A DNA stretch of 64,000 nt. Origin: a virus. The notes below the pieces were generated by a model. It searched no databases, had not been told where the DNA came from, and saw only the letters and a list, made by a program, of their open reading frames with translations. The stretch spans positions 230,945 to 294,944 of IMG/VR virus record IMGVR_UViG_3300045971_000344. One strand, 5' to 3'. The position numbers and the translations under genes are program-made. Shown here in pieces: positions 1-64,000 of the stretch; the first letter of the stretch is position 1; the number at the start of each line of letters is the position of its first letter.

Positions 1-468
1 GGTCAAGGCCTGGGTGCCCTTTGGGGTGAAGGCATGAATGGTGGTATCGCCTTTGGTAAAAAAGCTCTGAAGAAGATACCTCAGGATCGTGTAGAGAAGG
101 CTATAAAGGCAGTTTTACCTAAGATCGTACCTGCCGCCAAGGAACAAAAGCAAACCTTGATTACTATAATGGAGCAACTACCTGAGATTTATTCTACCGT
201 AAACGGTACAAAGGCCAGCGTAGATGACGTAGGTGAGCCCATTGGTAACTTCATGTTGTTCATTGGTAAGATTTATAAATCCAAACCTGAGATTGACACA
301 ACTCAAGATGGGTGTAAGGTATATACCTACTTCAATGGCCCAAAGTCAGGTCTTCCCAAGCTGTACGTAATTCTGGATAAAAAGACTTTCTTATATGCTC
401 GTATAAAAGACAACACTTACTTGACGCTTGAAACCTTAAAGACAAAACTAGACTCTTATAAGGGGTAG
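1..468 (+). CDS. Unknown protein, 5' end outside window
   Basis: The frame is open from the first base of the window, with a glycine-rich stretch before the first ATG at position 34, so the gene probably starts upstream. The visible part is about 155 residues, basic and helical at first (KKALKKIPQDRVEKAIKAVL), then mixed with a possible beta-rich C-terminal domain (YTYFNGPKSGLPKLYVILD). It stops 6 bases before the next start. I do not recognise a family. If ATG 34 is the true start, the GGGGTGAAGG just before it could serve as ribosome binding site, but the continuous open frame makes a truncated gene the simpler reading. Confidence 0.7.
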   Translation, partial: GQGLGALWGEGMNGGIAFGKKALKKIPQDRVEKAIKAVLPKIVPAAKEQKQTLITIMEQLPEIYSTVNGTKASVDDVGEPIGNFMLFIGKIYKSKPEIDTTQDGCKVYTYFNGPKSGLPKLYVILDKKTFLYARIKDNTYLTLETLKTKLDSYKG

Positions 469-474
469 AGGTCT

Positions 475-1497
475 ATGAGATATGTAGCCATTTCAAGCGG
501 ACTAACGGATGAGATCAGAGGTTTGTTCTCAATAGCCGTTAAGGACGATAAACAACCGGGTGATATAAGGGAATGGGAAGATAGCCTAAAAGCACTTAAG
601 CCTAAGCTATATGAAGCATATAGATCAGCTATTACTAATAAGCTCATAGAGTGGCGTGTAGAGCTCGTACCTTACCATGGATTAGGTAGTCGTAGCTGGA
701 GCGTTAATTCCTACAGAGCTGGTCTTAAAGGTGATGACGCGGCGATCAAGCACCCCGCCCACGTTTTAAGAGAGACGAATTCTAAGACACAGGCCCAGAA
801 GGCAAAAGAAAAAATTGATGAATATAAATACACTAAGGTTTTATCAAGAGAACAGGGCTTCTATAAGCGCCTACGGTATCTGTATAAATTCAATTCCACT
901 AAATTGTCTGATTGGGACCGACAGTTTATTACCTCTTTGGGTAACCAATTGACCGAAGGTAGACCTAGTACATTGAAGCAAAAGCAAATAGCGAGTAAAT
1001 TATTTGAAAAATATAAAGTACCAGAAGGAGCAGAGGCAACTACTATGAGAAAGACTACTATAAGGCATACCAAATCTAATAAGTCCAAGACTACTGCTGT
1101 GGACATGGATACAGAGTACAAAATGCTTAAGGCTCTTAATAAGTTTGCTGGTAAAGACATTAGATTCAAGGACATGATTAAGCTCGAATTTAGGGGTGAA
1201 ACCGACCACATTGAGATTTTTAGTCACCCTTTGAATTTCAATGTCAGTATAAACACAAGCGAATTACTACATAAGTTTAAGGTTCACCCTGGTGCATTCT
1301 TGACCTTTTTGTACTATAACGGGGCTCAAAATAACGATCCTCAGAATTTAAAAGCTTATGTACCATATTCCTTTAGAAGGAAAGGCGTAAAAGCATTCAA
1401 AGGCCCTTCAAAATGGGTACATGATAGCGCTGGTTTTTGGAAGCAGATTCCTCTTAATCCAGAAGATGAGGATTTTGAAAGCATAGAAGTTGAATAA
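475..1497 (+). CDS. Unknown leader protein with a domain shared with 27515-27904
   Basis: 340 residues, starting with the leader MRYVAISSG. The middle is basic and helical. The last third (about residues 210-325) is a distinct domain: an EYKMLKALNKFAGKDIRFKD segment, then an F-R-G-E and IEIFSHPLNF strand pair, then FLTFLYYNGA. The same order of motifs appears in the 129-residue protein at 27515 (EYTILKKLYSILGKELHLKD, IHLFSNVL, FTDFLYFNGA), so the two are paralogous there. The start follows GGGGTAGAGGTCT. No function is recognised. Confidence 0.85.
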   Translation: MRYVAISSGLTDEIRGLFSIAVKDDKQPGDIREWEDSLKALKPKLYEAYRSAITNKLIEWRVELVPYHGLGSRSWSVNSYRAGLKGDDAAIKHPAHVLRETNSKTQAQKAKEKIDEYKYTKVLSREQGFYKRLRYLYKFNSTKLSDWDRQFITSLGNQLTEGRPSTLKQKQIASKLFEKYKVPEGAEATTMRKTTIRHTKSNKSKTTAVDMDTEYKMLKALNKFAGKDIRFKDMIKLEFRGETDHIEIFSHPLNFNVSINTSELLHKFKVHPGAFLTFLYYNGAQNNDPQNLKAYVPYSFRRKGVKAFKGPSKWVHDSAGFWKQIPLNPEDEDFESIEVE

Positions 1498-1525
1498 CTA
1501 ATCTCTTAATGAAGGGAGTGTATAA

Positions 1526-1771
1526 ATGAGAAAGACCCTTGTTGTTAATATCCGCCAAAAAGAACAATCTTATGTAAATGAAATAGAGATAGAAAAGGCT
1601 GTAGAAAAGGCTAGAGAGGCCAAAGATTTTCGTCAAGAACTACTAAAATTAGATAGGATCTTTACGAAAAACCTAAACGAGTCAATTGGTAGTGACCGCT
1701 TTATCTATAAGAAGTATAGAGACAAGGTTAGAGGTCTTATGACGGTCCGTATGCCCGCTGGTTGGGACTGA
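1526..1771 (+). CDS. Small leader protein, unknown function
   Basis: 81 residues, with GAAGGGAG upstream of the ATG. The N-terminus MRKTLVVNIRQ is a variant of the leader family. The rest is charged and predicted helical (EKAVEKAREAKDFRQELLKLDRIF). It ends RMPAGWD. No family is recognised. Its place in the run of leader genes suggests co-expression with them. Confidence 0.8.
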   Translation: MRKTLVVNIRQKEQSYVNEIEIEKAVEKAREAKDFRQELLKLDRIFTKNLNESIGSDRFIYKKYRDKVRGLMTVRMPAGWD

Positions 1772-1804
1772 TCACTAAAAATACAAGCATATCTAAGCAA
1801 ATCG

Positions 1805-1812
1805 TAATTTAT
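1805..1812 (+). promoter_or_regulatory. TAATTTAT motif in intergenic gap
   Basis: TAATTTAT lies 24 bases before the ATG of the 1836 gene, in one of the few real gaps. The same octamer occurs in the gaps at 10358, 22265 and 32891. It could be the -10-like core of a phage promoter, but an AT octamer will also occur by chance. Confidence 0.25.
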
Positions 1813-1835
1813 TTATGATTGAGGAGGTTTGATCT

Positions 1836-2294
1836 ATGCGAAAGATAAGGGTTGCTATTGCATCCGTAAAGAACGAATTATCTTATCAGTGGTACAAAAT
1901 AAAGAGTCGGGTACAGCCCATGGAACTCCGAGGTAAAGAAGTACGACTCAATCAGGGTGATGTTATCGGTTTCCGTCCAGGTTCCAATGGAAAGACCACT
2001 CGCATGGTCCTCAAGGATAGCATCGGGTACGTTATGAGTCCTACCAAAGAACAGGTTGAGTATTTATTGAAGAAATGCGAGCCCTTAATTGGTGGCGCAA
2101 TAGACACAGCCAAGATAGGCTTAGTAACTGAACCTAAGGTTAGCGTTAAAGACAGGCGCATACTTGAAGAACTAAAGGACATGTCTAATATCTTGAAAAG
2201 GTATAAAGACATAACTGACATAAAGATCGAAAATAAACGTTTGCTATTTAGGTACGATAATCGTCCTTACAGTATTATTAGCGACCCTTCTTAA
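1836..2294 (+). CDS. Leader protein, unknown function
   Basis: 152 residues behind a strong GAGGAGG. Leader MRKIRVAIASVKNE. The rest has alternating short strands and helices: a small barrel-like part (EVRLNQGDVIGFRPG, RMVLKDSIGYVMS), a helical middle, and a C-terminal hairpin (DIKIENKRLLFRYDNRPYSI). I recognise no family. It begins a new cluster after a 64-base gap that holds a TAATTTAT motif. Confidence 0.85.
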   Translation: MRKIRVAIASVKNELSYQWYKIKSRVQPMELRGKEVRLNQGDVIGFRPGSNGKTTRMVLKDSIGYVMSPTKEQVEYLLKKCEPLIGGAIDTAKIGLVTEPKVSVKDRRILEELKDMSNILKRYKDITDIKIENKRLLFRYDNRPYSIISDPS

Positions 2295-2305
2295 AGGAGA
2301 AGTGT

Positions 2306-2857
2306 ATGAAGACCATTAGTGTAGAAATAAGTAGCGGAGATAACCAGTTAGTGTCCCAAGCAATACGGATCCTAACTAAGGTTGTTGACGCGGGTTTTAA
2401 GAAGAAAAAGGGTAAGGGCGCTACGGGGAAAAATACTGTACAAAAGGCCATAGAGAAATTCGTTAGAAGTCTTCCTGAAAAGGATCTTCAGGAATTGATA
2501 GAAAGTAAGTACGAAAATACGGAGACCTCTGAAGATAGATTACTCGCTTTGGCTTACAATATGAAGCAGCAGTCTACTAGGATGCCAAAAGAAAAGATAG
2601 CGGAACGGTCGGAACGCCATAAGGCAATGATAACAAAGCGTAAGAACAGAATAAAAGAACTTGAAATGAAGAAAAAGAACAGTACAAACCCAGATACTGT
2701 AAAGCGTATCTCACAGATTGTTACCAAGCATAAAGATCGTATTGACCGCCATAATGAAGCTCTTAAGTATTACAAAATGCTTGGGTCGTTAAAGCCCAAG
2801 ACGCATAAAGACATAGTTAAAAAGAAGACCAATCCAATGGGCCAGTCTACTAAATAA
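2306..2857 (+). CDS. Basic helical leader protein, source of a local duplication
   Basis: 183 residues, start set by AAAGGAGAAGTGT. Leader MKTISVEISSGDN. The protein is very lysine-rich and mostly helical, with coiled-coil-like stretches (KAMITKRKNRIKELEMKKKN). Its last 64 codons are repeated, with one deletion, at 3281-3454, and the last few codons again at 3948-3973. Such a basic protein could bind nucleic acid, but that is inference. No family is recognised. Confidence 0.85.
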   Translation: MKTISVEISSGDNQLVSQAIRILTKVVDAGFKKKKGKGATGKNTVQKAIEKFVRSLPEKDLQELIESKYENTETSEDRLLALAYNMKQQSTRMPKEKIAERSERHKAMITKRKNRIKELEMKKKNSTNPDTVKRISQIVTKHKDRIDRHNEALKYYKMLGSLKPKTHKDIVKKKTNPMGQSTK

Positions 2858-2869
2858 GGATAAATAAAA

Positions 2870-3262
2870 ATGAGAAAAATCAGTGTCCGTATTGTCACAA
2901 CCGCGGCTGGCGCAGGAGAAGCATGGTGGAACAATCAGAGCAAAGAGCAGAAGGCGGCGTACATCAAAGCTCATCCAAATAGTAAGTATGCTAAACAAGC
3001 GGGAGCAGAAAAAGAGACTGTGGTAAACCAACATCCAAAGAAACTTATAACTGATTCTAAACTTAATAAGAAACAAGAAAAAATAAAGGAGCTTAACGTC
3101 CAGTTAAAAAATGAAAAGGAGACGTTAAAAAAGCTTACGAAACAACTACCAAAGTATAGATGGGGCTCATCCGCTAGTTTATGTAGATCAGAAATAGCCG
3201 ATATTAAAGAAAAGATACAAAAGATTGAAAAGCAACTACAAAAATATGAAGATAAAATCTAA
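2870..3262 (+). CDS. Leader plus W-module protein with coiled coil
   Basis: 130 residues. Leader MRKISVRIVTTAAG, then at residues 18-43 the W-module (AWWNNQSKEQKAAYIKAHP followed by NSKYAK), then a lysine-glutamate coiled coil to the end. The same three-part plan occurs in the next real gene (3467). The first two parts also occur, more diverged, in topoisomerase IB (8467) and in the 12777 protein. Function unknown. Start follows AAGGATAAATAAAA. Confidence 0.85.
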   Translation: MRKISVRIVTTAAGAGEAWWNNQSKEQKAAYIKAHPNSKYAKQAGAEKETVVNQHPKKLITDSKLNKKQEKIKELNVQLKNEKETLKKLTKQLPKYRWGSSASLCRSEIADIKEKIQKIEKQLQKYEDKI

Positions 3263-3280
3263 CAAAAAAGAAATAAAGGA

Positions 3281-3454
3281 GAAATGAAAAAGAAAAATAC
3301 GACTAACCCAGATACTGTAAAGCGTATCTCTCAGATCGTGACCAAGCATAATGAGGCACTAAAGTATTACAAAATGCTTGGGTCGTTAAAGCCCAAGACA
3401 CATAAAGACATAGTTAAGAAGAAGACCAACCCTATGGGACAGTCTACTAAGTAA
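3281..3454 (+). pseudogene. Duplicated 3' fragment of the 2306 gene
   Basis: This stretch repeats the last 64 codons of the 2306 gene at high identity, but 21 bases are missing (encoding KDRIDRH in the original). The deletion lies between two short CATAA repeats, as slippage or recombination would give. An ATG at 3284 opens a 56-codon frame, but the GGAG before it is only 2 bases away, so translation is doubtful. I read it as the edge of a tandem duplication that created the 2870/3467 gene pair. Confidence 0.75.
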
Positions 3455-3466
3455 AAGGGAGATGTT

Positions 3467-3952
3467 ATGAGAAGAATAATTGTAAAGATTGTAACAACTG
3501 CTTCTGGGGATGACTGGTGGAATAGTCAGAGCAAAGAGCAGAAAGCGGCTTACATAAAAGCCCATCCTAGAAGTAAGTACGCTAAACAAGCTGGTTCGGC
3601 TGCACCTAAAGCCACTAAAACAAAGACCGAAAAGGTAGAATCACTAAAAAATAAATTGGTAGTACATCATAAGCCATCAAAAAATTTAACGAAAGAGCAA
3701 ATTGAAGATAATAAAAGGTATAATAAGTTTAAAGATAAAGAGAATCTTAAAAAAGCGAAGCTTTTAGCTGAAGGTGCTGAAGAAAAAATTAAAGCCCTTA
3801 AGGCTAAACTTAAAAAAGAAAATGACGCTAGCATAAAAACGCGCATCCAAAAACAAATACAAAAGTTAGAGTCAGCTGTTCGTATAACGGCTATGTACTC
3901 TAGAGAAAAGGTTGACGGTTACTATAATTCAGACCGACATTATCAAAGTTAA
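3467..3952 (+). CDS. Leader plus W-module protein, paralogue of 2870
   Basis: 161 residues. Leader MRRIIVKIVTTASG, W-module at residues 15-41 (DDWWNSQSKEQKAAYIKAHP then RSKYAK), then a long lysine-rich coiled coil (KEKIKALKAKLKKE-like). It is a tandem-duplicate partner of the 2870 gene; the linker after the module has diverged. Start follows AAAAGGGAGATGTT. No enzyme domain is visible, so the W-module and coiled coil are probably binding or structural parts. Confidence 0.85.
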   Translation: MRRIIVKIVTTASGDDWWNSQSKEQKAAYIKAHPRSKYAKQAGSAAPKATKTKTEKVESLKNKLVVHHKPSKNLTKEQIEDNKRYNKFKDKENLKKAKLLAEGAEEKIKALKAKLKKENDASIKTRIQKQIQKLESAVRITAMYSREKVDGYYNSDRHYQS

Positions 3953-3973
3953 GAAGAAGACCAACCCTATGGG
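3948..3973 (+). repeat. Third remnant of the duplicated 3' end
   Basis: These 26 bases are identical to 3413-3438, the 3' end of the duplicated fragment, and sit directly after the 3467 gene. They mark the other edge of the tandem duplication. No gene can be read from them. Confidence 0.8.
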
Positions 3974-4006
3974 TAATAAACCCTAATACAAAAAAAGGAG
4001 AAGTGT

Positions 4007-5197
4007 ATGAAGAAGATTAGCGTACGTATCAGCAGCATGAACAAGGCAACTGCAGCAAGAACTCGTATGAACTTTGAGAGCGAAGGTGATGAAGGCATGA
4101 GCTTCAGGGCGGCCAAGGGCGTCAATGATGAGCTGAACGTAGTTGAAGGCGATGTTATTTTTGATAGTGAGAACGGAATTAAATTCAAGCCTTCTCGGGC
4201 ATTCCGAAAAGAAGTACCTATGAAGACAGGTAATACGATTAAGGTAGAAAAGGATGCAGAAGGTGAGCTTACCTTTGAGTTCGAAGGTAATGATATTAAA
4301 TTTAAGCCTTCTCGCGCTCTTAAGAACAGCGTAATCCTTAAGAATAACAGTAAGATCAAAGTAGCAAAAGACAATCACGGCGATATCATCTTTGAAGGCA
4401 TTGACGGACTTGGATTCAAACCATCTAGCAAGATGAAGCGTATGCTCACAGCCTCGTCTGACTATACAGAGATTTCATCTGATAGTGGTGATGCATGGTG
4501 GGCGAAACAAAGCAAAGAGCAGAAAGCGGCTTATATAAAAGCCCACCCTAGAAGTAAGTACGCTAAACAATCAGGTGGACAAACTGCTCCAGCTAAAGAA
4601 AAGACAGGCGGGTCTAAGTCAACTAGCGCTCCAGAGCATTGGTTTAAGAATAAAGAAAAGCCTGGCACTAAAGAATATGACGATGCTATAATAGACGCTC
4701 TAAAGCAAAATAGTAAAGGATCTACATATGTAAATAAGAATGATAAACCTCTCTTTCTTAAGATAAAGAATCCTTCAGAAAGAGTACAAATGGAGGCAGT
4801 AAGAATTCAACCTTCTGTTTATGAGGCTATAAAAAATCCTAGTGAAAAAGTTTCTCTCTCTTACCTTAAATCTTTCCCTAGGGGAATAATGGATATAAAA
4901 AATCCTAGTGAAACTATGCTTAAAGTAGTTGAAAAGAAGGATCCCTTTTGGATAAAAGAACTGGAAAAGAAGAACGGTTCATCTAAAACAACCGTAGGTC
5001 CTAAAGATACTAACGGGCCTAAAGTAAAGGCTTTGAAAGAAAAGATTTCGGAGCTTACTGAAAAAATGAATAAGTGGAAAGAAAAATATAGGGCGTCTAA
5101 ATCAGCTACGGATAAGATAGTAGCAAAGACACACTATAAATCTACTAAAGCTGAACTGACTAAGGTTAATCGCGAGATCAGGAAGCTTTCTAAGTAA
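4007..5197 (+). CDS. Mosaic leader protein: 38-residue repeats, W-module, helical repeats, coiled coil
   Basis: 396 residues made of modules. Leader MKKISVRISS. Three repeats of about 38 residues centred on IKFKPSRAF, IKFKPSRAL and LGFKPSSKM (near residues 58, 97 and 135). Then the W-module at 161-188 (GDAWWAKQSKEQ then RSKYAKQ), preceded by a serine-rich stretch resembling the end of a leader. Then helical repeats of about 22 residues with the signature IKNPSE (three copies), and a C-terminal coiled coil. It looks like a fusion of a repeat protein with a 2870/3467-type protein. Function unknown. Confidence 0.85.
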   Translation: MKKISVRISSMNKATAARTRMNFESEGDEGMSFRAAKGVNDELNVVEGDVIFDSENGIKFKPSRAFRKEVPMKTGNTIKVEKDAEGELTFEFEGNDIKFKPSRALKNSVILKNNSKIKVAKDNHGDIIFEGIDGLGFKPSSKMKRMLTASSDYTEISSDSGDAWWAKQSKEQKAAYIKAHPRSKYAKQSGGQTAPAKEKTGGSKSTSAPEHWFKNKEKPGTKEYDDAIIDALKQNSKGSTYVNKNDKPLFLKIKNPSERVQMEAVRIQPSVYEAIKNPSEKVSLSYLKSFPRGIMDIKNPSETMLKVVEKKDPFWIKELEKKNGSSKTTVGPKDTNGPKVKALKEKISELTEKMNKWKEKYRASKSATDKIVAKTHYKSTKAELTKVNREIRKLSK

Positions 5198-5211
5198 AGG
5201 ACTAATTAACC

Positions 5212-6411
5212 ATGGCTATCAGAATATGGGAATATGGGTCATCCCCAGAAGCAGTAAATCAGAGTACGACTAATGTCCAGATTGTGGTTGGAAACCCTAT
5301 TTCCTGTTCTGAGCAATTTTTGTCTACCGAGACGGGGGTTCCTTTGGAGCCCCTTTCTGGGTATCCTATTGTCCAAGTATTAGAGGGAGTTGACCTCATT
5401 ACATCCACAATAGGTTATAGAAACAATAACGCTCTGCCCGGGGAGTGGACCGCGGATCTAACAATCCCGCCCACAATAGAATTCAATTCTGGTAAAGAGA
5501 AGATACTTACCTTATCTTGGATATTTAAGTCCCTTGAAGGAACGGAAAAGTCCAATCAGTATATAACCGTTGTACCCAAAGACGATGTCTACTCTGAGGA
5601 CTACAAAGAGATTGTTTTACTTGGACCAGTACAGGACTTGAAGGTTACTGTCCCTTACATAATAAACGTTCTGGCAGGTGACATTGCAGAATATACGTTA
5701 TACGATGAAAACTCCCCTATCTCTTCAGGGAAAGCCGCAGACTCGGCTATAAATGGTCCTCACAGCGTTCTGTCTTTTACTGTAATCAGCCCCTTGTTTG
5801 TTCCACGACTTCGTCCATATAATCTTGTTATTACCTTGCGCTTTAACACCGCTGTCCGTCAGTTGTTTTCCAACGTATATCAGATTAATCCTACCATACT
5901 TAGTGCGATGCAGGCTCTAGAACTATCCATAAATAAGGCAAATCAAATTGAGACAATTAGAGGACTCCAGTTCCGTGAGGTAGACCTTTTACAAGGATTA
6001 ACCCGGGGACTCGACTACTTCAATAACGTACCGCCTACCCTAACGAGTTTCACCGGCGTCTGCATGACAGGCGGTATAAGAGAGGGCTGGCTCGTCTGCG
6101 CGTCAATCCGGTCCCTTAGAGCACAGCTACAGTCGGAGGGGATGTTCCAATTTGATTTTTCTGGACAAAATATTAGTCTTAATGTTGACCGTCAGCAGGC
6201 AATAGAGAGTGCTTGTGGTCATTATGAATCATTAGTCGATACTATGGTCAGGCCCTTGAAGATCATACTGGGTAAAAAGGGCGTAGTAAACGGTGATGGC
6301 TCATTAGGTGATAAATTGGCATTGATGTCTTCAATGGGTCTGACCAGACTGAGTAATAATGCTATAACTCGTTCTAAGTTAGGCAATCCATTATACCCTA
6401 GGACATGGTGA
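5212..6411 (+). CDS. Putative virion structural protein
   Basis: 399 residues, no leader, beta-rich first half with immunoglobulin-like strand patterns (EWTADLTIPP, ILTLSWIFKS) and a mixed second half (about 220-399) with helices around AMQALELSINKANQIETIRG. I do not recognise the family with certainty. The size, composition and position beside other late genes suggest a virion (tail or neck) component. Start ATG follows AAAGGA at 11 bases. Confidence 0.7.
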   Translation: MAIRIWEYGSSPEAVNQSTTNVQIVVGNPISCSEQFLSTETGVPLEPLSGYPIVQVLEGVDLITSTIGYRNNNALPGEWTADLTIPPTIEFNSGKEKILTLSWIFKSLEGTEKSNQYITVVPKDDVYSEDYKEIVLLGPVQDLKVTVPYIINVLAGDIAEYTLYDENSPISSGKAADSAINGPHSVLSFTVISPLFVPRLRPYNLVITLRFNTAVRQLFSNVYQINPTILSAMQALELSINKANQIETIRGLQFREVDLLQGLTRGLDYFNNVPPTLTSFTGVCMTGGIREGWLVCASIRSLRAQLQSEGMFQFDFSGQNISLNVDRQQAIESACGHYESLVDTMVRPLKIILGKKGVVNGDGSLGDKLALMSSMGLTRLSNNAITRSKLGNPLYPRTW

Positions 6412-6415
6412 TAAT

Positions 6416-6652
6416 ATTAGATACACAACTATTGCTAAAACAACTAAGCGTGGTAATTTAGATTACGACCCTGAAGATATCCCTGAGTATAAGAAGGGTG
6501 CGGTCAAAGCAAAGGCCGATGGTATGTTTGTTATGTTTTATGATAAAAAGGGAAATGAACTGGGTAGAAAGAAAATAGGAAACGCTAATCAAGCACAAGA
6601 ATGCGCGGAATCAAATAATGTATTCTATAAGAAATATGGAGTTATGCTATGA
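6416..6652 (+). CDS. Small leader protein with a probable ATT start codon
   Basis: A coding-like frame of 78 codons runs between the 5212 gene and the 6649 gene and ends in an ATGA overlap with the latter. It has no ATG, GTG or TTG near its 5' end. Read from the ATT at 6416 it begins (M)RYTTIAKTTKRGNLD, which matches the leader form of its neighbour (MRYVTLSV). A GGTGA lies 4 bases upstream of the ATT. The rest (KADGMFVMFYDKKGNELGRK) reads as a small beta hairpin domain. Either ATT initiates here, as it does in infC, or the start codon has mutated and the gene is dying. Internal ATGs at 6521 or 6530 would remove the leader. Confidence 0.55.
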   Translation: MRYTTIAKTTKRGNLDYDPEDIPEYKKGAVKAKADGMFVMFYDKKGNELGRKKIGNANQAQECAESNNVFYKKYGVML

Positions 6653-7083
6653 GGTACGTTACCCTATCTGTATCTACTAATCCAAATAGACCTAAATTTG
6701 GGACCTGTATTACTAAAGGTAAATTATGTCTATGCTTTGAAAATGCTCGTTTAGAGTATTGGGCCCAAAAGGCTAAGGGTAATGATTGCAAGTACATAGT
6801 TGGACTTGTTTATGGTGTTCCAAAAGAATTTGAGAAGGAAAAACAAGATAGTAAACCCAGTGGTCTTTCTCACGCATGGGTAGAACTTGAAGATAATACA
6901 ATAGTGGACCCCACACCCTATGCAATAGGTAAGTGGGTTCAAAGTAGAGAAATAGAAAATAATACTGCTCCAAAAGAGTATGCACTTAAGTATTGGAGTA
7001 AAAAGCATCCTTTAGAATACAAGATAAATAAGGAAATAAAAGAATCAAAATTAAGGGCGGTACTAAAATACTTTCCTCTATAG
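6649..7083 (+). CDS. Papain/transglutaminase-fold-like leader protein
   Basis: 144 residues. Leader MRYVTLSVST. It has the ordered motifs of a Cys-His-Asp hydrolase fold: CFENA near residue 30, GLVYG, then SHAWVELEDNTIVDPTPYA with His and Asp. Phage and plasmid papain-like proteins with C-x-NA, HAW and VDPT motifs share this layout. I infer a thiol hydrolase or a related substrate-binding protein; the exact substrate is unknown. The ATG overlaps the stop of the preceding gene (ATGA), so translation is coupled. Confidence 0.75.
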   Translation: MRYVTLSVSTNPNRPKFGTCITKGKLCLCFENARLEYWAQKAKGNDCKYIVGLVYGVPKEFEKEKQDSKPSGLSHAWVELEDNTIVDPTPYAIGKWVQSREIENNTAPKEYALKYWSKKHPLEYKINKEIKESKLRAVLKYFPL

Positions 7084-7096
7084 ACAGGAATAAATT

Positions 7097-7369
7097 ATGC
7101 AAGTAGATACTGAGAAAATGGTTCCCACCCAAATGAAGTCCAAGCTTAAGAAGAAGGGCTATTGGATCGTATCTTGTGAGTCCGCGGGTGGTGGTAACCG
7201 TGCCCACAGCTATTGGTTCGTCTATTGGAATGACCTAGACGACTCGGTCCACGTACAGACCGATGGTACCTTAGGTGGGGCGAGTAAGTCCTATAATAAG
7301 CAAAAGGCAATGGAAATCGCCATAACAAAAAGATATAAAGAACTTTATACGAAAGGACAATTGCTATGA
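7097..7369 (+). CDS. Unknown 90-residue protein
   Basis: Ninety residues: a short basic helix (QMKSKLKKKGYW), a beta-rich centre with several Trp and Tyr (AHSYWFVYWNDLDDSVHV) and a C-terminal helix. No leader and no recognised family. ATG follows AGGAATAAATT. Its stop overlaps the start of the next gene (ATGA at 7366). Confidence 0.75.
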   Translation: MQVDTEKMVPTQMKSKLKKKGYWIVSCESAGGGNRAHSYWFVYWNDLDDSVHVQTDGTLGGASKSYNKQKAMEIAITKRYKELYTKGQLL

Positions 7370-7854
7370 AAAAGATAACGGTTAGAATCACCACCGCAAA
7401 GACCGATGAGCCTGTAGTAGAAAATCAATTTGCAGAGATCGTAAAAGAGATGCGGCAAATGCCTGCAGTTAAGAACAAAGAAGCCGTGTTGAAGAAGCGT
7501 AAAAACTGTATTCACCTGGAATATAAGGGCGCTAATTACTATATCGTACGCCATATCCATGAATTGAAGAAACTTAGAGAAGAGTCTTCTGAAACTCCAG
7601 GGGACTTAGACTTTATGGATTCTTATGGCTTTAAATACTATGGGTTAACTGAAGGTAACCACGTATTTTCTTATTCTAAATTCGTGCCATCTAAAGGTAT
7701 AACTTTTAGTTGTTCCGTTCGAGTAGCTAAAGATGGAACTTGGAGTGGTGGTGGGTCTGATGCTAAATTTCCTAAAAACAGAGGGTCTAACCTTTCTCAG
7801 TTAAAGACTTACGCTAATTCAGTTAAAAAGAAAATGAATTCCTTAGGTTCTTAA
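7366..7854 (+). CDS. Leader protein, unknown function
   Basis: 162 residues. Leader MKKITVRITTAKTDE. Then a helical part (FAEIVKEMRQMPA), a strand pair around HLEYKGANYYIVRHI, and a beta-rich glycine-containing C-terminal half ending in a short lysine-rich helix. No family is recognised. It starts inside the stop of the 7097 gene and ends 27 bases before the HAD gene. Confidence 0.85.
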   Translation: MKKITVRITTAKTDEPVVENQFAEIVKEMRQMPAVKNKEAVLKKRKNCIHLEYKGANYYIVRHIHELKKLREESSETPGDLDFMDSYGFKYYGLTEGNHVFSYSKFVPSKGITFSCSVRVAKDGTWSGGGSDAKFPKNRGSNLSQLKTYANSVKKKMNSLGS

Positions 7855-7881
7855 ATAAAAGAAATTGAAGGAGCAATAGTA

Positions 7882-8253
7882 ATGGCAACAATTTGTGTTG
7901 ACTTTGATGGAACTGTAGTTACCCATGACTACCCAAGAGTAGGTAAAGATATAGGAGCGGTTCCTGTACTAAAAAGATTAGTCGAAGACGGGCATAGACT
8001 AATCTTATGGACAATGAGAGACAAAGCTGAGTTACAAGATGCAGTCAATTGGTTTTTTCAGAATAATATACCTCTTTGGGGTGTGAATGAGAACCCAGAA
8101 CAACATACTTGGACGGACAGTCCAAAGGCTTATGGCCAACATTATATAGACGATTGTGCGGTTGGCACTCCCTTAATTCATGGTGTACACAGTAGACCTT
8201 ATATTGATTGGGCACGTATGGAGCAATTATTGTTGGAGATGGGGGTACTATGA
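7882..8253 (+). CDS. HAD-superfamily hydrolase
   Basis: 123 residues. Motif I DFDGTV (D7 nucleophile, D9), motif II at ILWTMR, and a late acidic YIDDCAVG. This is a minimal HAD fold with no large cap, as in small phage and Bacteroides BT0820-like phosphatases. It probably removes a phosphate from a small molecule or nucleotide; the substrate is not visible. It has no leader. Start follows GAAGGAGCAATAGTA, and its stop overlaps the next ATG (ATGA). Confidence 0.88.
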   Translation: MATICVDFDGTVVTHDYPRVGKDIGAVPVLKRLVEDGHRLILWTMRDKAELQDAVNWFFQNNIPLWGVNENPEQHTWTDSPKAYGQHYIDDCAVGTPLIHGVHSRPYIDWARMEQLLLEMGVL

Positions 8254-8453
8254 AGATCAAACGACTAAAAATAACAACTGCGGCTGATACAGATAAGCAT
8301 GACTACATAATTGCCGTAAAAGAGATGCTAGATAGCCATGATGAAAATGACCACAATAAGACACAGTTCGATAACTACTCTGATAAAGCGCGCCAATTAT
8401 TGGACAACAATAAAGATCGTGATAGAATGACAGTACTACTTTTATCTACCTGA
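8250..8453 (+). CDS. Small leader protein, unknown function
   Basis: 67 residues from the ATG at 8250 that overlaps the HAD stop. A longer frame from 8208 is open, but the leader MKIKRLKITTAADTDKHD and the coupling decide for 8250. The rest is short helices (IIAVKEMLDSHDEND, DKARQLLDNNKDRD). No family is recognised. Confidence 0.75.
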   Translation: MKIKRLKITTAADTDKHDYIIAVKEMLDSHDENDHNKTQFDNYSDKARQLLDNNKDRDRMTVLLLST

Positions 8454-8466
8454 TAAGGATAATCTT

Positions 8467-9783
8467 ATGATATGTATTAAGCGATATAGGGTCCATATAA
8501 GAACCACAGCTAAAGAAGTATTGGCTAAAAACGATGACGAATGGTTTAAGGGCCTAACTAAAGAACAGCAAAAGCAGTACTTGGAAGAACACCCAAATAG
8601 TAAATTTGCTAAAACCTTTAAGGCTAAAGAAGATGAGAATGGCCAATCAGGATCTAAAAAGACTGGCCCAGCCAAAGTAAAAAAAGAAAAGACTGACCCT
8701 TATAAAGATGTACCCGAAGAAGATAAAAAGGTCATGCTGGCGGCAAAGACTCGCGGATATAGAGTGCCTCCTGCGTGGAGAAATGTGTGGCTCAATCCTA
8801 ACCCAAAGGCTGATCTTCAGGTTAAAGGTAAGGATGCAAAGGGCCGTACTCAAAGTGTATATACTGCGTCTTTTAGAGCCGCTCAGGATATAAAGAAGTT
8901 TAACCGCCTAAGAGATTTCACTAAGGCCTATAAAGGTATGCGGACCCAGATAGACAAGGACTTTGATGAATCTCCTGAGGCACAGTGTTTATATTTGATA
9001 GCCAAGACAGGATTCAGGATTGGCAGCTCCAAAGAGACTGGCGCGAAGGTTAAAGCGTACGGAGCATCTACTCTTACTGTTGACCATATCTCAATAGATG
9101 GGGACATTATTAACTTTGATTTTACTGGTAAAAAGGGCGTACACCAGAAACATGAGATTGTAGATGCAAAGCTCGCTAAAATGCTGAGTACTAAGAAAGA
9201 GGGCTTATTATTTGAGACGAATGGAGCAAAGATACATAAGTATTTAGAATCCTTAAATCCAGAACAAAAATTTGAGGTCAAAGATTTTAGAACATACGTT
9301 GCTACCTCCACAGCTCTATCTTCGGTATCCTCTATGGAAGCCCCTAGGACTAAAGCAGAATATATAAAATCCGTAAATAAGGTCTGTAAGACTGTTTCAG
9401 AAAAATTAGGTAACTCCCCAGACATGGCTAAAAAGTCTTATATAGATCCTACCGTCTTCAAGGAATGGCAATCGAATATAACTGACCCGGATGTAGAGAC
9501 CTCGAGTGATTCTATTGGGCCTTATTTCTGTCTAGCTATGGACAAAGAACAGCAACTTATGCAGGACTTTATAGAGTGCAATCACTATAGGATTCCAGAT
9601 AAGGTAGTTATAGCCCTTAAGAGAGTTATTAAACTTCCTCGTGGAAAAGATAGAGAGATCGCCTATTCTGCCTTCCAAAAGCTCGCAAAGGTTTTCAACT
9701 TAGTAGATACTTCAAGTAAAAAGGTCTACATAGACTCTCTCCGTGAGATCGAAAAGATTGCACGTTCACAGGGTGATTTATGA
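8467..9783 (+). CDS. DNA topoisomerase IB with leader and W-module
   Basis: 438 residues. The C-terminal 330 match poxvirus-like and bacterial type IB topoisomerases: VPPAWRNVWLNP, then GFRIGS (R184), YGASTLTVDH, FTGKKGV (Lys), DFRTYVA (R275) and KKSYIDP with catalytic Tyr325. These enzymes relax supercoils by nicking through a 3'-phosphotyrosine. The N-terminus is unusual: a leader-like MICIKRYRVHIRTTAKEV and a W-module at 23-49 (DEWFKGLTKEQQ then EHPNSKFAK), then a lysine-rich linker. Those two parts are shared with non-enzymatic neighbours, suggesting delivery or tethering of the enzyme. The next gene overlaps by ATGA. Confidence 0.93.
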   Translation: MICIKRYRVHIRTTAKEVLAKNDDEWFKGLTKEQQKQYLEEHPNSKFAKTFKAKEDENGQSGSKKTGPAKVKKEKTDPYKDVPEEDKKVMLAAKTRGYRVPPAWRNVWLNPNPKADLQVKGKDAKGRTQSVYTASFRAAQDIKKFNRLRDFTKAYKGMRTQIDKDFDESPEAQCLYLIAKTGFRIGSSKETGAKVKAYGASTLTVDHISIDGDIINFDFTGKKGVHQKHEIVDAKLAKMLSTKKEGLLFETNGAKIHKYLESLNPEQKFEVKDFRTYVATSTALSSVSSMEAPRTKAEYIKSVNKVCKTVSEKLGNSPDMAKKSYIDPTVFKEWQSNITDPDVETSSDSIGPYFCLAMDKEQQLMQDFIECNHYRIPDKVVIALKRVIKLPRGKDREIAYSAFQKLAKVFNLVDTSSKKVYIDSLREIEKIARSQGDL

Positions 9784-10028
9784 GTCGTCTCGTAGTTATC
9801 GCCGGCTCGGCCTGTAAAGGCTGTGGGGAGTCGAATACTATAAAAGACAAGCGTAGGGACTACGTAGATGTAGATAACAGCGATGAAATGCAGACTTTTA
9901 GGGTCTGTCGTCTTTGTGGACACAGGGAAATTATAAAGACACGAATGACGGTCCGTAAACGCGCAAGGCAGGATAAGCTGGCTGGTCTAGCTGACCTAAT
10001 AAACGAATTGACCAATAGAGGGCAATAG
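9780..10028 (+). CDS. Small zinc-ribbon protein with leader-like start
   Basis: 82 residues starting MSRLVVIAGSA. Two Cys pairs, CKGC and CRLC, about 40 residues apart, form a likely zinc ribbon, followed by a basic helix. The ATG overlaps the topoisomerase stop, so the two are probably translated together. It may bind nucleic acid or the topoisomerase, which is inference. Confidence 0.8.
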   Translation: MSRLVVIAGSACKGCGESNTIKDKRRDYVDVDNSDEMQTFRVCRLCGHREIIKTRMTVRKRARQDKLAGLADLINELTNRGQ

Positions 10029-10030
10029 AT

Positions 10031-10348
10031 ATGAAGATCAAAGGAATTACTATAGCTTCTTCTATAGATGACCGGCTGGAGACCATATTCAAGCAATTAG
10101 GTGCAAAGTACATGAACCATAACGGACAGTCAGTATTGGTCTTGAATACTACTCCAGACGTAATGGCACAAAAGGTTGAGATAGCGTATGAACAGTTGAG
10201 GAAACTGGGATATGATAATAAAAGCCAGTCCCAAAAGCATTTCTGGTATATAGTAGATGCTCAAAATGAATTACCTGAGGTTCAGATTGAGTCACAAGGT
10301 TCTGAGGGTTTTATCAAAGAAAAGCACAATTATACTATAACTTGGTAA
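10031..10348 (+). CDS. Leader protein, unknown function
   Basis: 105 residues. Leader MKIKGITIASSIDD. The rest alternates helix and strand (LETIFKQLGAKYM, SVLVLNTTPD, QKVEIAYEQLRKLG). No family is recognised. It starts 2 bases after the 9780 gene ends. Confidence 0.8.
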   Translation: MKIKGITIASSIDDRLETIFKQLGAKYMNHNGQSVLVLNTTPDVMAQKVEIAYEQLRKLGYDNKSQSQKHFWYIVDAQNELPEVQIESQGSEGFIKEKHNYTITW

Positions 10349-10357
10349 GGGTCTTTG

Positions 10358-10365
10358 TAATTTAT
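10358..10365 (+). promoter_or_regulatory. TAATTTAT motif in intergenic gap
   Basis: Second copy of the octamer, 25 bases before the ATG at 10390, nearly the same distance as at the 1836 gene (24 bases). It is a weak promoter candidate. Confidence 0.25.
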
Positions 10366-10389
10366 TAATAACAATGATGAGGAGAAATC

Positions 10390-10689
10390 ATGAGAACGAT
10401 AAGGGTAAGTATTGAGACCACCAAGACTACTGCGGCATCTCCGAAGGGAATTATCCAAGTATTCTTCTGTAATGGCTTGAATACTGCAATGGGTAAAGGC
10501 GTTATCTTTCCTACTAAGGCTGAGGCAGTTGAGTATGCTATTAGCAAGTTAAGAACAAGCAGTAATTTATTTAGTTCAAAAGTATGTTTAGATACAGTTG
10601 ACTCTAAAGGATGGACTTCACAAGAAACTCTCGCTGAGTTTGTAAAAAACAGCTCGGGTAAGGTTTGCAAATTAGTTCCAGTAAAATAA
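10390..10689 (+). CDS. Leader protein, related to the 42325 protein
   Basis: 99 residues. Leader MRTIRVSIETTKTTAAS. A small alpha/beta domain follows (FPTKAEAVEYAISKLRT) and the protein ends GKVCKLVPVK. The 42325 protein ends GKVCELIPVK after a similar middle (FDTLSAARLWIIRVLG), so the two share a C-terminal domain. Start follows TGATGAGGAGAAATC. Confidence 0.85.
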   Translation: MRTIRVSIETTKTTAASPKGIIQVFFCNGLNTAMGKGVIFPTKAEAVEYAISKLRTSSNLFSSKVCLDTVDSKGWTSQETLAEFVKNSSGKVCKLVPVK

Positions 10690-10711
10690 TAAATATCAGG
10701 AGCACTTGTCC

Positions 10712-11578
10712 ATGACAAGACAAATACAAACAGCAGGACAAAGGAGAAGGGTCATGAAAGAAATCGGGAAATCAATTATTCAGGAATTAGCGGCAAACAT
10801 GGATCGTCTCACTGTTGGCATCGAGAGCTTCAAGACACACGGAGACAAGAGCAAGGTTCGTGTATCAGTAATTGCAACTTCGGACTCAAACAAATCTGAT
10901 ATCTTGAAGTCAATTAACTCACAGTTCGGTGGTCGTCTTAGGGCAGTTGCTCGCTCATTCCGTATCGTAGAATCGTCTAATGCGGACCGTAATAACGTAA
11001 CTTTTAAGCTCCAGGGATACGTTGTACCAAATGTAGAAATAGTGGCCGCATCTTCTGAGCAGGGAAAGAAAATGAAGTGTGTTGCGTCCAATATGTTTAT
11101 GGACCAGTCTGATTGCATTTGGAGCAAAACTGGAGATTTCTTATATAAGAAATCAGATGTTGAGACCGCAGAAGAACTTAATCAGTTTCTTACTGAGTGT
11201 AGCTCAACCACAACCCGGGTCAGAAAGGGCCTTGATTTTGAGACCGTAGTGGCCTCCGCAGGAGATTTCGTCCGTTACTTGAGTAAAGGTGAAATGTGCT
11301 GTGGTATTGTAGTAGCGGCCGATGAAACAAATCATAAGCTCATGGTACTGGCCGAAGGTGAAGAAGACCCAGAAGTTATTGATACTTTTGACGTCCAGGA
11401 TAGTCTGCCCGTAGATGATGAGAAAGTACGCTTTCCTGAAGAGACGGACATGGTTGAGACCTCGGCGTCAGCCGTAGATATTAACGCCATCGTTTCTTAC
11501 TACAAGCGTTGGTTTACCTACAATCCCAACTACGCCCAGATGCTGATTGACCGATTGAATCAGCATGCCTTTTGCTAA
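10712..11578 (+). CDS. Unknown protein upstream of a terminator, possibly virion
   Basis: 288 residues from ATG 10712, chosen over a TTG at 10706 because AGGAG at 10698 is 9 bases from the ATG and only 3 from the TTG. The first 115 residues look like a mixed alpha/beta domain (KVRVSVIATSDSNKSDILKS, VTFKLQGYVV). A small barrel-like part follows near 185-225, then a C-terminal helix with aromatic residues. It has no leader. The strong hairpin after it suggests a well-expressed transcript end. No family is recognised. Confidence 0.8.
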   Translation: MTRQIQTAGQRRRVMKEIGKSIIQELAANMDRLTVGIESFKTHGDKSKVRVSVIATSDSNKSDILKSINSQFGGRLRAVARSFRIVESSNADRNNVTFKLQGYVVPNVEIVAASSEQGKKMKCVASNMFMDQSDCIWSKTGDFLYKKSDVETAEELNQFLTECSSTTTRVRKGLDFETVVASAGDFVRYLSKGEMCCGIVVAADETNHKLMVLAEGEEDPEVIDTFDVQDSLPVDDEKVRFPEETDMVETSASAVDINAIVSYYKRWFTYNPNYAQMLIDRLNQHAFC

Positions 11579-11668
11579 AAAGAATTTACCCATATAGACT
11601 GTTTCGTTTTTGACCGCACACGTCCTTTAAGGATGACCTAACTGAGCGTAAAACAAATATGTGGGTTC

Positions 11669-11706
11669 TGGGGTGGGGTGGTGATTAACTTTACTACCCC
11701 ACCCCA
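11669..11706 (+). terminator. GC-rich hairpin, probable terminator
   Basis: A 13-bp stem (TGGGGTGGGGTGG against CTACCCCACCCCA, one G-T wobble) with a 12-base loop sits after the 10712 gene. It lacks a clear T-run on either side, so it could end transcription weakly, stabilise the 3' end or act through a factor. The remainder of the 161-base gap shows nothing else I can support. Confidence 0.6.
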
Positions 11707-11739
11707 ACAATATTATTATTATATACTGTAGGAGAGTTT

Positions 11740-12069
11740 ATGAAAGTACGTTCAATTGCCATTAAAGGCGAAGGAATAGAACTGGCTAAAGTTGCGATCC
11801 ATGCAAAGAGAAACCGAATGAAGGGTATGTACGATAACACAAACCCTACGGCTATGGATATTTATAAAGCCCGTCATAAGTATGACTTTAAGCACGAGTT
11901 CAATAAGTTCATAGAAGATAACTACGTAGATGTTATATCCAAGACAGACCGTAAGGCTCTAATGCAGGCCGTAGAGACACACTACAATGAGGGCTGTATA
12001 GAGAACGTAGAAGACCTTAAAAGACATATTGAGGTCATAGGTAAGCGTGAAGGCATAATCTTTGATTAA
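11740..12069 (+). CDS. Small leader-like protein, unknown function
   Basis: 109 residues starting MKVRSIAIKGEG, a leader variant, then almost entirely helical and charged (DFKHEFNKFIEDNYVD, DRKALMQAVETHYN). Start follows TAGGAGAGTTT. No family is recognised. Confidence 0.8.
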   Translation: MKVRSIAIKGEGIELAKVAIHAKRNRMKGMYDNTNPTAMDIYKARHKYDFKHEFNKFIEDNYVDVISKTDRKALMQAVETHYNEGCIENVEDLKRHIEVIGKREGIIFD

Positions 12070-12087
12070 ACCATATAGGTGTGAACT

Positions 12088-12747
12088 ATGAAGACCCCAA
12101 AACGTACAGAAGTGGAATTGAGTACCTCAAGTAAGAGTAAGAAGCCTGTTAAAGTAAAGAAGGATTGTACTGATGTAAAGCCCGCCTTAGAAGTGAAAAA
12201 GAAGAAAAGGACTCCTGAACAGAAAGCAAAACGACTTGAAAAAATAAAGGCCAAAGTAGTGGCGGAAGAAGCGGTTGCACTCAAGCTCATTGATGACATT
12301 CATTTAAAGGCAAAAAAGAAGTTCAATGGTGAAGATGACCATAAAGAAGTTTATTTGGATATGTTTCGCCAATTGAGAAGAATAATAAAGAAAACAGAAC
12401 GGTCCTGTCTTAAGTCAAAGAACGGTCAAGGTGCGTATCAACTTGCTACGTTGTATACTCAGTTAAGGGAAGTTCTGGCTGAGATTAGAGCCTACACGGA
12501 TCTTTCTGACCATGTTGACTCTATGATTGAGCGCGTAATGAAACCCCTTTTTACTACATTAGTACAAAGTACATCCAATGCAATGTACCAAACAAAAATA
12601 AAAATAAAAGACAAATTGAAAGAAAAAAGGGTCAGGCGGACCTTCGAAGACATAGATGAAATAACACTTGACCAGGCGAATCAATTGCAGACACAGTATG
12701 ATAAGGCCTGTCAGACAATAAGAGAGATTTTAATAGGAAATACGTAG
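12088..12747 (+). CDS. Lysine-rich helical protein
   Basis: 219 residues. The first 60 are lysine-rich and disordered (KKPVKVKKDCTD, KKKKRTPEQKAKR). The rest is helical with a long central bundle pattern (YLDMFRQLRRIIKKTERS, YTQLREVLAEIRAYTD). No leader and no recognised family. The basic tail may bind nucleic acid; that is inference. Confidence 0.8.
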   Translation: MKTPKRTEVELSTSSKSKKPVKVKKDCTDVKPALEVKKKKRTPEQKAKRLEKIKAKVVAEEAVALKLIDDIHLKAKKKFNGEDDHKEVYLDMFRQLRRIIKKTERSCLKSKNGQGAYQLATLYTQLREVLAEIRAYTDLSDHVDSMIERVMKPLFTTLVQSTSNAMYQTKIKIKDKLKEKRVRRTFEDIDEITLDQANQLQTQYDKACQTIREILIGNT

Positions 12748-12776
12748 TCATTAATAAAGATTTGAGGTAAACCTTT

Positions 12777-13646
12777 ATGGCATATCATAAGTTACAAGTA
12801 ACTATTTCAGCGGCAGGTGGTGGAAAGTCCACGCATGACCATCCTAAGGGACTTTCTAAGCCAGCTAGCTCTGGTGATAACTGGTTTGACCGTTTAAGTG
12901 AGGACGAGCAGACGGAATATATAGAGTCGCATCCTAATTCAAAGTATGCTAAAAATATTCACCGTGTTGACCACGAAGACCAATCGGATAAGAGTAAGAA
13001 GAAATCCGGATCTGATACTAAAAATCCAAAAGCAATGCGCCATGTATTGGCTGATAAAATAAAGGTCCTACCTAAGAAACACAAAGAATTTTTTGAGACC
13101 GAGCAGGACCAACCCAATTCAGAACAACGTTCAGGTATTGCAAAGCACATACGATTGAACCATAAAGAAATAGTTAAGCACATGAAAGGTCAGATTGTAG
13201 AGTGGAAAGATGGATGCGGGGCTATTGCAAAGCTCGCTACTGGTAAGTCCATTTCGGCACATGAAAAGAAAGCATTGAAGGCCCTAGTTATAGATGCATC
13301 CGTTATAGCTGCTTCTGTTGCTGTAACAGGTGGGTTTGCTCACGGAGCAGCGCTGGCATTGAAGCACGTTGGATTCGATGTCTTAAAAGATGTTGTACTC
13401 AAAACGGTTATAAGAGGAACTACAAGAGCAATGGGCGCATCTACAGGAGTAACTGGACTGGTAGGCTTAGAAGCCTTGGCTACTACAGCTGCCTCTAAGA
13501 AAGTAAACCCAGATAGAATAAACGATAAGATAATGAGCATGCTGGTTAAACAGCTTGCGGCCTATATTGAAAAGGGTGATATCCCTAAAGAGGCTTGGGA
13601 TAAGGCTATTGATGAATTGGCTGCAACTAATAGGAAGCGTAAATGA
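12777..13646 (+). CDS. Leader plus W-module protein with glycine-rich hydrophobic domain
   Basis: 289 residues. Leader-like MAYHKLQVTISAAGGG, then a W-module at 34-59 (DNWFDRLSEDEQTEY then SHPNSKYAK). After a helical linker, residues about 170-235 are hydrophobic and rich in Gly and Ala (SVIAASVAVTGGFAHGAALAL, ASTGVTGLVGLEALA), like a membrane-inserting glycine-zipper pair. A charged helical tail ends the protein. It could be a membrane-active protein delivered at infection; this is inference. The next gene overlaps by ATGA. Confidence 0.8.
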   Translation: MAYHKLQVTISAAGGGKSTHDHPKGLSKPASSGDNWFDRLSEDEQTEYIESHPNSKYAKNIHRVDHEDQSDKSKKKSGSDTKNPKAMRHVLADKIKVLPKKHKEFFETEQDQPNSEQRSGIAKHIRLNHKEIVKHMKGQIVEWKDGCGAIAKLATGKSISAHEKKALKALVIDASVIAASVAVTGGFAHGAALALKHVGFDVLKDVVLKTVIRGTTRAMGASTGVTGLVGLEALATTAASKKVNPDRINDKIMSMLVKQLAAYIEKGDIPKEAWDKAIDELAATNRKRK

Positions 13647-13924
13647 AAGCCCGTTCAGCGTATGGCGCGTATAAGCAAGCACAAAGAACAATCCTTAAAC
13701 AAAGACCTACGGCTAAACAGATTAGAACATCCAGTTATGGCGATGACTGGTCAAGTATAAGTGCTACTTGTCTTAAGCTAGCAAATTATACTTGTAGCTG
13801 TGGATTGAAGGCAAATAGGGCGCATCATATTATTCCTCTATCTAAAGGCGGATCAAACGCTCAGTTTAACCTAAAAGCAGTCTGTGAGGTCTGCCATAAA
13901 AAATATCATAAGCACCTGCGATAG
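13643..13924 (+). CDS. HNH endonuclease
   Basis: 93 residues. A Cys pair (CSC) is followed by AHHIIPLSKGGSN, an Asn-Leu, then CEVCHKKYH. This is the complete beta-beta-alpha metal HNH fold with zinc-binding cysteines. It cuts DNA. It could be a homing enzyme or a packaging-associated nuclease like those beside many terminases. It is coupled to the 12777 gene by ATGA. Confidence 0.9.
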   Translation: MKARSAYGAYKQAQRTILKQRPTAKQIRTSSYGDDWSSISATCLKLANYTCSCGLKANRAHHIIPLSKGGSNAQFNLKAVCEVCHKKYHKHLR

Positions 13925-13965
13925 TATGTAGGGAATTAAATCTAATAAATGAGTGGGAGCAGCCT

Positions 13966-14214
13966 ATGGCTCGTACACAAGTAAATGCTGCACAGATCCT
14001 AAATGGAACAATACAAAAAGAGGACTTGAATACTAATACTCCAGGTAAGGCTGTAATAACAAATTTAATAGCTGGTAATGGTATATCTTTAAGTAGCTCC
14101 GGCGTAGATCAAGGTACAGGATCAGTTACAATAAACGTAGTTAGAAATATTGATGGAGGTTCTCCAGATTCTGTCTACGCGAGAACACAGTCGATAGATG
14201 GAGGAGGACCTTAA
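13966..14214 (+). CDS. Short tail-fibre-like protein
   Basis: 82 residues (ARTQVNAAQILNGTIQKEDL, GNGISLSSSGVDQGTGSVTI, IDGGSPDSVY). The Asn-Gly-Thr-Ile-Gln and GNGI-Thr/Ser-type patterns are typical of phage tail fibre N-termini and linker repeats. It opens a co-directed block of fibre genes; the next ATG comes directly after its stop. Confidence 0.8.
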   Translation: MARTQVNAAQILNGTIQKEDLNTNTPGKAVITNLIAGNGISLSSSGVDQGTGSVTINVVRNIDGGSPDSVYARTQSIDGGGP

Positions 14215-14580
14215 ATGGCAGATTTAATTCAATTACGTGGTGGAGACTCGGCACATTGGTCATTGGCCAACCCTGTACTTATGTCGCGTGAAGTAGGAAT
14301 TGAGACAGATACTAATAGGATGAAGATTGGTGATGGAGTTACAAATTGGAATGATTTACCTTACCCTGCTACTTCTAATCATACTCATTTGACCTTTATT
14401 TTTAATCAAGATACTCCCAGTAACGTCTGGAATATAAATCATGGTCAAAATAAATTTCCTTCGGTTACTATCGTAGACTCAAGCGGCAGAGTAGTTATTG
14501 GACAAATAACTTATGTTGATCTTAATAATGTTCAACTTGACTTCAATGAAGGCTTTTCGGGAAAAGCCTATCTAAATTAA
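14215..14580 (+). CDS. Tail-fibre protein with tropism-determinant-like N-terminus
   Basis: 121 residues. The first 50 (LIQLRGGDSAHWSLANPVLM, then GIETDTNRMKIGDG and WNDLPY) match the conserved N-terminal domain of phage fibre and major-tropism-determinant-like proteins. The rest is a beta-rich domain (WNINHGQNKFPSVTIVD) of a kind that often caps fibres. It probably forms part of the adsorption apparatus. Confidence 0.85.
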   Translation: MADLIQLRGGDSAHWSLANPVLMSREVGIETDTNRMKIGDGVTNWNDLPYPATSNHTHLTFIFNQDTPSNVWNINHGQNKFPSVTIVDSSGRVVIGQITYVDLNNVQLDFNEGFSGKAYLN

Positions 14581-14592
14581 AGGGGATTGACA

Positions 14593-16533
14593 ATGGCTTT
14601 AGACTACTACCAGAGTATAAACCTACACAAGGGTGAAATCCAGAATGTAAGAATCCAGAATTTACCGTCAGCACCAGCAGGACCAGTAGAAGGTCTTATT
14701 TATTATGACACTACGCTTCATCAGTTTGGTCACTACAATGGAACAGCCTGGGAATATGTATCCTCAGTAGCAGGACTCAATTTAAAAGCAGACAAAACAA
14801 TTACAATAAACGGTCATGACCTTTCTGCCAATGTAACCTTAAATGCCTCAGATGTAGGACTTGGTAACGTACTTAACGTAGCACAGATTCCAGCTACGGA
14901 TAAAGGCGCGGCAAACGGTGTGGCCACCCTTGATGGTTCTGGTAGGTTGACTACTTCACAGATTCCAACGGTCTTAACCGGTGCAATGGTTTATCAGGGT
15001 ACTTGGAACGCCGCTACTAATAGTCCTGCCCTAGCAAGTGGTACAGGCACGAAAGGTCAATATTACAAAGTATCTAATGCTGGTTCTACAGCTATTGATG
15101 GTAACAGCAATTGGACTACCGGAGATTTAATTATCTTCAATGGAACTACTTGGGATAAAGTAGAAGGAGGATCTCCTGATGTTGTCTCCGTTGCTGGTCG
15201 GATTGGGGCTGTTGTGCTTACAACAGCAGATGTGGCTGCCTCTACTAATAAGAATTATGTCACCGATGCCCAAGCAGTCGTCATCGGAAACACAAGTAAC
15301 ACAAACACAGGCGATGAGACTATCACCACAATCAAGTCCAAACTTGGAATAACTACTCTCAGTGGTTCAAACACGGGTGATCAGACGATTACGCTTACTG
15401 GTGATGTAACTGGATCCGGTACAGGTTCATTTGCCACCACTATTGCTGCTTCTTCGGTAACGCTTGCTAAGATGTCAACGTTGGCCGCAAACTCTTTTAT
15501 AGGTAATAATACAGCATCTAATGCTACTCCTATTGCCTTAACAGTTGCACAAGCAAAGACGTTGCTGGCTATTACAGAAGCAGACGTTACGAACCTAACT
15601 ACTGACTTGGCTGCCCGCGCACTGCTGACAACAAATACCTTTACGGGAAAACAGACTTTTGTAGCTCCTACGACGGCAATAGCTTCAGTACTTCTTCCTA
15701 ACGGTGCGGCGAACCCTACTACTCCAGTTAGCGGTGACTTATGGGCAAACACTGGCGTCATTAAATGGTACAATGGAACAACAACAAAGAACATTGCTTT
15801 TACGGATTCGGCTATTACAGGTTCAGCCGCAGGAGTAACGGGCGGACTTGTAAATCAGATTCTGTATCAGACCGCAGCTTCTACTACAGGTTTTATTACT
15901 ACCGCAAACTCTGGAGTACTGATTACATCAGCCGCAGGGGTGCCTTCGATTGCAACTACGCTTCCTGCAGTAAATGGCTCCGCCTTAACAGGATTAACCG
16001 GCGCACAGATTACTGGAAATATCGCGGGCAGCGCGGCGAATGTAACAGGTACTGTAGCAATAGCTAATGGTGGTACTGGACAGACTACTCAGCAAGCTGC
16101 TCTTAACGCGCTGTCAGGTACGCAATCCTCAGGGAAGTATTTACGTTCTGATGGAGCCAATACTACCTTGGCATCTATTCAGGCCGCTGATGTTCCAACA
16201 CTTAATCAGAACACAACTGGTACGGCTGCTAACGTAACCGGCGTGGTGGCAATCGCAAATGGTGGTACTGGAGCAGCAACAGCCGCCTTGGCCAGGACTG
16301 CATTAGCAGTTCCTACAAAGTACTCGGTAGCAATAGGTAATGGGGCCTTAACATCTTTCGTTATCACGCATAACTTAGGTACTCAGGACTTTGTTTTTGA
16401 CTGCTGGGATATTTCAGTTAGTCCAAGAACTAGAGCAGTACCCTCGATTGTAAATACTGATGCTAATAACGCTACAGTAAGTTTTTCAGTTGCTCCGACA
16501 ACTAACCAGTTTCAGTTAATCTTTATTGGATAA
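14593..16533 (+). CDS. Tail fibre, 646 residues
   Basis: ATG 14593 is chosen over TTG 14587 because AAAGGGG is 7 bases from the ATG. Repetitive, beta-rich, Ala/Thr/Gly-rich fibre protein. N-terminal part resembles fibre domains (EGLIYYDTTLHQFGHYNG, then NLKADKTITINGHDLSANV). The middle has GNTSNTNTGDETI-type shaft repeats. Near the end are two IANGGTG segments typical of fibre shafts. The last 80 residues form a separate beta domain (YSVAIGNGALTSFVITHNLG) resembling the end of the 14215 protein and probably involved in receptor contact. Confidence 0.9.
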   Translation: MALDYYQSINLHKGEIQNVRIQNLPSAPAGPVEGLIYYDTTLHQFGHYNGTAWEYVSSVAGLNLKADKTITINGHDLSANVTLNASDVGLGNVLNVAQIPATDKGAANGVATLDGSGRLTTSQIPTVLTGAMVYQGTWNAATNSPALASGTGTKGQYYKVSNAGSTAIDGNSNWTTGDLIIFNGTTWDKVEGGSPDVVSVAGRIGAVVLTTADVAASTNKNYVTDAQAVVIGNTSNTNTGDETITTIKSKLGITTLSGSNTGDQTITLTGDVTGSGTGSFATTIAASSVTLAKMSTLAANSFIGNNTASNATPIALTVAQAKTLLAITEADVTNLTTDLAARALLTTNTFTGKQTFVAPTTAIASVLLPNGAANPTTPVSGDLWANTGVIKWYNGTTTKNIAFTDSAITGSAAGVTGGLVNQILYQTAASTTGFITTANSGVLITSAAGVPSIATTLPAVNGSALTGLTGAQITGNIAGSAANVTGTVAIANGGTGQTTQQAALNALSGTQSSGKYLRSDGANTTLASIQAADVPTLNQNTTGTAANVTGVVAIANGGTGAATAALARTALAVPTKYSVAIGNGALTSFVITHNLGTQDFVFDCWDISVSPRTRAVPSIVNTDANNATVSFSVAPTTNQFQLIFIG

Positions 16534-16545
16534 TTAGGAGTAACT

Positions 16546-17037
16546 ATGCAAGATTTTAAAGATGTGCCAACGGTAAATGGTGTCCGTGTGTCCCTCCAGG
16601 GACACACGCACTCCGTATCAGAGATAACAGATACTTATGCCACAAGGGTACGTAGAGCGACTACAGTTCAGAGTATCTCAGCTAATACTGCTACTAAGAT
16701 TCAGTTTAACGTGGAAGACTATGACTATGGAAATAACTATGATAATGTAACAAATTTTAGGTGGACAACACCAGCTGCACAGACAGTAGGTATTTACCGG
16801 GTAATGTGCTCTATATATTTATCCGGTACTTCTATTGGTAGACTTATGTTGTATAAAAACGGAGTAGAATATCAGAGACTTGTTGAGTATTCCTCGGCAA
16901 TTATTCAGTACACTGGCTCTACAGAAATTGGCGGCTTAGTAGCTGGAACAGATTACCTTGAGATCTATGCGTATTTGAGCACTGCAAGAAGTGTTGCTAT
17001 AACAAATAGCTTTTTATCCATTAGTAGTGTATTTTAG
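16546..17037 (+). CDS. Tail-fibre tip protein with C1q-like domain
   Basis: 163 residues. N-terminus MQDFKDVPTVNGVRVSLQGH is shared with the next gene. The remainder is a single beta-sandwich (TATKIQFNVEDYDYG, GIYRVMCSIYL, GRLMLYKNGVEYQRLV, DYLEIYAYLS) with the strand order of C1q/TNF-like jelly rolls common at phage fibre tips. Confidence 0.85.
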   Translation: MQDFKDVPTVNGVRVSLQGHTHSVSEITDTYATRVRRATTVQSISANTATKIQFNVEDYDYGNNYDNVTNFRWTTPAAQTVGIYRVMCSIYLSGTSIGRLMLYKNGVEYQRLVEYSSAIIQYTGSTEIGGLVAGTDYLEIYAYLSTARSVAITNSFLSISSVF

Positions 17038-17047
17038 TGGAGGCACA

Positions 17048-18079
17048 ATGCAAGATTATAAAGTTACTCCTACTGTTAATGGAGTTAAAGTGGTTCTGGA
17101 AGGTGGGACTACTAGCAAGGTAATAGCTGGGACAAGTGTAGTAGTAAGTTCAACAGGGCCTCAAGGTACTGGAGATGTTACCGTCGGATTAAATCAAGAT
17201 CTGATTGAAATGACTTCTAATCTGCCTAAGTTAGTAATGACTGATACCCAGCAAAATTATACCTTTGAGATCTGGCAGTTAGGAGGTTCAGAGGTAGATT
17301 TATTATTAAGAGATAACCTCGGTAATATAACAAATACCATCAATATGAATTACGATGGAGAAAATGAGTATTTATCTGGAATGGCTAGACCTTTAGGTTC
17401 AGCTATCGGTCCTCGCCATGTTTTTTATATTTGTAATACCGAAGTAGGTGGGTTTGACCATAGAGGTTGGGTTGCAGTAAATAGTAATAGAACCTCAGGG
17501 TCTACTACTAGGTCCCCATTAGATGTTACAGGTGATGCACTAATTGAAGGGGCCATAACTGCTAATAGTTACAAGTCAAACGGTTTTACAGGTGTAACCG
17601 CCACTATTGGTAATCTAAGTTTTAATAATGGTTTACTTGTAGATAGTCCAGTTATTCCAAATACTTTTACCTCAGCGGTAGCTCCAGTAAAGGTACATAC
17701 TATAGCTGCGCAAGCTATATCCGCAACAACCTATACTAAACTTGTTTTTGGTTCTATAGACCATGCACCAATATCTGCAGCTTGGTCAGCCGCTAATAAT
17801 AGGTATATAGCACAAACTTCCGGTATTTTTAGGGTCAGTGCTGCAATTAGGTGTACAGGTACCGCTAGGTCGTCTAAACTGATGATCTATAAAAATGGTG
17901 TTTTAGTACATTCACTTCAAGATAATAACACAACCGCATTAACGGCTGTAAGCTATGGAGGAACTACAGATATACAGTTAGTTCTGAATGACTATATAGA
18001 ACTGTGGATTTATTCCTCTGCCGCAACAACCGTTGCTAGTAGCGCAGACTGTCATTTTTGTGTATCTCGTATTTACTAA
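17048..18079 (+). CDS. Tail-fibre protein with C1q-like tip
   Basis: 343 residues from ATG 17048 behind GGAGG; an upstream in-frame start at 17027 lies inside the previous gene. N-terminus MQDYKVTPTVNGVKVVLEGG parallels the 16546 protein. The middle contains GTSVVVSSTGPQGTGDVTV and a beta-rich fibre body. The last 130 residues are a C1q-like domain (SGIFRVSAAIRCTG, KLMIYKNGVLVHSL, DYIELWIYSSA) homologous to that of its neighbour. The pair probably arose by duplication and may give alternative or stacked receptor-binding tips. Confidence 0.88.
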   Translation: MQDYKVTPTVNGVKVVLEGGTTSKVIAGTSVVVSSTGPQGTGDVTVGLNQDLIEMTSNLPKLVMTDTQQNYTFEIWQLGGSEVDLLLRDNLGNITNTINMNYDGENEYLSGMARPLGSAIGPRHVFYICNTEVGGFDHRGWVAVNSNRTSGSTTRSPLDVTGDALIEGAITANSYKSNGFTGVTATIGNLSFNNGLLVDSPVIPNTFTSAVAPVKVHTIAAQAISATTYTKLVFGSIDHAPISAAWSAANNRYIAQTSGIFRVSAAIRCTGTARSSKLMIYKNGVLVHSLQDNNTTALTAVSYGGTTDIQLVLNDYIELWIYSSAATTVASSADCHFCVSRIY

Positions 18080-18088
18080 GGAGTCGGT

Positions 18089-18877
18089 ATGATAAACTAT
18101 GCACAATGTATACAGATAAAATACCCAGGAATTACTGAGTTAGACTTTGAATTACGTGAAGATGAAAATGGTTTAGACTTGATTTGGAATAATGAGGCAA
18201 CTTATGGACCTAAGCCTTCATTTGGAGCTCTTGCAAGTTATGAACTTCCCACTAGAATTCAGGAAAAGGTTATAGAACTTGATACAACTATGTATGATGA
18301 GATAACCAACGGCACTTCTGGTTATCAACTTCAAGGTCTTAACTCTAATTTTCGCATAGACTCCGGTCGTGATGACCTGGACAATATGCGAAACTTGAGA
18401 GACTACTGCCGGCAGATGATAGTAGCATTTACAAATGGTGCCTATCCTGCAAACTTGGGTGGACAAGTTACAAACAATCACCCAGAGCTTAATCCCACTG
18501 GTGACTGGTATGGAGTAATCTCTAGCTTTGCGGTTGAATATGGATCGTGGGGAACTGGTGATGCCCAAGGAGTGGCCTACCTTAATTCCTGTAAAGGTAC
18601 ACTAACTGTAGGTGAACAAATTTATATGTGTGATAACGATCCTGTCAGATTGCCTGTTGCAGTTCCTGTATACTTTGTAAAAAATAACATGATGGGTACA
18701 GTTATCAAAGGTTTTGAAAATAACTTTCATCCAGTAACTTTGCAGGAACTAGACGTAATAATTTTTGAGTTACAAGCATACGGACTTTGGCTGTACCAAC
18801 ATAAATGGGAGAAGGTAGCACAGGTAATGACTTGTACTACTGTTGAACAATTAGAAGCAATTTCATTTTTCAGTTGA
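18089..18877 (+). CDS. Fibre-associated protein, possible tail-assembly role
   Basis: 262 residues. The N-terminal part (YAQCIQIKYPGITELDFELR) and the DSGRDDLDNMRNLRDYCRQM helix resemble small phage proteins found next to fibre genes (DUF4376-type), though the match is loose. The last 60 residues form helices (EFELQAYGLWLYQHKWEKVA-like). I infer a fibre subunit or fibre-assembly factor from context. Confidence 0.6.
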   Translation: MINYAQCIQIKYPGITELDFELREDENGLDLIWNNEATYGPKPSFGALASYELPTRIQEKVIELDTTMYDEITNGTSGYQLQGLNSNFRIDSGRDDLDNMRNLRDYCRQMIVAFTNGAYPANLGGQVTNNHPELNPTGDWYGVISSFAVEYGSWGTGDAQGVAYLNSCKGTLTVGEQIYMCDNDPVRLPVAVPVYFVKNNMMGTVIKGFENNFHPVTLQELDVIIFELQAYGLWLYQHKWEKVAQVMTCTTVEQLEAISFFS

Positions 18878-18910
18878 ACCTCAGTTAAACCCGTAAAGGG
18901 GAGGATAGAA

Positions 18911-19438
18911 ATGTCGGATAATATTTTATTTAAACCCATGGACGTTATTGTATTTTATAGTCGCCCTTACAACATTCTCCATAAATTGATTAATTGGAGA
19001 TGCTTAGATGATTCCCCTCATTGTGCCACTGTTGTAGACCTTGCTTCTTCTGGAGAGGCGGAAATTTATGATTTAGATATAAAAGGTTTTCATATTAATT
19101 TACTATCTGCCTATAAAGATTGGTTTTGTACCGTTCATAGATACAATAAAGTATATAACGAAATTAACTTGAGAGCTTGGTGTGATGAGAAGCTAATTAC
19201 TAGCAATGGGTATGATTTGTGGGCACAATGGATTATGGGGTTTTGTTTGGGTCTTACAAAAAGATCACTGGCTAATGATGAACACCGATGGACATGTGCT
19301 GAACTCCCGTATTGGGCTTTTCAAGAAAACGGGTATAAACTTACAGCTAAGGATGAGGTTTTACCCATGCCTAGATTTTTTAGATACAGCACAGAATTTG
19401 ATTGTCTGTATGAAGGCCCCGTGAGTCTGTTGGTTTAA
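18911..19438 (+). CDS. YiiX/NlpC-P60-like permuted papain-fold protein
   Basis: 175 residues. The layout is that of permuted NlpC/P60 (YiiX-like) amidases: an initial KPMDVIVFYS strand, WRCLDDSPHCATVVDLA with the His, and a late WTCAELPYWAFQENGY with the Cys. Members cut or bind peptidoglycan peptides or lipids. Next to fibre genes it probably helps penetrate the cell wall. Start follows AAAGGGGAGGATAGAA. Confidence 0.75.
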   Translation: MSDNILFKPMDVIVFYSRPYNILHKLINWRCLDDSPHCATVVDLASSGEAEIYDLDIKGFHINLLSAYKDWFCTVHRYNKVYNEINLRAWCDEKLITSNGYDLWAQWIMGFCLGLTKRSLANDEHRWTCAELPYWAFQENGYKLTAKDEVLPMPRFFRYSTEFDCLYEGPVSLLV

Positions 19439-19506
19439 ATTGTATATTCTAGTGTGTGCGCGAGTGAGTGTGTAAGAGGGCTTATCTAAATAAAAGGAGA
19501 ACCATT

Positions 19507-19551
19507 ATGTGGATCAAACGACCAACTGCAGGAGGTATTAGCCGTGGGTAA
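19507..19551 (+). CDS. 14-codon ORF overlapping the next start
   Basis: An ATG with AAAAGGAG 6 bases upstream opens MWIKRPTAGGISRG and stops at TAA 19549-19551, just past the GTG start (19544) of the big gene. The AGGAGG used by that gene lies inside it. It may be a leader peptide that couples translation, or the real N-terminus joined by frameshift. Neither is proven. Confidence 0.4.
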   Translation: MWIKRPTAGGISRG

Positions 19552-21403
19552 AACCAAGATCGTGTTAAACCGACAGTCAGAAGTAAAAGAGGATGTAAGC
19601 TTTGGGTCAAAGAACATCAAAGCATTGGCTGACCCGGTTGATGGCCAAGATGCTGTAACAAAGAGTTTTTTGGAGTCTTATGTAGGAACTGAAGTATCAA
19701 CTGGATCTGGTGTGATTGGTCTCGCAGAAGATGGATCGTATGCAGATGGCTTGTTTACAGACTTCTCTGCAGCTACTCCTGTAGGAACGGCTGTGGATCG
19801 CTTCAATGAGGTTCTTAAGTCATTAAGTCCTCAGCCCGCTCCTAACTTGAGTTCTATGAGCTCTAACTCAGGTGTAGGTGGAAAGCTATCTTTTGGGGCT
19901 ACCAATGCTATTGACGGTTACACTAATGCAACTGGCGTGGATATTAATGGTAGTTATGCTATCGCTGGGACCAGGCTTGGTATTTTTAACGGGTCAACTG
20001 CTGTAACGGGAACACTGGCAAATAATGTTACTCCAAACTTTGTCAGTTCACGTCCGTATCCAAACAACGCTTTTGGCGATGGTAACGTAGGCCTGCTCCA
20101 TCTAGAAGTAAACGGGTCGATTGTAAAGACAATTGATCTTTCGTCTTTTACTTCGGGAGCGTCCTTAAGTGCATCAGGTTCAGGATTTACGCTGTCGGCT
20201 GCAACAGCGGTACAATTCACTAACGGAGATTCCTTTAGTGTATTTCAGTATCGTACCGGTACTTGGACGGTCTCTGCAAATGACCAAGTAAGTGGGTACA
20301 ACACTGTTCGGGTCCGTCATGAGTATGCTACTGGATTATTCCGGACTACTCAGACCTTTGATTTTGTTGCTGATAGAGGGACAACAGCAACAACGTTTAG
20401 TGGAGAGGTCCTGAATACACTCGCAATGACCGGATCTAAGTATTTGTCCGGTGTTCAGTATCACAATGCAGGTACCGCTAAGTACAGTGTTACAATTCTT
20501 AATGGATATGTAAATACTTATAGTGCTTCTGCATCAGCTCTTTCTCACACTACCTCAAATTGCAGTATTTCTGCTGAAGCTATTCCTACGGCTACCACTC
20601 AGGCAGACAATATTGTACTAACAAATCGGACAGCAACGGTATCAGCAACTAGACTCCTCAATGGTTCAATTTCCGTAAATACAACGGTTGACCGTACAGT
20701 CCAGTCAGATGTTACTTCTACAGGTGCGTCCATTACAGGCCTGCTGTATGACAACGTTGCTGAGAGCAGCACAAACACCTCCATTACATTCAACGGTGAG
20801 GCTCGAAGGATTAACGGTGGAGTGAGCTTAACCTCTACCTCTTATGGATCTGGAGCGGCAGGTTCACAGCAGTCTCCCTGGGACAGCACACAGTCCCTAG
20901 TTGGTGCTGACGCAAATCATAACACTGGACTTCTGGTATACAACGGTGTACTCCAGTATCCAAAAACCAATTTTTCTACAATTGCAAATGGACCTGCAGG
21001 TAATGTAAACTATAGTGCGGCCGCGGGTTTAAGAACTTTCCTCTGTTACTTCTACGATAGCGCAGCACACTCTAACTTCCGTCTGAATGTTGCTGGTGCT
21101 TCTATCGCCTTTGTACCAGTATCAACTGGCCCTAGCGGAAACAACCTTACACTGGAAGTATTGGCTCCTAACACAACTAAACAGGGAGGAACTGTAGAGT
21201 TTAAAGATGCGATGATTGCATACTCTACAGATAACGGAATTGGATGCTATGCGTCTACCTACGGGGCTGTTGTCCCAACAGCTTGGGGTTGTACCTTGGG
21301 TTCCAAAAACACTTCAACATCCGGCAATGTAATTGTCGTGAAAATAACTGCTGCGGCTGCTTGGACTGGTTCTATCAGTTCAATCAGCATCACTTGGCTA
21401 TAA
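19544..21403 (+). CDS. Large virion/tail protein, GTG start
   Basis: 619 residues. GTG 19544 is chosen because AGGAGG is 8 bases upstream. N-terminal LADPVDGQDAVTKSFLESYV is a common tail-fibre motif (the AVNKx-type lead-in). The rest is Ser/Thr/Gly-rich beta structure with repeated sandwich-like segments (NSIVKTIDLSSF-like, GTWTVSANDQVSGYNTVRV) and no enzyme motif. It is probably a long tail or baseplate-attached structural protein. Confidence 0.85.
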   Translation: MGKTKIVLNRQSEVKEDVSFGSKNIKALADPVDGQDAVTKSFLESYVGTEVSTGSGVIGLAEDGSYADGLFTDFSAATPVGTAVDRFNEVLKSLSPQPAPNLSSMSSNSGVGGKLSFGATNAIDGYTNATGVDINGSYAIAGTRLGIFNGSTAVTGTLANNVTPNFVSSRPYPNNAFGDGNVGLLHLEVNGSIVKTIDLSSFTSGASLSASGSGFTLSAATAVQFTNGDSFSVFQYRTGTWTVSANDQVSGYNTVRVRHEYATGLFRTTQTFDFVADRGTTATTFSGEVLNTLAMTGSKYLSGVQYHNAGTAKYSVTILNGYVNTYSASASALSHTTSNCSISAEAIPTATTQADNIVLTNRTATVSATRLLNGSISVNTTVDRTVQSDVTSTGASITGLLYDNVAESSTNTSITFNGEARRINGGVSLTSTSYGSGAAGSQQSPWDSTQSLVGADANHNTGLLVYNGVLQYPKTNFSTIANGPAGNVNYSAAAGLRTFLCYFYDSAAHSNFRLNVAGASIAFVPVSTGPSGNNLTLEVLAPNTTKQGGTVEFKDAMIAYSTDNGIGCYASTYGAVVPTAWGCTLGSKNTSTSGNVIVVKITAAAAWTGSISSISITWL

Positions 21404-21418
21404 GGAGCGAACTAACTC

Positions 21419-22231
21419 ATGTCATATATACTCGATACCTTTGCCAGAGCGGCATTTAAACGATTAATTGGTAAGTCACATACTTCAAATACTAGGGACC
21501 CGGCTAACGAGCCCATTGCATCGGCCTTCGTTATCTCTGCACAAAACGTCTGGGCACAGAAAATTAACCCCACCCCTGCAGATGGAACTAATGTGGGGAT
21601 TGTTAGTGATCTGATTACCTTAAACTTGGAGCCTGTTTCTGGTACTGCCAACAGTGGTAAGTATGCCTCTTATAGGGCAAAACTTGGGGCTTCTGTACCT
21701 TCCTCTTTGACCGGTAAGATAAATCGCCAGACTGGTGTGGCTTACGTGGCAAATGACTATGTGGGAGATATTATTCCACAGTCATTTGGTGATTCATTCC
21801 GTCCAAAGCTGTATAAGAGTGGAGTAGAAACTCCTCCTCTGGATGCTTCTGACTGGTTCATTGACACTTCAGCTGGTGTTATAACCCAAGAAGAAGATGT
21901 TACGGGTGCAATGATTGACTATTCCACCGGTGGAACAGTTCAATGCTATGTCTACATAGGCGCCTTTGTAGCAGACTCTTTGCAGAACGTTAGTTCCTCC
22001 GTTCCTGTATTCTATGATCTTCAGACAATCGGAGACGGTATTACTGGAACTATTGATGGTACAAATGATACGTTTTTACTGAGTAATACTCCAGTAGCAT
22101 CTTCTGTCCATGTTTATCTGAACGGACTGTTAACTAAGGATTTCACACTATCCGGAGCTAACGTTGTCTTCAACACTGAGTCAATTCCTAAGGTAGGTTG
22201 GGAATTAATTGTGAGTTACAGAACAATCTAG
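21419..22231 (+). CDS. Virion structural protein
   Basis: 270 residues, beta-rich. The first part (SNTRDPANEPIASAFVISAQ, QKINPTPADGT) and the final domain (IDGTNDTFLLSNTPVASSVHVYLNG) are typical of phage tail or appendage proteins. It follows the 19544 gene directly and is probably part of the same structure. The next gene is separated by 68 bases. Confidence 0.8.
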   Translation: MSYILDTFARAAFKRLIGKSHTSNTRDPANEPIASAFVISAQNVWAQKINPTPADGTNVGIVSDLITLNLEPVSGTANSGKYASYRAKLGASVPSSLTGKINRQTGVAYVANDYVGDIIPQSFGDSFRPKLYKSGVETPPLDASDWFIDTSAGVITQEEDVTGAMIDYSTGGTVQCYVYIGAFVADSLQNVSSSVPVFYDLQTIGDGITGTIDGTNDTFLLSNTPVASSVHVYLNGLLTKDFTLSGANVVFNTESIPKVGWELIVSYRTI

Positions 22232-22264
22232 TCTGGTCTAACCATAACGGGGTGGGAAGATAAA

Positions 22265-22272
22265 TAATTTAT
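22265..22272 (+). promoter_or_regulatory. TAATTTAT motif in gap
   Basis: Third copy of the octamer, 28 bases before the ATG at 22300, where the gene content changes from tail proteins to signalling and membrane proteins. Confidence 0.25.
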
Positions 22273-22299
22273 ATGTATATATGAAAGGATTTGTCTACA

Positions 22300-23241
22300 A
22301 TGAATTATCTTCCCATCCCTTATGAATGTCTACAGTTAAACACAACACCAGATTTTAGGTTATACCTAAAGTATGGTGATAAGTATGTCTTGTATAAAGA
22401 TTCAGGAATAAACTTTAGTATTGAAGATAAAGAGAGACTATCCCGCAATCATTCCAAACTCTACATTGAAAACAACCAAACAGATGAATATAAAAAGTAT
22501 GTAGATGAAAGGATATCTAGTATCTTAATAGACCGTAATGTACCTAGCAAAATAAAAGGAAACTTATTGTACCAAGTTTCTTCTTCTTATATTGAGGAAG
22601 TATTTAAGACAAATGTTAATCAAGAACTAGATGGTAGGTATCGTTATTTAGTTGAGCAAATTGTAGGATTATGGCTGTCTGATCCAGAAACTCTAACTTC
22701 AGTAACCTTATTGAATAATCATAGTGAGTACGAATATAGCCATGCCGTCCAAGTCTCTGCTATGTCAATAATGTTGGCCACACTATGTTTTAACTTAAAT
22801 CGCTTTGAGTTGATAGACATAGGTGTTGCTGGGCTTTTGCATGATATAGGTAAAATTTATGTTCCAAAGGCTGTACTTAGTAAGCCTGGAAAATTAGATA
22901 AAGAAGAGTTTGAGGCTCTTAAAAAGCATCCAACTGATGGTTCTTTTTATTTATCTAAAATAACAAAATTCAATCCAACTATACTGTCTGCAATTGAAGG
23001 TCACCATGAGTGTATAGACGGATCAGGATACCCTAAGGGTCTTCGCGAACATCAGATTGGAAGAAATGCCCGACTGGTTGCTATAGCTGACACGTTTTGT
23101 GCTTTGATATCTAATAGATCTTATAGGCCGGCCTATACTCATGCTGATGCTTGTACTTTGTTGAAAAAAGAGTTTTATTCTAAATTAGACGTGCGTATGG
23201 TTAATAAGCTTTCGGAACACATTCTAGGATTAAAGGTGTAG
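22300..23241 (+). CDS. HD-GYP domain protein, probable cyclic-di-GMP phosphodiesterase
   Basis: 313 residues from ATG 22300 (AAAGGA 10 bases upstream; a TTG at 22291 is too close). The first 140 residues have no recognised domain. The C-terminal half is a full HD-GYP: SHAVQVS, LLHDIGK (H181, D182), KHPTDG, GHHECIDGSGYPKGL (H235, H236, GYP), IADTFCAL and RSYRPAY. HD-GYP enzymes hydrolyse c-di-GMP (some act on cGAMP). All metal-ligand positions I can check are present, so activity is likely. This is unusual cargo for a phage. Neighbouring membrane genes may form a sensor with it. Confidence 0.9.
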   Translation: MNYLPIPYECLQLNTTPDFRLYLKYGDKYVLYKDSGINFSIEDKERLSRNHSKLYIENNQTDEYKKYVDERISSILIDRNVPSKIKGNLLYQVSSSYIEEVFKTNVNQELDGRYRYLVEQIVGLWLSDPETLTSVTLLNNHSEYEYSHAVQVSAMSIMLATLCFNLNRFELIDIGVAGLLHDIGKIYVPKAVLSKPGKLDKEEFEALKKHPTDGSFYLSKITKFNPTILSAIEGHHECIDGSGYPKGLREHQIGRNARLVAIADTFCALISNRSYRPAYTHADACTLLKKEFYSKLDVRMVNKLSEHILGLKV

Positions 23242-23243
23242 AT

Positions 23244-23720
23244 ATGGCAGATTTAGAGCAAAAAATATCTAAACTGGAAGATAATATCCATGTTATTGAT
23301 ACCAAATTAACGGAAATAAAAACGGATGTACCTTACATAAAGCAAGATGTACAGGATTTGTGGAGTGCAGTTAACCCAATAATTAGGGATCATGAAGAAT
23401 TAAAGACAGAAATAATAAGGTACCTGAACAGGATAGAGTTGTTTGATAAAGATGTAGTTTCAGTAAAAGAAACAGTAAAGGCTCACGTAGTAAAGATTTC
23501 AGAGTTTGATGAGCAATATAAATTCTTGGCTAATGCAAGAAAAAATATAAACACAATATTTGTGGCAATAATAATCCAGACTATTTTCCTTATATCTGGT
23601 CTATTGGCTTTTGTTTTTACCTTAACCCAACAAAAGACTAATCAGCAGCAGCAGCAACAACAACCACAAGATCTACCGAAAAAAGGTACCCCTTCAGTAA
23701 CAGTAGGGGGTGGTAATTAA
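23244..23720 (+). CDS. Coiled-coil, single-membrane-span protein
   Basis: 158 residues: heptad coiled coil at about 1-100 (DLEQKISKLEDNIHVIDTKL), one membrane span (FVAIIIQTIFLISGLLAFVF), and a Gln-rich tail ending GGGN. The plan resembles XhlA-type holin-associated proteins and also sensor signalling stalks. Being between HD-GYP and a 7-span protein it could link membrane sensing to the enzyme; a lysis role is the main alternative. It overlaps the next gene by one base. Confidence 0.85.
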   Translation: MADLEQKISKLEDNIHVIDTKLTEIKTDVPYIKQDVQDLWSAVNPIIRDHEELKTEIIRYLNRIELFDKDVVSVKETVKAHVVKISEFDEQYKFLANARKNINTIFVAIIIQTIFLISGLLAFVFTLTQQKTNQQQQQQQPQDLPKKGTPSVTVGGGN

Positions 23721-24484
23721 TGCAAGATAAACTCCAAATCTCAACAGAAATATTCAACATAATGGTTAGCTTCTCTGACGGAGTGTCTAATCACCAGCAC
23801 GATAACGCAATAGGGGCGTTATTAGCTCTTTGGTTTTTCTTATTTGCCACAGTGTTGTGCGTAAAAAGACTAATAAATAATGGGCCTACTTTTAACCTTA
23901 CCTTGATCTTGATTTCTTGTATCTTTGGAATATGCCGAAACGGCTTTTTGTTTATAATAGACTATGGTTACTTTAGAGGATTCTTTCCGCATCCAGGAGT
24001 ATATAACTCAATCCCTTTAATTGACCATACGTTTCAATTACTTGGCTTATTGGCAATGAATTATGCAATTATTTATCTATCTGCACCTCCGCGCTGGTGC
24101 ATAAAGTATTATCATTTTTCTTTTATAGTACCATTTTTTCTCTACGTTCTTATTCAGGTTCTTCAAAGATTCGGGAACTTAAATCTTATAGAGTACTCCT
24201 TTTTCATAGGAGACATTGTCTATCATGGAACAATGATTTTTATGACGCTGTCTGTACTGGCCCTTATTTTATATAGACATAAGTCCGTTGCAACAAGTCT
24301 TTTGTGCTATATAATGTTTATCTTGACCTCAAACGCTTATACTTTTAGTAACTCAATTACAAAGAGCGTTTATTCAGATATACTTATCCCATATCATAAT
24401 GCTTATTACTTATGGGCAATTCCGTTTATTATATATTACATCCAGTCAATACCAATCCAAAATGTAACAAGGGATGAAATATGA
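23720..24484 (+). CDS. Seven-span membrane protein
   Basis: 254 residues with seven hydrophobic segments (for example ALLALWFFLFATVLCV, LTLILISCIFGICR, FQLLGLLAMNYAIIYL, FIVPFFLYVLIQVL, TMIFMTLSVLALIL, LLCYIMFILTSN, WAIPFIIYYIQ). No transporter signature or kinase domain is present. It resembles isolated 7TM sensor modules of bacterial signalling proteins. Its start lies in the stop of 23244, and its stop overlaps a 35-codon membrane gene. Confidence 0.85.
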   Translation: MQDKLQISTEIFNIMVSFSDGVSNHQHDNAIGALLALWFFLFATVLCVKRLINNGPTFNLTLILISCIFGICRNGFLFIIDYGYFRGFFPHPGVYNSIPLIDHTFQLLGLLAMNYAIIYLSAPPRWCIKYYHFSFIVPFFLYVLIQVLQRFGNLNLIEYSFFIGDIVYHGTMIFMTLSVLALILYRHKSVATSLLCYIMFILTSNAYTFSNSITKSVYSDILIPYHNAYYLWAIPFIIYYIQSIPIQNVTRDEI

Positions 24485-24588
24485 GAAACAAGAAGTTGTG
24501 CACTGCATTAAGGTGGGTGATAGCAATCTGTGCTTTTGGACTAGCCTACATGGTAGGGGACTTCATTACAAAGATCATGGGTTTATAA
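24481..24588 (+). CDS. 35-residue membrane microprotein
   Basis: ATG 24481 overlaps the stop of the 7TM gene (ATGA) and opens a 35-residue frame: MRNKKLCTALR then a hydrophobic span (WVIAICAFGLAYMVGDFI) and TKIMGL. Positive-inside charge and coupling to the 7TM gene support a real small membrane protein. Confidence 0.7.
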   Translation: MRNKKLCTALRWVIAICAFGLAYMVGDFITKIMGL

Positions 24589-24589
24589 T

Positions 24590-26227
24590 ATGAAAATAAC
24601 TAAGGTTACAATAGCAAGTCAAGCAGATGACCTAAAGGAATCTAAAGTAGAAGATAGTCTCTATGAAAAACCAGAGACTATTCTTACTATAGACGAGCCT
24701 ACAGACAAACAAAAACAGATAGCTTTATCAGAAATGCCTAAGCTTATTGCTAAATTGAAGAGTCCTACTGAACAGGATTATTTGTACGCTGTTAGGGCAG
24801 ATGGGAACGTACTTCAATTTATCCCCAATAGATCTAAAAGGGTAATAGAGGAAGCTGTTAGAACAACTGGTGATGCTATTAGGTTCGTAGAAAATCCTAC
24901 AGAGGACCAAATACGAATAGCATTGATATCTAATCCTTTTAGTATAAGACACATAAAGAATAAAGAACTGTGGGTACAACAACTTGCGGTTAGGACCGAT
25001 GGTTTAGCTATTCAGCATATACAAAATCCAGAAGAAAGTGTACAGATTTTGGCTGTAAAGACCCACCCTTCAGCTTTGGGCTTTATCTCGAATCCGACTA
25101 AGAAGGTTTGTGAGACAGCACTACGGGTAGACGGACTTGCCATTGAGCACGTAAAGGCACCCTCTGAAGAATTACAATTACTAGCTGTTTCAGAATCTTA
25201 TATGGCGTATGCTTATCGCTATATTGATAAGCCCACTGATAAAGTTAAGATTATTGCGTATAAAAAGAACCCTAATTTGATTGCATATATGGATCGTATT
25301 CCCGAAGAAATCCAGATCAACGCGGTTAATAAGGATATCCGAAACTTTCAGTATATTGAGGAACCTACGAAAAAATGTCAGAAATTGGTATTGAAGCACA
25401 TAGTAGATTACCCGCATATCTTTGATGATATTCATAATATAGATCAAGATGTGTTGACTGAATACTTGGAAGAAATAAAGTTTACTGAAAAGTATGATAA
25501 ACGCCAGCAGATACCCGAGGGATTGAATCTACCTCAACTTCGCCTATATAGATACTTCCAGCAAATGAGTAAAAAGGAAGTATTTAAAACAGAACTTAAG
25601 AATTTGGATTTCATAGATAATAGAATACGAAAGATCATGGAGTCCATTAAAGGTAACGTACTTAAACTTTCTGATGTTATTTCCTTTAAACCCAAAAAGA
25701 CTGATTCTGAGTTGGGTACATTTATTCAAAAGAAATTTGGATTGGCGAAGCTTAATGCTACAAAGCAAATTTTTGATTCCGATAGTATGTACTTTGTCGT
25801 TTATGTAGACGCGGTAAAACTCCTTGATTTGGACTTCAATAAAAATCACATCTACAATATGAGTCAGATGCTGGCGGACAAGGAACCTCCTTACATTCCG
25901 GGACAGTATATTTTAGGGTACGTTAAGTACACACCATATTTACAAAATATTTGGATTGATGAATTCTGGACAGACACTAAGATAAAATCCTCTGAAGACA
26001 ACCTTAATTGGTTACCTGCTTGGATAATGTCTCTGTTTATTCGTGAGCTTCGCTATAGAGATTACAATAGTTTTTATTATGCAATTCCAGAGTTGCGGTC
26101 TCGCCTGAAGTACCCTGAAAGTCCTGTCTATATGGAACAACTGTTACAGGCAGCCTATTTTAGAAAAATGCTGATAAAGAATTTACACCCGTTGGTCAAC
26201 GGTAAAGAAGCATTTATCTTAACCTAG
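24590..26227 (+). CDS. Leader protein with about 22-residue helical repeats
   Basis: 545 residues. Leader MKITKVTIASQADD. Residues 30-300 are about ten to twelve repeats of roughly 22 residues with a consensus of I-x-N/S-P-T/S-E/K then V-Q-x-x-A-V. Examples are FVENPTEDQIRIAL, HIQNPEESVQILAV and FISNPTKKVCETAL. These are DUF4116-like HEAT-type helical repeats. The same units occur in the 4007 and 42598 proteins. The C-terminal 240 residues form another, unrecognised domain (YFVVYVDAVKLLDLDF, YIPGQYILGYVKYTPYLQNI). Probably a protein-binding scaffold. Confidence 0.85.
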   Translation: MKITKVTIASQADDLKESKVEDSLYEKPETILTIDEPTDKQKQIALSEMPKLIAKLKSPTEQDYLYAVRADGNVLQFIPNRSKRVIEEAVRTTGDAIRFVENPTEDQIRIALISNPFSIRHIKNKELWVQQLAVRTDGLAIQHIQNPEESVQILAVKTHPSALGFISNPTKKVCETALRVDGLAIEHVKAPSEELQLLAVSESYMAYAYRYIDKPTDKVKIIAYKKNPNLIAYMDRIPEEIQINAVNKDIRNFQYIEEPTKKCQKLVLKHIVDYPHIFDDIHNIDQDVLTEYLEEIKFTEKYDKRQQIPEGLNLPQLRLYRYFQQMSKKEVFKTELKNLDFIDNRIRKIMESIKGNVLKLSDVISFKPKKTDSELGTFIQKKFGLAKLNATKQIFDSDSMYFVVYVDAVKLLDLDFNKNHIYNMSQMLADKEPPYIPGQYILGYVKYTPYLQNIWIDEFWTDTKIKSSEDNLNWLPAWIMSLFIRELRYRDYNSFYYAIPELRSRLKYPESPVYMEQLLQAAYFRKMLIKNLHPLVNGKEAFILT

Positions 26228-26238
26228 AGGTTAAAACC

Positions 26239-27246
26239 ATGTATCGACTCGCAACCAAACCCAAATACGTTAGTCCTGAATACACTGGGACTACCCCCAT
26301 TCAGTCCTCCATTGAGTGCGCAACCTATGGACCAACAAACATAACTGTTGAGCCCATCCCTATTCTACCCCTACCTGAAGAAGTTAAAGACAAAACTTGG
26401 TTTATTCTTAAAGGACTTAGTGACTCTATTCCTACAACTTTAAAGGACTATAAAATAGGGAATATAGCTCTTACTGCGATTCTTAATATTTCAGAGAGAC
26501 CACTCTTTTTGACCTGCGAGAGCGGAACAGGTGTTGCGGCAACGTACTTCAACCTAGAGTTGAAACCAAAACGATTAACCTTTTGGTTTGACCAGAATGT
26601 CGTAATGAGTTTTCAAGAAACTTGTGATGATTTATTTAGGCCCTTGCTTACCCGAATGGAGCATAAAGATTCTCTTACTAGAAAAGAGAATTCAGACAGA
26701 CTATTCGTAGCTCTCTTAGACTTTTTGGTAGACCTTTATTATCCCATTGTTGAGATAATGGATCAGAAGATTCAACAGCTTGAGGAAACAATCTTTGAGG
26801 CGACTAATCCTATAGATGGAATAAAAACCTGTAGAGAATTGAAAATAAAGATACATGGAATACAGAGCGTACTAGTGCCCTTACAGCCAATCTTTGAGAT
26901 CTTATTTGAAGAAAAGATCTTAGCTTCAGGCTCAACTGATTATTTAAAAGATGTGATTTCGCATATTCAGCAGTTGACTTCTAAATTTGACCAACAGTTG
27001 GATAACCTTGACTCTTTGGTAGACCTTTGTATCGCACTAAATAGCAATAAGTTAAATGACCTTATGCGATTCTTAACTGTCTTATCTACATTCTTTTTGC
27101 CCTTATCTTTTATCTGTGCGTGGTATGGAACAAACTTTATAGTACCCGAAACCCATTGGAAATACGGATACTTGTACTTCATAGGTTTATGCGTAGTAAG
27201 CACGTTAGGTTGTTGGGCATGGTTTCGTCAGAAACGCTGGTTATAA
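26239..27246 (+). CDS. CorA-family Mg/metal transporter with GTN signature
   Basis: 335 residues. The C-terminal end is the CorA pore: LTVLSTFFLPLSFICAWYG, the loop TNFIVPETHWKYGY and a second span LYFIGLCVVSTLGCWAWF, followed by RQKRWL. The signature GMN is GTN here (G297-T298-N299). The cytoplasmic domain has the long helical stalk (IVEIMDQKIQQLEETIFEAT). CorA is a pentameric Mg channel; a change in the GMN loop affects ion selectivity. A phage-encoded copy is very unusual. It may alter host divalent cations. The stop is 38 bases before the next gene. Confidence 0.9.
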   Translation: MYRLATKPKYVSPEYTGTTPIQSSIECATYGPTNITVEPIPILPLPEEVKDKTWFILKGLSDSIPTTLKDYKIGNIALTAILNISERPLFLTCESGTGVAATYFNLELKPKRLTFWFDQNVVMSFQETCDDLFRPLLTRMEHKDSLTRKENSDRLFVALLDFLVDLYYPIVEIMDQKIQQLEETIFEATNPIDGIKTCRELKIKIHGIQSVLVPLQPIFEILFEEKILASGSTDYLKDVISHIQQLTSKFDQQLDNLDSLVDLCIALNSNKLNDLMRFLTVLSTFFLPLSFICAWYGTNFIVPETHWKYGYLYFIGLCVVSTLGCWAWFRQKRWL

Positions 27247-27284
27247 CAAATAACAATTGTCGAATATAAAAGGAGGATGTGGTA

Positions 27285-27518
27285 ATGATTAGTATGCCAA
27301 TACGTTCCGATAGTTCCCGTGAATTGGCCAGTCCATGTATAAACTCTAAAGGTACAGTTTGCCCTAAGAGGGACTACCCAAAGTGTATGAAAGCCTGTCT
27401 TGGATTGTCTAAATTTACTGACTTCCTTATGAATCAAGTAAACTTAATGTCGTCTACAATGAATGATGTTCATCTGTATCCAATAAATTTTAGCAGAAAT
27501 GGAGAATGTGCCCGATGA
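27285..27518 (+). CDS. Small cysteine-containing protein
   Basis: 77 residues from ATG 27285, 8 bases after AGGAGG (an upstream GTG is too close). Four cysteines (CINSKGTVC, CMKAC) could hold zinc. No leader and no recognised family. Its stop overlaps the next start. Confidence 0.7.
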   Translation: MISMPIRSDSSRELASPCINSKGTVCPKRDYPKCMKACLGLSKFTDFLMNQVNLMSSTMNDVHLYPINFSRNGECAR

Positions 27519-27904
27519 AGATCGTAAAGGTTGAAATAAGCCATAATACAGTAGAAACCTCAATGGATATTAACCAAGAGTATACTATCCTAAAAAAGTT
27601 GTATTCTATTTTGGGAAAAGAATTGCACTTAAAAGATATTTGTAAATGTACCTTTCGTAGATACGAATCTTATATCCACCTTTTCAGTAACGTTCTTCAC
27701 ATCGACCAAAAAATTGATAATGACTCTTTATTAGCAGACTTCGGGTTATTCCCTTCTCAGTTTACAGATTTTCTTTATTTCAATGGGGCTGAACCTGAAG
27801 TATCTTCTTATCGTCCTACCGGAGGAATGCCTCATAAGCAAAAATCTGAAGGTAAAAAGAAATGGCTTATGATTAACGGCTTTTGGAAGGAAGTTGAAGC
27901 ATAA
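27515..27904 (+). CDS. Leader protein, single-domain paralogue of the 475 C-terminus
   Basis: 129 residues from ATG 27515, chosen because it overlaps the previous stop (ATGA) with GGAGA 9 bases upstream and gives the leader MKIVKVEISHN. After the leader comes the same domain as in the 475 protein (EYTILKKLYSILGKELHLKD, IHLFSNVL, FTDFLYFNGA, WLMINGFWKEVE). The leader-plus-one-domain plan indicates that the domain is an independent unit. Function unknown. Confidence 0.85.
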   Translation: MKIVKVEISHNTVETSMDINQEYTILKKLYSILGKELHLKDICKCTFRRYESYIHLFSNVLHIDQKIDNDSLLADFGLFPSQFTDFLYFNGAEPEVSSYRPTGGMPHKQKSEGKKKWLMINGFWKEVEA

Positions 27905-27919
27905 AGGACGGAGATAATC

Positions 27920-28657
27920 ATGAAGATAGTTAGGATAGCATTGAACACCGCTGCCTCAGATAGTAAGAGTCTTGACTATTTGTTTGATGCAGACAACGGT
28001 TATGGGCAGACCCCTAATTCTGCTGAAATACAGAACAGAGGTTTTACCTTGTATTTACATCCGTCAGAGTTTTTATCACTTGCGGATGATCTACCTAATA
28101 AAGACCTAAGTTTTTATGAAATGTTACTGGATAAAGATGAACCTCTTGGGTATCCTACGCTAAATATTGATATGGGTAAGTATGGAAAGAAGCCCGCGTG
28201 GAGGGTAGAAGGTCATGAAGGACGTCATAGAGTAGAAGCAATCCTTAAGCGATTTGGTGATACCTATTTTATTCCTGTACACATGCTTACATGGCCCCAA
28301 AAGAATAGAACATTAACAGATGAATATTTCTTGCTACCTATTATAGGTCAAGATAAGTCCAAGTGGAAACGAAAAGAATTTTACATGGCAAAGGATAGGA
28401 TAGATAAGAATAGCGTACATGGTAACTTTGGTGTACGCAAGTTATCAAAAAAGTACCCACGTCATCCAGCTGAATTAGCTAATGAAGTATGGCAATCAGA
28501 CCTTAATAGAAAAAGTAGTCCCTGTGACCTTGAGAAAAGAAATAGAAATGAAGACGATGTAACTGAACAGGTACTACTGAATGAACAACCGCTCCATATT
28601 TATCACAATCCGAATCTATCTTTTAGGACATCTAATAAAATGAGGCGCGTGAATTGA
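27920..28657 (+). CDS. Leader protein with GHEGRHR motif (ParB/Srx-like candidate)
   Basis: 245 residues. Leader MKIVRIALNTAASD. A beta segment (FTLYLHPSEFLSLADDL) precedes WRVEGHEGRHRVEAILKRFG and YFIPVHMLTW. The G-H-E-G-R-H-R followed by helix and strand resembles ParB/sulfiredoxin-type nucleotide-binding loops (D/E-G-x-H-R), as in the 39779 protein, and is widespread in phages. The rest is unassigned. The next gene is an ADP-ribosyltransferase, 1 base downstream. Confidence 0.75.
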   Translation: MKIVRIALNTAASDSKSLDYLFDADNGYGQTPNSAEIQNRGFTLYLHPSEFLSLADDLPNKDLSFYEMLLDKDEPLGYPTLNIDMGKYGKKPAWRVEGHEGRHRVEAILKRFGDTYFIPVHMLTWPQKNRTLTDEYFLLPIIGQDKSKWKRKEFYMAKDRIDKNSVHGNFGVRKLSKKYPRHPAELANEVWQSDLNRKSSPCDLEKRNRNEDDVTEQVLLNEQPLHIYHNPNLSFRTSNKMRRVN

Positions 28658-28658
28658 T

Positions 28659-29564
28659 ATGGACATTAGAACAATAGAAATCTCTTCTGGATTTATAGAT
28701 ATACTTGATAAAGAAATTCAAGGTAAATCTTGGACCTTGAAAGTTTATAATCTTAGTAAGCCTGCTAAGACTTTCTTTGATCTAACTTTTTCACCCAAAG
28801 CAAAGATGAAGAAGTTACCTGCAGGAGAAGTAATAGATGACTATAAGCAATTAACTAAGATTGGGCCTGCCTCAGCATGGTTAAAATTTCCTTGTAGAAA
28901 AGCAATGGTAATTCAAGGCGCTAATTATAAGCAAGGAGCTAGTTTTTATGTAAACGGAACTTATCTTTATAAGAGTAGAAAGACTGGAAATTATATAGTT
29001 GAGATTTCTGATATTAAGGAACTTTTAAAGAACTTAATTGAATTAAAGTTAATAGAAAATAAACCAAAAGGAAATATTTTAGATATAGTAGCATATACTT
29101 TTTATAAGCGTTGGTACAATGCGGTAACAAAAGACTTACCAAAACATTGGGCTTTATATAAAGATTTCGATTTTGGTCATCTTAAGACTGTTAAGCAACC
29201 TGTTTTATATAGAGGTATTCGAGTATCAAAGTCCTTAGGGCTTAAATTAATTGAAGAAAAGAAGACAATAAAGCTCAAAGACCTGGACTATAGTTCTTGG
29301 ACCACTCGTGAAGGTGTAGCCGCAAGCTTTGCTTCGGGACAAAAAGGGATAGGTGTAGGCTCTCCTGAACCACCTTATTACCTAAATAAAAAAAGTGTTG
29401 GACTTATACTAAAAGTTCCTACAGCTAAATTAGATATATTCTTAAATAGTACTTTACTACCATCTGTAGCTAATGGGCTAACTTCACATAGTGAATCTGA
29501 AGTATTAGTTAAAGGTCCAGGTGTTGTCACCATTACACCTGAAATGGTTTGTGATATATACTAA
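28659..29564 (+). CDS. Mono-ADP-ribosyltransferase (R-S-E type) with leader
   Basis: 301 residues. Leader MDIRTIEISSG. The C-terminal half has the R-S-E signature: LYRGIRVS (R185), YSSWTTREGVAASFA (S212-S213) and a biglutamate HSESEVLV (E279, E281). Such enzymes move ADP-ribose from NAD onto a protein; the E-x-E form usually modifies arginine. T4 Alt and ModA are phage examples, and Alt is packaged in the head and injected. The leader, the location beside terminase and the T4 precedent make an injected takeover factor plausible. The target is unknown. Confidence 0.87.
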   Translation: MDIRTIEISSGFIDILDKEIQGKSWTLKVYNLSKPAKTFFDLTFSPKAKMKKLPAGEVIDDYKQLTKIGPASAWLKFPCRKAMVIQGANYKQGASFYVNGTYLYKSRKTGNYIVEISDIKELLKNLIELKLIENKPKGNILDIVAYTFYKRWYNAVTKDLPKHWALYKDFDFGHLKTVKQPVLYRGIRVSKSLGLKLIEEKKTIKLKDLDYSSWTTREGVAASFASGQKGIGVGSPEPPYYLNKKSVGLILKVPTAKLDIFLNSTLLPSVANGLTSHSESEVLVKGPGVVTITPEMVCDIY

Positions 29565-29584
29565 AATACTGAGAGTGAATTGAA

Positions 29585-31708
29585 ATGCTAAAAAAGAAGA
29601 GAGCGAGTGTGGGTGGTAGTACAACCAGAATTGCAATAAAAGATGTCCAGGCCAAGAAGTTAGATCTTAGTATGAACTTCAACTCTGATGCCGCTATAGC
29701 TCAAGACGCGACAATAAAGCTCACCGCGAATGTTGACCCTAGTAAGGAATCTAAGTTCAATATAAACAAGCTGATTAATAAGATCCTTAAGTCAGAATTG
29801 GGTGTTCCACTTGATATAAAGATAGACGACAGTAGTCTTCCTACGGCTCCGAATTTTGTAACGTTCTTGAATGAACCTCAATTCTTGAATGTCCGCGCGT
29901 TTGCCCGACAGAATGAAATTGGTACAAAGCTGTTCGGAGAATATTGCCCAGACTGCTCTGACTTAATCTTCATGGATAATATTCCTGTTGACTGTAGTCT
30001 AAAGAAATTCAAGAGAAAAGTACAGCTCCTGGATTTTGGATTATGCCCAAAGTGTGGGAAAGGTAGGGCTGAGTTTATAAAGCAAGGTAAGCTTCAATCT
30101 TATCAAGAAGCAGCGGTATGCTGTGGCCAACGTTCTGCCAAGTCCCATGTTACGGCAATGATAGCCTGCTACATTGTTCACCGATACTTGAAGCTCCAAA
30201 ACCCTACTCAACTATTGGGATTAGTCCAGGCGACCACTCTGCATGGAACCTTTGTTGCCTTAACGTATGGGCAAGCAAAAGAAACGCTTTGGGATCCTTT
30301 CCTTGAGTACATCTCAGCATCAGCCTGGTTTTCTTCATACCATGAATTACTTAAAGGGTATAACGCTAAGTACAATGAAGAGATTTTCAAGTTCAAAGAC
30401 ACATTCTTATTGTACCGTCACAGGGGTCTCTTGATTTATCCTTCAGGTCCAAACATGAAGACCCTTCGTGGACGTACTCGATTTTTTGCAGCAATTGATG
30501 AACTCGGGTGGTTCGATAATGATGCACAGAAAAATAAAGTAAAAGATAACGCCAATGAGGTTTATATTGCCCTCGAGCGTTCACTGCTTACTGTTCGAGC
30601 TGCCTCGAATAGACTACTACGCCAGGGGTACGATAACATACCGACTGGCTACTTTTGTAATGTAAGCTCCCCTTCTCACGCTCGTGATAAGATTATGGAG
30701 CTCATAAATAAAGCAAAGATCAGTAAAAAGATATTTGCGCTTCATAAGCCCACTTGGGAGATGAATCCCAATGTAACCAGGGAGGACTTAGAGGACGAAT
30801 TTACTAAGGACTTTGCAAGGGCAGACCGAGACTATGGAGCTAATCCTCCTTTGGCAAATAGCCCTTTGATTTCTAACGTAGATATGGTCACTCAGTGCTG
30901 TTCTTCAATAACCAATAGGATAGAATCCATAAAGTACAAGCAACGAAGCGGTAAGAAGGGAGACCAGTCTAGGTATGCTATTATAGTACCCAAGCCCGTA
31001 ATTAGTCCTACGGTATTGACCATAGACGCAGGATATAGTAACAATAGTTTTGCGTGCACCGTAGCAAGCATTGATAAACTGACTAAATTTGCATCCTTCA
31101 AGACAATGGTTGAGATCCAGCCCCGTCCGGGTGTACCTTTGAACTATACTTTGATCTACAAATACATAATAAAGGTCCTTATTGAGTCCCAGAATGTAAA
31201 GATCGTACGGGCCGACCGTTGGAACAGCTTGAAATTACTATCTGATATATCCGTAGAGTACCCAAATGTAGATGCAAAGCAATACTCAGTTAAGTATAAT
31301 GATCTGACGCTCTTTAAGGATTACATAATAGATAAAGAAGTGGTGTTCCCTAAAGCAGAGTGGAAAACAGAGGATATCGTCCATTTTAACTATTCTGAGT
31401 ACCCTAAATGCTTTTCACAGGCAGTTGTATCTCATTTTGTCATGCAGTGCGTAACTGTCCAAGATACAGGAAACCAAGTAAATAAAGGGTCGGGCTTGAC
31501 CGATGATTTATTTCGAGCAGCCGCACTGGCGTTTACTGTAATAATGGATGAAAAGGTTAATAAACCCTTACTAGGGGCTGACGCAAAAAGAACAAATATA
31601 GCAATAGGAAATGTAGCTGGACGGTCATTTGGATCAAGTAGTGGAGGTGGGGCATCTATTGGTGTAACCACTACAGGTAAAGCTTTGGGCTTCATAGGAG
31701 GTCGCTAA
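29585..31708 (+). CDS. terL: Terminase large subunit
   Basis: 707 residues. N-terminal domain carries a Cys2-Cys2 zinc knuckle (CPDC, CPKC). ATPase: Walker A-like CGQRSAKSH (K186), LLGLVQATTLHGTF, Walker B AAIDELGWF (D305, E306). Nuclease: TIDAGYSNNSFA (D481) and later acidic positions (RADRWNS, DYIIDKE). It translocates and cuts DNA during packaging into the prohead. Walker A has Ala where Gly is common (R-S-A-K-S). It ends in a Gly/Ser tail. The next gene starts at its stop (ATG 31708). The zinc knuckle is an addition seen in some jumbo-phage terminases. Confidence 0.96.
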   Translation: MLKKKRASVGGSTTRIAIKDVQAKKLDLSMNFNSDAAIAQDATIKLTANVDPSKESKFNINKLINKILKSELGVPLDIKIDDSSLPTAPNFVTFLNEPQFLNVRAFARQNEIGTKLFGEYCPDCSDLIFMDNIPVDCSLKKFKRKVQLLDFGLCPKCGKGRAEFIKQGKLQSYQEAAVCCGQRSAKSHVTAMIACYIVHRYLKLQNPTQLLGLVQATTLHGTFVALTYGQAKETLWDPFLEYISASAWFSSYHELLKGYNAKYNEEIFKFKDTFLLYRHRGLLIYPSGPNMKTLRGRTRFFAAIDELGWFDNDAQKNKVKDNANEVYIALERSLLTVRAASNRLLRQGYDNIPTGYFCNVSSPSHARDKIMELINKAKISKKIFALHKPTWEMNPNVTREDLEDEFTKDFARADRDYGANPPLANSPLISNVDMVTQCCSSITNRIESIKYKQRSGKKGDQSRYAIIVPKPVISPTVLTIDAGYSNNSFACTVASIDKLTKFASFKTMVEIQPRPGVPLNYTLIYKYIIKVLIESQNVKIVRADRWNSLKLLSDISVEYPNVDAKQYSVKYNDLTLFKDYIIDKEVVFPKAEWKTEDIVHFNYSEYPKCFSQAVVSHFVMQCVTVQDTGNQVNKGSGLTDDLFRAAALAFTVIMDEKVNKPLLGADAKRTNIAIGNVAGRSFGSSSGGGASIGVTTTGKALGFIGGR

Positions 31709-32364
31709 TGTTAAAGCATAAGACAGCACTATATGTTTGTCTATACATAACAATTTTTATTTGCTTCGCCACTTATAGTATCTCAAAAATACATAAGACA
31801 CAGGACCAAGTAAATAACTTAACCAAGACAGCTGATTATAAGCTACGAGTGTCTCGACTACAAATCCGATTGGATAACGTAGAGCAGTTAATTCATAGTT
31901 TAGAACACACGAAACAAGATAGTAAGGACGAAGTATTGGCCTTAATTACCTCACAGAGAAAACTGTATCAAGATGACCTCATGTATTTAGCCAATTTTTG
32001 CACCAAGCCAGAAGGTGTTAGACTTGGTAAGAAGTTAATTGAGGTAATTAATGCTGATGAATCTATAGATAATACTGAAATGGACTTATTGGTAAATGAT
32101 AAAGTCCTTGAGTTTCACCGTATATTACCACAGAGTAGAAAAGCAGATGCAGACGTAGTAAGTGTAACAAATGAATTACTAACATACTTGGATAAAAAGA
32201 TCAGGACAAAAGTTGTTGAGGCAGATATAACTTCTGATAGTGCGATATACTCTATACTTGCGCTATGTGTTATGAGTCTTTTGGTTTCTATTTACCTATT
32301 TATTTATGCAGTTACCCGAATCTTTAAAGACCTTAGCCCTCTTAAGGAAGAGACTGATCTATGA
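31708..32364 (+). CDS. Chemoreceptor-like membrane protein without signalling domain
   Basis: 218 residues with two membrane spans, ALYVCLYITIFICFATYSI at the N-terminus and IYSILALCVMSLLVSIYLFI near the C-terminus. Between them lies a helical domain of about 150 residues (RVSRLQIRLDNVEQLIHSLE) with the plan of a four-helix-bundle (4HB_MCP) ligand domain. It ends soon after span 2 with no HAMP or kinase-binding helix. It may dimerise with host receptors and perturb them, or act in superinfection exclusion. Its stop overlaps the next gene by ATGA. Confidence 0.75.
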   Translation: MLKHKTALYVCLYITIFICFATYSISKIHKTQDQVNNLTKTADYKLRVSRLQIRLDNVEQLIHSLEHTKQDSKDEVLALITSQRKLYQDDLMYLANFCTKPEGVRLGKKLIEVINADESIDNTEMDLLVNDKVLEFHRILPQSRKADADVVSVTNELLTYLDKKIRTKVVEADITSDSAIYSILALCVMSLLVSIYLFIYAVTRIFKDLSPLKEETDL

Positions 32365-32882
32365 AAACTATCTCAAGGACTGAAATAACGGACTGCATAA
32401 CTAATTCCGTTATTTCATACTTCGTACATAAACGAATGGCAGTATTTAAAGAAATAGGTATAGAGACGTGGGGTAGGCGTAGAGCGGACGTCCTTTGTTT
32501 ATCCATGAAGAAACGAGAGATAACCCTTGTTGAGATCAAATCTTGTGAAGCCGATTTCTTAACCGATAAGAAATGGGAGACTTATTTAGCTTACTGCAAT
32601 AAAATGTACTTTGCGGTTCATGGCGATATTACTTGGGTAGATCGCTATAAAGACCTGTTTAAGCAACATGGAATTGGGATCCTTCATCTAACCCAGTATG
32701 GGACAATGAAGGTAATCCTTAACTGTAAATATAAGAAAATGAAGAAAAAGCATAAGCTTGATATACTGGTCCGATTGGCTTGGCGCTCTGGTACGTATAG
32801 TTTGCGTACTCATAGTAGACGCTATGCCGCAACTTCCTCATCCGGAATTAGATTTCAGACCTTGGCCGAGCGTAAACGTTAG
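32361..32882 (+). CDS. MmcB-like PD-(D/E)XK nuclease-fold protein
   Basis: 173 residues. RRRADVLCLSM, then ITLVEIKSCEADFLTDKKW, then YLAYCNKMYFAVHGDI match the D-x-n-E-x-K core and flanking motifs of MmcB-type proteins, which take part in DNA repair. The C-terminal tail is basic. Catalytic Asp, Glu and Lys are present, so it may cut DNA, for example resolving ends or branched DNA. No leader, although MKTISRTEI superficially looks like one. Confidence 0.82.
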   Translation: MKTISRTEITDCITNSVISYFVHKRMAVFKEIGIETWGRRRADVLCLSMKKREITLVEIKSCEADFLTDKKWETYLAYCNKMYFAVHGDITWVDRYKDLFKQHGIGILHLTQYGTMKVILNCKYKKMKKKHKLDILVRLAWRSGTYSLRTHSRRYAATSSSGIRFQTLAERKR

Positions 32883-32890
32883 GGTCTTCA

Positions 32891-32898
32891 TAATTTAT
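32891..32898 (+). promoter_or_regulatory. TAATTTAT motif in gap
   Basis: Fourth intergenic copy of the octamer, 34 bases before the ATG at 32932. A second AT-rich stretch (TAATATAAAGGAG) follows and includes the ribosome binding site. Confidence 0.25.
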
Positions 32899-32931
32899 AT
32901 TAAAGGTGGAGTAATATAAAGGAGAATTAAA

Positions 32932-33222
32932 ATGAAGAAAATAGCTATTGGCGGTGGACTAAATACTAAATTAACTCCAAAGCAAATTCAAAAAGTTAAA
33001 GCTAGTGATCCAACCGGTGGTATAGTTAAGTATAGAGACATGGGTAGTCCTGAAGATAAATACGGTATAATTTTAGGCTCTGGTGGTTTCTTAGGACGCG
33101 GCTTGCAGATAATGGTGTACTTAGAAGACGGAAGTACTGTAATAATTGATATTGAAAAATCTCAGGTTATAAAGTATTTAAATAGTAAAAAGGTACGAAC
33201 TATTCTACAAAGATTTTTGTGA
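32932..33222 (+). CDS. Small leader protein, unknown function
   Basis: 96 residues. Leader variant MKKIAIGGGLNTKL. The rest suggests an SH3-like small beta barrel (GGIVKYRDMGS, KYGIILGSGG, LQIMVYLEDGSTVIID). No family is recognised. Start follows AAAGGAGAATTAAA. Confidence 0.8.
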   Translation: MKKIAIGGGLNTKLTPKQIQKVKASDPTGGIVKYRDMGSPEDKYGIILGSGGFLGRGLQIMVYLEDGSTVIIDIEKSQVIKYLNSKKVRTILQRFL

Positions 33223-33270
33223 AATACCTAATACTAGAGATAATTAAATAACAAGTATGAGGTGAGGACC

Positions 33271-33768
33271 ATGCGTAAGGTCATTATAGCAGGATTCCAG
33301 GGTTACTATGATCCTGATTATGAACCTGGTGCAGTTATGCGCGAGCACGATGCTCGTGAAAAGGTTCGTAAAAAAGAAGAAGAGGCAATTAAGAACATAC
33401 CTTTTCTTGCTAAGAAATTGAAAGGTACCTTAAAGATAACTCCCCCAGTTAGGGGTAGTCTTAATCCAACTATCAAGTTTGTAATAGGGGATTGTAAAAT
33501 AAGTACAAAATATAAAATAAAAGTTAGTACAACCCAACAGTGTCAGCTCATAGTAAACCCTACACCTTCTGAACTTAAGTATGAAGAAATAGCTAGTATC
33601 TGGAAAAGAGTGATGGGTAGAGACTTTTCTAGAATTTATTTTCATACCTACAAGGATAATTACTTTGCAATAGACGTGGGCTATTTACTCAATTTTACTG
33701 ATGATGAGTATAAGAAAAGAACAAAGGTAATACTAGAGATAGTTAAATACTTGAATACCTTGAGGTAG
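33271..33768 (+). CDS. Leader protein, unknown function
   Basis: 165 residues from ATG 33271, not the in-frame GTG at 33262 that lies within the GAGGTGAGG ribosome binding site. Leader MRKVIIAGFQGYYDPD. Then a helical Lys/Glu stretch and a beta-rich domain (TIKFVIGDCKISTKYKIKVS). No family is recognised. Confidence 0.82.
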   Translation: MRKVIIAGFQGYYDPDYEPGAVMREHDAREKVRKKEEEAIKNIPFLAKKLKGTLKITPPVRGSLNPTIKFVIGDCKISTKYKIKVSTTQQCQLIVNPTPSELKYEEIASIWKRVMGRDFSRIYFHTYKDNYFAIDVGYLLNFTDDEYKKRTKVILEIVKYLNTLR

Positions 33769-33774
33769 AAACTT

Positions 33775-34503
33775 ATGAGAAAAATTACGGTACGGTTTAC
33801 CGAGACTAGTGCAGTACCTACTCCTTATGTAGTAAAATTTGTTCCTGCCACTAAAGACGAATACTCAAGTGTAGATGCTCATGTTATAGTTAAGACTACT
33901 GCAACTGGTGGTGTACCTATTACAGCCATAAAGCACTTGTTATGGGAATGTCATTGGCAGTTTTTTAAAAATGGCCCTCATTCAAAGTCATATTCAGGAG
34001 AAAAAGAAGTTATTAATGCTGTTAAGGCCTTGAAGATCACAAACCTGAAGTCCTTAAGTGGAAAGACCTTTGGGAAAACCACAGATGTGATCCAATTGAA
34101 ACTAAATGGATTTCGGATCTATAGTAGCCTACCTGAAAAGGAAGTTCTACACCTTGTAGAACATGCCTTAACAGCCCAGATTAAGGTAACCCAGACTGAA
34201 GAGGATGCGTCTATTAGACGAAAACAAGATGCTCTTAATTACAAGAGCTCTCCTGAAGGTAAAGCAGAAGATGCGGAAATGCGTAGGCTTGCCAATGAAG
34301 GCCGTGCTGAAGATAAGAAAAAGCTTGAAGATAAATGGGGTAAGGACGTAGTTCGAAGAGTGACTTCCAGACAAATAGGCGGTGATGACGGATGTCAGCA
34401 TTCCGTCTTAATTGATGGCCGGGTCTTCGTAAATGGACTAACCAGAAGTGAAGTTGAATACTATAAGGTTCAGGCCTATAAAATTATAATAAAGGGGAAA
34501 TGA
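33775..34503 (+). CDS. Leader protein, unknown function
   Basis: 242 residues. Leader MRKITVRFTETSAVPT, the same form as the 38430 protein (MRKIIVRFTETGS). Two beta-rich domains are separated by a charged helical linker around residues 165-200 (RRLANEGRAEDKKKLEDK). No family is recognised. Confidence 0.83.
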   Translation: MRKITVRFTETSAVPTPYVVKFVPATKDEYSSVDAHVIVKTTATGGVPITAIKHLLWECHWQFFKNGPHSKSYSGEKEVINAVKALKITNLKSLSGKTFGKTTDVIQLKLNGFRIYSSLPEKEVLHLVEHALTAQIKVTQTEEDASIRRKQDALNYKSSPEGKAEDAEMRRLANEGRAEDKKKLEDKWGKDVVRRVTSRQIGGDDGCQHSVLIDGRVFVNGLTRSEVEYYKVQAYKIIIKGK

Positions 34504-34505
34504 TT

Positions 34506-34730
34506 ATGAGTAGCGAACAAATTTTAAATCCGTTGTATGCTAAGCCAAAGGGTGAGGGTAATAAACCAACCAAGCACGTAGCAATGGCCCGTATAGAAAA
34601 CACTAGAGCAGGCGTATGCCCTAAGTGTATGACTGAAATGAGTAAGTCACAGTTAGGTCAGTCAATGGGAAATCAGACCGTCTTTTTCTGCACAACCTGC
34701 AGAGTGGCGGAACCTCTTCCCACGGTATAA
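34506..34730 (+). CDS. Small zinc-ribbon protein
   Basis: 74 residues. ATG 34506 is preferred to ATG 34500 because AGGGG ends 8 bases before it and only 2 before the other. CPKC and CTTC form a zinc ribbon in the C-terminal half. Without a leader. Role unknown; small zinc ribbons often act in transcription or as protein adaptors. Confidence 0.75.
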   Translation: MSSEQILNPLYAKPKGEGNKPTKHVAMARIENTRAGVCPKCMTEMSKSQLGQSMGNQTVFFCTTCRVAEPLPTV

Positions 34731-34733
34731 CTC

Positions 34734-35225
34734 ATGGCATTCAAACCGTTGTTTGAAGATTCATCTCTTGAGGTAACTGACACAACTGCTACTACTTGTG
34801 CAGGAATGACGGGTACCTCAACGGGTATGACCGACCCCCAGAAATTGAGAGCGTATAAGCTCTTTAAATACTATGGAATAACTGAACTTCACCATGGAGA
34901 CTGTATTGGTGCTGATGAGCAATGTCATAGGATTGCTGTACGAATGAAAATGAAGATCGTGATTCACCCACCTACGGATGACAAAAAGCGCGCTCATTGT
35001 AAGTTAGGCCATCCTATTATTCTTAAGCCTAAGCCTTACTTGGTACGAAATAAAGATATAGTAGACAGTTCTTATCTTATGTTTGCGTTTCCAAAAGAAG
35101 AAAAAGAACAGCTTCGATCTGGTACGTGGGCAACAATTAGGTATGCTAAGAAACAAAATAAACCTTTGATTATTGTTTTCCCCGATGGAACTGGAAAGAA
35201 GTTTAACTGTAAGAACCTTGACTGA
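34734..35225 (+). CDS. SLOG-family nucleotide-binding-like protein
   Basis: 163 residues. GMTGTSTGMTDPQ begins a Rossmann-like domain, followed by HHGDCIGADEQCHRIA, IVIHPP, PYLVRNKDIVDSS, RSGTWATIRYAKKQNKPLIIVFPDG. This is the SLOG (YspA/LOG-like) pattern of glycine-rich loops that bind nucleotides or nucleotide derivatives. Some SLOG proteins act as sensors in anti-phage systems, so a phage copy could bind or remove such a signal; this is inference. The start ATG has only a weak ribosome binding site. Confidence 0.8.
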   Translation: MAFKPLFEDSSLEVTDTTATTCAGMTGTSTGMTDPQKLRAYKLFKYYGITELHHGDCIGADEQCHRIAVRMKMKIVIHPPTDDKKRAHCKLGHPIILKPKPYLVRNKDIVDSSYLMFAFPKEEKEQLRSGTWATIRYAKKQNKPLIIVFPDGTGKKFNCKNLD

Positions 35226-35235
35226 AGGAGCGCTT

Positions 35236-35520
35236 ATGAAGAAATTAGTTGTACGAATTATTGAAACTAGTTCAAAAGTTAAAGATCATATCTATGATAA
35301 GGTCGATAAAACAGCTGAAAAGGATTATGCTAAAAAAGATAGAGCTGAAATAGAAAAATTAACTAAGCAAAAGAATACGGCAAAAGAGACTCTTAGGAAC
35401 GCTAAGAAAAATAAGTCAGCGACAACTAGTTATTATGAAGCCATGGAAAAGAAAATACAAGATTTAGAAACTAAAATAGCTAAAATTCGTGAAAAGGCAG
35501 ACTTACACCGTAATAACTAA
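35236..35520 (+). CDS. Leader protein with coiled coil
   Basis: 94 residues from ATG 35236 with GAAGGAG 5 bases upstream, preferred to a longer frame starting in the previous gene. Leader MKKLVVRIIETSSKVKD, then a continuous lysine/glutamate coiled coil. No family is recognised. Confidence 0.8.
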   Translation: MKKLVVRIIETSSKVKDHIYDKVDKTAEKDYAKKDRAEIEKLTKQKNTAKETLRNAKKNKSATTSYYEAMEKKIQDLETKIAKIREKADLHRNN

Positions 35521-35539
35521 ACTTAAAGGAGAATTGTAA

Positions 35540-36046
35540 ATGAAGAAGATTACCGTAAGATTTGTATCAAATGCAGCAGCTGCGGAAACAAGCTCTGCAC
35601 GGAGAAAGAACGTAGAGCTGTCCAATGGTGGACCCAAAGGTAAGGCTTTTGATAAATTCTTTGATGCACTTGTCTCTTCACAAGGTAAGGCTTCTACCGT
35701 AGAGGGCGAGATCATTAGGGCAATGGGTAAAGTCGGTTATCGTTGGTACAATGACGGCGATAAATTTTACGAAGGATACGGTGCAGAAACAGCGGGCCCA
35801 TCCGCCTCGTATTTATATGAAAGTCCTGTCCCTGGAATGGCGAAATTAGTGGACGCCGCGGAGCGTGCTAGGGGAGACAGTGCTTATGAAAAGTGTATTC
35901 AAAACATGGTCTCCGCTGTAGTTGAGTACGTAGAGTCCAAGAAGGGTAAATATACCAAAAACAGTATTGATAACTTAGATACAAATAGCAAATGGCGCAA
36001 TGATGACAACGACTATGATGAAGACGATAACGAGTGGGATGACTAA
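35540..36046 (+). CDS. Leader protein with acidic tail
   Basis: 168 residues. Leader MKKITVRFVSNAAAAETSS. A mixed domain follows (FFDALVSSQGKAS, YRWYNDGDKFYEGYGAE), then a strongly acidic C-terminus (NDYDEDDNEWDD). Acidic tails like this can mimic DNA or bind basic proteins; function here is unknown. Confidence 0.83.
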   Translation: MKKITVRFVSNAAAAETSSARRKNVELSNGGPKGKAFDKFFDALVSSQGKASTVEGEIIRAMGKVGYRWYNDGDKFYEGYGAETAGPSASYLYESPVPGMAKLVDAAERARGDSAYEKCIQNMVSAVVEYVESKKGKYTKNSIDNLDTNSKWRNDDNDYDEDDNEWDD

Positions 36047-36078
36047 CCTAATATACTAAAAAATAAGGAGAAGCAACA

Positions 36079-36422
36079 ATGAAGAAGATTACTGTAAGAA
36101 TGACAGAAAAAAGCGCAATGATTAAAAAAGGTCTTCAAAAAAAGCAGCAGACTTTGCTGATTCTAATGTTTATAGCGTAGACTGCTGGGATGCTGTTACT
36201 AACAAAGCAATTAGAGAAGACTTGGAAACAAATGGCTCTTTTGAAGACGCAGAAAAAGAAGCTAGTAAGATTTATAAGAATGCAGTGGGCTACGCCGTTA
36301 TTAGGGAAGAAGAAAATACTGGAAAAGAAAGAAAGTACTCAGTTGTTAAGGGTAAGTTCACTAAGATGTCTAGCCTACGCTTACCTTATTTGTGGTTCAA
36401 AGCAGAAGAAGGTGGTAAGTAG
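36079..36422 (+). CDS. Leader protein read through a -1 frameshift
   Basis: ATG 36079 (AAGGAG 5 to 6 bases upstream) opens MKKITVRMTEKSAMIKKGLQ, a clear leader, but hits a stop at 36178. At 36138-36144 the bases read A AAA AAG in that frame, the canonical -1 slippery heptamer of dnaX. After a -1 slip the frame runs on to 36422 (KKAADFADSNVYSVDCWD, then METNGSFEDAEKEASK), giving about 115 residues. Without the shift, a 33-residue peptide results. A deletion or insertion in the A run would give the same picture, so it is either programmed frameshifting or a frameshifted pseudogene. Confidence 0.6.
36138..36144 (+). other. Candidate -1 slippery site A_AAA_AAG
   Basis: Seven bases in the zero frame match the X-XXY-YYZ rule. 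AAAAAGG at 36125-36131 could act as an upstream stimulatory Shine-Dalgarno. Downstream, CAGCAG (36145-36150) can pair with CTGCTG (36182-36187), or CAGC with GCTG at 36156-36159, as a stimulatory stem. Confidence 0.55.
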
Positions 36423-36469
36423 TACGCTTAAGTCTATTCTTAATAGCGGGAAAAGGCTGACGAGCCCTG

Positions 36470-36486
36470 ACGTAGTGCTTCTACGT
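36470..36486 (+). other. Perfect small hairpin before portal gene
   Basis: ACGTAG TGCTT CTACGT forms a 6-bp stem with a 5-base loop in the 121-base gap between the frameshift gene and the portal. No T-run follows, so it is not a classical terminator. It may be a processing or regulatory hairpin. Confidence 0.35.
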
Positions 36487-36543
36487 ATACCGCTACCGAT
36501 TAATTTAAATACTCCTGAGCACAGGAAAGGAAGTGTACAAACG

Positions 36544-38418
36544 ATGATTAAGCGCCGCATGCCTGGAAATAGTCCACTAAGTAGGACACACTCAGTAGAT
36601 AGTACAGCCCTTGGAGCGAAGGCAAACCCAAAGTTAAGAGTTAACGATAGTCAAGGTCGAATGGTTGAGACTTCTAATATTGGAGGGGGCGGACTACAGA
36701 ATACCTCCATGTCTAACAACCCAATATCCATTGACTTATTTCCTTTACTTAAAGGGATAGTACCGGATGGATTTGAAAACTATCCATTACTTAATGCTTT
36801 GTACCGTGATATTTTCTACTATGACTCTGTAGCAGGCTCTGCTACCGAGTTAATGTCGTTTATGCCCTTTTCAGATTTTACCTTGGGCGGAGTAGAATCA
36901 GCTGATAAGCCGAAGCTGAATAAGTTTTATGAATCCTTGGATAGGATTAATACACGCCGTTTATTACCTGAGTTATCCGTAGACTACTTAGTATTAGGTA
37001 CCTTCGTAGGTTCATTGATTTTCAATAAAAAGCAAGGTATCTTTACAGATGTTGTTCCTCAAGACATTGACCACATCTCTATGGTTCCCCTTCCCTTTTA
37101 TTCGCAAGACCCGATAATGAATGTAACGGTAGCAAAAGAAACTATCGCTGCCCTTTCAGGAAATTCTAAGCGCATAGAACGCGTTAAGAAAATGGTAGGC
37201 GAAGAAGTAATACAGAAGTTAACTAGTGGTAAATTTGAGCTCGATCCATTGACCACGCTTTATGTTCCACGCAAGACCCTATCTACTAGAGAAGGAATAT
37301 CTTGGTTTAAACGATTGCTTCCCATATACTTATTGGAGAAAAACCTGTTTAAGGGTACCATTATAGAAAGTGCTAAAAGACAGAGAAGCATAATGCACAT
37401 AATGGCTGGGTCTTCCGATTGGGAGCCAACTGTTAATGACCTACAGTTTCTTACTGAGCTGTTTATGAACGCTGACGCTGACCCTATTGGAGCAATGGTT
37501 GCTACCCGGCAAGACGTTCAGGTAAACGATATTCGCCAAGGTGGTGACTTTTGGAATATTACGCAGGTTTGGGCGGATACAGTACCGGCCAAATTAAGGG
37601 CTCTAGGTATTAGTGAAGGATTCTTAGGACAAGACGCCAACTACGCAGAAGCCCAAAACAGCTTGACTGTCTTTATAGAGTGGCTAGCAGCGTTCCGTTA
37701 TATGATTGAGCGCAAAGTATTTTACGATAAAATATTCCCGTTTATTAGTGTAGTAAACGGTTATTATAAAACAGAAAAAGACATGAAGAAATGGAAGAAC
37801 AGCGATCTAGATCCCGAAGATATTATGTACGAGCTTCAGGATAATAGCGCCCTCATGATTCCAAAAATTCATTGGCACAAACAGCTACAACCCGAAGGTG
37901 ACTCTGATTATTTGGGTATGTTAAATAGCTTGGCCGAGGCAGGCGTACCTGTTACCTTACGTTCACTTGCCGCAGCTGGTAACTTGAGCTTGGATCAGTT
38001 AATGTCTGAAATGGAAGAAGACCTGCGGTTGAGGAAGACGGTCCAAGAAATGAAGGCAAAATTAGAAGGCGGAGGAGGGGGCGGTGATGAAGGTGGATCT
38101 GGAGAAGAGTCTTTTGAAGAATCTTCTATAGGTGCAAATTTTAGTACCTTGGGTTCCCTTAGCCCGGACAATCCTTATATAAGTGCTGCCTTATCCAAGA
38201 CTAGGGCAAAGCACGGACCTCTTAAGAATATACTTCAGCGTTCCTATGGTTCCGATAGTGAGATCAAAGGTGTATCCAAGACAGGAAAAATGAAGTACGT
38301 CCATAATCAAAAAGAAGCTAATGACCGAATCAATACCTTCATCGCTCGCGCGGCCGTAGAAAAACATGGAGTAAAGAAAAATAGAAGAACATTCTTCCCT
38401 ACAATAAAATTAAGATAG
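36544..38418 (+). CDS. Portal protein
   Basis: 624 residues. ATG 36544 is chosen because AAAGGAAG lies 10 bases upstream; the frame is open back to 36190, but that part overlaps another gene and reads as low-quality Lys/Arg sequence. The protein shows the portal layout: wing and stem region (LLPELSVDYLVLGTFVGSLI), LYVPRKTLSTREGISWFKRLLPIY, a long helix with SAKRQRSIMHIMAG, then LRALGISEGFLGQDANYAEAQ with the crown helices, and a Gly/Glu-rich linker (GGGGGGDEGGSGEE). It forms the dodecameric channel at one head vertex through which terminase drives DNA. Its short C-terminal extension is basic. Confidence 0.9.
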   Translation: MIKRRMPGNSPLSRTHSVDSTALGAKANPKLRVNDSQGRMVETSNIGGGGLQNTSMSNNPISIDLFPLLKGIVPDGFENYPLLNALYRDIFYYDSVAGSATELMSFMPFSDFTLGGVESADKPKLNKFYESLDRINTRRLLPELSVDYLVLGTFVGSLIFNKKQGIFTDVVPQDIDHISMVPLPFYSQDPIMNVTVAKETIAALSGNSKRIERVKKMVGEEVIQKLTSGKFELDPLTTLYVPRKTLSTREGISWFKRLLPIYLLEKNLFKGTIIESAKRQRSIMHIMAGSSDWEPTVNDLQFLTELFMNADADPIGAMVATRQDVQVNDIRQGGDFWNITQVWADTVPAKLRALGISEGFLGQDANYAEAQNSLTVFIEWLAAFRYMIERKVFYDKIFPFISVVNGYYKTEKDMKKWKNSDLDPEDIMYELQDNSALMIPKIHWHKQLQPEGDSDYLGMLNSLAEAGVPVTLRSLAAAGNLSLDQLMSEMEEDLRLRKTVQEMKAKLEGGGGGGDEGGSGEESFEESSIGANFSTLGSLSPDNPYISAALSKTRAKHGPLKNILQRSYGSDSEIKGVSKTGKMKYVHNQKEANDRINTFIARAAVEKHGVKKNRRTFFPTIKLR

Positions 38419-38429
38419 AGGTAAAAATC

Positions 38430-38696
38430 ATGAGAAAAATTATTGTACGTTTCACTGAGACTGGTTCACTCAAAGAACAATCTTTTGCTACTCGTCCTAA
38501 ATTTTTAGAACGAGGGCAATCCGTAAACATAGTTGATCGACATGGAAAAGGAATGACTTGTGATGTATTACTTCGTGCTAGTACAGACGATGATGGGAAT
38601 TTACTTATGACAGTTACTCCAACTTCTCGTAAAGGTCCTTCCTTTTTGGTTGTATGGAATAGTCGTGAAGGTAAATGGATAGAGTTTGAGGACTAA
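38430..38696 (+). CDS. Small leader protein
   Basis: 88 residues. Leader MRKIIVRFTETGSLKEQ. Then a small beta domain (QSVNIVDRHGKGMTCDVLLR, SFLVVWNSREGKWIEFED). Unknown family. Start follows GAGGTAAAAATC. Confidence 0.83.
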   Translation: MRKIIVRFTETGSLKEQSFATRPKFLERGQSVNIVDRHGKGMTCDVLLRASTDDDGNLLMTVTPTSRKGPSFLVVWNSREGKWIEFED

Positions 38697-38699
38697 CGT

Positions 38700-39065
38700 A
38701 TGAGAAGAACAACTATAAAGACCTCAAAACCTGAAGTTGTTATCTTTAAGACCATACCAGATGAGTATAAAGGTTTACGAGTGGAGGACCGTTGTCCCTC
38801 TAATAGTGAGCTGTCTTCATGGATTAAATGGAGAAATAAAGAACAAAAGAAATTCTCTGAACCTTGGATTATGGTAGACGTTAGAAAGGCATTGATAAAG
38901 ACAAACATTTCTGGTAGAGGAAATGGTAGTAATCCTTGGTGGTGCGTAGGGGCTCAGGTTACTTTAAAAGGTGGAGCATCTCTTTTATTTTGGAAAGCAT
39001 TAGACAAAGTAAAGCTTTTAGATAAAGGGTTTCATCCCTATATTCTTATAGCTATAAAAGGATGA
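38700..39065 (+). CDS. Leader-like protein, unknown function
   Basis: 121 residues. Shorter leader form MRRTTIKTSKPEV. The rest is mixed, with WIKWRNKEQKKFSEPWIMVD and WWCVGAQVTLKGGASLLFW strands. No family is recognised. GAGGACTAACGT precedes the ATG. Confidence 0.78.
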   Translation: MRRTTIKTSKPEVVIFKTIPDEYKGLRVEDRCPSNSELSSWIKWRNKEQKKFSEPWIMVDVRKALIKTNISGRGNGSNPWWCVGAQVTLKGGASLLFWKALDKVKLLDKGFHPYILIAIKG

Positions 39066-39072
39066 GTAATTT

Positions 39073-39360
39073 ATGAGAAAAGTAATTATCGCAGGTATAG
39101 TACGCGCATCTCAGCAAATAACTCTTAAGGGAAACCGCTTAGTATTTCCTTCCGGTGAAGTTTCAAGTTTGCCAACTAAATATGATGAATTTTTAGTTGT
39201 GGGTAATAAACGTGGTGAGGAAGTAGCAATACAAAAACAGAAGAAGTATATTTACTTGGACTTTAATAAGTATGATGAGACTGTACCCGATGAAAAATCT
39301 CTAGTTGAATATTTAAATAAAAATGGTTATATTTATTTCATTGGTGTTGATGATAGATAA
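39073..39360 (+). CDS. Small leader protein, unknown function
   Basis: 95 residues. Leader MRKVIIAGIVRASQQ, very like the 33271 start (MRKVIIAGFQ). The rest is a small beta-rich domain ending in a helix (LVEYLNKNGYIYFIGVDDR). No family is recognised. Its Shine-Dalgarno is poor (GGATGAGTAATTT), so coupling to the upstream gene is likely. Confidence 0.78.
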   Translation: MRKVIIAGIVRASQQITLKGNRLVFPSGEVSSLPTKYDEFLVVGNKRGEEVAIQKQKKYIYLDFNKYDETVPDEKSLVEYLNKNGYIYFIGVDDR

Positions 39361-39380
39361 ATTGAGGACTGGAGAATTTT

Positions 39381-39767
39381 ATGAGAAAAGTCGTAATTGC
39401 GTCTACAGGAGAAAAAGTTACCTCCAAAGAGAGAAGGACCATAACAGACGGATTATACAAAGTTTCAAAGGTGAAATGGGAAAGCATTCCCTTAAGAGAA
39501 ATAAGACAGGCCTTTGCAGACGCGAATATGATCTTACTCCAAGAGGATGATACTCCATATAGCGGAATGTTCTTGGGTGAAAAAGGCAGGGCAAGAATAG
39601 CTTTTGGTCGTGCACCTGAAGAAATCTGTGAGCGCTCAGTGTACGGTAAGCTAACAACGGACCAGTCTAATACACGCTTTACCCCAATCAGTAATAGCCT
39701 GCTCATCCTTGAGTGGTATAAAGATCAGGGTATGACAAAGTCCGAAATTAATTGTTATATATCCTGA
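39381..39767 (+). CDS. Leader protein, unknown function
   Basis: 128 residues. Leader MRKVVIASTGEKVTS. Then a mixed domain with IRQAFADANMILLQEDDTPY and RARIAFGRAPEEICERS. No family is recognised. It lies in the leader-rich run between portal and protease. Confidence 0.8.
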   Translation: MRKVVIASTGEKVTSKERRTITDGLYKVSKVKWESIPLREIRQAFADANMILLQEDDTPYSGMFLGEKGRARIAFGRAPEEICERSVYGKLTTDQSNTRFTPISNSLLILEWYKDQGMTKSEINCYIS

Positions 39768-39778
39768 GGTAGACCATT

Positions 39779-40180
39779 ATGAGATTCGTAGCGATAGCTA
39801 AAGATTTGTATAACACAAAAGACGTTTTAGCTATTCAAAATAAAGATAGACAGAAAAAACTTTCTTTAAGAACAATTTTTGACTTAGACGAGTCTAAGGC
39901 ATTGTTAGAAAGTAAGTGGGATCTTGTGGACATTCCTTTAGTTAAGATTAAAAAGGGTGTTTTTAGCTTTAACCCAGATTTTGAAATGCTTAGAGTTGGG
40001 TCTGTAGCGTACAAAGCAAATAAGAATGTTTACGACATAATTCTTGCATATAAAGCAAGGGCCAACGTCCCTCCTTTGTGGCTAGATTCGGATCTTAGCG
40101 TTCTAGATGGAAACCACCGAATGGCTGCTCTAGAGTTTTTAGGTATAAAGAAAATAAAAGCTTTTATTCCTGCATCATGA
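39779..40180 (+). CDS. ParB/Srx-like domain protein with leader
   Basis: 133 residues. Leader MRFVAIAKDLYNTKD. WDLVDIPLVKIKKG is followed by PLWLDSDLSVLDGNHRMAALEFLGIKKIKAFIP. The D-G-N-H-R loop with its helix and following strand is the ParB/sulfiredoxin nucleotide-binding signature (D-G-x-H-R). Such domains bind CTP or ATP or cut DNA. Which applies here is unknown. Confidence 0.82.
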   Translation: MRFVAIAKDLYNTKDVLAIQNKDRQKKLSLRTIFDLDESKALLESKWDLVDIPLVKIKKGVFSFNPDFEMLRVGSVAYKANKNVYDIILAYKARANVPPLWLDSDLSVLDGNHRMAALEFLGIKKIKAFIPAS

Positions 40181-40189
40181 GGTTGTTCT

Positions 40190-40666
40190 ATGAGATTCGT
40201 AATTATTGCTGGTGAAGAAGACCACAAGGCAGCGCTTGAACGTACCGGCTTTTGGGGACAAGAAGCCGCTGGTTGCTTATTTTTGGCAAAAGACACTGGA
40301 CGTATTCTGTTTGCCCGAAGAAGCAAGAATGTATTGAGCCCAAATACTTATGGAACATGGGGTGGGGCTATAGACAGAGGAGAATCTCCAGAGAAGGCAG
40401 TTCGTAGAGAAGTAGAAGAAGAATCTGGATACGCTGGAACATTCGCTCTAAAGTTTCTTATACTGTTCAAACATTCATCTGGCTTTCAGTATTTTAACTA
40501 CCTTGCTATAGTTCCCACTGAGTTTGAACCCGAATTGGATTGGGAAACTTCTGGGTATAAGTGGGTAACTTTTGGGCAATGGCCACGACCTTTACACTCT
40601 GGGGTTAAATTTCTTTTGGCAAATGCTTCAAATAAAATAAAGAAATACGTAGATAAATACTCTTAG
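40190..40666 (+). CDS. Nudix hydrolase with leader
   Basis: 158 residues. Leader MRFVIIAGEEDHKAA. Complete Nudix box at about residues 59-81 (GAIDRGESPEKAVRREVEEESG), with all catalytic acidic residues and Arg. It hydrolyses a nucleoside diphosphate linked to another group. The substrate cannot be told; NAD-related, cap-like or mutagenic nucleotides are all possible. A Nudix enzyme beside an ADP-ribosyltransferase gene set could handle ADP-ribose; that is only suggestive. Confidence 0.9.
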   Translation: MRFVIIAGEEDHKAALERTGFWGQEAAGCLFLAKDTGRILFARRSKNVLSPNTYGTWGGAIDRGESPEKAVRREVEEESGYAGTFALKFLILFKHSSGFQYFNYLAIVPTEFEPELDWETSGYKWVTFGQWPRPLHSGVKFLLANASNKIKKYVDKYS

Positions 40667-40691
40667 TAGGACCCTGAGGAGGGAACGGGTT

Positions 40692-40928
40692 ATGACTAGT
40701 GCGGTTGAGTCTAGTGAGATTTTAGTATGTGACCGTTGTGGTTCAGACGAAGGTAAATGTAGTCATGCGTTAGACACAAAGGATTATCTCTTACAAAGAC
40801 GAGAGACTTATATCGTCCAGAAGAAAAAAGCGCTCAATCTTTTAGCCTTCTTTTTGATCTTAATATTAGCTACCGTAATATATTTAGTTGGGTATTACAA
40901 TTTATTTGGTTATACCAGGTTAAAATAA
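40692..40928 (+). CDS. Small membrane protein with zinc-binding N-terminus
   Basis: 78 residues: CDRCGSDEGKCSH near the start (Cys2-Cys-His, a likely zinc site), a positively charged segment and one span (LLAFFLILILATVIYLVGYY). No leader. It probably sits in the host membrane with the zinc domain in the cytoplasm. Function unknown. Start follows GAGGAGGGAACGGGTT. Confidence 0.78.
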   Translation: MTSAVESSEILVCDRCGSDEGKCSHALDTKDYLLQRRETYIVQKKKALNLLAFFLILILATVIYLVGYYNLFGYTRLK

Positions 40929-40962
40929 ATTCTGATTTAACCTAGGATGAGGAGATTGTTCC

Positions 40963-42306
40963 ATGTTAATGTCTGAATTTATTTCTAAGTACAAAAAAGC
41001 AGGGCGTAAGAAAAGTTCTGCGCTTGAACTTATAAAGACAAAGACACGTTTGGTTGGTGAACGTTGGACAAATAAAAAGCAATTGCTGTTTGATAAAACG
41101 TGGGACGCTTTAGATAACGTTAGCCCTATTATAGTAGAGCATAAACCCGAGAAAAGGGATGAATTAGATCCTTTTGAAGAACGCTTTAAACTCATGGCAA
41201 AAGTGTTTAACAAAAGAGAGGCCTTAAAATTTTACCATGACCTTTGGGTTTATTATAATCACAAGCTATTCTCTAATAGGATGAAGGCTCCTGGATTTAA
41301 ATTTACTAGGGATAGTGGTCTTAAGTTGAACGTACGGGCATACTATTCCTCTAAAAATATAATAGCATTTAACAAAAGATTATTCTTCAACCCTTTCAGT
41401 ATGTTTTGTAACACCATGGTGCATGAAATGTGTCACCAAGCGGTGGCCGTATTGGATGGCAAGGTTAATATAAGAGAAGGTAAGAACAGGGTTATTCATG
41501 GAGACGACTGGAAGAAATGGATGCGTCACTGTGGACTAAACCCAGACCGCTGTACTAAGTCTGAATTAATGGATTACATGAATGAAGATGAAAAGGTTGA
41601 ACATAAAGAAAAGATAGAAGAGAGAAAAGCTCAAGTAGCATCTAAGGTTAAGTTACAGCCTGAGGGTCATACTATTGCTCAGACATGGTCTACTCAAAGG
41701 CATGAATGGATAAAAGGCTGGATTGTAATGCCTTTAGATAAAGGTAGAAAGAAATGGATGTTTATTGAAAAGCCCGAAGGGTTGGCTTACCTTATTGTAC
41801 CTGCAGAATCGTTTTTTGAGGTTCCTCTGGAGGAACAGAGAGCACTTGAGCTTAATACTATTCAGTGGAAACAGTATTCTAAGCATATAGAACAACAGTA
41901 TATCTCTGTTAAGTCCCGAAAGAAAGAACAAAACGCAGGTAAGAAACAATTTACCACTAATTACGCTAAATTATTACAAGAGCACTATAAGTTAATTCCA
42001 GGATCTAGGTTACAGAGCTTTGAGGTAATATTATACTTATTAGCTAGGTCTGAAATTGCAAGTAATGGGTATGGAACTTATAATATAACGCGCTTAAGCG
42101 CAGGTAGTAAATATCCTGTGTATATGGTTACAGATGCAGTAAATTGGTTGTGCCTTATGGATCCTCATAATGTGGAGACCGATGACACTGAAGAATTAGT
42201 TACCTTCATGAACAATTCCGGCTATGGTCAAAAAGGCTATACCATAGAGAATTTTTTATCTGCGGTAAGGAATTATTACTATAACGGTGAAGACGTATTT
42301 GCGTAG
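40963..42306 (+). CDS. SprT-like zinc metalloprotease with GERWT module
   Basis: 447 residues. N-terminal module (SEFISKYKKAGRKKSSALEL, then GERWTNKKQLLFDKTW) is shared with the 43332 protein. The middle is SprT-like: an aromatic WVYYNHKLFSNRM region, ISNKR-like IIAFNKRLFF, and VHEMCHQAV (H154-E155-x-x-H158), with IHGDDWKKWM where SprT proteins have H-G-x-x-W. SprT/Spartan proteases digest DNA-protein crosslinks. The C-terminal 240 residues are unrecognised. It may be a virion or DNA-repair protease. Confidence 0.85.
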   Translation: MLMSEFISKYKKAGRKKSSALELIKTKTRLVGERWTNKKQLLFDKTWDALDNVSPIIVEHKPEKRDELDPFEERFKLMAKVFNKREALKFYHDLWVYYNHKLFSNRMKAPGFKFTRDSGLKLNVRAYYSSKNIIAFNKRLFFNPFSMFCNTMVHEMCHQAVAVLDGKVNIREGKNRVIHGDDWKKWMRHCGLNPDRCTKSELMDYMNEDEKVEHKEKIEERKAQVASKVKLQPEGHTIAQTWSTQRHEWIKGWIVMPLDKGRKKWMFIEKPEGLAYLIVPAESFFEVPLEEQRALELNTIQWKQYSKHIEQQYISVKSRKKEQNAGKKQFTTNYAKLLQEHYKLIPGSRLQSFEVILYLLARSEIASNGYGTYNITRLSAGSKYPVYMVTDAVNWLCLMDPHNVETDDTEELVTFMNNSGYGQKGYTIENFLSAVRNYYYNGEDVFA

Positions 42307-42324
42307 TTAAAAAGGAGAATTATA

Positions 42325-42588
42325 ATGAAGAGAAGAAATTTTGAGATTTCATTGGATATTGATGATAGTAATAAAGCATTTAAGACCATCTTTTATCCTA
42401 AGTCTATCTATAAAGGTAAGTATGATAAGGGCTTTGATACTTTAAGTGCAGCCCGCCTTTGGATTATTAGAGTACTGGGTCAGAAGATAGACTTAGAATA
42501 CGGGGAATTGTATAAAGGCCAAGATAAGATAAAAGAATACACAAAGAACATTGACGGTAAGGTCTGTGAATTAATACCTGTTAAATAA
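42325..42588 (+). CDS. Small protein related to the 10390 protein
   Basis: 87 residues starting MKRRNFEISLDIDDSN, a loose leader. The domain FDTLSAARLWIIRVLG and the end GKVCELIPVK match the 10390 protein. Start follows AAAGGAGAATTATA. Confidence 0.8.
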   Translation: MKRRNFEISLDIDDSNKAFKTIFYPKSIYKGKYDKGFDTLSAARLWIIRVLGQKIDLEYGELYKGQDKIKEYTKNIDGKVCELIPVK

Positions 42589-42597
42589 GGATAATCT

Positions 42598-43335
42598 ATG
42601 AAGATAAAAAGGGTAGGTATTTCCATACGCGAAGTAAGTCTGTATACTGAGACTTCAAGCTCAGACTTTAAAGACCTATCAGAGAAGGACCAGTTAAAGG
42701 AATTGAAGGTTAGCTCACCTCAAAAAGCACTGTCTTTATTTAAGACACTTAAGGCTCCTACGGACAAACAAATACAGATCGTACTTAAGAAGAACCCAAA
42801 GGTCTTGAAACACATAAAACCCCTGCCCAAGTATGTTGAATACGTCTTAGACGAAGACCCTTCTGCGCTAAATCTAATTCCTAAATCTAAGGTAACCGAT
42901 GACTTACTAATAAAGGCAATACGCCCTACCAAAAAAGTATTAGCTGGCCCTAAAGATATTGTGGCTCGAGAGACCTTGAAGAACGTAAGTAAGATAGATA
43001 AGGGAATAAAATTCAGCCCTCGGGCAATAAAAGAAATTAAAAAATTGATTAAAGGTATAAGTAATAGTGAAGTAAAAAGAGCAAATTCCTTACTATCTAA
43101 ACGAGGTATCACGGAGATAGAAATGTCTGCGAGTTCAATTGTTAGATCTAAGTATCCGCCTTATACTTTAACCGTTGCCTTTCCCGGGAATGAAGACACG
43201 AGGTATGAATACTATATAGGCTCTTGGCCGTTATTTAATAAAGCACTCTCCTTACAGAACAATCCTGGAGAGTTTAGCGCCTTTGTAAAACAACATGAAC
43301 TTGATTGTAAAAAATTTACGGTGGGTGTGTCATGA
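42598..43335 (+). CDS. Leader protein with HEAT-like repeats
   Basis: 245 residues. Leader MKIKRVGISIREVSLYTETSS. Residues about 40-110 hold repeats of the type seen in 24590 (TLKAPTDKQIQIVLKKNPKV, HIKPLPKYVEYVLDEDPSAL). A separate C-terminal domain follows (KYPPYTLTVAFPGNEDTRYE). Stop overlaps the next gene by ATGA. Confidence 0.82.
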   Translation: MKIKRVGISIREVSLYTETSSSDFKDLSEKDQLKELKVSSPQKALSLFKTLKAPTDKQIQIVLKKNPKVLKHIKPLPKYVEYVLDEDPSALNLIPKSKVTDDLLIKAIRPTKKVLAGPKDIVARETLKNVSKIDKGIKFSPRAIKEIKKLIKGISNSEVKRANSLLSKRGITEIEMSASSIVRSKYPPYTLTVAFPGNEDTRYEYYIGSWPLFNKALSLQNNPGEFSAFVKQHELDCKKFTVGVS

Positions 43336-44444
43336 AATTATCTGAATTAGTAGTCCGATGGAAGACAAAGGGCATGACGCATCCTGAAGCTTTGTCTAAA
43401 GCAAAGGATAAGGTTAGAAAATTTGGTGAACGCTGGACAAAGAATAAGCAAGCGATCTTTGATACCTCTTGGAGTGAGGTTACTGAAAGTAAGCCCTCTA
43501 AGCAGCCTAGGTCGAGCATAAAGCCCACCACGGACGGTAAAATATCCAATATAGATGAAACAAAGACGCAAGGTGGTACTTATCCACAACGGATTAAGTT
43601 CTTTAATACTATACTTGCTCCATGTAAATTCCCAAAGTCAGATTGGTCTAAATTTGGGCTCCATGTTAGGGCGACTAATACAACTGAGCCCTCTAAAGAG
43701 CAGGCTTTGGCCTTAAAGCTCCTTAAACAGCACGGGTTTACTTACGCTCACAATATAAAGCCCAAGGTATTTCAAGAAGCTAGAGAGACACGAACAGTTG
43801 CCTGGTATAATGACCGTTATAACAACAGTATAAGCACAGTAGCCCAAAAGTCTAATAACGGTAAAGATGATTTCTTTATCCTTAATCTATCGTACCACAT
43901 GACACTCGCTGAAAAAGAAGCCCTTCAAGGTATGGAATGGCTAGAAGAAAAGAAGAAGGCGGCACAAGAGAAAATTGCAAATGGTGAGTTAAAACAGCAG
44001 AAGCGAAAAGAAGATTATCAGTTATCGTTCCATGATTACCTTAAGAACGCTAAGGGTACCCAGACAATACGAGTTGGCGTAAAGGAATTTGGACCCGAAG
44101 AATTAAAAGAACAATGGATAAACAAGGTAGAAGAGGCTATAAAGGATGGTCGTCAGGTACCTCAAGCTGTAAAGAGCGAGTACAACGTAATGACCAAAGC
44201 TGTTGGGTCCGTCTATAAGTTACCTGTACTTAATGGTAAAGATAAGACCGTAACTTTAGATGAAGAAAAATTGAATAAAATAATTCGTAATTTAAAGAAG
44301 AAGGGCGTTGTTGTAGTAAAATCAGATGATAAGACTGCTTTTACCTTATCTACTGAACAACTAATATCTTCAGTTCCCTGTGGACCAGCCTTACGGTCCG
44401 CACTTAAACTAAAGAAACTGTGGGCAATGAAAGGGAGATTGTAA
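43332..44444 (+). CDS. GERWT-module protein, unknown C-terminal part
   Basis: 370 residues. N-terminal module (SELVVRWKTKGMTHPEALSK, then GERWTKNKQAIFDTSW) matches the SprT-like 40963 protein. The rest is lysine-rich and mostly helical, with a domain at 75-200 (FSKSDWSKFGLHVRATNT-like) and a C-terminal beta/helix part (KLPVLNGKDKTVTLDEEKLN). No catalytic motif is visible. Its stop overlaps the protease start (TAATG), suggesting coupling to head assembly. Confidence 0.8.
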   Translation: MKLSELVVRWKTKGMTHPEALSKAKDKVRKFGERWTKNKQAIFDTSWSEVTESKPSKQPRSSIKPTTDGKISNIDETKTQGGTYPQRIKFFNTILAPCKFPKSDWSKFGLHVRATNTTEPSKEQALALKLLKQHGFTYAHNIKPKVFQEARETRTVAWYNDRYNNSISTVAQKSNNGKDDFFILNLSYHMTLAEKEALQGMEWLEEKKKAAQEKIANGELKQQKRKEDYQLSFHDYLKNAKGTQTIRVGVKEFGPEELKEQWINKVEEAIKDGRQVPQAVKSEYNVMTKAVGSVYKLPVLNGKDKTVTLDEEKLNKIIRNLKKKGVVVVKSDDKTAFTLSTEQLISSVPCGPALRSALKLKKLWAMKGRL

Positions 44445-45187
44445 TGGATAACATTGGTCTGTATCATAAAGGACGCCAGGTTGTTTACGCGTCTGCACAC
44501 CGCTCTATGGCTCCCATAGACGCTCATAAAGAAAAGCTATCGGCTAACACTGCAATAGCTTCATCTATAACAGGTGAAAATGGCCACAGGCTGGATGCCG
44601 ACGCTTGGTTATCTGCTGCGTCTAAACACTATTGTCTATCCAGAGATATAAAGGACTACGTTATTGTTCCGGTACCAGCCATTATGTCGGATATACCTAA
44701 TACTAATGGGGTGGCGATGCCTCGTTCTGAGTTGTTAGAATTCAGACCTGATGAAGGTCGCCCTGCATACAAAACATGGAAGGGAAAACCCACTTTTAGA
44801 GAACATGATAACCAAGATATCGCCCGGGCAAAGGGTTTGATTTTGGATTGTTATGTTAGCCCTGTCCGTAACTATGGTAAAGGTTTGATTAAGGTTATGA
44901 TGCTAGCGGCCTACGATAGAACAAAAGACAGTGTACTGGCTAACAATATCCTTAACGGTAGTGAGAACGCATATAGTATGGGCGCATACTTCTCTGGGTA
45001 TAAGTGTTCGATCTGTGGTTCTGGTCGATGTAACCACACAGGTCCAAAAGAGGCCTTGAAGATTGACCCTGTATCCAAAACATTAGCCTATAGAAATATT
45101 TATGAGATCAGTGGCTTTGAGCTAAGTTCGGTTTCTTCGCCGGCCTACATAGTTGCCGTAAGTGACTATTTGCTCGGAGCACAGTAA
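44444..45187 (+). CDS. Prohead maturation protease
   Basis: 247 residues from ATG 44444 (AAAGGGAG 6 bases upstream), not the earlier GTG. AYKTWKGKPTFREHDNQD with H121 and SENAYSMGAYF with S178 are the catalytic His and Ser of the prohead serine protease fold (T4 gp21-like); SSVSSPAYIVAVS ends the domain. A CSICGSGRCNH stretch may bind zinc. It cleaves scaffold, capsid and internal proteins inside the prohead. It is the obvious candidate to process the shared leaders in this region, if they are cleaved at all. Confidence 0.85.
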   Translation: MDNIGLYHKGRQVVYASAHRSMAPIDAHKEKLSANTAIASSITGENGHRLDADAWLSAASKHYCLSRDIKDYVIVPVPAIMSDIPNTNGVAMPRSELLEFRPDEGRPAYKTWKGKPTFREHDNQDIARAKGLILDCYVSPVRNYGKGLIKVMMLAAYDRTKDSVLANNILNGSENAYSMGAYFSGYKCSICGSGRCNHTGPKEALKIDPVSKTLAYRNIYEISGFELSSVSSPAYIVAVSDYLLGAQ

Positions 45188-45192
45188 ACGTT

Positions 45193-45206
45193 AAACTGTA
45201 AATATT
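45193..45206 (+). promoter_or_regulatory. Shared promoter-like element AAACTGTAAATATT
   Basis: This exact 14-mer also lies at 52348-52361, each time in a gap before a large gene block. TGTAAATA differs by one base from the T4 late promoter core TATAAATA. It is a plausible promoter core. Confidence 0.4.
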
Positions 45207-45222
45207 ATTGAAAGGAAGACGT

Positions 45223-45717
45223 ATGAGAACATTATTAGTTGAGGTCTCACAGATTGATAGACAAGCAGAGGCAGCGGCCAAACGTATAGCAAAGGCGTTG
45301 TCTATGGATTTAACCGAACCAGTAATATCCACATCTCTTGATGATATTTCATTCTTACGGGTCCAGATAAGAGATCTTCAGAGAAGAAACTTAGAGTTGA
45401 GTTTCTTGGTCTATAACCCAGGTTTTGATGTAGACGATGAAGTAGCTTATGAATTAAAATGGATAAAGGATTTCAGTTCACAGAACGGAGATCGCCTGAT
45501 TGTCCAAGCACGCTATTCGTATGAATTTTTTGAGCAAAAATATCATCCAGAGTTTGTTGTCAGAGTATGCGAATTTTTATGTAATGTTTATGTTGACAGG
45601 GACTTCAAACCTTTTGAACTTTGGGTAGCGTTAATAAAGACAAACGGAATTATAAATAAGGAAATAGTTAAATATTTTGGACCAATAGACGTACCAGAAA
45701 AAGGAATAATCGAATAG
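45223..45717 (+). CDS. Leader-like protein, unknown function
   Basis: 164 residues from ATG 45223 (AAAGGAAG 4 bases upstream) giving MRTLLVEVSQIDRQ, a leader variant. The rest is alpha/beta (FLRVQIRDLQRRNLELSFLV, EFVVRVCEFLCNVYVDRDF). No family is recognised. It is the last leader-type gene before the giant helicase. Confidence 0.8.
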   Translation: MRTLLVEVSQIDRQAEAAAKRIAKALSMDLTEPVISTSLDDISFLRVQIRDLQRRNLELSFLVYNPGFDVDDEVAYELKWIKDFSSQNGDRLIVQARYSYEFFEQKYHPEFVVRVCEFLCNVYVDRDFKPFELWVALIKTNGIINKEIVKYFGPIDVPEKGIIE

Positions 45718-45727
45718 GAGACTATCT

Positions 45728-48700
45728 ATGTTAGGATCAGCAGCAGGTTTAAGCTCGAAGTTTAAAAAACAATTTGGACATGGAATTGAAGTCTCAGCGC
45801 CCAGACAAAAGGGTGTAGCTCCGGACAAAGTGTTTGAAAGTAAGATGCATGAAAAAACACTTGAAGTACCTTTATCAGAAGGTGGCCAGCCCAAGCGCGA
45901 ATTCTTGGACTGTTTGTATCGTGCTTTCTCTCCAGAAGAAAAACAGAAGGTAACTAAGAAGACCGAAGAACTTAAGATCGAGGTTTCTAAAGATTTCGGT
46001 TGGGATGTTCTTTTCCGTAAGATCAACGAAATCCAAAATACAGTTGAGGCAATAAAAGTCAGACACTTTGCTTTGTTGGCTATTATGTCCGATTTAGCTA
46101 CAGGTCAGATTTGGAACTGTTACGATGCTGAGGAAGACTATAATGCCTTTAAGGCAGGTACAGCAACAGTACCTCAAGTAGTAAATTTGATTGTTACTAT
46201 AACAGGTACTAGTAGATCTTATCGTTACCCCGAAGCTACTTCTAAAGAAGGCTTTATTGCAAAGACCGTTGGTAAAGAATTTGATGAGTACATGATTGCC
46301 ATGAATAAATTTATGGCATCAGACTCTACCTTTATTCTAAAACGTAGTGGCTCTGATATTGATCTAGAGTGGGTTGGTGATGGTAGGGCCAATGAGTCAC
46401 CTGTACCTAGTTATAACTATCCTGATCCTAAAAAGATTATTTCAAAAGAAGACTTTTCAGAACTGGTAGTTAAAAGAGAACTTGCAGGAAATTCTGGAGC
46501 TATAATTACAGCCCTTTACTCTGAGGTTTACGAGTCAGTATTTAACTTTCTTTCTTCCGTAGTTCCTGGGTTGAATACTAATCTCCATACAAAACAGTTT
46601 ACTCAGCATAAATTGGATTTTATGCTTGATCTGACTGTTAGTCGGACATTTAGAGAATACCTTATTAGGGAGTGGGACGTAATTAACCTCCCCAAAGGTT
46701 TTCAGGAAGCGCGTGGAAAGTATTTATCCCTCCTTATACACAGGGGCTACAATAAAAATTATATCCCTCTGGAGCGGGCAAAGAACGCGCAGAGATCAGC
46801 ATTCGATCTTTATGACAAAGTACGGTGTACACTTAGTGTCCCCGTTAATGTAGACGGTTCTACGCAACTTGAAGAACGTGAAGTTATTGCTACCATGAGA
46901 ACCTGGAGTAGAAATAAAAAGAAGCTTAGTGTTGATTACCAAGGTAATGAATACAAAATTACTGAAGTAAAGGACTTACGACTCTTCCTTAAAGAGGGCC
47001 TTGAGAACTTGACTAGACCAGACGTTGCTATACTTAACGCGATAAATCTCTCTCTTCATTTTACCTTTAAGATAAAAATGAATGAGCAATTTACTAGAGT
47101 GGTTACTCAGACAGTAAGCGGAAAAGTTGGGTTCTCTGCAATGCGGACATGGATTATGATTTGGCAGAAACTTAAGTTCACTCGCTCTAGAGAGTTTAAG
47201 CGCACACCTAAGTATATTCTACCTTATAGCACCTTGGCGTCCAATCCTGCGTTTAAATCAAAAAGTTCGGTACCTGCGGAACGTACAGATGAAAATGGTA
47301 TGACCGTAGATAATGTGGGAAGAATAATTTATGTCCCGCCTATTTCCGACACTCTTCCTTTAGAGTACGAAAAGACGTTGGATGAACTCTTGGAAAGTTC
47401 TTACGCTAACAATGAGCCCTTCAATATTGAGAATACAACTAGTGCACCTATTTATAAGTTAACTCGCTCTACAGAAGAGCAAGAAGCTAGGGTAGAGGGT
47501 ATAGAGAAACTTACAAGATTTAACCTGCTTCCCTTAGCAGTTAACTGGACTACCAACGTTGTTCTTTACCCAGGTAATTCTAATAAGAACAAAGTTGAGG
47601 CAGTTAACCTTGATGGGGCGATGAAACCAGATGTTAGGACAATGGCAGACTGGATGGGTATGCCTACAAGGGGAGGAGAAGAAGGTGGACCCGGGGGTAA
47701 ATTCCCTGGTGGAAAGCCAGGTATGCTGGCTTACAGTCAAATGACCGGAGTGTCTAAAATAACCGAGCCTGCAGAGCTTATTACTGCATTGTTTTTTGTT
47801 GAAGTTTTCTATGATTGGTTATTAACAAATAAAAAGGTAGCGGATTATGATACTATTTTACAAAGAGCAAAAAAGCATTTAGAGGGAATTGAGCGCGGAC
47901 CAGAAATTACTGAGATTGATACTCCTGAAATCTATAAACGTATAATAACCGATGATAAATTTATAACAGCTGGTTTATCCTCTTATGATAATACTGGTAA
48001 TGCAGGGTCGATGCTAAAAGCTGCAATGTGGGCCGCAAACCCTCATAATCCTAAGTTTCAGGCTGTTTGTAAGTCCTATACTGTTGCTACAACAGACCAT
48101 CCTTGTTATTTTAAATTAGATGAATCTACTTTATCTAAAATTCATGAAAGCCTAAGTCTTTTACTTGGTGGTGCTCTTTGGATTGAGTTGTGTAAAGAGT
48201 GTAATGAATTTCTTAAGGACCAGAAAGCCTTAGAAGACTTGATCTTGAATGGTGTTGAAATTGACCACATGGATATGTTGAATTACGATACACTATCTAC
48301 TAAGATAGTTCCTCAGATAAAGATTTGGGGCGTCTATATGCCTCAATCTGATGATATTTTACTGAAGGCGCATGAGCATAAAAAGACTTTGGAGAAAACT
48401 AAGGACTATGTACCTGAGGTTCCTGGTATTAAAGAAATAGACCCAACTGATCCAAAACAGGAGGGGTTTGCTCTACAACCACATCAGGTAGACGTAATGG
48501 CATATTCGGCGTCACACCCTAGATTTATGATCCTCGATGTTGCCCCTGGTGGTGGAAAGACGACTCTTGGGCTATCAGAGATCTTAACGTATTTAGGTGA
48601 GGGTCGGATTAAGCGTCCTATGGTAATGATGCCTGCGAAGCTCATTAAGAACTGGATTAACGATTGCATCCATGTTCTTAAAGCACCAGTTAACTTCATA

Positions 48701-51700
48701 CCCATTACAACTCAGACAATAAATAATTGGGGTCGTGAAGAACTTGCTAGGAAAATAAAAGATGCACCTCCAAATACTATCGTCTGCGTTGCGTATAAGT
48801 GGTTAAGTAATCCTACAGACACAAAGATAGTTATGTACGGTGTACGTCCAGTTAAGGTTTTGGAGAACATTGAGTTCCTTAAGCAGTTTGACTTTGATTA
48901 CATCGCTTGTGATGAGTCTCATAACCTTAAAAACTCTGGTTCTACTGAGACAGTAACACAGAAAAATGGTAAGACAAAGATTAAAGTTAAACGACCCTCT
49001 ACGGCCCATCTTTCTGTCTTACGTTTGGTCAGTACAAACTCTGTTAAGTACATTCGATTACTTACTGGTACCTTAATTAAGAACAATTTACTGGACTTGG
49101 TCGGGCAAGCTCGTTTGTTAAACCCGGCTATCTTTAGAACAATAGATGAGTTTAAAAAGGAATATGGAGACCCTAATTCGCCTGTTCCTACGGATGATGG
49201 TCGAAGGATTCAGCAAGAAATTCGGAATTATCTTGAAGAGTTTGTTACTGTTGTCCAAAAGAAGAAACGTCACTGGGCTTTTGTAATGCCAGAGTTTGTT
49301 GACCAATTCAACTTTGTTGACCCAGATGACCTTGCAAAAGAGTACTATGAGTGGCTTTGTAAGAAAACAATTGACCAAATAGAAGGAACGTTAGGTGCAG
49401 ACTCTGAAAAGTTCAAGAACTTGACTAATGGTATAAAGATAAACGCTGAGGGAGAAGACGAAGACGAAGGTGAAGATCCAGATGATGGTGGTGAAGGCGG
49501 AGGTGGTGGGGACGATGATGGTGATGATGAAGATGACGAGTCAGGTACTGATTCAGATGATGATACTCCGGGGGTGTCTTCAGATGTTGCAAAGATAGAG
49601 AGTGCTCTTAATCCGTATTTACAACGACTTGAGATGGCTTTGGTTGATCCAGAGGGAGACTCAGAATTTTCTGAGTTTAAAGATTGGGCTATAGCTAAGG
49701 GTTATGACCCCAGAGTATTGGATATGAGTCCTACTACAAAGGCTCGCAAGGTTTACGAGATCATAAAGATACACTTTGAAGGTCGTTATAACGCGACTGA
49801 CAAGTATGGGCGTAATCTTGAAGATCAAGATCCTTTGACAACTATTGATAGCCTTGAGAACTCAAATAAGATACTTATTTTCTGTAAGTTTTACCGTACC
49901 GTAGATAGCATCTACAATTTTATGCCTGAACAATTTAAGAAGTATGCGGCGAAGTATAGGGCAGCTGATTCGGCTGTCTTGGAAGACTTCTTGGTCAATC
50001 CTAAGTTGAAGATTCTGGTCGCCCTTGAAGACAGTTTACAGGAAGGTCACAACTTACAGTGTTGTTCACGCTTGATCCGCGTAGAGCAGGTTTGGACCCC
50101 AGGTGAAATGGAGCAAGGTGTTTCGAGGGTTCATAGACCAGACGTACTAAATCGTTTTGGGAGGACCAAGATTGTAAGTAACTGGATTATTACAAATGGA
50201 ACCCTTGAAATCGCTAAGATTGGTCGATTGATAGCAAAATCGGTATCGAAAGCAAAGTTTGACGAGGCGGATAGAAAGTATCAGCGTTTACCTAACCTTG
50301 AACCTATTTGTATGAGTTTTGAGGTTCTATCAGGACGTAACAGGGACGGGACGCCAAACAACATTGGTAAAAAAGAAGCGGATGATATTGCTGAATATCT
50401 TGAAGCGTTTGGTATGGACTACCATCAGACCGGTAATGTACGCGGGCTCGCTCAATTCCAAAATGAGGACTTTGAAGAAGAACGTATTAAAGCAAAAGCT
50501 GAAAATAGAGATAAGATGGTTATTGTTAAGACAAAGGAAATGCCAGCGGGCTCAAAGTTTATAAAACACCTGCCTTACGTTATTGGTCAGTCCGTATATG
50601 ACCCGAATGAACTTGGGTTAATTCCTCTTCGAGATTACTTGATCGCGCACCCTGAGCTCAAAGAAAATCTTAAAGAAGGCATCGTAGGATTACCTGTTCA
50701 TATTGCTCAAGGTGAGGGAATAATTCAGTCAATCCGAGAGGTCTCAAAAGGTTTTACTTTAAAAATTCATCTCACTACGGGTGTAACCCTTAAAAGTATT
50801 CGCTGGGATATGGTTTATGTAATAACTAAGACAGATACTAACATGAAGAAAATGCTTAAGAAAGCGAAGGGTGAGGTTGGACCCGAAGTTTCTCCTGAAC
50901 CTACAGAGAAGCAGAAGCGTGTAAGAGAAAAAATTGAACGGCTCAAAGCGCAACAGCCCGAAATGTTTAAGCCACCTAAAGAAGAAAAGGTTCCTAAAGA
51001 GCGGCGTAAGCGTAGAGAAAAAGAGGAAGAGGTAATTGTAGATACCACTGTTAAACAGCCTAAGCTCAAACCTAAGACTGTAATTGACGTTACTCAAGAG
51101 AATGAGGCGACAAAAGACAAGATTAAGCAGACTGGTAATAAAGATCGTCCTGTTAGAGAGAAGGAGAAGGATAAGATTAAACCTAGTTTGACCCCAACAA
51201 AGGATTACGAAAAGAACCTTGCACTTGATGTCTATGCAATGGACTGTAACGGGTTACCTACGCTGTTATTATCTCACGATGACCCAGATAGTAACTTAAT
51301 CGGTAGAAAATTGGGCTTTACCTACTTCGGATCTTATCTCTATTGTGAGCTCAAGACACGCCAGCAGTTTGATCAGTGTATGAAAGGTTTGGATAGCGCT
51401 GGGTTTAAACCGGGTAACAGAAGTCAAAGAGTACTTGACGCGGTCTCAAATACTTTTGTAGGAATTCAGAATAAAGAAAAAGCTTTCCTTAAGATCAAGG
51501 CAATTGATAAACGCCAGTTCTTTAACGTAAACTCAGCAGACCGCGCAAAGGTTAGAGACCCAGCTAGACTAAGTATTTACCCTATTGTTGAAGGTAATGA
51601 CCGCCTTGCACTTTACGTAGATACCTCTAAAGGTAGCGCAGGACCTATGCGTCTCAAGGCCATGAAGAAACTGCCCGATGCACCTAACGTAAAGTGGTTT

Positions 51701-51835
51701 GCCGCCTCCGGTATTTGGGTATATCAGGGTCAAAACGGTCAGAAGTTATTGAAGAAGATTGCTGAGTTCAAAGCCGTAGGCATTAAGGTTAATAACATGG
51801 CTGAAGTTAAAGCCGATATTGAAGCATTATTCTAA
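45728..51835 (+). CDS. Giant SNF2-type helicase protein, 2035 residues
   Basis: The first 900 residues are of unknown type and probably structural. A SNF2-like ATPase follows: LQPHQVDVMAYS (Q motif), APGGGKT (near residue 938), ACDESHN (near 1061), LLTGTL; then an acidic Gly/Asp/Glu linker (about 1240-1285); then the second RecA lobe with LIFCKFYRTVDSIY and QGVSRVHRP (near 1463). The C-terminal 480 residues are lysine-rich and then two related alpha/beta domains. SNF2 ATPases move along double-stranded DNA. P1 DarB, a virion protein injected to protect DNA, has comparable size and a helicase part, but no methylase motif is visible here. Location after the protease suggests a virion protein. 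Confidence 0.88.
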   Translation: MLGSAAGLSSKFKKQFGHGIEVSAPRQKGVAPDKVFESKMHEKTLEVPLSEGGQPKREFLDCLYRAFSPEEKQKVTKKTEELKIEVSKDFGWDVLFRKINEIQNTVEAIKVRHFALLAIMSDLATGQIWNCYDAEEDYNAFKAGTATVPQVVNLIVTITGTSRSYRYPEATSKEGFIAKTVGKEFDEYMIAMNKFMASDSTFILKRSGSDIDLEWVGDGRANESPVPSYNYPDPKKIISKEDFSELVVKRELAGNSGAIITALYSEVYESVFNFLSSVVPGLNTNLHTKQFTQHKLDFMLDLTVSRTFREYLIREWDVINLPKGFQEARGKYLSLLIHRGYNKNYIPLERAKNAQRSAFDLYDKVRCTLSVPVNVDGSTQLEEREVIATMRTWSRNKKKLSVDYQGNEYKITEVKDLRLFLKEGLENLTRPDVAILNAINLSLHFTFKIKMNEQFTRVVTQTVSGKVGFSAMRTWIMIWQKLKFTRSREFKRTPKYILPYSTLASNPAFKSKSSVPAERTDENGMTVDNVGRIIYVPPISDTLPLEYEKTLDELLESSYANNEPFNIENTTSAPIYKLTRSTEEQEARVEGIEKLTRFNLLPLAVNWTTNVVLYPGNSNKNKVEAVNLDGAMKPDVRTMADWMGMPTRGGEEGGPGGKFPGGKPGMLAYSQMTGVSKITEPAELITALFFVEVFYDWLLTNKKVADYDTILQRAKKHLEGIERGPEITEIDTPEIYKRIITDDKFITAGLSSYDNTGNAGSMLKAAMWAANPHNPKFQAVCKSYTVATTDHPCYFKLDESTLSKIHESLSLLLGGALWIELCKECNEFLKDQKALEDLILNGVEIDHMDMLNYDTLSTKIVPQIKIWGVYMPQSDDILLKAHEHKKTLEKTKDYVPEVPGIKEIDPTDPKQEGFALQPHQVDVMAYSASHPRFMILDVAPGGGKTTLGLSEILTYLGEGRIKRPMVMMPAKLIKNWINDCIHVLKAPVNFIPITTQTINNWGREELARKIKDAPPNTIVCVAYKWLSNPTDTKIVMYGVRPVKVLENIEFLKQFDFDYIACDESHNLKNSGSTETVTQKNGKTKIKVKRPSTAHLSVLRLVSTNSVKYIRLLTGTLIKNNLLDLVGQARLLNPAIFRTIDEFKKEYGDPNSPVPTDDGRRIQQEIRNYLEEFVTVVQKKKRHWAFVMPEFVDQFNFVDPDDLAKEYYEWLCKKTIDQIEGTLGADSEKFKNLTNGIKINAEGEDEDEGEDPDDGGEGGGGGDDDGDDEDDESGTDSDDDTPGVSSDVAKIESALNPYLQRLEMALVDPEGDSEFSEFKDWAIAKGYDPRVLDMSPTTKARKVYEIIKIHFEGRYNATDKYGRNLEDQDPLTTIDSLENSNKILIFCKFYRTVDSIYNFMPEQFKKYAAKYRAADSAVLEDFLVNPKLKILVALEDSLQEGHNLQCCSRLIRVEQVWTPGEMEQGVSRVHRPDVLNRFGRTKIVSNWIITNGTLEIAKIGRLIAKSVSKAKFDEADRKYQRLPNLEPICMSFEVLSGRNRDGTPNNIGKKEADDIAEYLEAFGMDYHQTGNVRGLAQFQNEDFEEERIKAKAENRDKMVIVKTKEMPAGSKFIKHLPYVIGQSVYDPNELGLIPLRDYLIAHPELKENLKEGIVGLPVHIAQGEGIIQSIREVSKGFTLKIHLTTGVTLKSIRWDMVYVITKTDTNMKKMLKKAKGEVGPEVSPEPTEKQKRVREKIERLKAQQPEMFKPPKEEKVPKERRKRREKEEEVIVDTTVKQPKLKPKTVIDVTQENEATKDKIKQTGNKDRPVREKEKDKIKPSLTPTKDYEKNLALDVYAMDCNGLPTLLLSHDDPDSNLIGRKLGFTYFGSYLYCELKTRQQFDQCMKGLDSAGFKPGNRSQRVLDAVSNTFVGIQNKEKAFLKIKAIDKRQFFNVNSADRAKVRDPARLSIYPIVEGNDRLALYVDTSKGSAGPMRLKAMKKLPDAPNVKWFAASGIWVYQGQNGQKLLKKIAEFKAVGIKVNNMAEVKADIEALF

Positions 51836-51853
51836 AAAAAGGAGATACACTAC

Positions 51854-52276
51854 ATGAGTTTGATTAAATGTCAGCAAAGCATTCTTAAAGACCTTGGACT
51901 TTATCAAGGTAAAATCGAAGGCGCGTGGGGAATAAAGAGTATGTCTGCTATGGCAGGTTTACAGGATACGACTACATTCGCAGGCCTTCGTAGGCGTCCA
52001 GGTAATGAACCTTTTGCACCCTTTGAGCCCCTGCCCAAAGGATGGACTTGGTCGGAAGATGGAACCAGTATTTCCGTCTCCGCAGTTGAGGCAATAGCCC
52101 CAATAAATGCACCTGTTGCTGCTCCGCCCGTTGAGGCCGCCGCTCTTGTGGAAGAGGTAGTAGTACCCGTGGTTGATGCTCCAGTTGAACCTGAACAAGT
52201 AGTAGTAGTGGATTCTCCTGTAGCTTCAGTTCAAAGTGAGCCAACAGAAGGGAAACCCGTATTTAAGAAAAAATAA
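51854..52276 (+). CDS. Small protein with peptidoglycan-binding-like start and Pro/Val tail
   Basis: 140 residues. QQSILKDLGLYQGKIEGAWG followed by SMSAMAGLQ resembles the PG_binding_1 three-helix repeat. A Pro/Val/Ala-rich low-complexity tail follows (VEAIAPINAPVAAPPVE) and it ends KKK. Start follows AAAAAAAGGAGATACACTAC. A terminator follows it. Confidence 0.75.
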   Translation: MSLIKCQQSILKDLGLYQGKIEGAWGIKSMSAMAGLQDTTTFAGLRRRPGNEPFAPFEPLPKGWTWSEDGTSISVSAVEAIAPINAPVAAPPVEAAALVEEVVVPVVDAPVEPEQVVVVDSPVASVQSEPTEGKPVFKKK

Positions 52277-52304
52277 ACACCTCATATTTAAACCTCACGT
52301 AACT

Positions 52305-52332
52305 AAGGGAGTAGGCAACTACTCCCTTTTTT
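52305..52332 (+). terminator. Rho-independent terminator
   Basis: Perfect 10-bp stem AAGGGAGTAG / CTACTCCCTT with a GCAA tetraloop, followed by TTTTTT including the last stem bases. It ends the late block before the replication block. Confidence 0.95.
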
Positions 52333-52347
52333 ACTTTTAGTTTACTA

Positions 52348-52361
52348 AAACTGTAAATATT
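52348..52361 (+). promoter_or_regulatory. Shared promoter-like element AAACTGTAAATATT
   Basis: Second exact copy of the 14-mer at 45193. It sits just after the terminator and 34 bases before the DNA polymerase start, where a new promoter is expected. Confidence 0.45.
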
Positions 52362-52394
52362 GGTACATGAAGTAACTTACACTGAGGTTTATCT

Positions 52395-55322
52395 ATGAAG
52401 ACAATAACGTTTGATATTGACCATGGGTTAAAGGTTAAGTCTTTTAACCCGGAATTACCAGTAGTAGACGTTGGTACAGAAAAGAGAATTCTTTTTGTTT
52501 TGGACAAACTGGACTATATAGAGCAAAAACAAAACTCTTTACTAGTAGGCCCGCAAGGGAGTCTAATTACTTCTTTGGTTACAAAGGCAAAGTCTACTTA
52601 CGTCAAAAACCCTGAAGACAAAAAATTCAGTTGGTCCTGTATTAACTACATAAACTCTATAATAGGCGAAAATAGAACTGAGTGCTATGAATATTTTAAT
52701 GCCAGAGTAGAAGCTTATTGTAAGAAATTTAAACCCACTGCTATAATTTGCTTTAGCCCACGCTTTTTGAGAAATTTATTACCAGAGAAATTTGGTAATT
52801 ACCAGAACTATGGAAAATATCTGGGTGCCTTCGTAGAGTGGAAGAAAATTAAGATTTTTCCTTGTATAGAGATCTATAATTTAGTTACTAAAACTCCGGA
52901 TGAGGGATTGGCGGGTGCTCTGGAAATTGTTTGTAACATTATTGCAAATGGTATTGCCAATAAAATACAGTTTGGTATAAATGAGGACCGAATACTAGAG
53001 TCTAAAAAAGTAATCATTGAGAGTGTAAAGCAGTTTAAATCAATGATGAAGGAATTGAGAACACAAGAGATAGTTGCAATAGATACTGAAACAACTAACC
53101 TGAATAAAATCCAAAATAAATTACTTACGATCCAATTTGCGTACAGTGAAGACCTTGCATATATTCTTCCTATTTATCACCAAGATAGTACTTTTAGCTT
53201 AAAGGAACGCCAGTATATCTTTGATGAGCTGAAAACGTTCTTTGAGGGTGAAAATTCAATAAAATATTTTATTTTTCATAATGCAAACTTTGATCTGAAC
53301 GTAATACGGGTCAATCTAAAGATAGACTTTTATCCCAATAACGTCTGGGATACTATCGGTGGAGAATTTGGGCATTCTGAAAATTGGAAGTTTATTGGGT
53401 CCTGTAAAGGGCTGGAGTTTAAGCCTTACGCACTTGAAACCGTGGCTATTCGTTATGGGTTCTTCGCGTATGGTCATCACACTATTGCTAAGAATGAATC
53501 CAAGAATATACAAACAAAGAAATTAAGCGACCCACTGGTAACAAGTTACTGCGCTTTTGACGTCCTCGTCCCTTTCGCAATCCAGAAAAAACAAATGGCT
53601 CGAGCTAAATTCTTGGGCTATACTAAGTATGAGTCATTAGTATCTCACCAAATTTCTGACCAGATAAATTCATTCTCTGATATGAATATGAATGGGCTTC
53701 ATGTAGACATAAATTACTTGATGTATTTGAACTCAAACGATAGCCCAATTCTTAAGGTTCTTAGAGAAATGGAGCAAAGTATTTATGCTACAGAAGAAGC
53801 AAAAATAGTAAATAAGAAATTGATAAAGTCAGAAAATGTACCAACCAGTGGATTATTCGGAAAGGTAACTACTTGGTTATTTGATATACATAAGCGGGAC
53901 CATAAAGCACGTTTGTTTTTTGATGAGCTTGGATTGAAGCCCCTTTCGTATGGAAAAGATAAAAAAGGAAAAGTCGATAAGGTATTTAAGGCCCACTATT
54001 CAGATATCCCAGCGGTTAAGGCTTATAGCGATTTAGGAAAGGCCGAAAAGCTAAGAGATTCTTACGTTAAGAGCTTTTTGAAGAAGCTTGCTAAATCAGA
54101 TGACTTTAAGCACGATTTCTGTATTCGTCCAAGTTTTAACTTCAGAGATATCGTAACTGGTAGGATATCTGAAAATGACCCCAATTGTCAGCAAATACCT
54201 TCACACTCCGAATTGGGTAAGCATATAAAGAGACTGTTTACTGCACCCGAAGGTTGGGTCGTAATAAAGGTTGACTATAGTGCGCATGAAGTCCGTGGAC
54301 TCGCTCTTATAAGTAAAGACAGTGTATTAGCACAAGTGTTTCAAGTAGGATTAGACCTTAGAAATAAATTTAGGTTAAAACCTAGTAAAGAAACCGCATT
54401 AGAAATAGAATTAACAGGTGACGTACATAAGCTCAACGTGGCCTTCTTTTTCTCTAAGGACTTGACTAAGATAGCGAAAGACGTTTTAAAACAATTGAGG
54501 AATCAGATTAAAGCAGTTGTATTTGGCTTAATTTATGGTAAAGGTAATAAAGCACTTTCAAGAGATTTGGATAAACCCGAGGATTTTGTTGAAGCAATCG
54601 TTAAGAAATTCTTTAATAGATTTAAGCGTGGTGGTCAATGGCTCATTGATATTGAAAAATTCTCAAGAGCTAATCTATTTGTTGAGTCCCCTCTAGGTAG
54701 AAGACGTAACCTTAGCGCATACTTAATACCAAAGTCTTTTGACGTTGCCAATAAGCTTTGGGCCGCGATGGATCGTAGGGCACGAAATAGTCCAATCCAA
54801 GGTATGTGCTCTGACTTTGGATTCATAGGGGTAAGACGGATTGTCCGTAATGCCTGGAATAGAGCTAAAAAAGTAGGTCAAGTAGTACTTAAGGTATGCA
54901 ATGTTGTCCACGACTCGACTGAGACTATCTGTAGATATGAGCATATCATGTACGGAATTAAGACAATTTATCATGAGCTTACGGATGGGGTGGCACAGAC
55001 TGTAGAAGAACGTCATGGTTTCAAATTCTGTATAGGCCTAGAAATTGACTTAGAGGTAGGCGCAAATCTCCGAGATTGCCAAGTGTGGAACGGTGATGCA
55101 GAGGAGCTGTTTAGAATTATCGCTGAGACTTTTGTGTTCCAACGCGATGTTCTTGGATATGAAATAAAGGTAAAGAAATTACTTAAACATTGCTTAGTAG
55201 AACAGTTTAACGATATGCCTAAATTGTTACAACAGCAAATAAATAATCGTAAGTCAGAAATTGACCTTGATGCAATATATAGTAAAGCCGTAGTTACAGT
55301 AAAAGAGAGTAGTTATAAATAA
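52395..55322 (+). CDS. polA: Family A DNA polymerase with 3'-5' exonuclease
   Basis: 975 residues. Exonuclease: IDTETTNL (D230), HNANFDLNVI, and YCAFDVLVP. Polymerase: motif A KVDYSAHEVRG (D627), motif B RNQIKAVVFGLIYGKGN (K706), motif C VVHDSTET (H839-D840). The first 200 residues are an extra domain (RILFVLDKL, ETCFSPRFLRNLLPEKFGN-like) that loosely resembles the uracil-glycosylase-fold extension of SPO1-type phage polymerases; I am not sure. It is longer than bacterial Pol I (about 930) despite lacking a 5'-3' exonuclease. It is the probable replicative polymerase. Confidence 0.95.
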   Translation: MKTITFDIDHGLKVKSFNPELPVVDVGTEKRILFVLDKLDYIEQKQNSLLVGPQGSLITSLVTKAKSTYVKNPEDKKFSWSCINYINSIIGENRTECYEYFNARVEAYCKKFKPTAIICFSPRFLRNLLPEKFGNYQNYGKYLGAFVEWKKIKIFPCIEIYNLVTKTPDEGLAGALEIVCNIIANGIANKIQFGINEDRILESKKVIIESVKQFKSMMKELRTQEIVAIDTETTNLNKIQNKLLTIQFAYSEDLAYILPIYHQDSTFSLKERQYIFDELKTFFEGENSIKYFIFHNANFDLNVIRVNLKIDFYPNNVWDTIGGEFGHSENWKFIGSCKGLEFKPYALETVAIRYGFFAYGHHTIAKNESKNIQTKKLSDPLVTSYCAFDVLVPFAIQKKQMARAKFLGYTKYESLVSHQISDQINSFSDMNMNGLHVDINYLMYLNSNDSPILKVLREMEQSIYATEEAKIVNKKLIKSENVPTSGLFGKVTTWLFDIHKRDHKARLFFDELGLKPLSYGKDKKGKVDKVFKAHYSDIPAVKAYSDLGKAEKLRDSYVKSFLKKLAKSDDFKHDFCIRPSFNFRDIVTGRISENDPNCQQIPSHSELGKHIKRLFTAPEGWVVIKVDYSAHEVRGLALISKDSVLAQVFQVGLDLRNKFRLKPSKETALEIELTGDVHKLNVAFFFSKDLTKIAKDVLKQLRNQIKAVVFGLIYGKGNKALSRDLDKPEDFVEAIVKKFFNRFKRGGQWLIDIEKFSRANLFVESPLGRRRNLSAYLIPKSFDVANKLWAAMDRRARNSPIQGMCSDFGFIGVRRIVRNAWNRAKKVGQVVLKVCNVVHDSTETICRYEHIMYGIKTIYHELTDGVAQTVEERHGFKFCIGLEIDLEVGANLRDCQVWNGDAEELFRIIAETFVFQRDVLGYEIKVKKLLKHCLVEQFNDMPKLLQQQINNRKSEIDLDAIYSKAVVTVKESSYK

Positions 55323-55347
55323 CGAACTATGAAGAGGAGATTAAATT

Positions 55348-56046
55348 ATGAAAGATCTAACTTGTGGAATTGTAGAAATCTTTAGTTCATTAGAAGGAGA
55401 AGGAAAATTTATTGGTACACCTACTCTTTTTATTCGTTTAGCTGGGTGTGACGTTGGTTGTAAAAGTTGCGATAGCCGTCAGACCTGGTCGGATAAGTGT
55501 TACCGTAAACAGTCAGTTAGAGCCGTTGTTACTAAGGTAAAAGCACTTAGGTTAAAAACTCCGTCTTTAGGACGAGTAAGCATCACTGGTGGTGAACCCT
55601 TACTAAACACTACGTTTGTAGTTAGTCTCTGCAATTCTCTAATTCAGTATGACCCAAGTATTAAAATAAACCTTGAAACTTCTGGAACTAAATTTCCTCC
55701 TGAAATACTTTTAGACAATATTTTTGATATGATCTCCATGGATATAAAGACACCGTCCTCTGGTGTTATACTAACAAATGAACAAATGCTTAATCTTAAG
55801 CTATTTTCTACAAACTCTAACGTTTATACAAAAGCCGTTATAGCAAATACTTTAGACATTGACTTTGTTTATTTAATTCTTAAAGATATGCCTATAAATA
55901 GCTTGTGCTTTACTCCTTGTGAGACAAACGGTAAATTCTTTAGTACAAATACTATAATGAACTATCTTGCTAAGAATAAGATTCAGTTCAACACTATGGA
56001 TTTTCGTATTATAACTCAGCAACATAAACTCCTTAAATACCGATGA
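55348..56046 (+). CDS. queE: 7-carboxy-7-deazaguanine synthase (QueE)
   Basis: 232 residues. EIFSSLEGEGKFIGTPTLFI is the conserved QueE start, followed by C34-x3-C38-x2-C41 (CDVGCKSC) for the radical-SAM iron-sulfur cluster and SITGGEPLL. QueE makes CDG, the deazaguanine precursor of preQ0. Phages use it for tRNA queuosine or to modify DNA guanines against restriction. FolE at 58079, also in this block, supplies the first step. QueD and QueC are not in the window. Its stop overlaps RNase H. Confidence 0.93.
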   Translation: MKDLTCGIVEIFSSLEGEGKFIGTPTLFIRLAGCDVGCKSCDSRQTWSDKCYRKQSVRAVVTKVKALRLKTPSLGRVSITGGEPLLNTTFVVSLCNSLIQYDPSIKINLETSGTKFPPEILLDNIFDMISMDIKTPSSGVILTNEQMLNLKLFSTNSNVYTKAVIANTLDIDFVYLILKDMPINSLCFTPCETNGKFFSTNTIMNYLAKNKIQFNTMDFRIITQQHKLLKYR

Positions 56047-56489
56047 AGAGCAAGGTTTTTATTTATACCGATGGTTCAGCTGATAATAGACGTAAAGTAG
56101 GTGGGTGGGGCGCGATTCTTATTTATGGAACTGTTACTAAAGAGATACATGGTACAGTAAAAGAAACTACTTCTAATAGAATGGAATTAACTGCGCCTAT
56201 TAAGGCCTTGAAGAAAATGAAAAAATTTGATGTACCAATTGTAATCCATTCCGACTCACAGTATGTAATTCGGGGAATGAATGAATGGATAGAACGATGG
56301 CAAAGAAATAATTGGATTTCCTCAACTAGAAAAGAAGTTGTAAACAAAGATCTCTGGATTAAACTACTGAAGATAAGTAAAAAATTTACCTCCATAGAAT
56401 GGGTTTGGGTTAGAGGTCATGCTGGAGATGAATACCAAGAAGTAGCTCATACCTTAGCTGAAAAAGGCTATAGAAAGCACAACTGTTAA
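56043..56489 (+). CDS. rnhA: Ribonuclease H1
   Basis: 148 residues. Catalytic D10 (YTDGSA), E48 (NRMEL), D71 (SDSQYV) are present, as is GHAGDEY with H126. The position of the fourth carboxylate (E. coli D134) is His136, and the usual Asn before it is Gln132. It removes RNA primers from RNA-DNA hybrids. ATGA overlap with QueE. A His at the fourth position is tolerated by the E. coli enzyme, so activity is likely. Confidence 0.93.
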   Translation: MKSKVFIYTDGSADNRRKVGGWGAILIYGTVTKEIHGTVKETTSNRMELTAPIKALKKMKKFDVPIVIHSDSQYVIRGMNEWIERWQRNNWISSTRKEVVNKDLWIKLLKISKKFTSIEWVWVRGHAGDEYQEVAHTLAEKGYRKHNC

Positions 56490-56518
56490 TAAATACAATA
56501 TAAAATAAAGGAGAGTTT

Positions 56519-57649
56519 ATGCAATTTACGGTGGCGGCCAAATCTTTAGCGGACTCAATTAAACTTATGAGCTCAATCGTACCTACGGGTACTAATAGCG
56601 TATTTGCACTTGACTTAAGAGATGGTGATCTTTGGTTATACGGTAACAGTGAAACAATCACCTTTAAGTGTAAGTGTAAAGACGTTAAAGAAGTTTCTGG
56701 AAAAGGACTGGTTGGGATTGAGCTCTCTCGCTTGGAAAAATTAGTTAGGGGAAGAAAAGAATTTACTGTATCTTTGAAGGAAAACGTTCTAGGGTTTGAA
56801 AACAAAAAAGACAAAATAAAGGCCGATATTACAATCATACCTGTAACTAGGGATACCATAAATGGCTTTGATGACAGTTTAGAGTTGAAAAAGGGAGATA
56901 AAAAGCATAAAATTGAACCCGACCTTTTTTCAGCGATTTTAGACGGTCTTGCAAAGACAAAGATAAATGCGGTCCACGTTAGTGATCCTTTGGATACCTT
57001 TATTGTCCTGAAAGACAACGTACTAGAAGTATCCTCTTCAGATAACTTTCACCTTGCCTTTTATTCTGCTCAGTGTGAGAGTGAAGTAAGTTTGAGACTG
57101 GGTGCGTCAAAAGCCGTCTTTGACGTTCTCGCTAAATTAGCCATTGCCTTCCCTAATAAAGTACAACTGGCTTTTAACACGAGCGCAATTATCGCGAGCT
57201 GTGCTGACTACGCACTGAATATGCCAACAATACAGACAACAGACGCTTCATTCTTAAGGACAAAGTCCTTCATTTCAGAACTGCCTAAAGCAAAAGCTTC
57301 TTTTGAAATGTCTGTTACCGAGTTTTCTTCTTCATTGGATAACGTTAGCTCAGTATACGATGAAGGTGGATCTGTCTTAAAGATGAGTTTGAAGCAAACT
57401 AAAAAGGGGTATTCTTTATACCTAGACATGTCTACTACTTATGGTACTGTTTCAAGCGCAGTTGACGCTAATGCTGTTAAGGGAGCAGAGTTTGTTTGTA
57501 CTTGTGATCCGCGTATGATACTTGATATACTTACGCTTGTAAAGGCAAAGAAATTTAAGTTCTCTTATATCTCTGAAAAGGCTTGTATCTTCACCGTTAC
57601 GTTAGATAACTTGGTTACTACTTATATAAGTAGCACCGTAAGTGAGTAG
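56519..57649 (+). CDS. dnaN: DnaN-like sliding clamp
   Basis: 376 residues, close to bacterial beta clamp length (about 366). MQFTVAAKSLADSIKLMSSIV and ALDLRDGDLWLYG open the first clamp fold; three repeats of the clamp topology can be followed (IKLMSS, DLFSAILDGLA, VTEFSSSLDNVSSVYDEGG), ending FTVTLDNLVTTYISSTV. Similarity is by pattern, not identity. It would tether the polymerase to DNA. A host clamp loader or an outside-window phage one would be needed. Confidence 0.8.
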   Translation: MQFTVAAKSLADSIKLMSSIVPTGTNSVFALDLRDGDLWLYGNSETITFKCKCKDVKEVSGKGLVGIELSRLEKLVRGRKEFTVSLKENVLGFENKKDKIKADITIIPVTRDTINGFDDSLELKKGDKKHKIEPDLFSAILDGLAKTKINAVHVSDPLDTFIVLKDNVLEVSSSDNFHLAFYSAQCESEVSLRLGASKAVFDVLAKLAIAFPNKVQLAFNTSAIIASCADYALNMPTIQTTDASFLRTKSFISELPKAKASFEMSVTEFSSSLDNVSSVYDEGGSVLKMSLKQTKKGYSLYLDMSTTYGTVSSAVDANAVKGAEFVCTCDPRMILDILTLVKAKKFKFSYISEKACIFTVTLDNLVTTYISSTVSE

Positions 57650-57651
57650 TT

Positions 57652-58053
57652 ATGGTCCTAACACATGATCTATCCGAAGTTCCTATAAAAGCGTTCTATA
57701 ATATTTCAGGTGACCCAAAAATATCTGAGTATGTTTATCTGGTTAATAAACCTATTGTAAAGATGGAGGTTAATAAGTCAGAACAAAATTTAGTAGAAAT
57801 AGGAAACAGGATTATAATACAGTACTTAAATATAGTTAGTTATAATATCGGATACTACATCTCCGTTGCAGGATACTGTTTATGCAAACCAAATATTCTT
57901 TTTATTGGGACAAATAGTCTTAACATAAAGAACATCGGTCCTGTAGACATTTTGTACTATGATAATTATTTAACCATACTTCAGAATAAAACATATTCGT
58001 CCTATTTAATACTAGAAACATCTCATGAAGACATACCACAACCAAGAATTTAA
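57652..58053 (+). CDS. Unknown 133-residue protein
   Basis: 133 residues, beta-rich, AT-rich codon use (many Ile, Asn, Tyr). It opens VLTHDLSEVPIKAFYNISG and ends EDIPQPRI. No leader, no recognised domain. It lies 2 bases after the clamp gene, so is probably in the same transcript. Confidence 0.65.
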   Translation: MVLTHDLSEVPIKAFYNISGDPKISEYVYLVNKPIVKMEVNKSEQNLVEIGNRIIIQYLNIVSYNIGYYISVAGYCLCKPNILFIGTNSLNIKNIGPVDILYYDNYLTILQNKTYSSYLILETSHEDIPQPRI

Positions 58054-58078
58054 TAAACACTACAAGGAGAGTTGAACT

Positions 58079-58786
58079 ATGCCACACAAGATTATTCCAA
58101 AAGCAGTAAATGAGAAACATAACATTGAAACCTGTAACTTACCTGGACCTCTATTAGTAGCTTTTCAAAACATTTTAGATCATTTAAGTCGGCACAATGA
58201 TCTATCAGAATCGGATAAATCAAATTACGCTGATACCGTTGTAAGATCAACTAAGGCCTTCATGGATTTGACAAAGACGCGTACTGAAATTTGTACTGAT
58301 TTAGTAGAAATCTTATCCACGGGATTTCCTCTTACAGACGTAACTGCTAACATTGGAATGCAGACTCATGGGCCTATACACTTATATTCTTTTTGTCCAC
58401 ATCACTTACTGGCTGTTAAATATAGTGCTTATATTGCTTATATCCCAAGAGCTGACCACATTTTAGGCTTATCAAAGATAACAAGATTAGCACAAGCTTT
58501 GGCAAGTAGACCTGTTCTTCAAGAACAGCTTTCAGAAGATATTGCGGATGTTTTGTTTTATCAAGAATCAACCAACCCCAATATCCATTATTTACCAGCA
58601 ATAGAGACAAAAGGTTCTGCTGTTTTGTTGACCGGTCATCATAGTTGTATTTCGTGTAGAGGAGTAAAATCTGAAAATCTTGTTACTCAAAGTTCTTTAC
58701 GAGGAGCATTTTGGGAATTAGATATGGAGCAAAAATTTCATGCAATGATTACTGCAACTAGAGCAGCACGAAATTCCGAACTCTAA
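58079..58786 (+). CDS. folE: GTP cyclohydrolase I (FolE)
   Basis: 235 residues. FCPHHLLAVKYSAYIAYIP (C106 and H108/H109) and the GHHSCISCRGVKSE segment supply the zinc and substrate residues; LGLSKITRLAQALASRPVLQEQL is the family signature. It converts GTP to dihydroneopterin triphosphate, the first step of the deazaguanine and folate pathways. With QueE nearby, the deazaguanine route is the likely use. Start follows AAGGAGAGTTGAACT. Confidence 0.95.
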   Translation: MPHKIIPKAVNEKHNIETCNLPGPLLVAFQNILDHLSRHNDLSESDKSNYADTVVRSTKAFMDLTKTRTEICTDLVEILSTGFPLTDVTANIGMQTHGPIHLYSFCPHHLLAVKYSAYIAYIPRADHILGLSKITRLAQALASRPVLQEQLSEDIADVLFYQESTNPNIHYLPAIETKGSAVLLTGHHSCISCRGVKSENLVTQSSLRGAFWELDMEQKFHAMITATRAARNSEL

Positions 58787-58806
58787 CATAATAGAGGTAA
58801 CCGTAA

Positions 58807-59364
58807 ATGATTATTCAAAAACTTACCCTTGAAGAATTACAAGTCAAGATCCAAAAGGGAAAAAAGTACAAACAACTTCTAGAAGCATTTCAGACGAATA
58901 GACTGTATAACATAAATTTGGATGAGTATAAAGAAGAAATAACAGCTCTTCATCGTGCTAGATCAATCCGGACTCTTATTAATTTTTGTAATGACAAGGC
59001 CGCCACTAGTATGGTAGACGAAGTCATACGAGCCAATCTTACAGACCAAGCACAAAGGGGACGTTTAACAGAGATTCTCTTGACCTGCGTTAGAGCGTCT
59101 AATGCCTTGAATGAAGCAATTAGTGTATTTAAGGACTTTGCTTTGATTAGGTATGACTCGTATCTGACTAAGATAAAGACAAAAGGTGAAAGGGCTACCT
59201 TTCTGGACACACTCTTATCTGATATGCAGACATACAGCGCAGATTGCGAGCTCGTTATTAACTTGGCAAAATTGGTAATTGCAGATATAGACCAAGGCGG
59301 ATGGGCTCTCTCCAGAACAATAGAGGCTCTGAAGATAACTAACGCCCCTGAAAAACGGATATGA
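58807..59364 (+). CDS. Unknown helical protein
   Basis: 185 residues, almost entirely helical (EELQVKIQKGKKYKQLLEAF, AISVFKDFALIRYDSYLTKI). No leader or recognised family. Its stop lies 1 base before the helicase start, so the two are likely coupled, and it may be a partner in replication. Confidence 0.72.
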   Translation: MIIQKLTLEELQVKIQKGKKYKQLLEAFQTNRLYNINLDEYKEEITALHRARSIRTLINFCNDKAATSMVDEVIRANLTDQAQRGRLTEILLTCVRASNALNEAISVFKDFALIRYDSYLTKIKTKGERATFLDTLLSDMQTYSADCELVINLAKLVIADIDQGGWALSRTIEALKITNAPEKRI

Positions 59365-59365
59365 T

Positions 59366-60508
59366 ATGGATCTTAAACCTAAAGTAATTTTGGATAATAA
59401 GTGTTGGATCCCTGCTTCGTTATTGAGCCTAAAGAGAGTTAGATCTCGTTATTTAGTTTATCGTTATGAAGAAAAAGCCTGTATTAAATGCGAGCACCAA
59501 CAAGAAAAAGGACCTAATGATGAACCTTACTATCTCTGTGAAAGTTGTGCAGGGTTTTTAGGTAAGTATAAGCTCTATGAAAGAAAAGAAATAAATGGCG
59601 TACCGTACATTGGGTTCCATAATGGAGACCGGCTGAATCTCTGTAAGAAGCTTAAGTTAGACAAAAGTGTATTTAAGAATACAGTCGATAATCGTATTGA
59701 GAAAAAGTTTAAATACGATATTAACTTTACTGGTACATTGCGTCCTCATCAGATAGATGCCTTAAAACAGTGGAATGACTATAACTTTGGTCAGTTAATG
59801 GCTCCACCACGTTCAGGGAAGACCGTGCTCGCGGTTAACCTTACTGTTAACCTAAAAGTACGGACCCTTATACTTACGCATCAAGGCGATCTTTTGGACC
59901 AGATGCTACAGTCCTTTTATGACTTCACAGACATAAAGGACGTAGAATTTGAACATAAGAAACAGCTGGTAGGTATAGCAAAGAAACCCGAGGACTTTAA
60001 GAAATGGCCAATTGTACTCGCTACCTATCAGAAGTTTATAACCCCAAAGGGTAAAAAGAGACTTGAAAAGATCGTTAAGAAATTTGGACTCGTTATAGTG
60101 GATGAGGTTCATCGTGCTAATAGTACATGTTTTAGTGCAGTCCTAGCACAGTTTCATGCTAAGTATAAAATTGGATTCACAGCCACACCCAAGAGGAAGG
60201 ATTGCTTCATAAAAGGCACTCAAGTACTCTTAAGTAATGGGGAATACGCGCCTATAGAAGAACTAGCAAAAAATCCTGAGAAGTTTTCAGTTAAAACTTT
60301 TAATCATTCTTTAGGGGTTATCGAAGATAGTAAAATACTATTAGGTCATACTAGAAAAAAGTCTTCATTAATTAAGATTAAGTATAAAGGAGACTATATT
60401 GTTTGTACTCCAGATCAACAATTTTGGTCAAAAACACGAAAAGCTTATATTAATGCCAAAGACCTAGAGCTAGGAGAAGAAATCTTAGACTTTAGTGATA
60501 TAGCGTAA
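59366..60508 (+). CDS. SF2 helicase, N-terminal half fused to N-intein
   Basis: 380 residues. Helicase part 1-279: zinc knuckle CIKC/CESC (near 34 and 50), TGTLRPHQIDALKQW (Q motif), APPRSGKTV (K152), VIVDEVHR (D246), and GFTATPKRKD (motif III) at its end. Residues 280-380 are the N-half of an intein. The C-half of both helicase and intein is at 61667-62617, with an opposite-strand gene in between. Joined by splicing, the helicase would be 556 residues, of the UvsW or phage-type DEAD family. The stop is 24 bases inside the endonuclease gene's 3' end. No good ribosome binding site; likely coupled. Confidence 0.93.
   Translation: MDLKPKVILDNKCWIPASLLSLKRVRSRYLVYRYEEKACIKCEHQQEKGPNDEPYYLCESCAGFLGKYKLYERKEINGVPYIGFHNGDRLNLCKKLKLDKSVFKNTVDNRIEKKFKYDINFTGTLRPHQIDALKQWNDYNFGQLMAPPRSGKTVLAVNLTVNLKVRTLILTHQGDLLDQMLQSFYDFTDIKDVEFEHKKQLVGIAKKPEDFKKWPIVLATYQKFITPKGKKRLEKIVKKFGLVIVDEVHRANSTCFSAVLAQFHAKYKIGFTATPKRKDCFIKGTQVLLSNGEYAPIEELAKNPEKFSVKTFNHSLGVIEDSKILLGHTRKKSSLIKIKYKGDYIVCTPDQQFWSKTRKAYINAKDLELGEEILDFSDIA
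60203..60505 (+). other. N-intein half (101 residues)
   Basis: Block A starts CFIKGTQVLLSNG, right after GFTATPKRKD of the helicase. Block B region reads IKYKGDYIVCTPDQQFW. The conserved His of T-x-x-H is Gln (codon CAA at 60416-60418, intein residue 72). It ends with LELGEEILDFSDIA, then a stop. Length matches known split N-inteins (about 100). Confidence 0.93.
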
Positions 60509-61561
60509 TACTTGTCTACGTGTCAGCTCGATCCAGTTTATTGGTAATTTTATTTTTTCTTTTTTGCTATTATAGCAGTATAGTTTAAACTTAAAGCCTT
60601 GCTTAATACACGCTTTTGCTTTTTTCTTAACTTTATTAAATTCACTTGGACTATTATGGTATAGTCCAAGTGTATAGTCAGATTTTACTTCTATTATTAA
60701 GTTTTTATGAGGAATAAAGATATCAGGGTAATAAGTTTTACTTTTACCTTTAAACTTATAAGAGATCTGTGGTATGGCTTGACCAAGTCCTGCATTAATG
60801 GCACTAATCTCGTATTTTTTAGAAAGTTCTTCTAAAGCTAAATGTTCATACCCTTGGATAATAAATTTTTTACCTTTAAGCTTAAACGTAAAAGTTTTTC
60901 TTTTATTTTTGTCTATTGCACATTTTCTACAACCAGTATAGCCCTCCTTAGTTCCAAGAATAGCTCCTAAAGTAGTTTCAAATACACTGTCACAGTCATA
61001 GCATATAACTTTTACTCGGCTCTTAGCTGGATCCTCTGAAATTGAAATAAGTTTAATCTTATGGTTATGCTTACTCATTTTATTTTTTATTCTACGTTTT
61101 ATTTCTTTTTCTGTTAGTCTATTCTTTTGTCCGCCTACTTTAGCTGCACAAATAGGACACCCATAACTTGTTTTTAGTACTAATCTAATTTTATTATAAA
61201 ATATGTGTCCTTTATTACACTCTATTTTTGCCAAGTCTTCCCTTGTTTTTTGAGTTCTTAGTACTATGAACCCAGGAAAGCGTTGTTCCAATTCGTCAAC
61301 TAGTTCTTTAGTTTTATTAACCCAAGCATTAAATCGTGTTTTTATTCTATTTTCTGTTTCCTTTTCTTTACTGCATTTTGGGCATCCCGATTTTCTAGCA
61401 GTAACTAAATTACTTGGTTTTTTAGAAAAAATATTTTTACAAACTAAGCACTCACATTTTACTTCTTTACTTTTCTTTATGTATTTTTCTAAAACTTTAA
61501 TTGTTGGGTGAATATCTAGCATTTCCTTTAAAAATTGCTCTTCTGTTCTTTTTGCACTCAT
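60485..61561 (-). CDS. Vsr-like homing endonuclease, opposite strand
   Basis: 358 residues, the only minus-strand gene. Three Cys2-Cys2 treble-clef-like repeats at the N-terminus (CLVCKNIF then CPKC, CNKGH then CPIC, CYDCDSVF then CRKC). The C-terminal part is the nuclease: GYEHLALEEL then YYPDIFIPHKNLIIEVKSDY, the pattern of the Vsr-like (I-Bth0305I) homing-endonuclease family. It is predicted to cut an intein-free helicase allele and drive copying of this segment. The ribosome binding site AAAGGTGG lies 10 bases before its ATG. It converges with the N-half and has its own gap upstream for a promoter. Confidence 0.92.
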   Translation of the reverse strand: MSAKRTEEQFLKEMLDIHPTIKVLEKYIKKSKEVKCECLVCKNIFSKKPSNLVTARKSGCPKCSKEKETENRIKTRFNAWVNKTKELVDELEQRFPGFIVLRTQKTREDLAKIECNKGHIFYNKIRLVLKTSYGCPICAAKVGGQKNRLTEKEIKRRIKNKMSKHNHKIKLISISEDPAKSRVKVICYDCDSVFETTLGAILGTKEGYTGCRKCAIDKNKRKTFTFKLKGKKFIIQGYEHLALEELSKKYEISAINAGLGQAIPQISYKFKGKSKTYYPDIFIPHKNLIIEVKSDYTLGLYHNSPSEFNKVKKKAKACIKQGFKFKLYCYNSKKEKIKLPINWIELTRRQVLRYITKV

Positions 61562-61596
61562 TTAGTATTCCACCTTTTTACACTAAAATTAACGGC

Positions 61597-61645
61597 TACT
61601 CCTATATGTATAAATTATGTAATTTAATATTAATGCTTAGGAGTA
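61597..61645 (+). promoter_or_regulatory. Inverted repeat in divergent promoter region
   Basis: TACTCCTA (61597-61604) and TAGGAGTA (61638-61645) form a perfect 8-base inverted repeat with a 33-base AT-rich spacer, in the gap between the endonuclease start and the C-half start. It could be an operator or a hairpin controlling either gene. Confidence 0.4.
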
Positions 61646-61666
61646 TCACTAAACTTAGGAGAAAAT

Positions 61667-61783
61667 ATGCCAGTAGAAGCCATTGAATACTTGAATTTTA
61701 TAGAAGATACTTATGACATTACAGTTGAGTCTAATAATAATTTTTTTATTAAACAAAATAATAGTACTTTATTGGTTCATAAC
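61667..61783 (+). other. C-intein half (39 residues)
   Basis: Residues 1-39 of the C-half protein. Block F DTYDITVESNNNFF and block G TLLVHN end just before Cys40. The final His-Asn and the +1 Cys are the standard splicing residues. Length matches known split C-inteins (about 36-40). Confidence 0.93.
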
Positions 61784-62617
61784 TGTTTAGAGTTTGTAAT
61801 TGAACAAATTATTGGTCCAGTTACTTCTAAAATTGAACCTGAACAGGTTATACCTAAAGTATTTGTCCATGAGTCTGGTGTTAAGCCCAAGCATGAGTAT
61901 AAGCAGTGGGTATATGCAATGCAATTTCTAGCCAAAGATAAGGACCGTCAGAAAATGATAGTTGATATGGCTGTTAAAGACGTTATCGCCGGATACTACG
62001 TAGTTATCCCTGTTGTCTTTGTTAAACAGGCCAATGAACTCGCAGATGCAATAGAAAAACGTCTGTATAAGAAATACGATAGACGTGGTCTTGCTATTGC
62101 TTTTACTTCAAAGGTAAAGGACAGAAAAGATGTATTGGAAAAGATACGAAAGGGTAAAATAAAGGTTACTGTAGGTATACGCTCTCTTATACAGGCAGGT
62201 ATAAATGTTCCTCGCTGGTCATCTATAATAGAATGTAGTCCTATAAGTAATAAGCCAAATCATACTCAAGAGATTGCCAGGATCCGAACACCCGCACCTG
62301 AGCTGAATAAACCACAACCCATTATACACCAAATAGTAGATGAAAAGATGGGTGGAATGAGTACGGGTTGTTTCAGAACCTGCTTTCAAGTATACAAGGA
62401 CTTTGAATGGGACCCATCTAGTTACGCTGAGGCAGTACGTTTATTAAGGGGATTAAAGCCCTCGTCTAACTATGATGAGTACGCTGTTAAGCCCGTTAGG
62501 CTCATACAGAATGATAAGTCACTTTTTGATGATTCTTCTAAGTCTACTAAAGACAAAACTGTAAATAAGGAAAAACGTGGTTTTGGGTTCGGTGGGCTAA
62601 ATCCAAAAATAAGGTGA
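61667..62617 (+). CDS. C-intein fused to SF2 helicase C-terminal half
   Basis: 316 residues: C-intein 1-39, then the helicase from Cys40. CLEFVIEQIIGPV continues directly from KRKD of the N-half, as in intact SF2 helicases (RKDxLE...IIGPV). Motif V GIRSLIQAGINVPRW and motif VI QEIARIRTP lie in this half. It has its own ribosome binding site (TAGGAGAA, 5-6 bases before ATG), so the two halves are made separately. Trans-splicing would rebuild the helicase. Confidence 0.93.
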   Translation: MPVEAIEYLNFIEDTYDITVESNNNFFIKQNNSTLLVHNCLEFVIEQIIGPVTSKIEPEQVIPKVFVHESGVKPKHEYKQWVYAMQFLAKDKDRQKMIVDMAVKDVIAGYYVVIPVVFVKQANELADAIEKRLYKKYDRRGLAIAFTSKVKDRKDVLEKIRKGKIKVTVGIRSLIQAGINVPRWSSIIECSPISNKPNHTQEIARIRTPAPELNKPQPIIHQIVDEKMGGMSTGCFRTCFQVYKDFEWDPSSYAEAVRLLRGLKPSSNYDEYAVKPVRLIQNDKSLFDDSSKSTKDKTVNKEKRGFGFGGLNPKIR

Positions 62618-62622
62618 GAACC

Positions 62623-63393
62623 ATGAGTAAAAAGAAAAAACGTGAGATCGAAGAAGACGAAGATTCTCATTTATTGGACGATGAAGACGAGGAAGATAAG
62701 AAACTAGAACAAGAAGAAGAGGAAAAAGAAGAACAAGATAAAAAGAAAAAGAAAAAAGTTAAAGAACTTGGATCAGTAAAGATTTCGCATAACCATGACG
62801 TTAAATTTGCCAAGCTCTTGCGGTCCCGTGGGGTTTCAACTCTGGATTTACTTCATGGCTCGCGCTCGTTTCTTCTTGAAGACGTTATACTACCAATTGA
62901 ATCAAATACTTGGGAACGGTGTAAAAGAATAAGCTCAGATAAACAGCTTGGATGGTATCATCGTGCCTATCAGAAGGTATTATCCAATAACTGGCTCTGT
63001 GCAGGTATAGGCGGAACTCCAACGGATGCTCGTGCAAAGCAAGTAGCTCTCCATATTTTTATAAAAGCAATCTATGAGTATCAAGAGCGAGATCCTAGAA
63101 AGAACGTTGGACGCGCATTGCCTTATTGGCACAACGTCTATGGTGGGTTCAATGATTATCTTAGAGATTTGAAATCAGATTTTCCATCTTTTATAGTAAT
63201 CTCTAATATCACGCCTACCTGTACTTCTTTGAAGCTCGAAAAAGTTAGAGATGCTTTAACACGTTATACAAATATGGAGATACCTGTACTTGTTGTTTGT
63301 GCGGGTATGGATCCCTTTACCCTCTTTTCATCTAAACTTTATTTCCCCATAAAATGGTGCTTAAACATTGGTAATCCTTTGGTAGCAGTCTGA
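62623..63393 (+). CDS. Unknown protein with acidic/basic N-terminus
   Basis: 256 residues from ATG 62623 with AAGGTGAG 4-5 bases upstream; a GTG at 62614 overlaps that site. The first 50 residues are highly charged (long Glu/Asp then Lys runs). The rest is an alpha/beta domain (WERCKRISSDKQLGWYHRAY, FIVISNITPTCTSL, IPVLVVCAGMDP). This resembles a partial AAA+ or loader fold but there is no Walker A. It is next to replication genes; role unknown. Confidence 0.72.
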   Translation: MSKKKKREIEEDEDSHLLDDEDEEDKKLEQEEEEKEEQDKKKKKKVKELGSVKISHNHDVKFAKLLRSRGVSTLDLLHGSRSFLLEDVILPIESNTWERCKRISSDKQLGWYHRAYQKVLSNNWLCAGIGGTPTDARAKQVALHIFIKAIYEYQERDPRKNVGRALPYWHNVYGGFNDYLRDLKSDFPSFIVISNITPTCTSLKLEKVRDALTRYTNMEIPVLVVCAGMDPFTLFSSKLYFPIKWCLNIGNPLVAV

Positions 63394-63414
63394 ATTAACT
63401 ATAAGGTGTGTCTT

Positions 63415-63654
63415 ATGAGTATGGAAAAAGATTTTTACATTAATATAGATAAGTGCTTGAATGACTTGCTCTCTATTTTAGAGACCTTGGATGGAAGGGT
63501 ACGAAAGCTCGAAATAAAGACGCAGATAAAGAAATCTCCGTCTTACCTAAAGGTAGTAGTTCCTTTAAAGGAACGCCAAGTTTTATCTTCTATAGAACAA
63601 ATGACTCAAATAGCTTCTGAGCTAGGCGAAAGAATACAAAAACTAGAAAAATAA
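63415..63654 (+). CDS. Small helical protein
   Basis: 79 residues from ATG 63415 (TAAGGTG 7 bases upstream). Predicted helices with coiled-coil character (KCLNDLLSILETLDGRVRKL). No recognised family. Confidence 0.7.
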   Translation: MSMEKDFYINIDKCLNDLLSILETLDGRVRKLEIKTQIKKSPSYLKVVVPLKERQVLSSIEQMTQIASELGERIQKLEK

Positions 63655-63666
63655 GGAGAGTAAACT

Positions 63667-64000
63667 ATGGCAACACATTTCTGGCGTGATACTTCAGAAA
63701 CAACCGCTAACATCTTTAGTAAATTAATTAAGAACAATTTTCCTTTACTCAAGAAAGCTAATTTTATCTTTGTATTAAGAGACAATGAAAAAACAGACGA
63801 TGAAGGTAATATTATCGCTGGTGAGGCACGTAAGATCTCTGGAAAAGAACGTGACCTTTGGGGCTTTGACTTTGAGATTTGTTTGGATGCAGAGATCTGG
63901 TCAAAAATGAATAAGGCCGATAAGTACCGCTTGGGTTTTCATGAGCTTTGTCATTGTGGAGTTGAAACAGAGGAAGGCTCTACTGAACCTAAATTTGATG
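63667..64000 (+). CDS. Putative phage metallopeptidase, 3' end outside window
   Basis: At least 111 residues; open to the window end. WRDTSETTANIFSKLIKNNF, later WGFDFEICLDAEIWSKM and the zinc motif FHELCHCG (HExxH). This is the layout of small phage metallopeptidases. The remainder is not visible. Start follows AAGGAGAGTAAACT. Confidence 0.85.
   Translation, partial: MATHFWRDTSETTANIFSKLIKNNFPLLKKANFIFVLRDNEKTDDEGNIIAGEARKISGKERDLWGFDFEICLDAEIWSKMNKADKYRLGFHELCHCGVETEEGSTEPKFD

What the first reader, a model, noticed from the sequence alone, without database searches (positions are those of the whole stretch)
59366..62617. Fractured helicase gene: split intein plus opposite-strand Vsr-like homing endonuclease
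Seen: the SF2 helicase stops after GFTATPKRKD and runs into a 101-residue N-intein; a minus-strand endonuclease follows; then a separate ORF starts with a 39-residue C-intein ending HN and continues the helicase from Cys. Known: fractured genes with split inteins and a separate endonuclease between the halves were described in metagenomic DNA for other replication and metabolic genes, and this nuclease family (Vsr-like, I-Bth0305I) came from that setting. Inference: this is a further case, in a UvsW/DEAD-type helicase at its motif III, with the two halves made separately and trans-spliced.
Basis: partly seen in the sequence, partly recalled or inferred. Interest (0 to 1): 0.9.

Follow-up and report, generated by a model that had tools for sequence, protein, structure and literature searches.

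The report
Phage helicase split by mobile intein
In a giant phage, a DNA-repair helicase is encoded as two separate genes that should be stitched together as proteins by a split intein, with a DNA-cutting gene lying backwards between them; near-identical cultured phages with and without the same kind of insert show what looks like the scar of its jumping.

Summary
Observation confirmed. The UvsW-like helicase of a 295-kb phage record is split exactly as described: 279-aa N-extein + 101-aa N-intein, a convergent opposite-strand nuclease gene, then a separately started ORF with a 39-aa C-intein + 277-aa C-extein. Both intein halves pass NCBIfam cut-offs, a syntenic relative (61% identical) carries the joined, intein-free gene, and no intron is detected. 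Interpretation mostly holds, with one correction: the nuclease is not an EDxHD/I-Bth0305I enzyme; its catalytic residues are E-PD-ExK behind treble-clef zinc modules. (ii) The +1 Cys travels with the element: 0 of 63 uninterrupted orthologs have Cys there. (iii) A third phage has the halves 33 kb apart on opposite strands, so only trans-splicing could join them. (iv) T4-like phages are split at the homologous site with a different nuclease. Splicing is not shown; the window's block-B His is Gln. A new member of a known kind (fractured genes), with an unusually testable natural pair.

The parts
59366..60202 (+). N-extein: SF2 (UvsW-like) helicase, zinc-binding N-terminus plus RecA-1 with P-loop (APPRSGKT), DEVH box and motif III (GFTATPKRKD); 279 aa
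   Evidence: ResIII 1.7e-25; phrog_16 8.4e-33
60203..60508 (+). N-intein, 101 aa + stop: block A CFIKGTQVLL, block B CTPDQQF (canonical TxxH reads TPDQ)
   Evidence: TIGR01445 over cut-off
60485..61561 (-). Homing-type endonuclease gene, 358 aa, convergent with the N-half gene and overlapping it by 24 bp
61367..61471 (-). First treble-clef zinc module of the nuclease (DUF4379-like, residues 31-65); a DUF723-like module follows at residues 88-139
60488..60907 (-). Nuclease catalytic domain (residues 219-358; DUF7487 C-terminus) with E239, P279-D280, E291-x-K293
   Evidence: (pLDDT 92.9)
61657..61661 (+). AGGAG Shine-Dalgarno-like sequence 5 nt before the C-half ATG, consistent with separate translation
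61667..61783 (+). C-intein, 39 aa: block F TYDITVESNNNFFI, block G LLVHN
   Evidence: TIGR01443 over cut-off
61784..62617 (+). C-extein: rest of the helicase (RecA-2) from +1 Cys, 277 aa + stop
   Evidence: (Helicase_C)
61784..61858 (+). Possible co-conversion tract: first 20-25 codons of the C-extein have GC3 0.05-0.08 (extein windows average 0.34; about 1% are as low). Weak, post hoc

Best explanation
A mobile composite element, a split mini-intein plus an opposite-strand PD-(D/E)xK homing endonuclease, sits after motif III of the phage's UvsW-like helicase. The two half-genes are translated separately. The intein fragments associate, fold into one HINT domain and trans-splice (Cys1 to Cys+1, cyclisation of Asn at HN|C), giving a 556-aa helicase with a scar at +1 (Cys; usually Gly in uninterrupted relatives). 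The nuclease cuts uninterrupted alleles during co-infection; repair from the split allele copies the element together with a short flanking tract that supplies the required +1 Cys. Shown here: anatomy, intein profiles, intein-free alleles, the same arrangement at the same codon in cultured phages with a footprint matching co-conversion, and linkage of the +1 Cys to the element. Inferred: trans-splicing, nuclease activity and target, and the direction of the JA11/JA13 change.
For: Both intein halves over NCBIfam cut-offs, with Cys1, His-Asn and Cys+1 intact. Syntenic uninterrupted ortholog with KRKD|RKEFLIEHIIGPVTSK. Same codon split in Dickeya phages JA11/JA33 with an unannotated opposite-strand homologous nuclease, about 30% identical. 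JA13 has the joined gene; JA11 carries 1496 bp there, and JA11/JA13 differ at 3 sites within 7 bp upstream and 10 within 23 bp downstream, against 5 in the other ~1580 bp compared; synonymous except the +1 codon (Ala versus Cys). The JA13 and JA29 records do not appear in the nuclease search. Cys is absent after RKD in all 63 distinct uninterrupted orthologs (43 Gly) and present in all three RKD-site split alleles. In G001 the halves lie on opposite strands 33 kb apart. No group I/II intron in the segment or window. Own ribosome-binding site for the C-half.
Against: No splicing or cleavage data. The near-invariant block-B His is Gln in this intein (CTPDQQF) and the block-F His is Asn (Asn in JA11 too), so splicing could be slow or lost. 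The window's N-intein is only 22-27% identical to the other motif-III-site inteins, and sites do not group in a tree, so the window's element and JA11's may be separate invasions. JA11/JA13 polarity is mixed: 6 near-site positions have JA13=JA29, 4 have JA11=JA29, so loss in JA13 is not excluded. The co-conversion hint in the window itself is weak.
Confidence: 0.85

Rival explanations
1. The intein has decayed and the two polypeptides work as a non-covalent, two-chain helicase, like the genes-in-pieces reductase created by a homing endonuclease insertion.
For: Block-B His replaced by Gln and block-F His by Asn; a two-chain enzyme made by HEG insertion is known (NrdA case cited in PMC10448857).
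Against: Cys1, penultimate His, terminal Asn and Cys+1 are all kept, and both halves still pass intein cut-offs. The +1 Cys is absent from 63 uninterrupted orthologs, so its presence makes most sense if splicing matters or mattered.
Confidence: 0.1
2. The insert is removed at RNA level as an intron with an antisense HEG.
For: Relatives of the nuclease domain also sit between pieces of a gp32-like gene (L022), where an intron is possible; CapR/DUF4379-type HEGs occur in phage introns (PMC12350094).
Against: No intron family in 59300-62700 at E<=1 or in the window at gathering scores. Intein sequence abuts both junctions. In G001 the halves are on opposite strands 33 kb apart, where cis splicing is impossible.
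Confidence: 0.02
3. Pseudogene or assembly artefact: the helicase has been inactivated by a nuclease insertion.
For: Metagenomic contig, no reads available. The authors of the Dickeya phages left open whether the two JA11 ORFs are functional (PMC6143709).
Against: Extein motifs intact across the junction. The same architecture is in the deposited genomes of cultured phages JA11 and JA33. Inactivation would not preserve an in-frame HINT pair with its own start and ribosome-binding site.
Confidence: 0.03

Closest known systems
Fractured genes of Dassa et al. 2009 (gp41-1, NrdJ-1, IMPDH-1 type split inteins with a nuclease gene between the halves; paper not held, known through citing papers and memory)
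   Same: Split intein shared between two half-genes with a free-standing nuclease gene between them, from phage-like DNA
   Different: Host gene here is a UvsW-like helicase split at motif III (whether that paper lists this gene could not be checked); the nuclease is PD-(D/E)xK with zinc modules, not EDxHD; near-identical cultured phages with and without a same-type element exist
Pseudomonas phage MIJ3 split PolB intein (PMC6892783)
   Same: Jumbo phage, split intein with an endonuclease ORF between the gene halves
   Different: Host gene is DNA polymerase B; nuclease is HNH; no empty allele of a near-identical phage is described in the passages read
Two-ORF helicase of Dickeya phages JA11/JA33 (PMC6143709)
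   Same: Same helicase family, same codon, same layout; found here to hold a split intein and an opposite-strand homologous nuclease
   Different: Reported as an insertion/deletion or duplication of unknown consequence, without intein or nuclease; N-intein only about 27% identical to the window's
I-Bth0305I / EDxHD (Vsr-like) homing endonucleases and their CapR/DUF4379 outgroup (PMC3943268, PMC12350094)
   Same: Phage homing-type nuclease with zinc modules before a C-terminal nuclease domain of PD-(D/E)xK-like order
   Different: Active-site motif here is E-PD-ExK; DUF7487 C-terminus; no significant fold match
Cyanobacterial split DnaE (from memory)
   Same: Halves of one enzyme joined by a split intein; G001 resembles it, with halves far apart on opposite strands
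   Different: The window's halves are still adjacent with a nuclease gene between them

Membership tests
Fractured gene with split intein | N-intein fused to the N-extein (blocks A, B) | tested here: met
   TIGR01445 27.9 bits, cut-off 24.5; block B His is Gln
Fractured gene with split intein | C-intein fused to the C-extein (blocks F, G, HN|C) | tested here: met
   TIGR01443 24.6 bits, cut-off 15.6
Fractured gene with split intein | Separate nuclease ORF between the two half-genes | tested here: met
Fractured gene with split intein | Uninterrupted alleles exist with the exteins joined at the same point | tested here: met
   L002; Dickeya JA13, AD1 and others
Fractured gene with split intein | Trans-splicing to the full protein | not testable with these tools
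   Needs co-expression
Class 1 intein | Cys/Ser at position 1, TxxH in block B, HN at the end, nucleophile at +1 | tested here: inconclusive
   Cys1, HN and Cys+1 present; TxxH reads TPDQ
EDxHD / I-Bth0305I homing endonucleases | EDxHD active-site motif | tested here: not met
   E239, PD279-280, E291-x-K293 shared by six relatives
EDxHD / I-Bth0305I homing endonucleases | Vsr-like fold of the catalytic domain | tested here: inconclusive
   Confident model (pLDDT 92.9), but no PDB hit with E <= 0.001 (best 0.014); Vsr 1vsr at rank 28, I-Bth0305I not in the top 50
PD-(D/E)xK nucleases | PD...(D/E)xK motif in a helix-strand core order | tested here: met
   weak fold matches include SSO0001 and RecE
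UvsW-like SF2 phage helicase | P-loop, DEVH, motif III and C-terminal RecA domain, in order | tested here: met
Homing element | Cleavage of uninterrupted alleles and super-Mendelian spread | not testable with these tools
   Only the footprint in JA11/JA13

The most novel reading that the evidence does not exclude
The UvsW-type helicase of large phages is a recurrent target of self-mobilising fractured-gene elements (different nucleases, same motif III site). They can invade sites that lack a usable +1 nucleophile because they bring the Cys by short co-conversion. When the nuclease is lost, the halves can drift apart (G001, 33 kb, opposite strands) into an obligate dnaE-like split gene.
Probability: 0.45. 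Interest if true: 0.72.

Novelty: new member of a known kind. Interest (0 to 1): 0.6.

Why it matters
As far as I know, how fractured genes arise and move has been inferred mainly from metagenomic fragments. The window's case leads to cultured, nearly identical phages with and without a same-type element (JA11 and JA13), so homing by a split intein with a free-standing nuclease can be tested by simple co-infection. It also shows an element tied to its own +1 Cys, which would loosen the usual limit on where inteins can insert, and a possible path from an adjacent fractured gene to a dispersed, obligate trans-spliced gene.

Tried and rejected
RNA intron: none found. EDxHD/I-Bth0305I label: motif not met. 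Orthology of the motif III inteins: tree of N+C parts unresolved, sites do not cluster. Structure of the full nuclease: Foldseek uninformative; the catalytic domain alone gave a good model but no significant match. Profile search of the PDB with the catalytic domain: no hit. Direct IMG/VR search with the window intein: no relative. L110 from the ATPKRKDC scan: no helicase-like ORF seen there, treated as chance. Bacterial genomes with the C-half profile: none. A second contig like G001 was sought with its N-half: only G001 itself matched over its full length. Dassa 2009 and Taylor 2011: not held. Sigma-70-type promoters around the locus: no more than in shuffles.

Full report
Check of the observation. 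The window is the last 64 kb of a 294,944-bp virus record. At 59366-62617 the three ORFs are exactly as described: helicase N-half with 101 extra residues after GFTATPKRKD, a 358-aa minus-strand ORF converging on it with a 24-bp overlap, and a separately started C-half with 39 residues ending HN before Cys. On the unmodified proteins the extra parts exceed NCBI's cut-offs for intein N- and C-terminal splicing regions and match complementary parts of Pfam Intein_splicing (fused, just under Pfam's cut-off). The exteins match consecutive stretches of one phage helicase family.

Intein-free relatives. An IMG/VR contig (L002) has the same gene order and an uninterrupted helicase, 61% identical, reading KRKD-RKEFLIEHIIGPVTSK where the window reads KRKD-[insert]-CLEFVIEQIIGPVTSK. 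Among 63 distinct uninterrupted orthologs the residue after RKD is Gly in 43 and Cys in none. The three split alleles found at this site all have Cys. The +1 Cys therefore belongs to the element rather than to the ancestral gene.

Cultured phages. Dickeya phages JA11 and JA33 carry a split helicase at the same codon (TATPKRKD|CFTAG..., VLVHN|CLHYRVES), with an unannotated opposite-strand nuclease between the halves that aligns over most of its length with the window's. The isolating authors noticed that JA11/JA33 have two helicase ORFs and JA13/JA29 one, and read it as an insertion/deletion or duplication of unknown effect (PMC6143709). JA11 has 1496 bp between the codons that are adjacent in JA13. 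Over 1,610 flanking bp the two differ at 18 positions; 13 of these lie within 7 bp upstream or 23 bp downstream of the insert (hypergeometric P about 1e-20, the tract bounds chosen post hoc), all synonymous except the +1 codon, Ala in JA13 and Cys in JA11. This is what homing with short co-conversion would leave. With JA29 as third party the direction is only mildly in favour of gain in JA11 (6 positions against 4). Co-conversion of an unsuitable flanking residue on intein invasion has been inferred for haloarchaeal MCM (PMC10643990).

A dispersed allele and other cases. A pattern search for ATPKRKDC found a third allele (G001, IMGVR_UViG_3300036770_007945): N-half with N-intein at 75.2-76.1 kb on +, C-half with C-intein at 108.7-109.4 kb on -. 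The nuclease profile found nothing there, but had no positive control in that record. If the contig is right, only trans-splicing could join these halves. Seven IMG/VR loci from T4-like phages, the more complete of them showing both halves, have UvsW split at the homologous position (GTLDGTQ|CFTSD..., ALVHN|CHKLVLEG), with a same-strand ORF carrying a NUMOD3 motif between them; two related uninterrupted UvsW genes have Thr at that +1 position. Yersinia phage fHe-Yen9-02, Vibrio phage GR11A and Bacillus phage G have split inteins in related helicases at the DE|CH motif II site.

The nuclease. It has N-terminal zinc modules (DUF4379, DUF723) and a DUF7487 C-terminal domain. Six relatives share an E-PD-ExK pattern. 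The catalytic domain folds confidently (pLDDT 92.9) in an order typical of PD-(D/E)xK enzymes, but no PDB match reaches E 0.001. The EDxHD signature of I-Bth0305I is not met. CapR/DUF4379-type modules followed by a domain distantly related to EDxHD/Vsr have been described as a large unrecognised outgroup of those enzymes (PMC12350094), and this gene may lie near it.

Mechanism and limits. Best reading: a mobile split-intein/nuclease composite, protein trans-splicing, and spread by homing that imports the +1 Cys. Trans-splicing and cleavage are inferred. The block-B His to Gln change is the main caution. Intein sequences are too diverged to tell whether the window and JA11 elements share one invasion. 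The composition hint of a co-conversion tract in the window is weak.

Verdict. Real, a new member of the fractured-gene kind, with a corrected nuclease assignment and a natural cultured pair that makes the mobility question testable.

Noticed in passing
L004, L016 (Dickeya phages JA11, JA13): Near-identical phages with and without the 1496-bp element; differences crowd at the insert ends. The JA11 nuclease is not annotated in GenBank.
   Followed up: yes
L109/L115/L116 (IMGVR_UViG_3300036770_007945): Helicase halves 33 kb apart on opposite strands; C-half next to a GTP cyclohydrolase gene, as in the usual neighbourhood; N-intein ends just after block B (78 aa), C-intein 49 aa.
   Followed up: partly
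L119-L123, L125, L132: T4-like phages with UvsW split at the homologous site, with a same-strand NUMOD3-containing ORF between the halves.
   Followed up: partly
L006 (Vibrio phage GR11A): One helicase gene with two inteins: a continuous one at the P-loop GK|T and a split one at DE|CH with an EDxHD-like opposite-strand nuclease.
   Followed up: partly
L005 (Bacillus phage G): Helicase split at DE|CH; the ORF between the halves shows no nuclease annotation, and the C-half has a long N-terminal extension before the C-intein.
   Followed up: no
L163: Clamp-loader-like gene split after DE|C by a split intein with a TnsA-like (PD-(D/E)xK) nuclease ORF between the halves.
   Followed up: no
L022:5013-7164, L021:4566-7048: Relatives of the window nuclease sit between pieces of a gp32-like gene and of a nucleotidyltransferase/HD-type gene; introns possible.
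   Followed up: no
61599-61652: ACTCCTA ... TTAGGAGT inverted repeat in the 105-bp gap before the C-half, spanning a TATAAATT stretch; role unknown.
   Followed up: no
45728-51835: 2035-aa protein matching phage DNA helicase families (phrog_21391).
   Followed up: no
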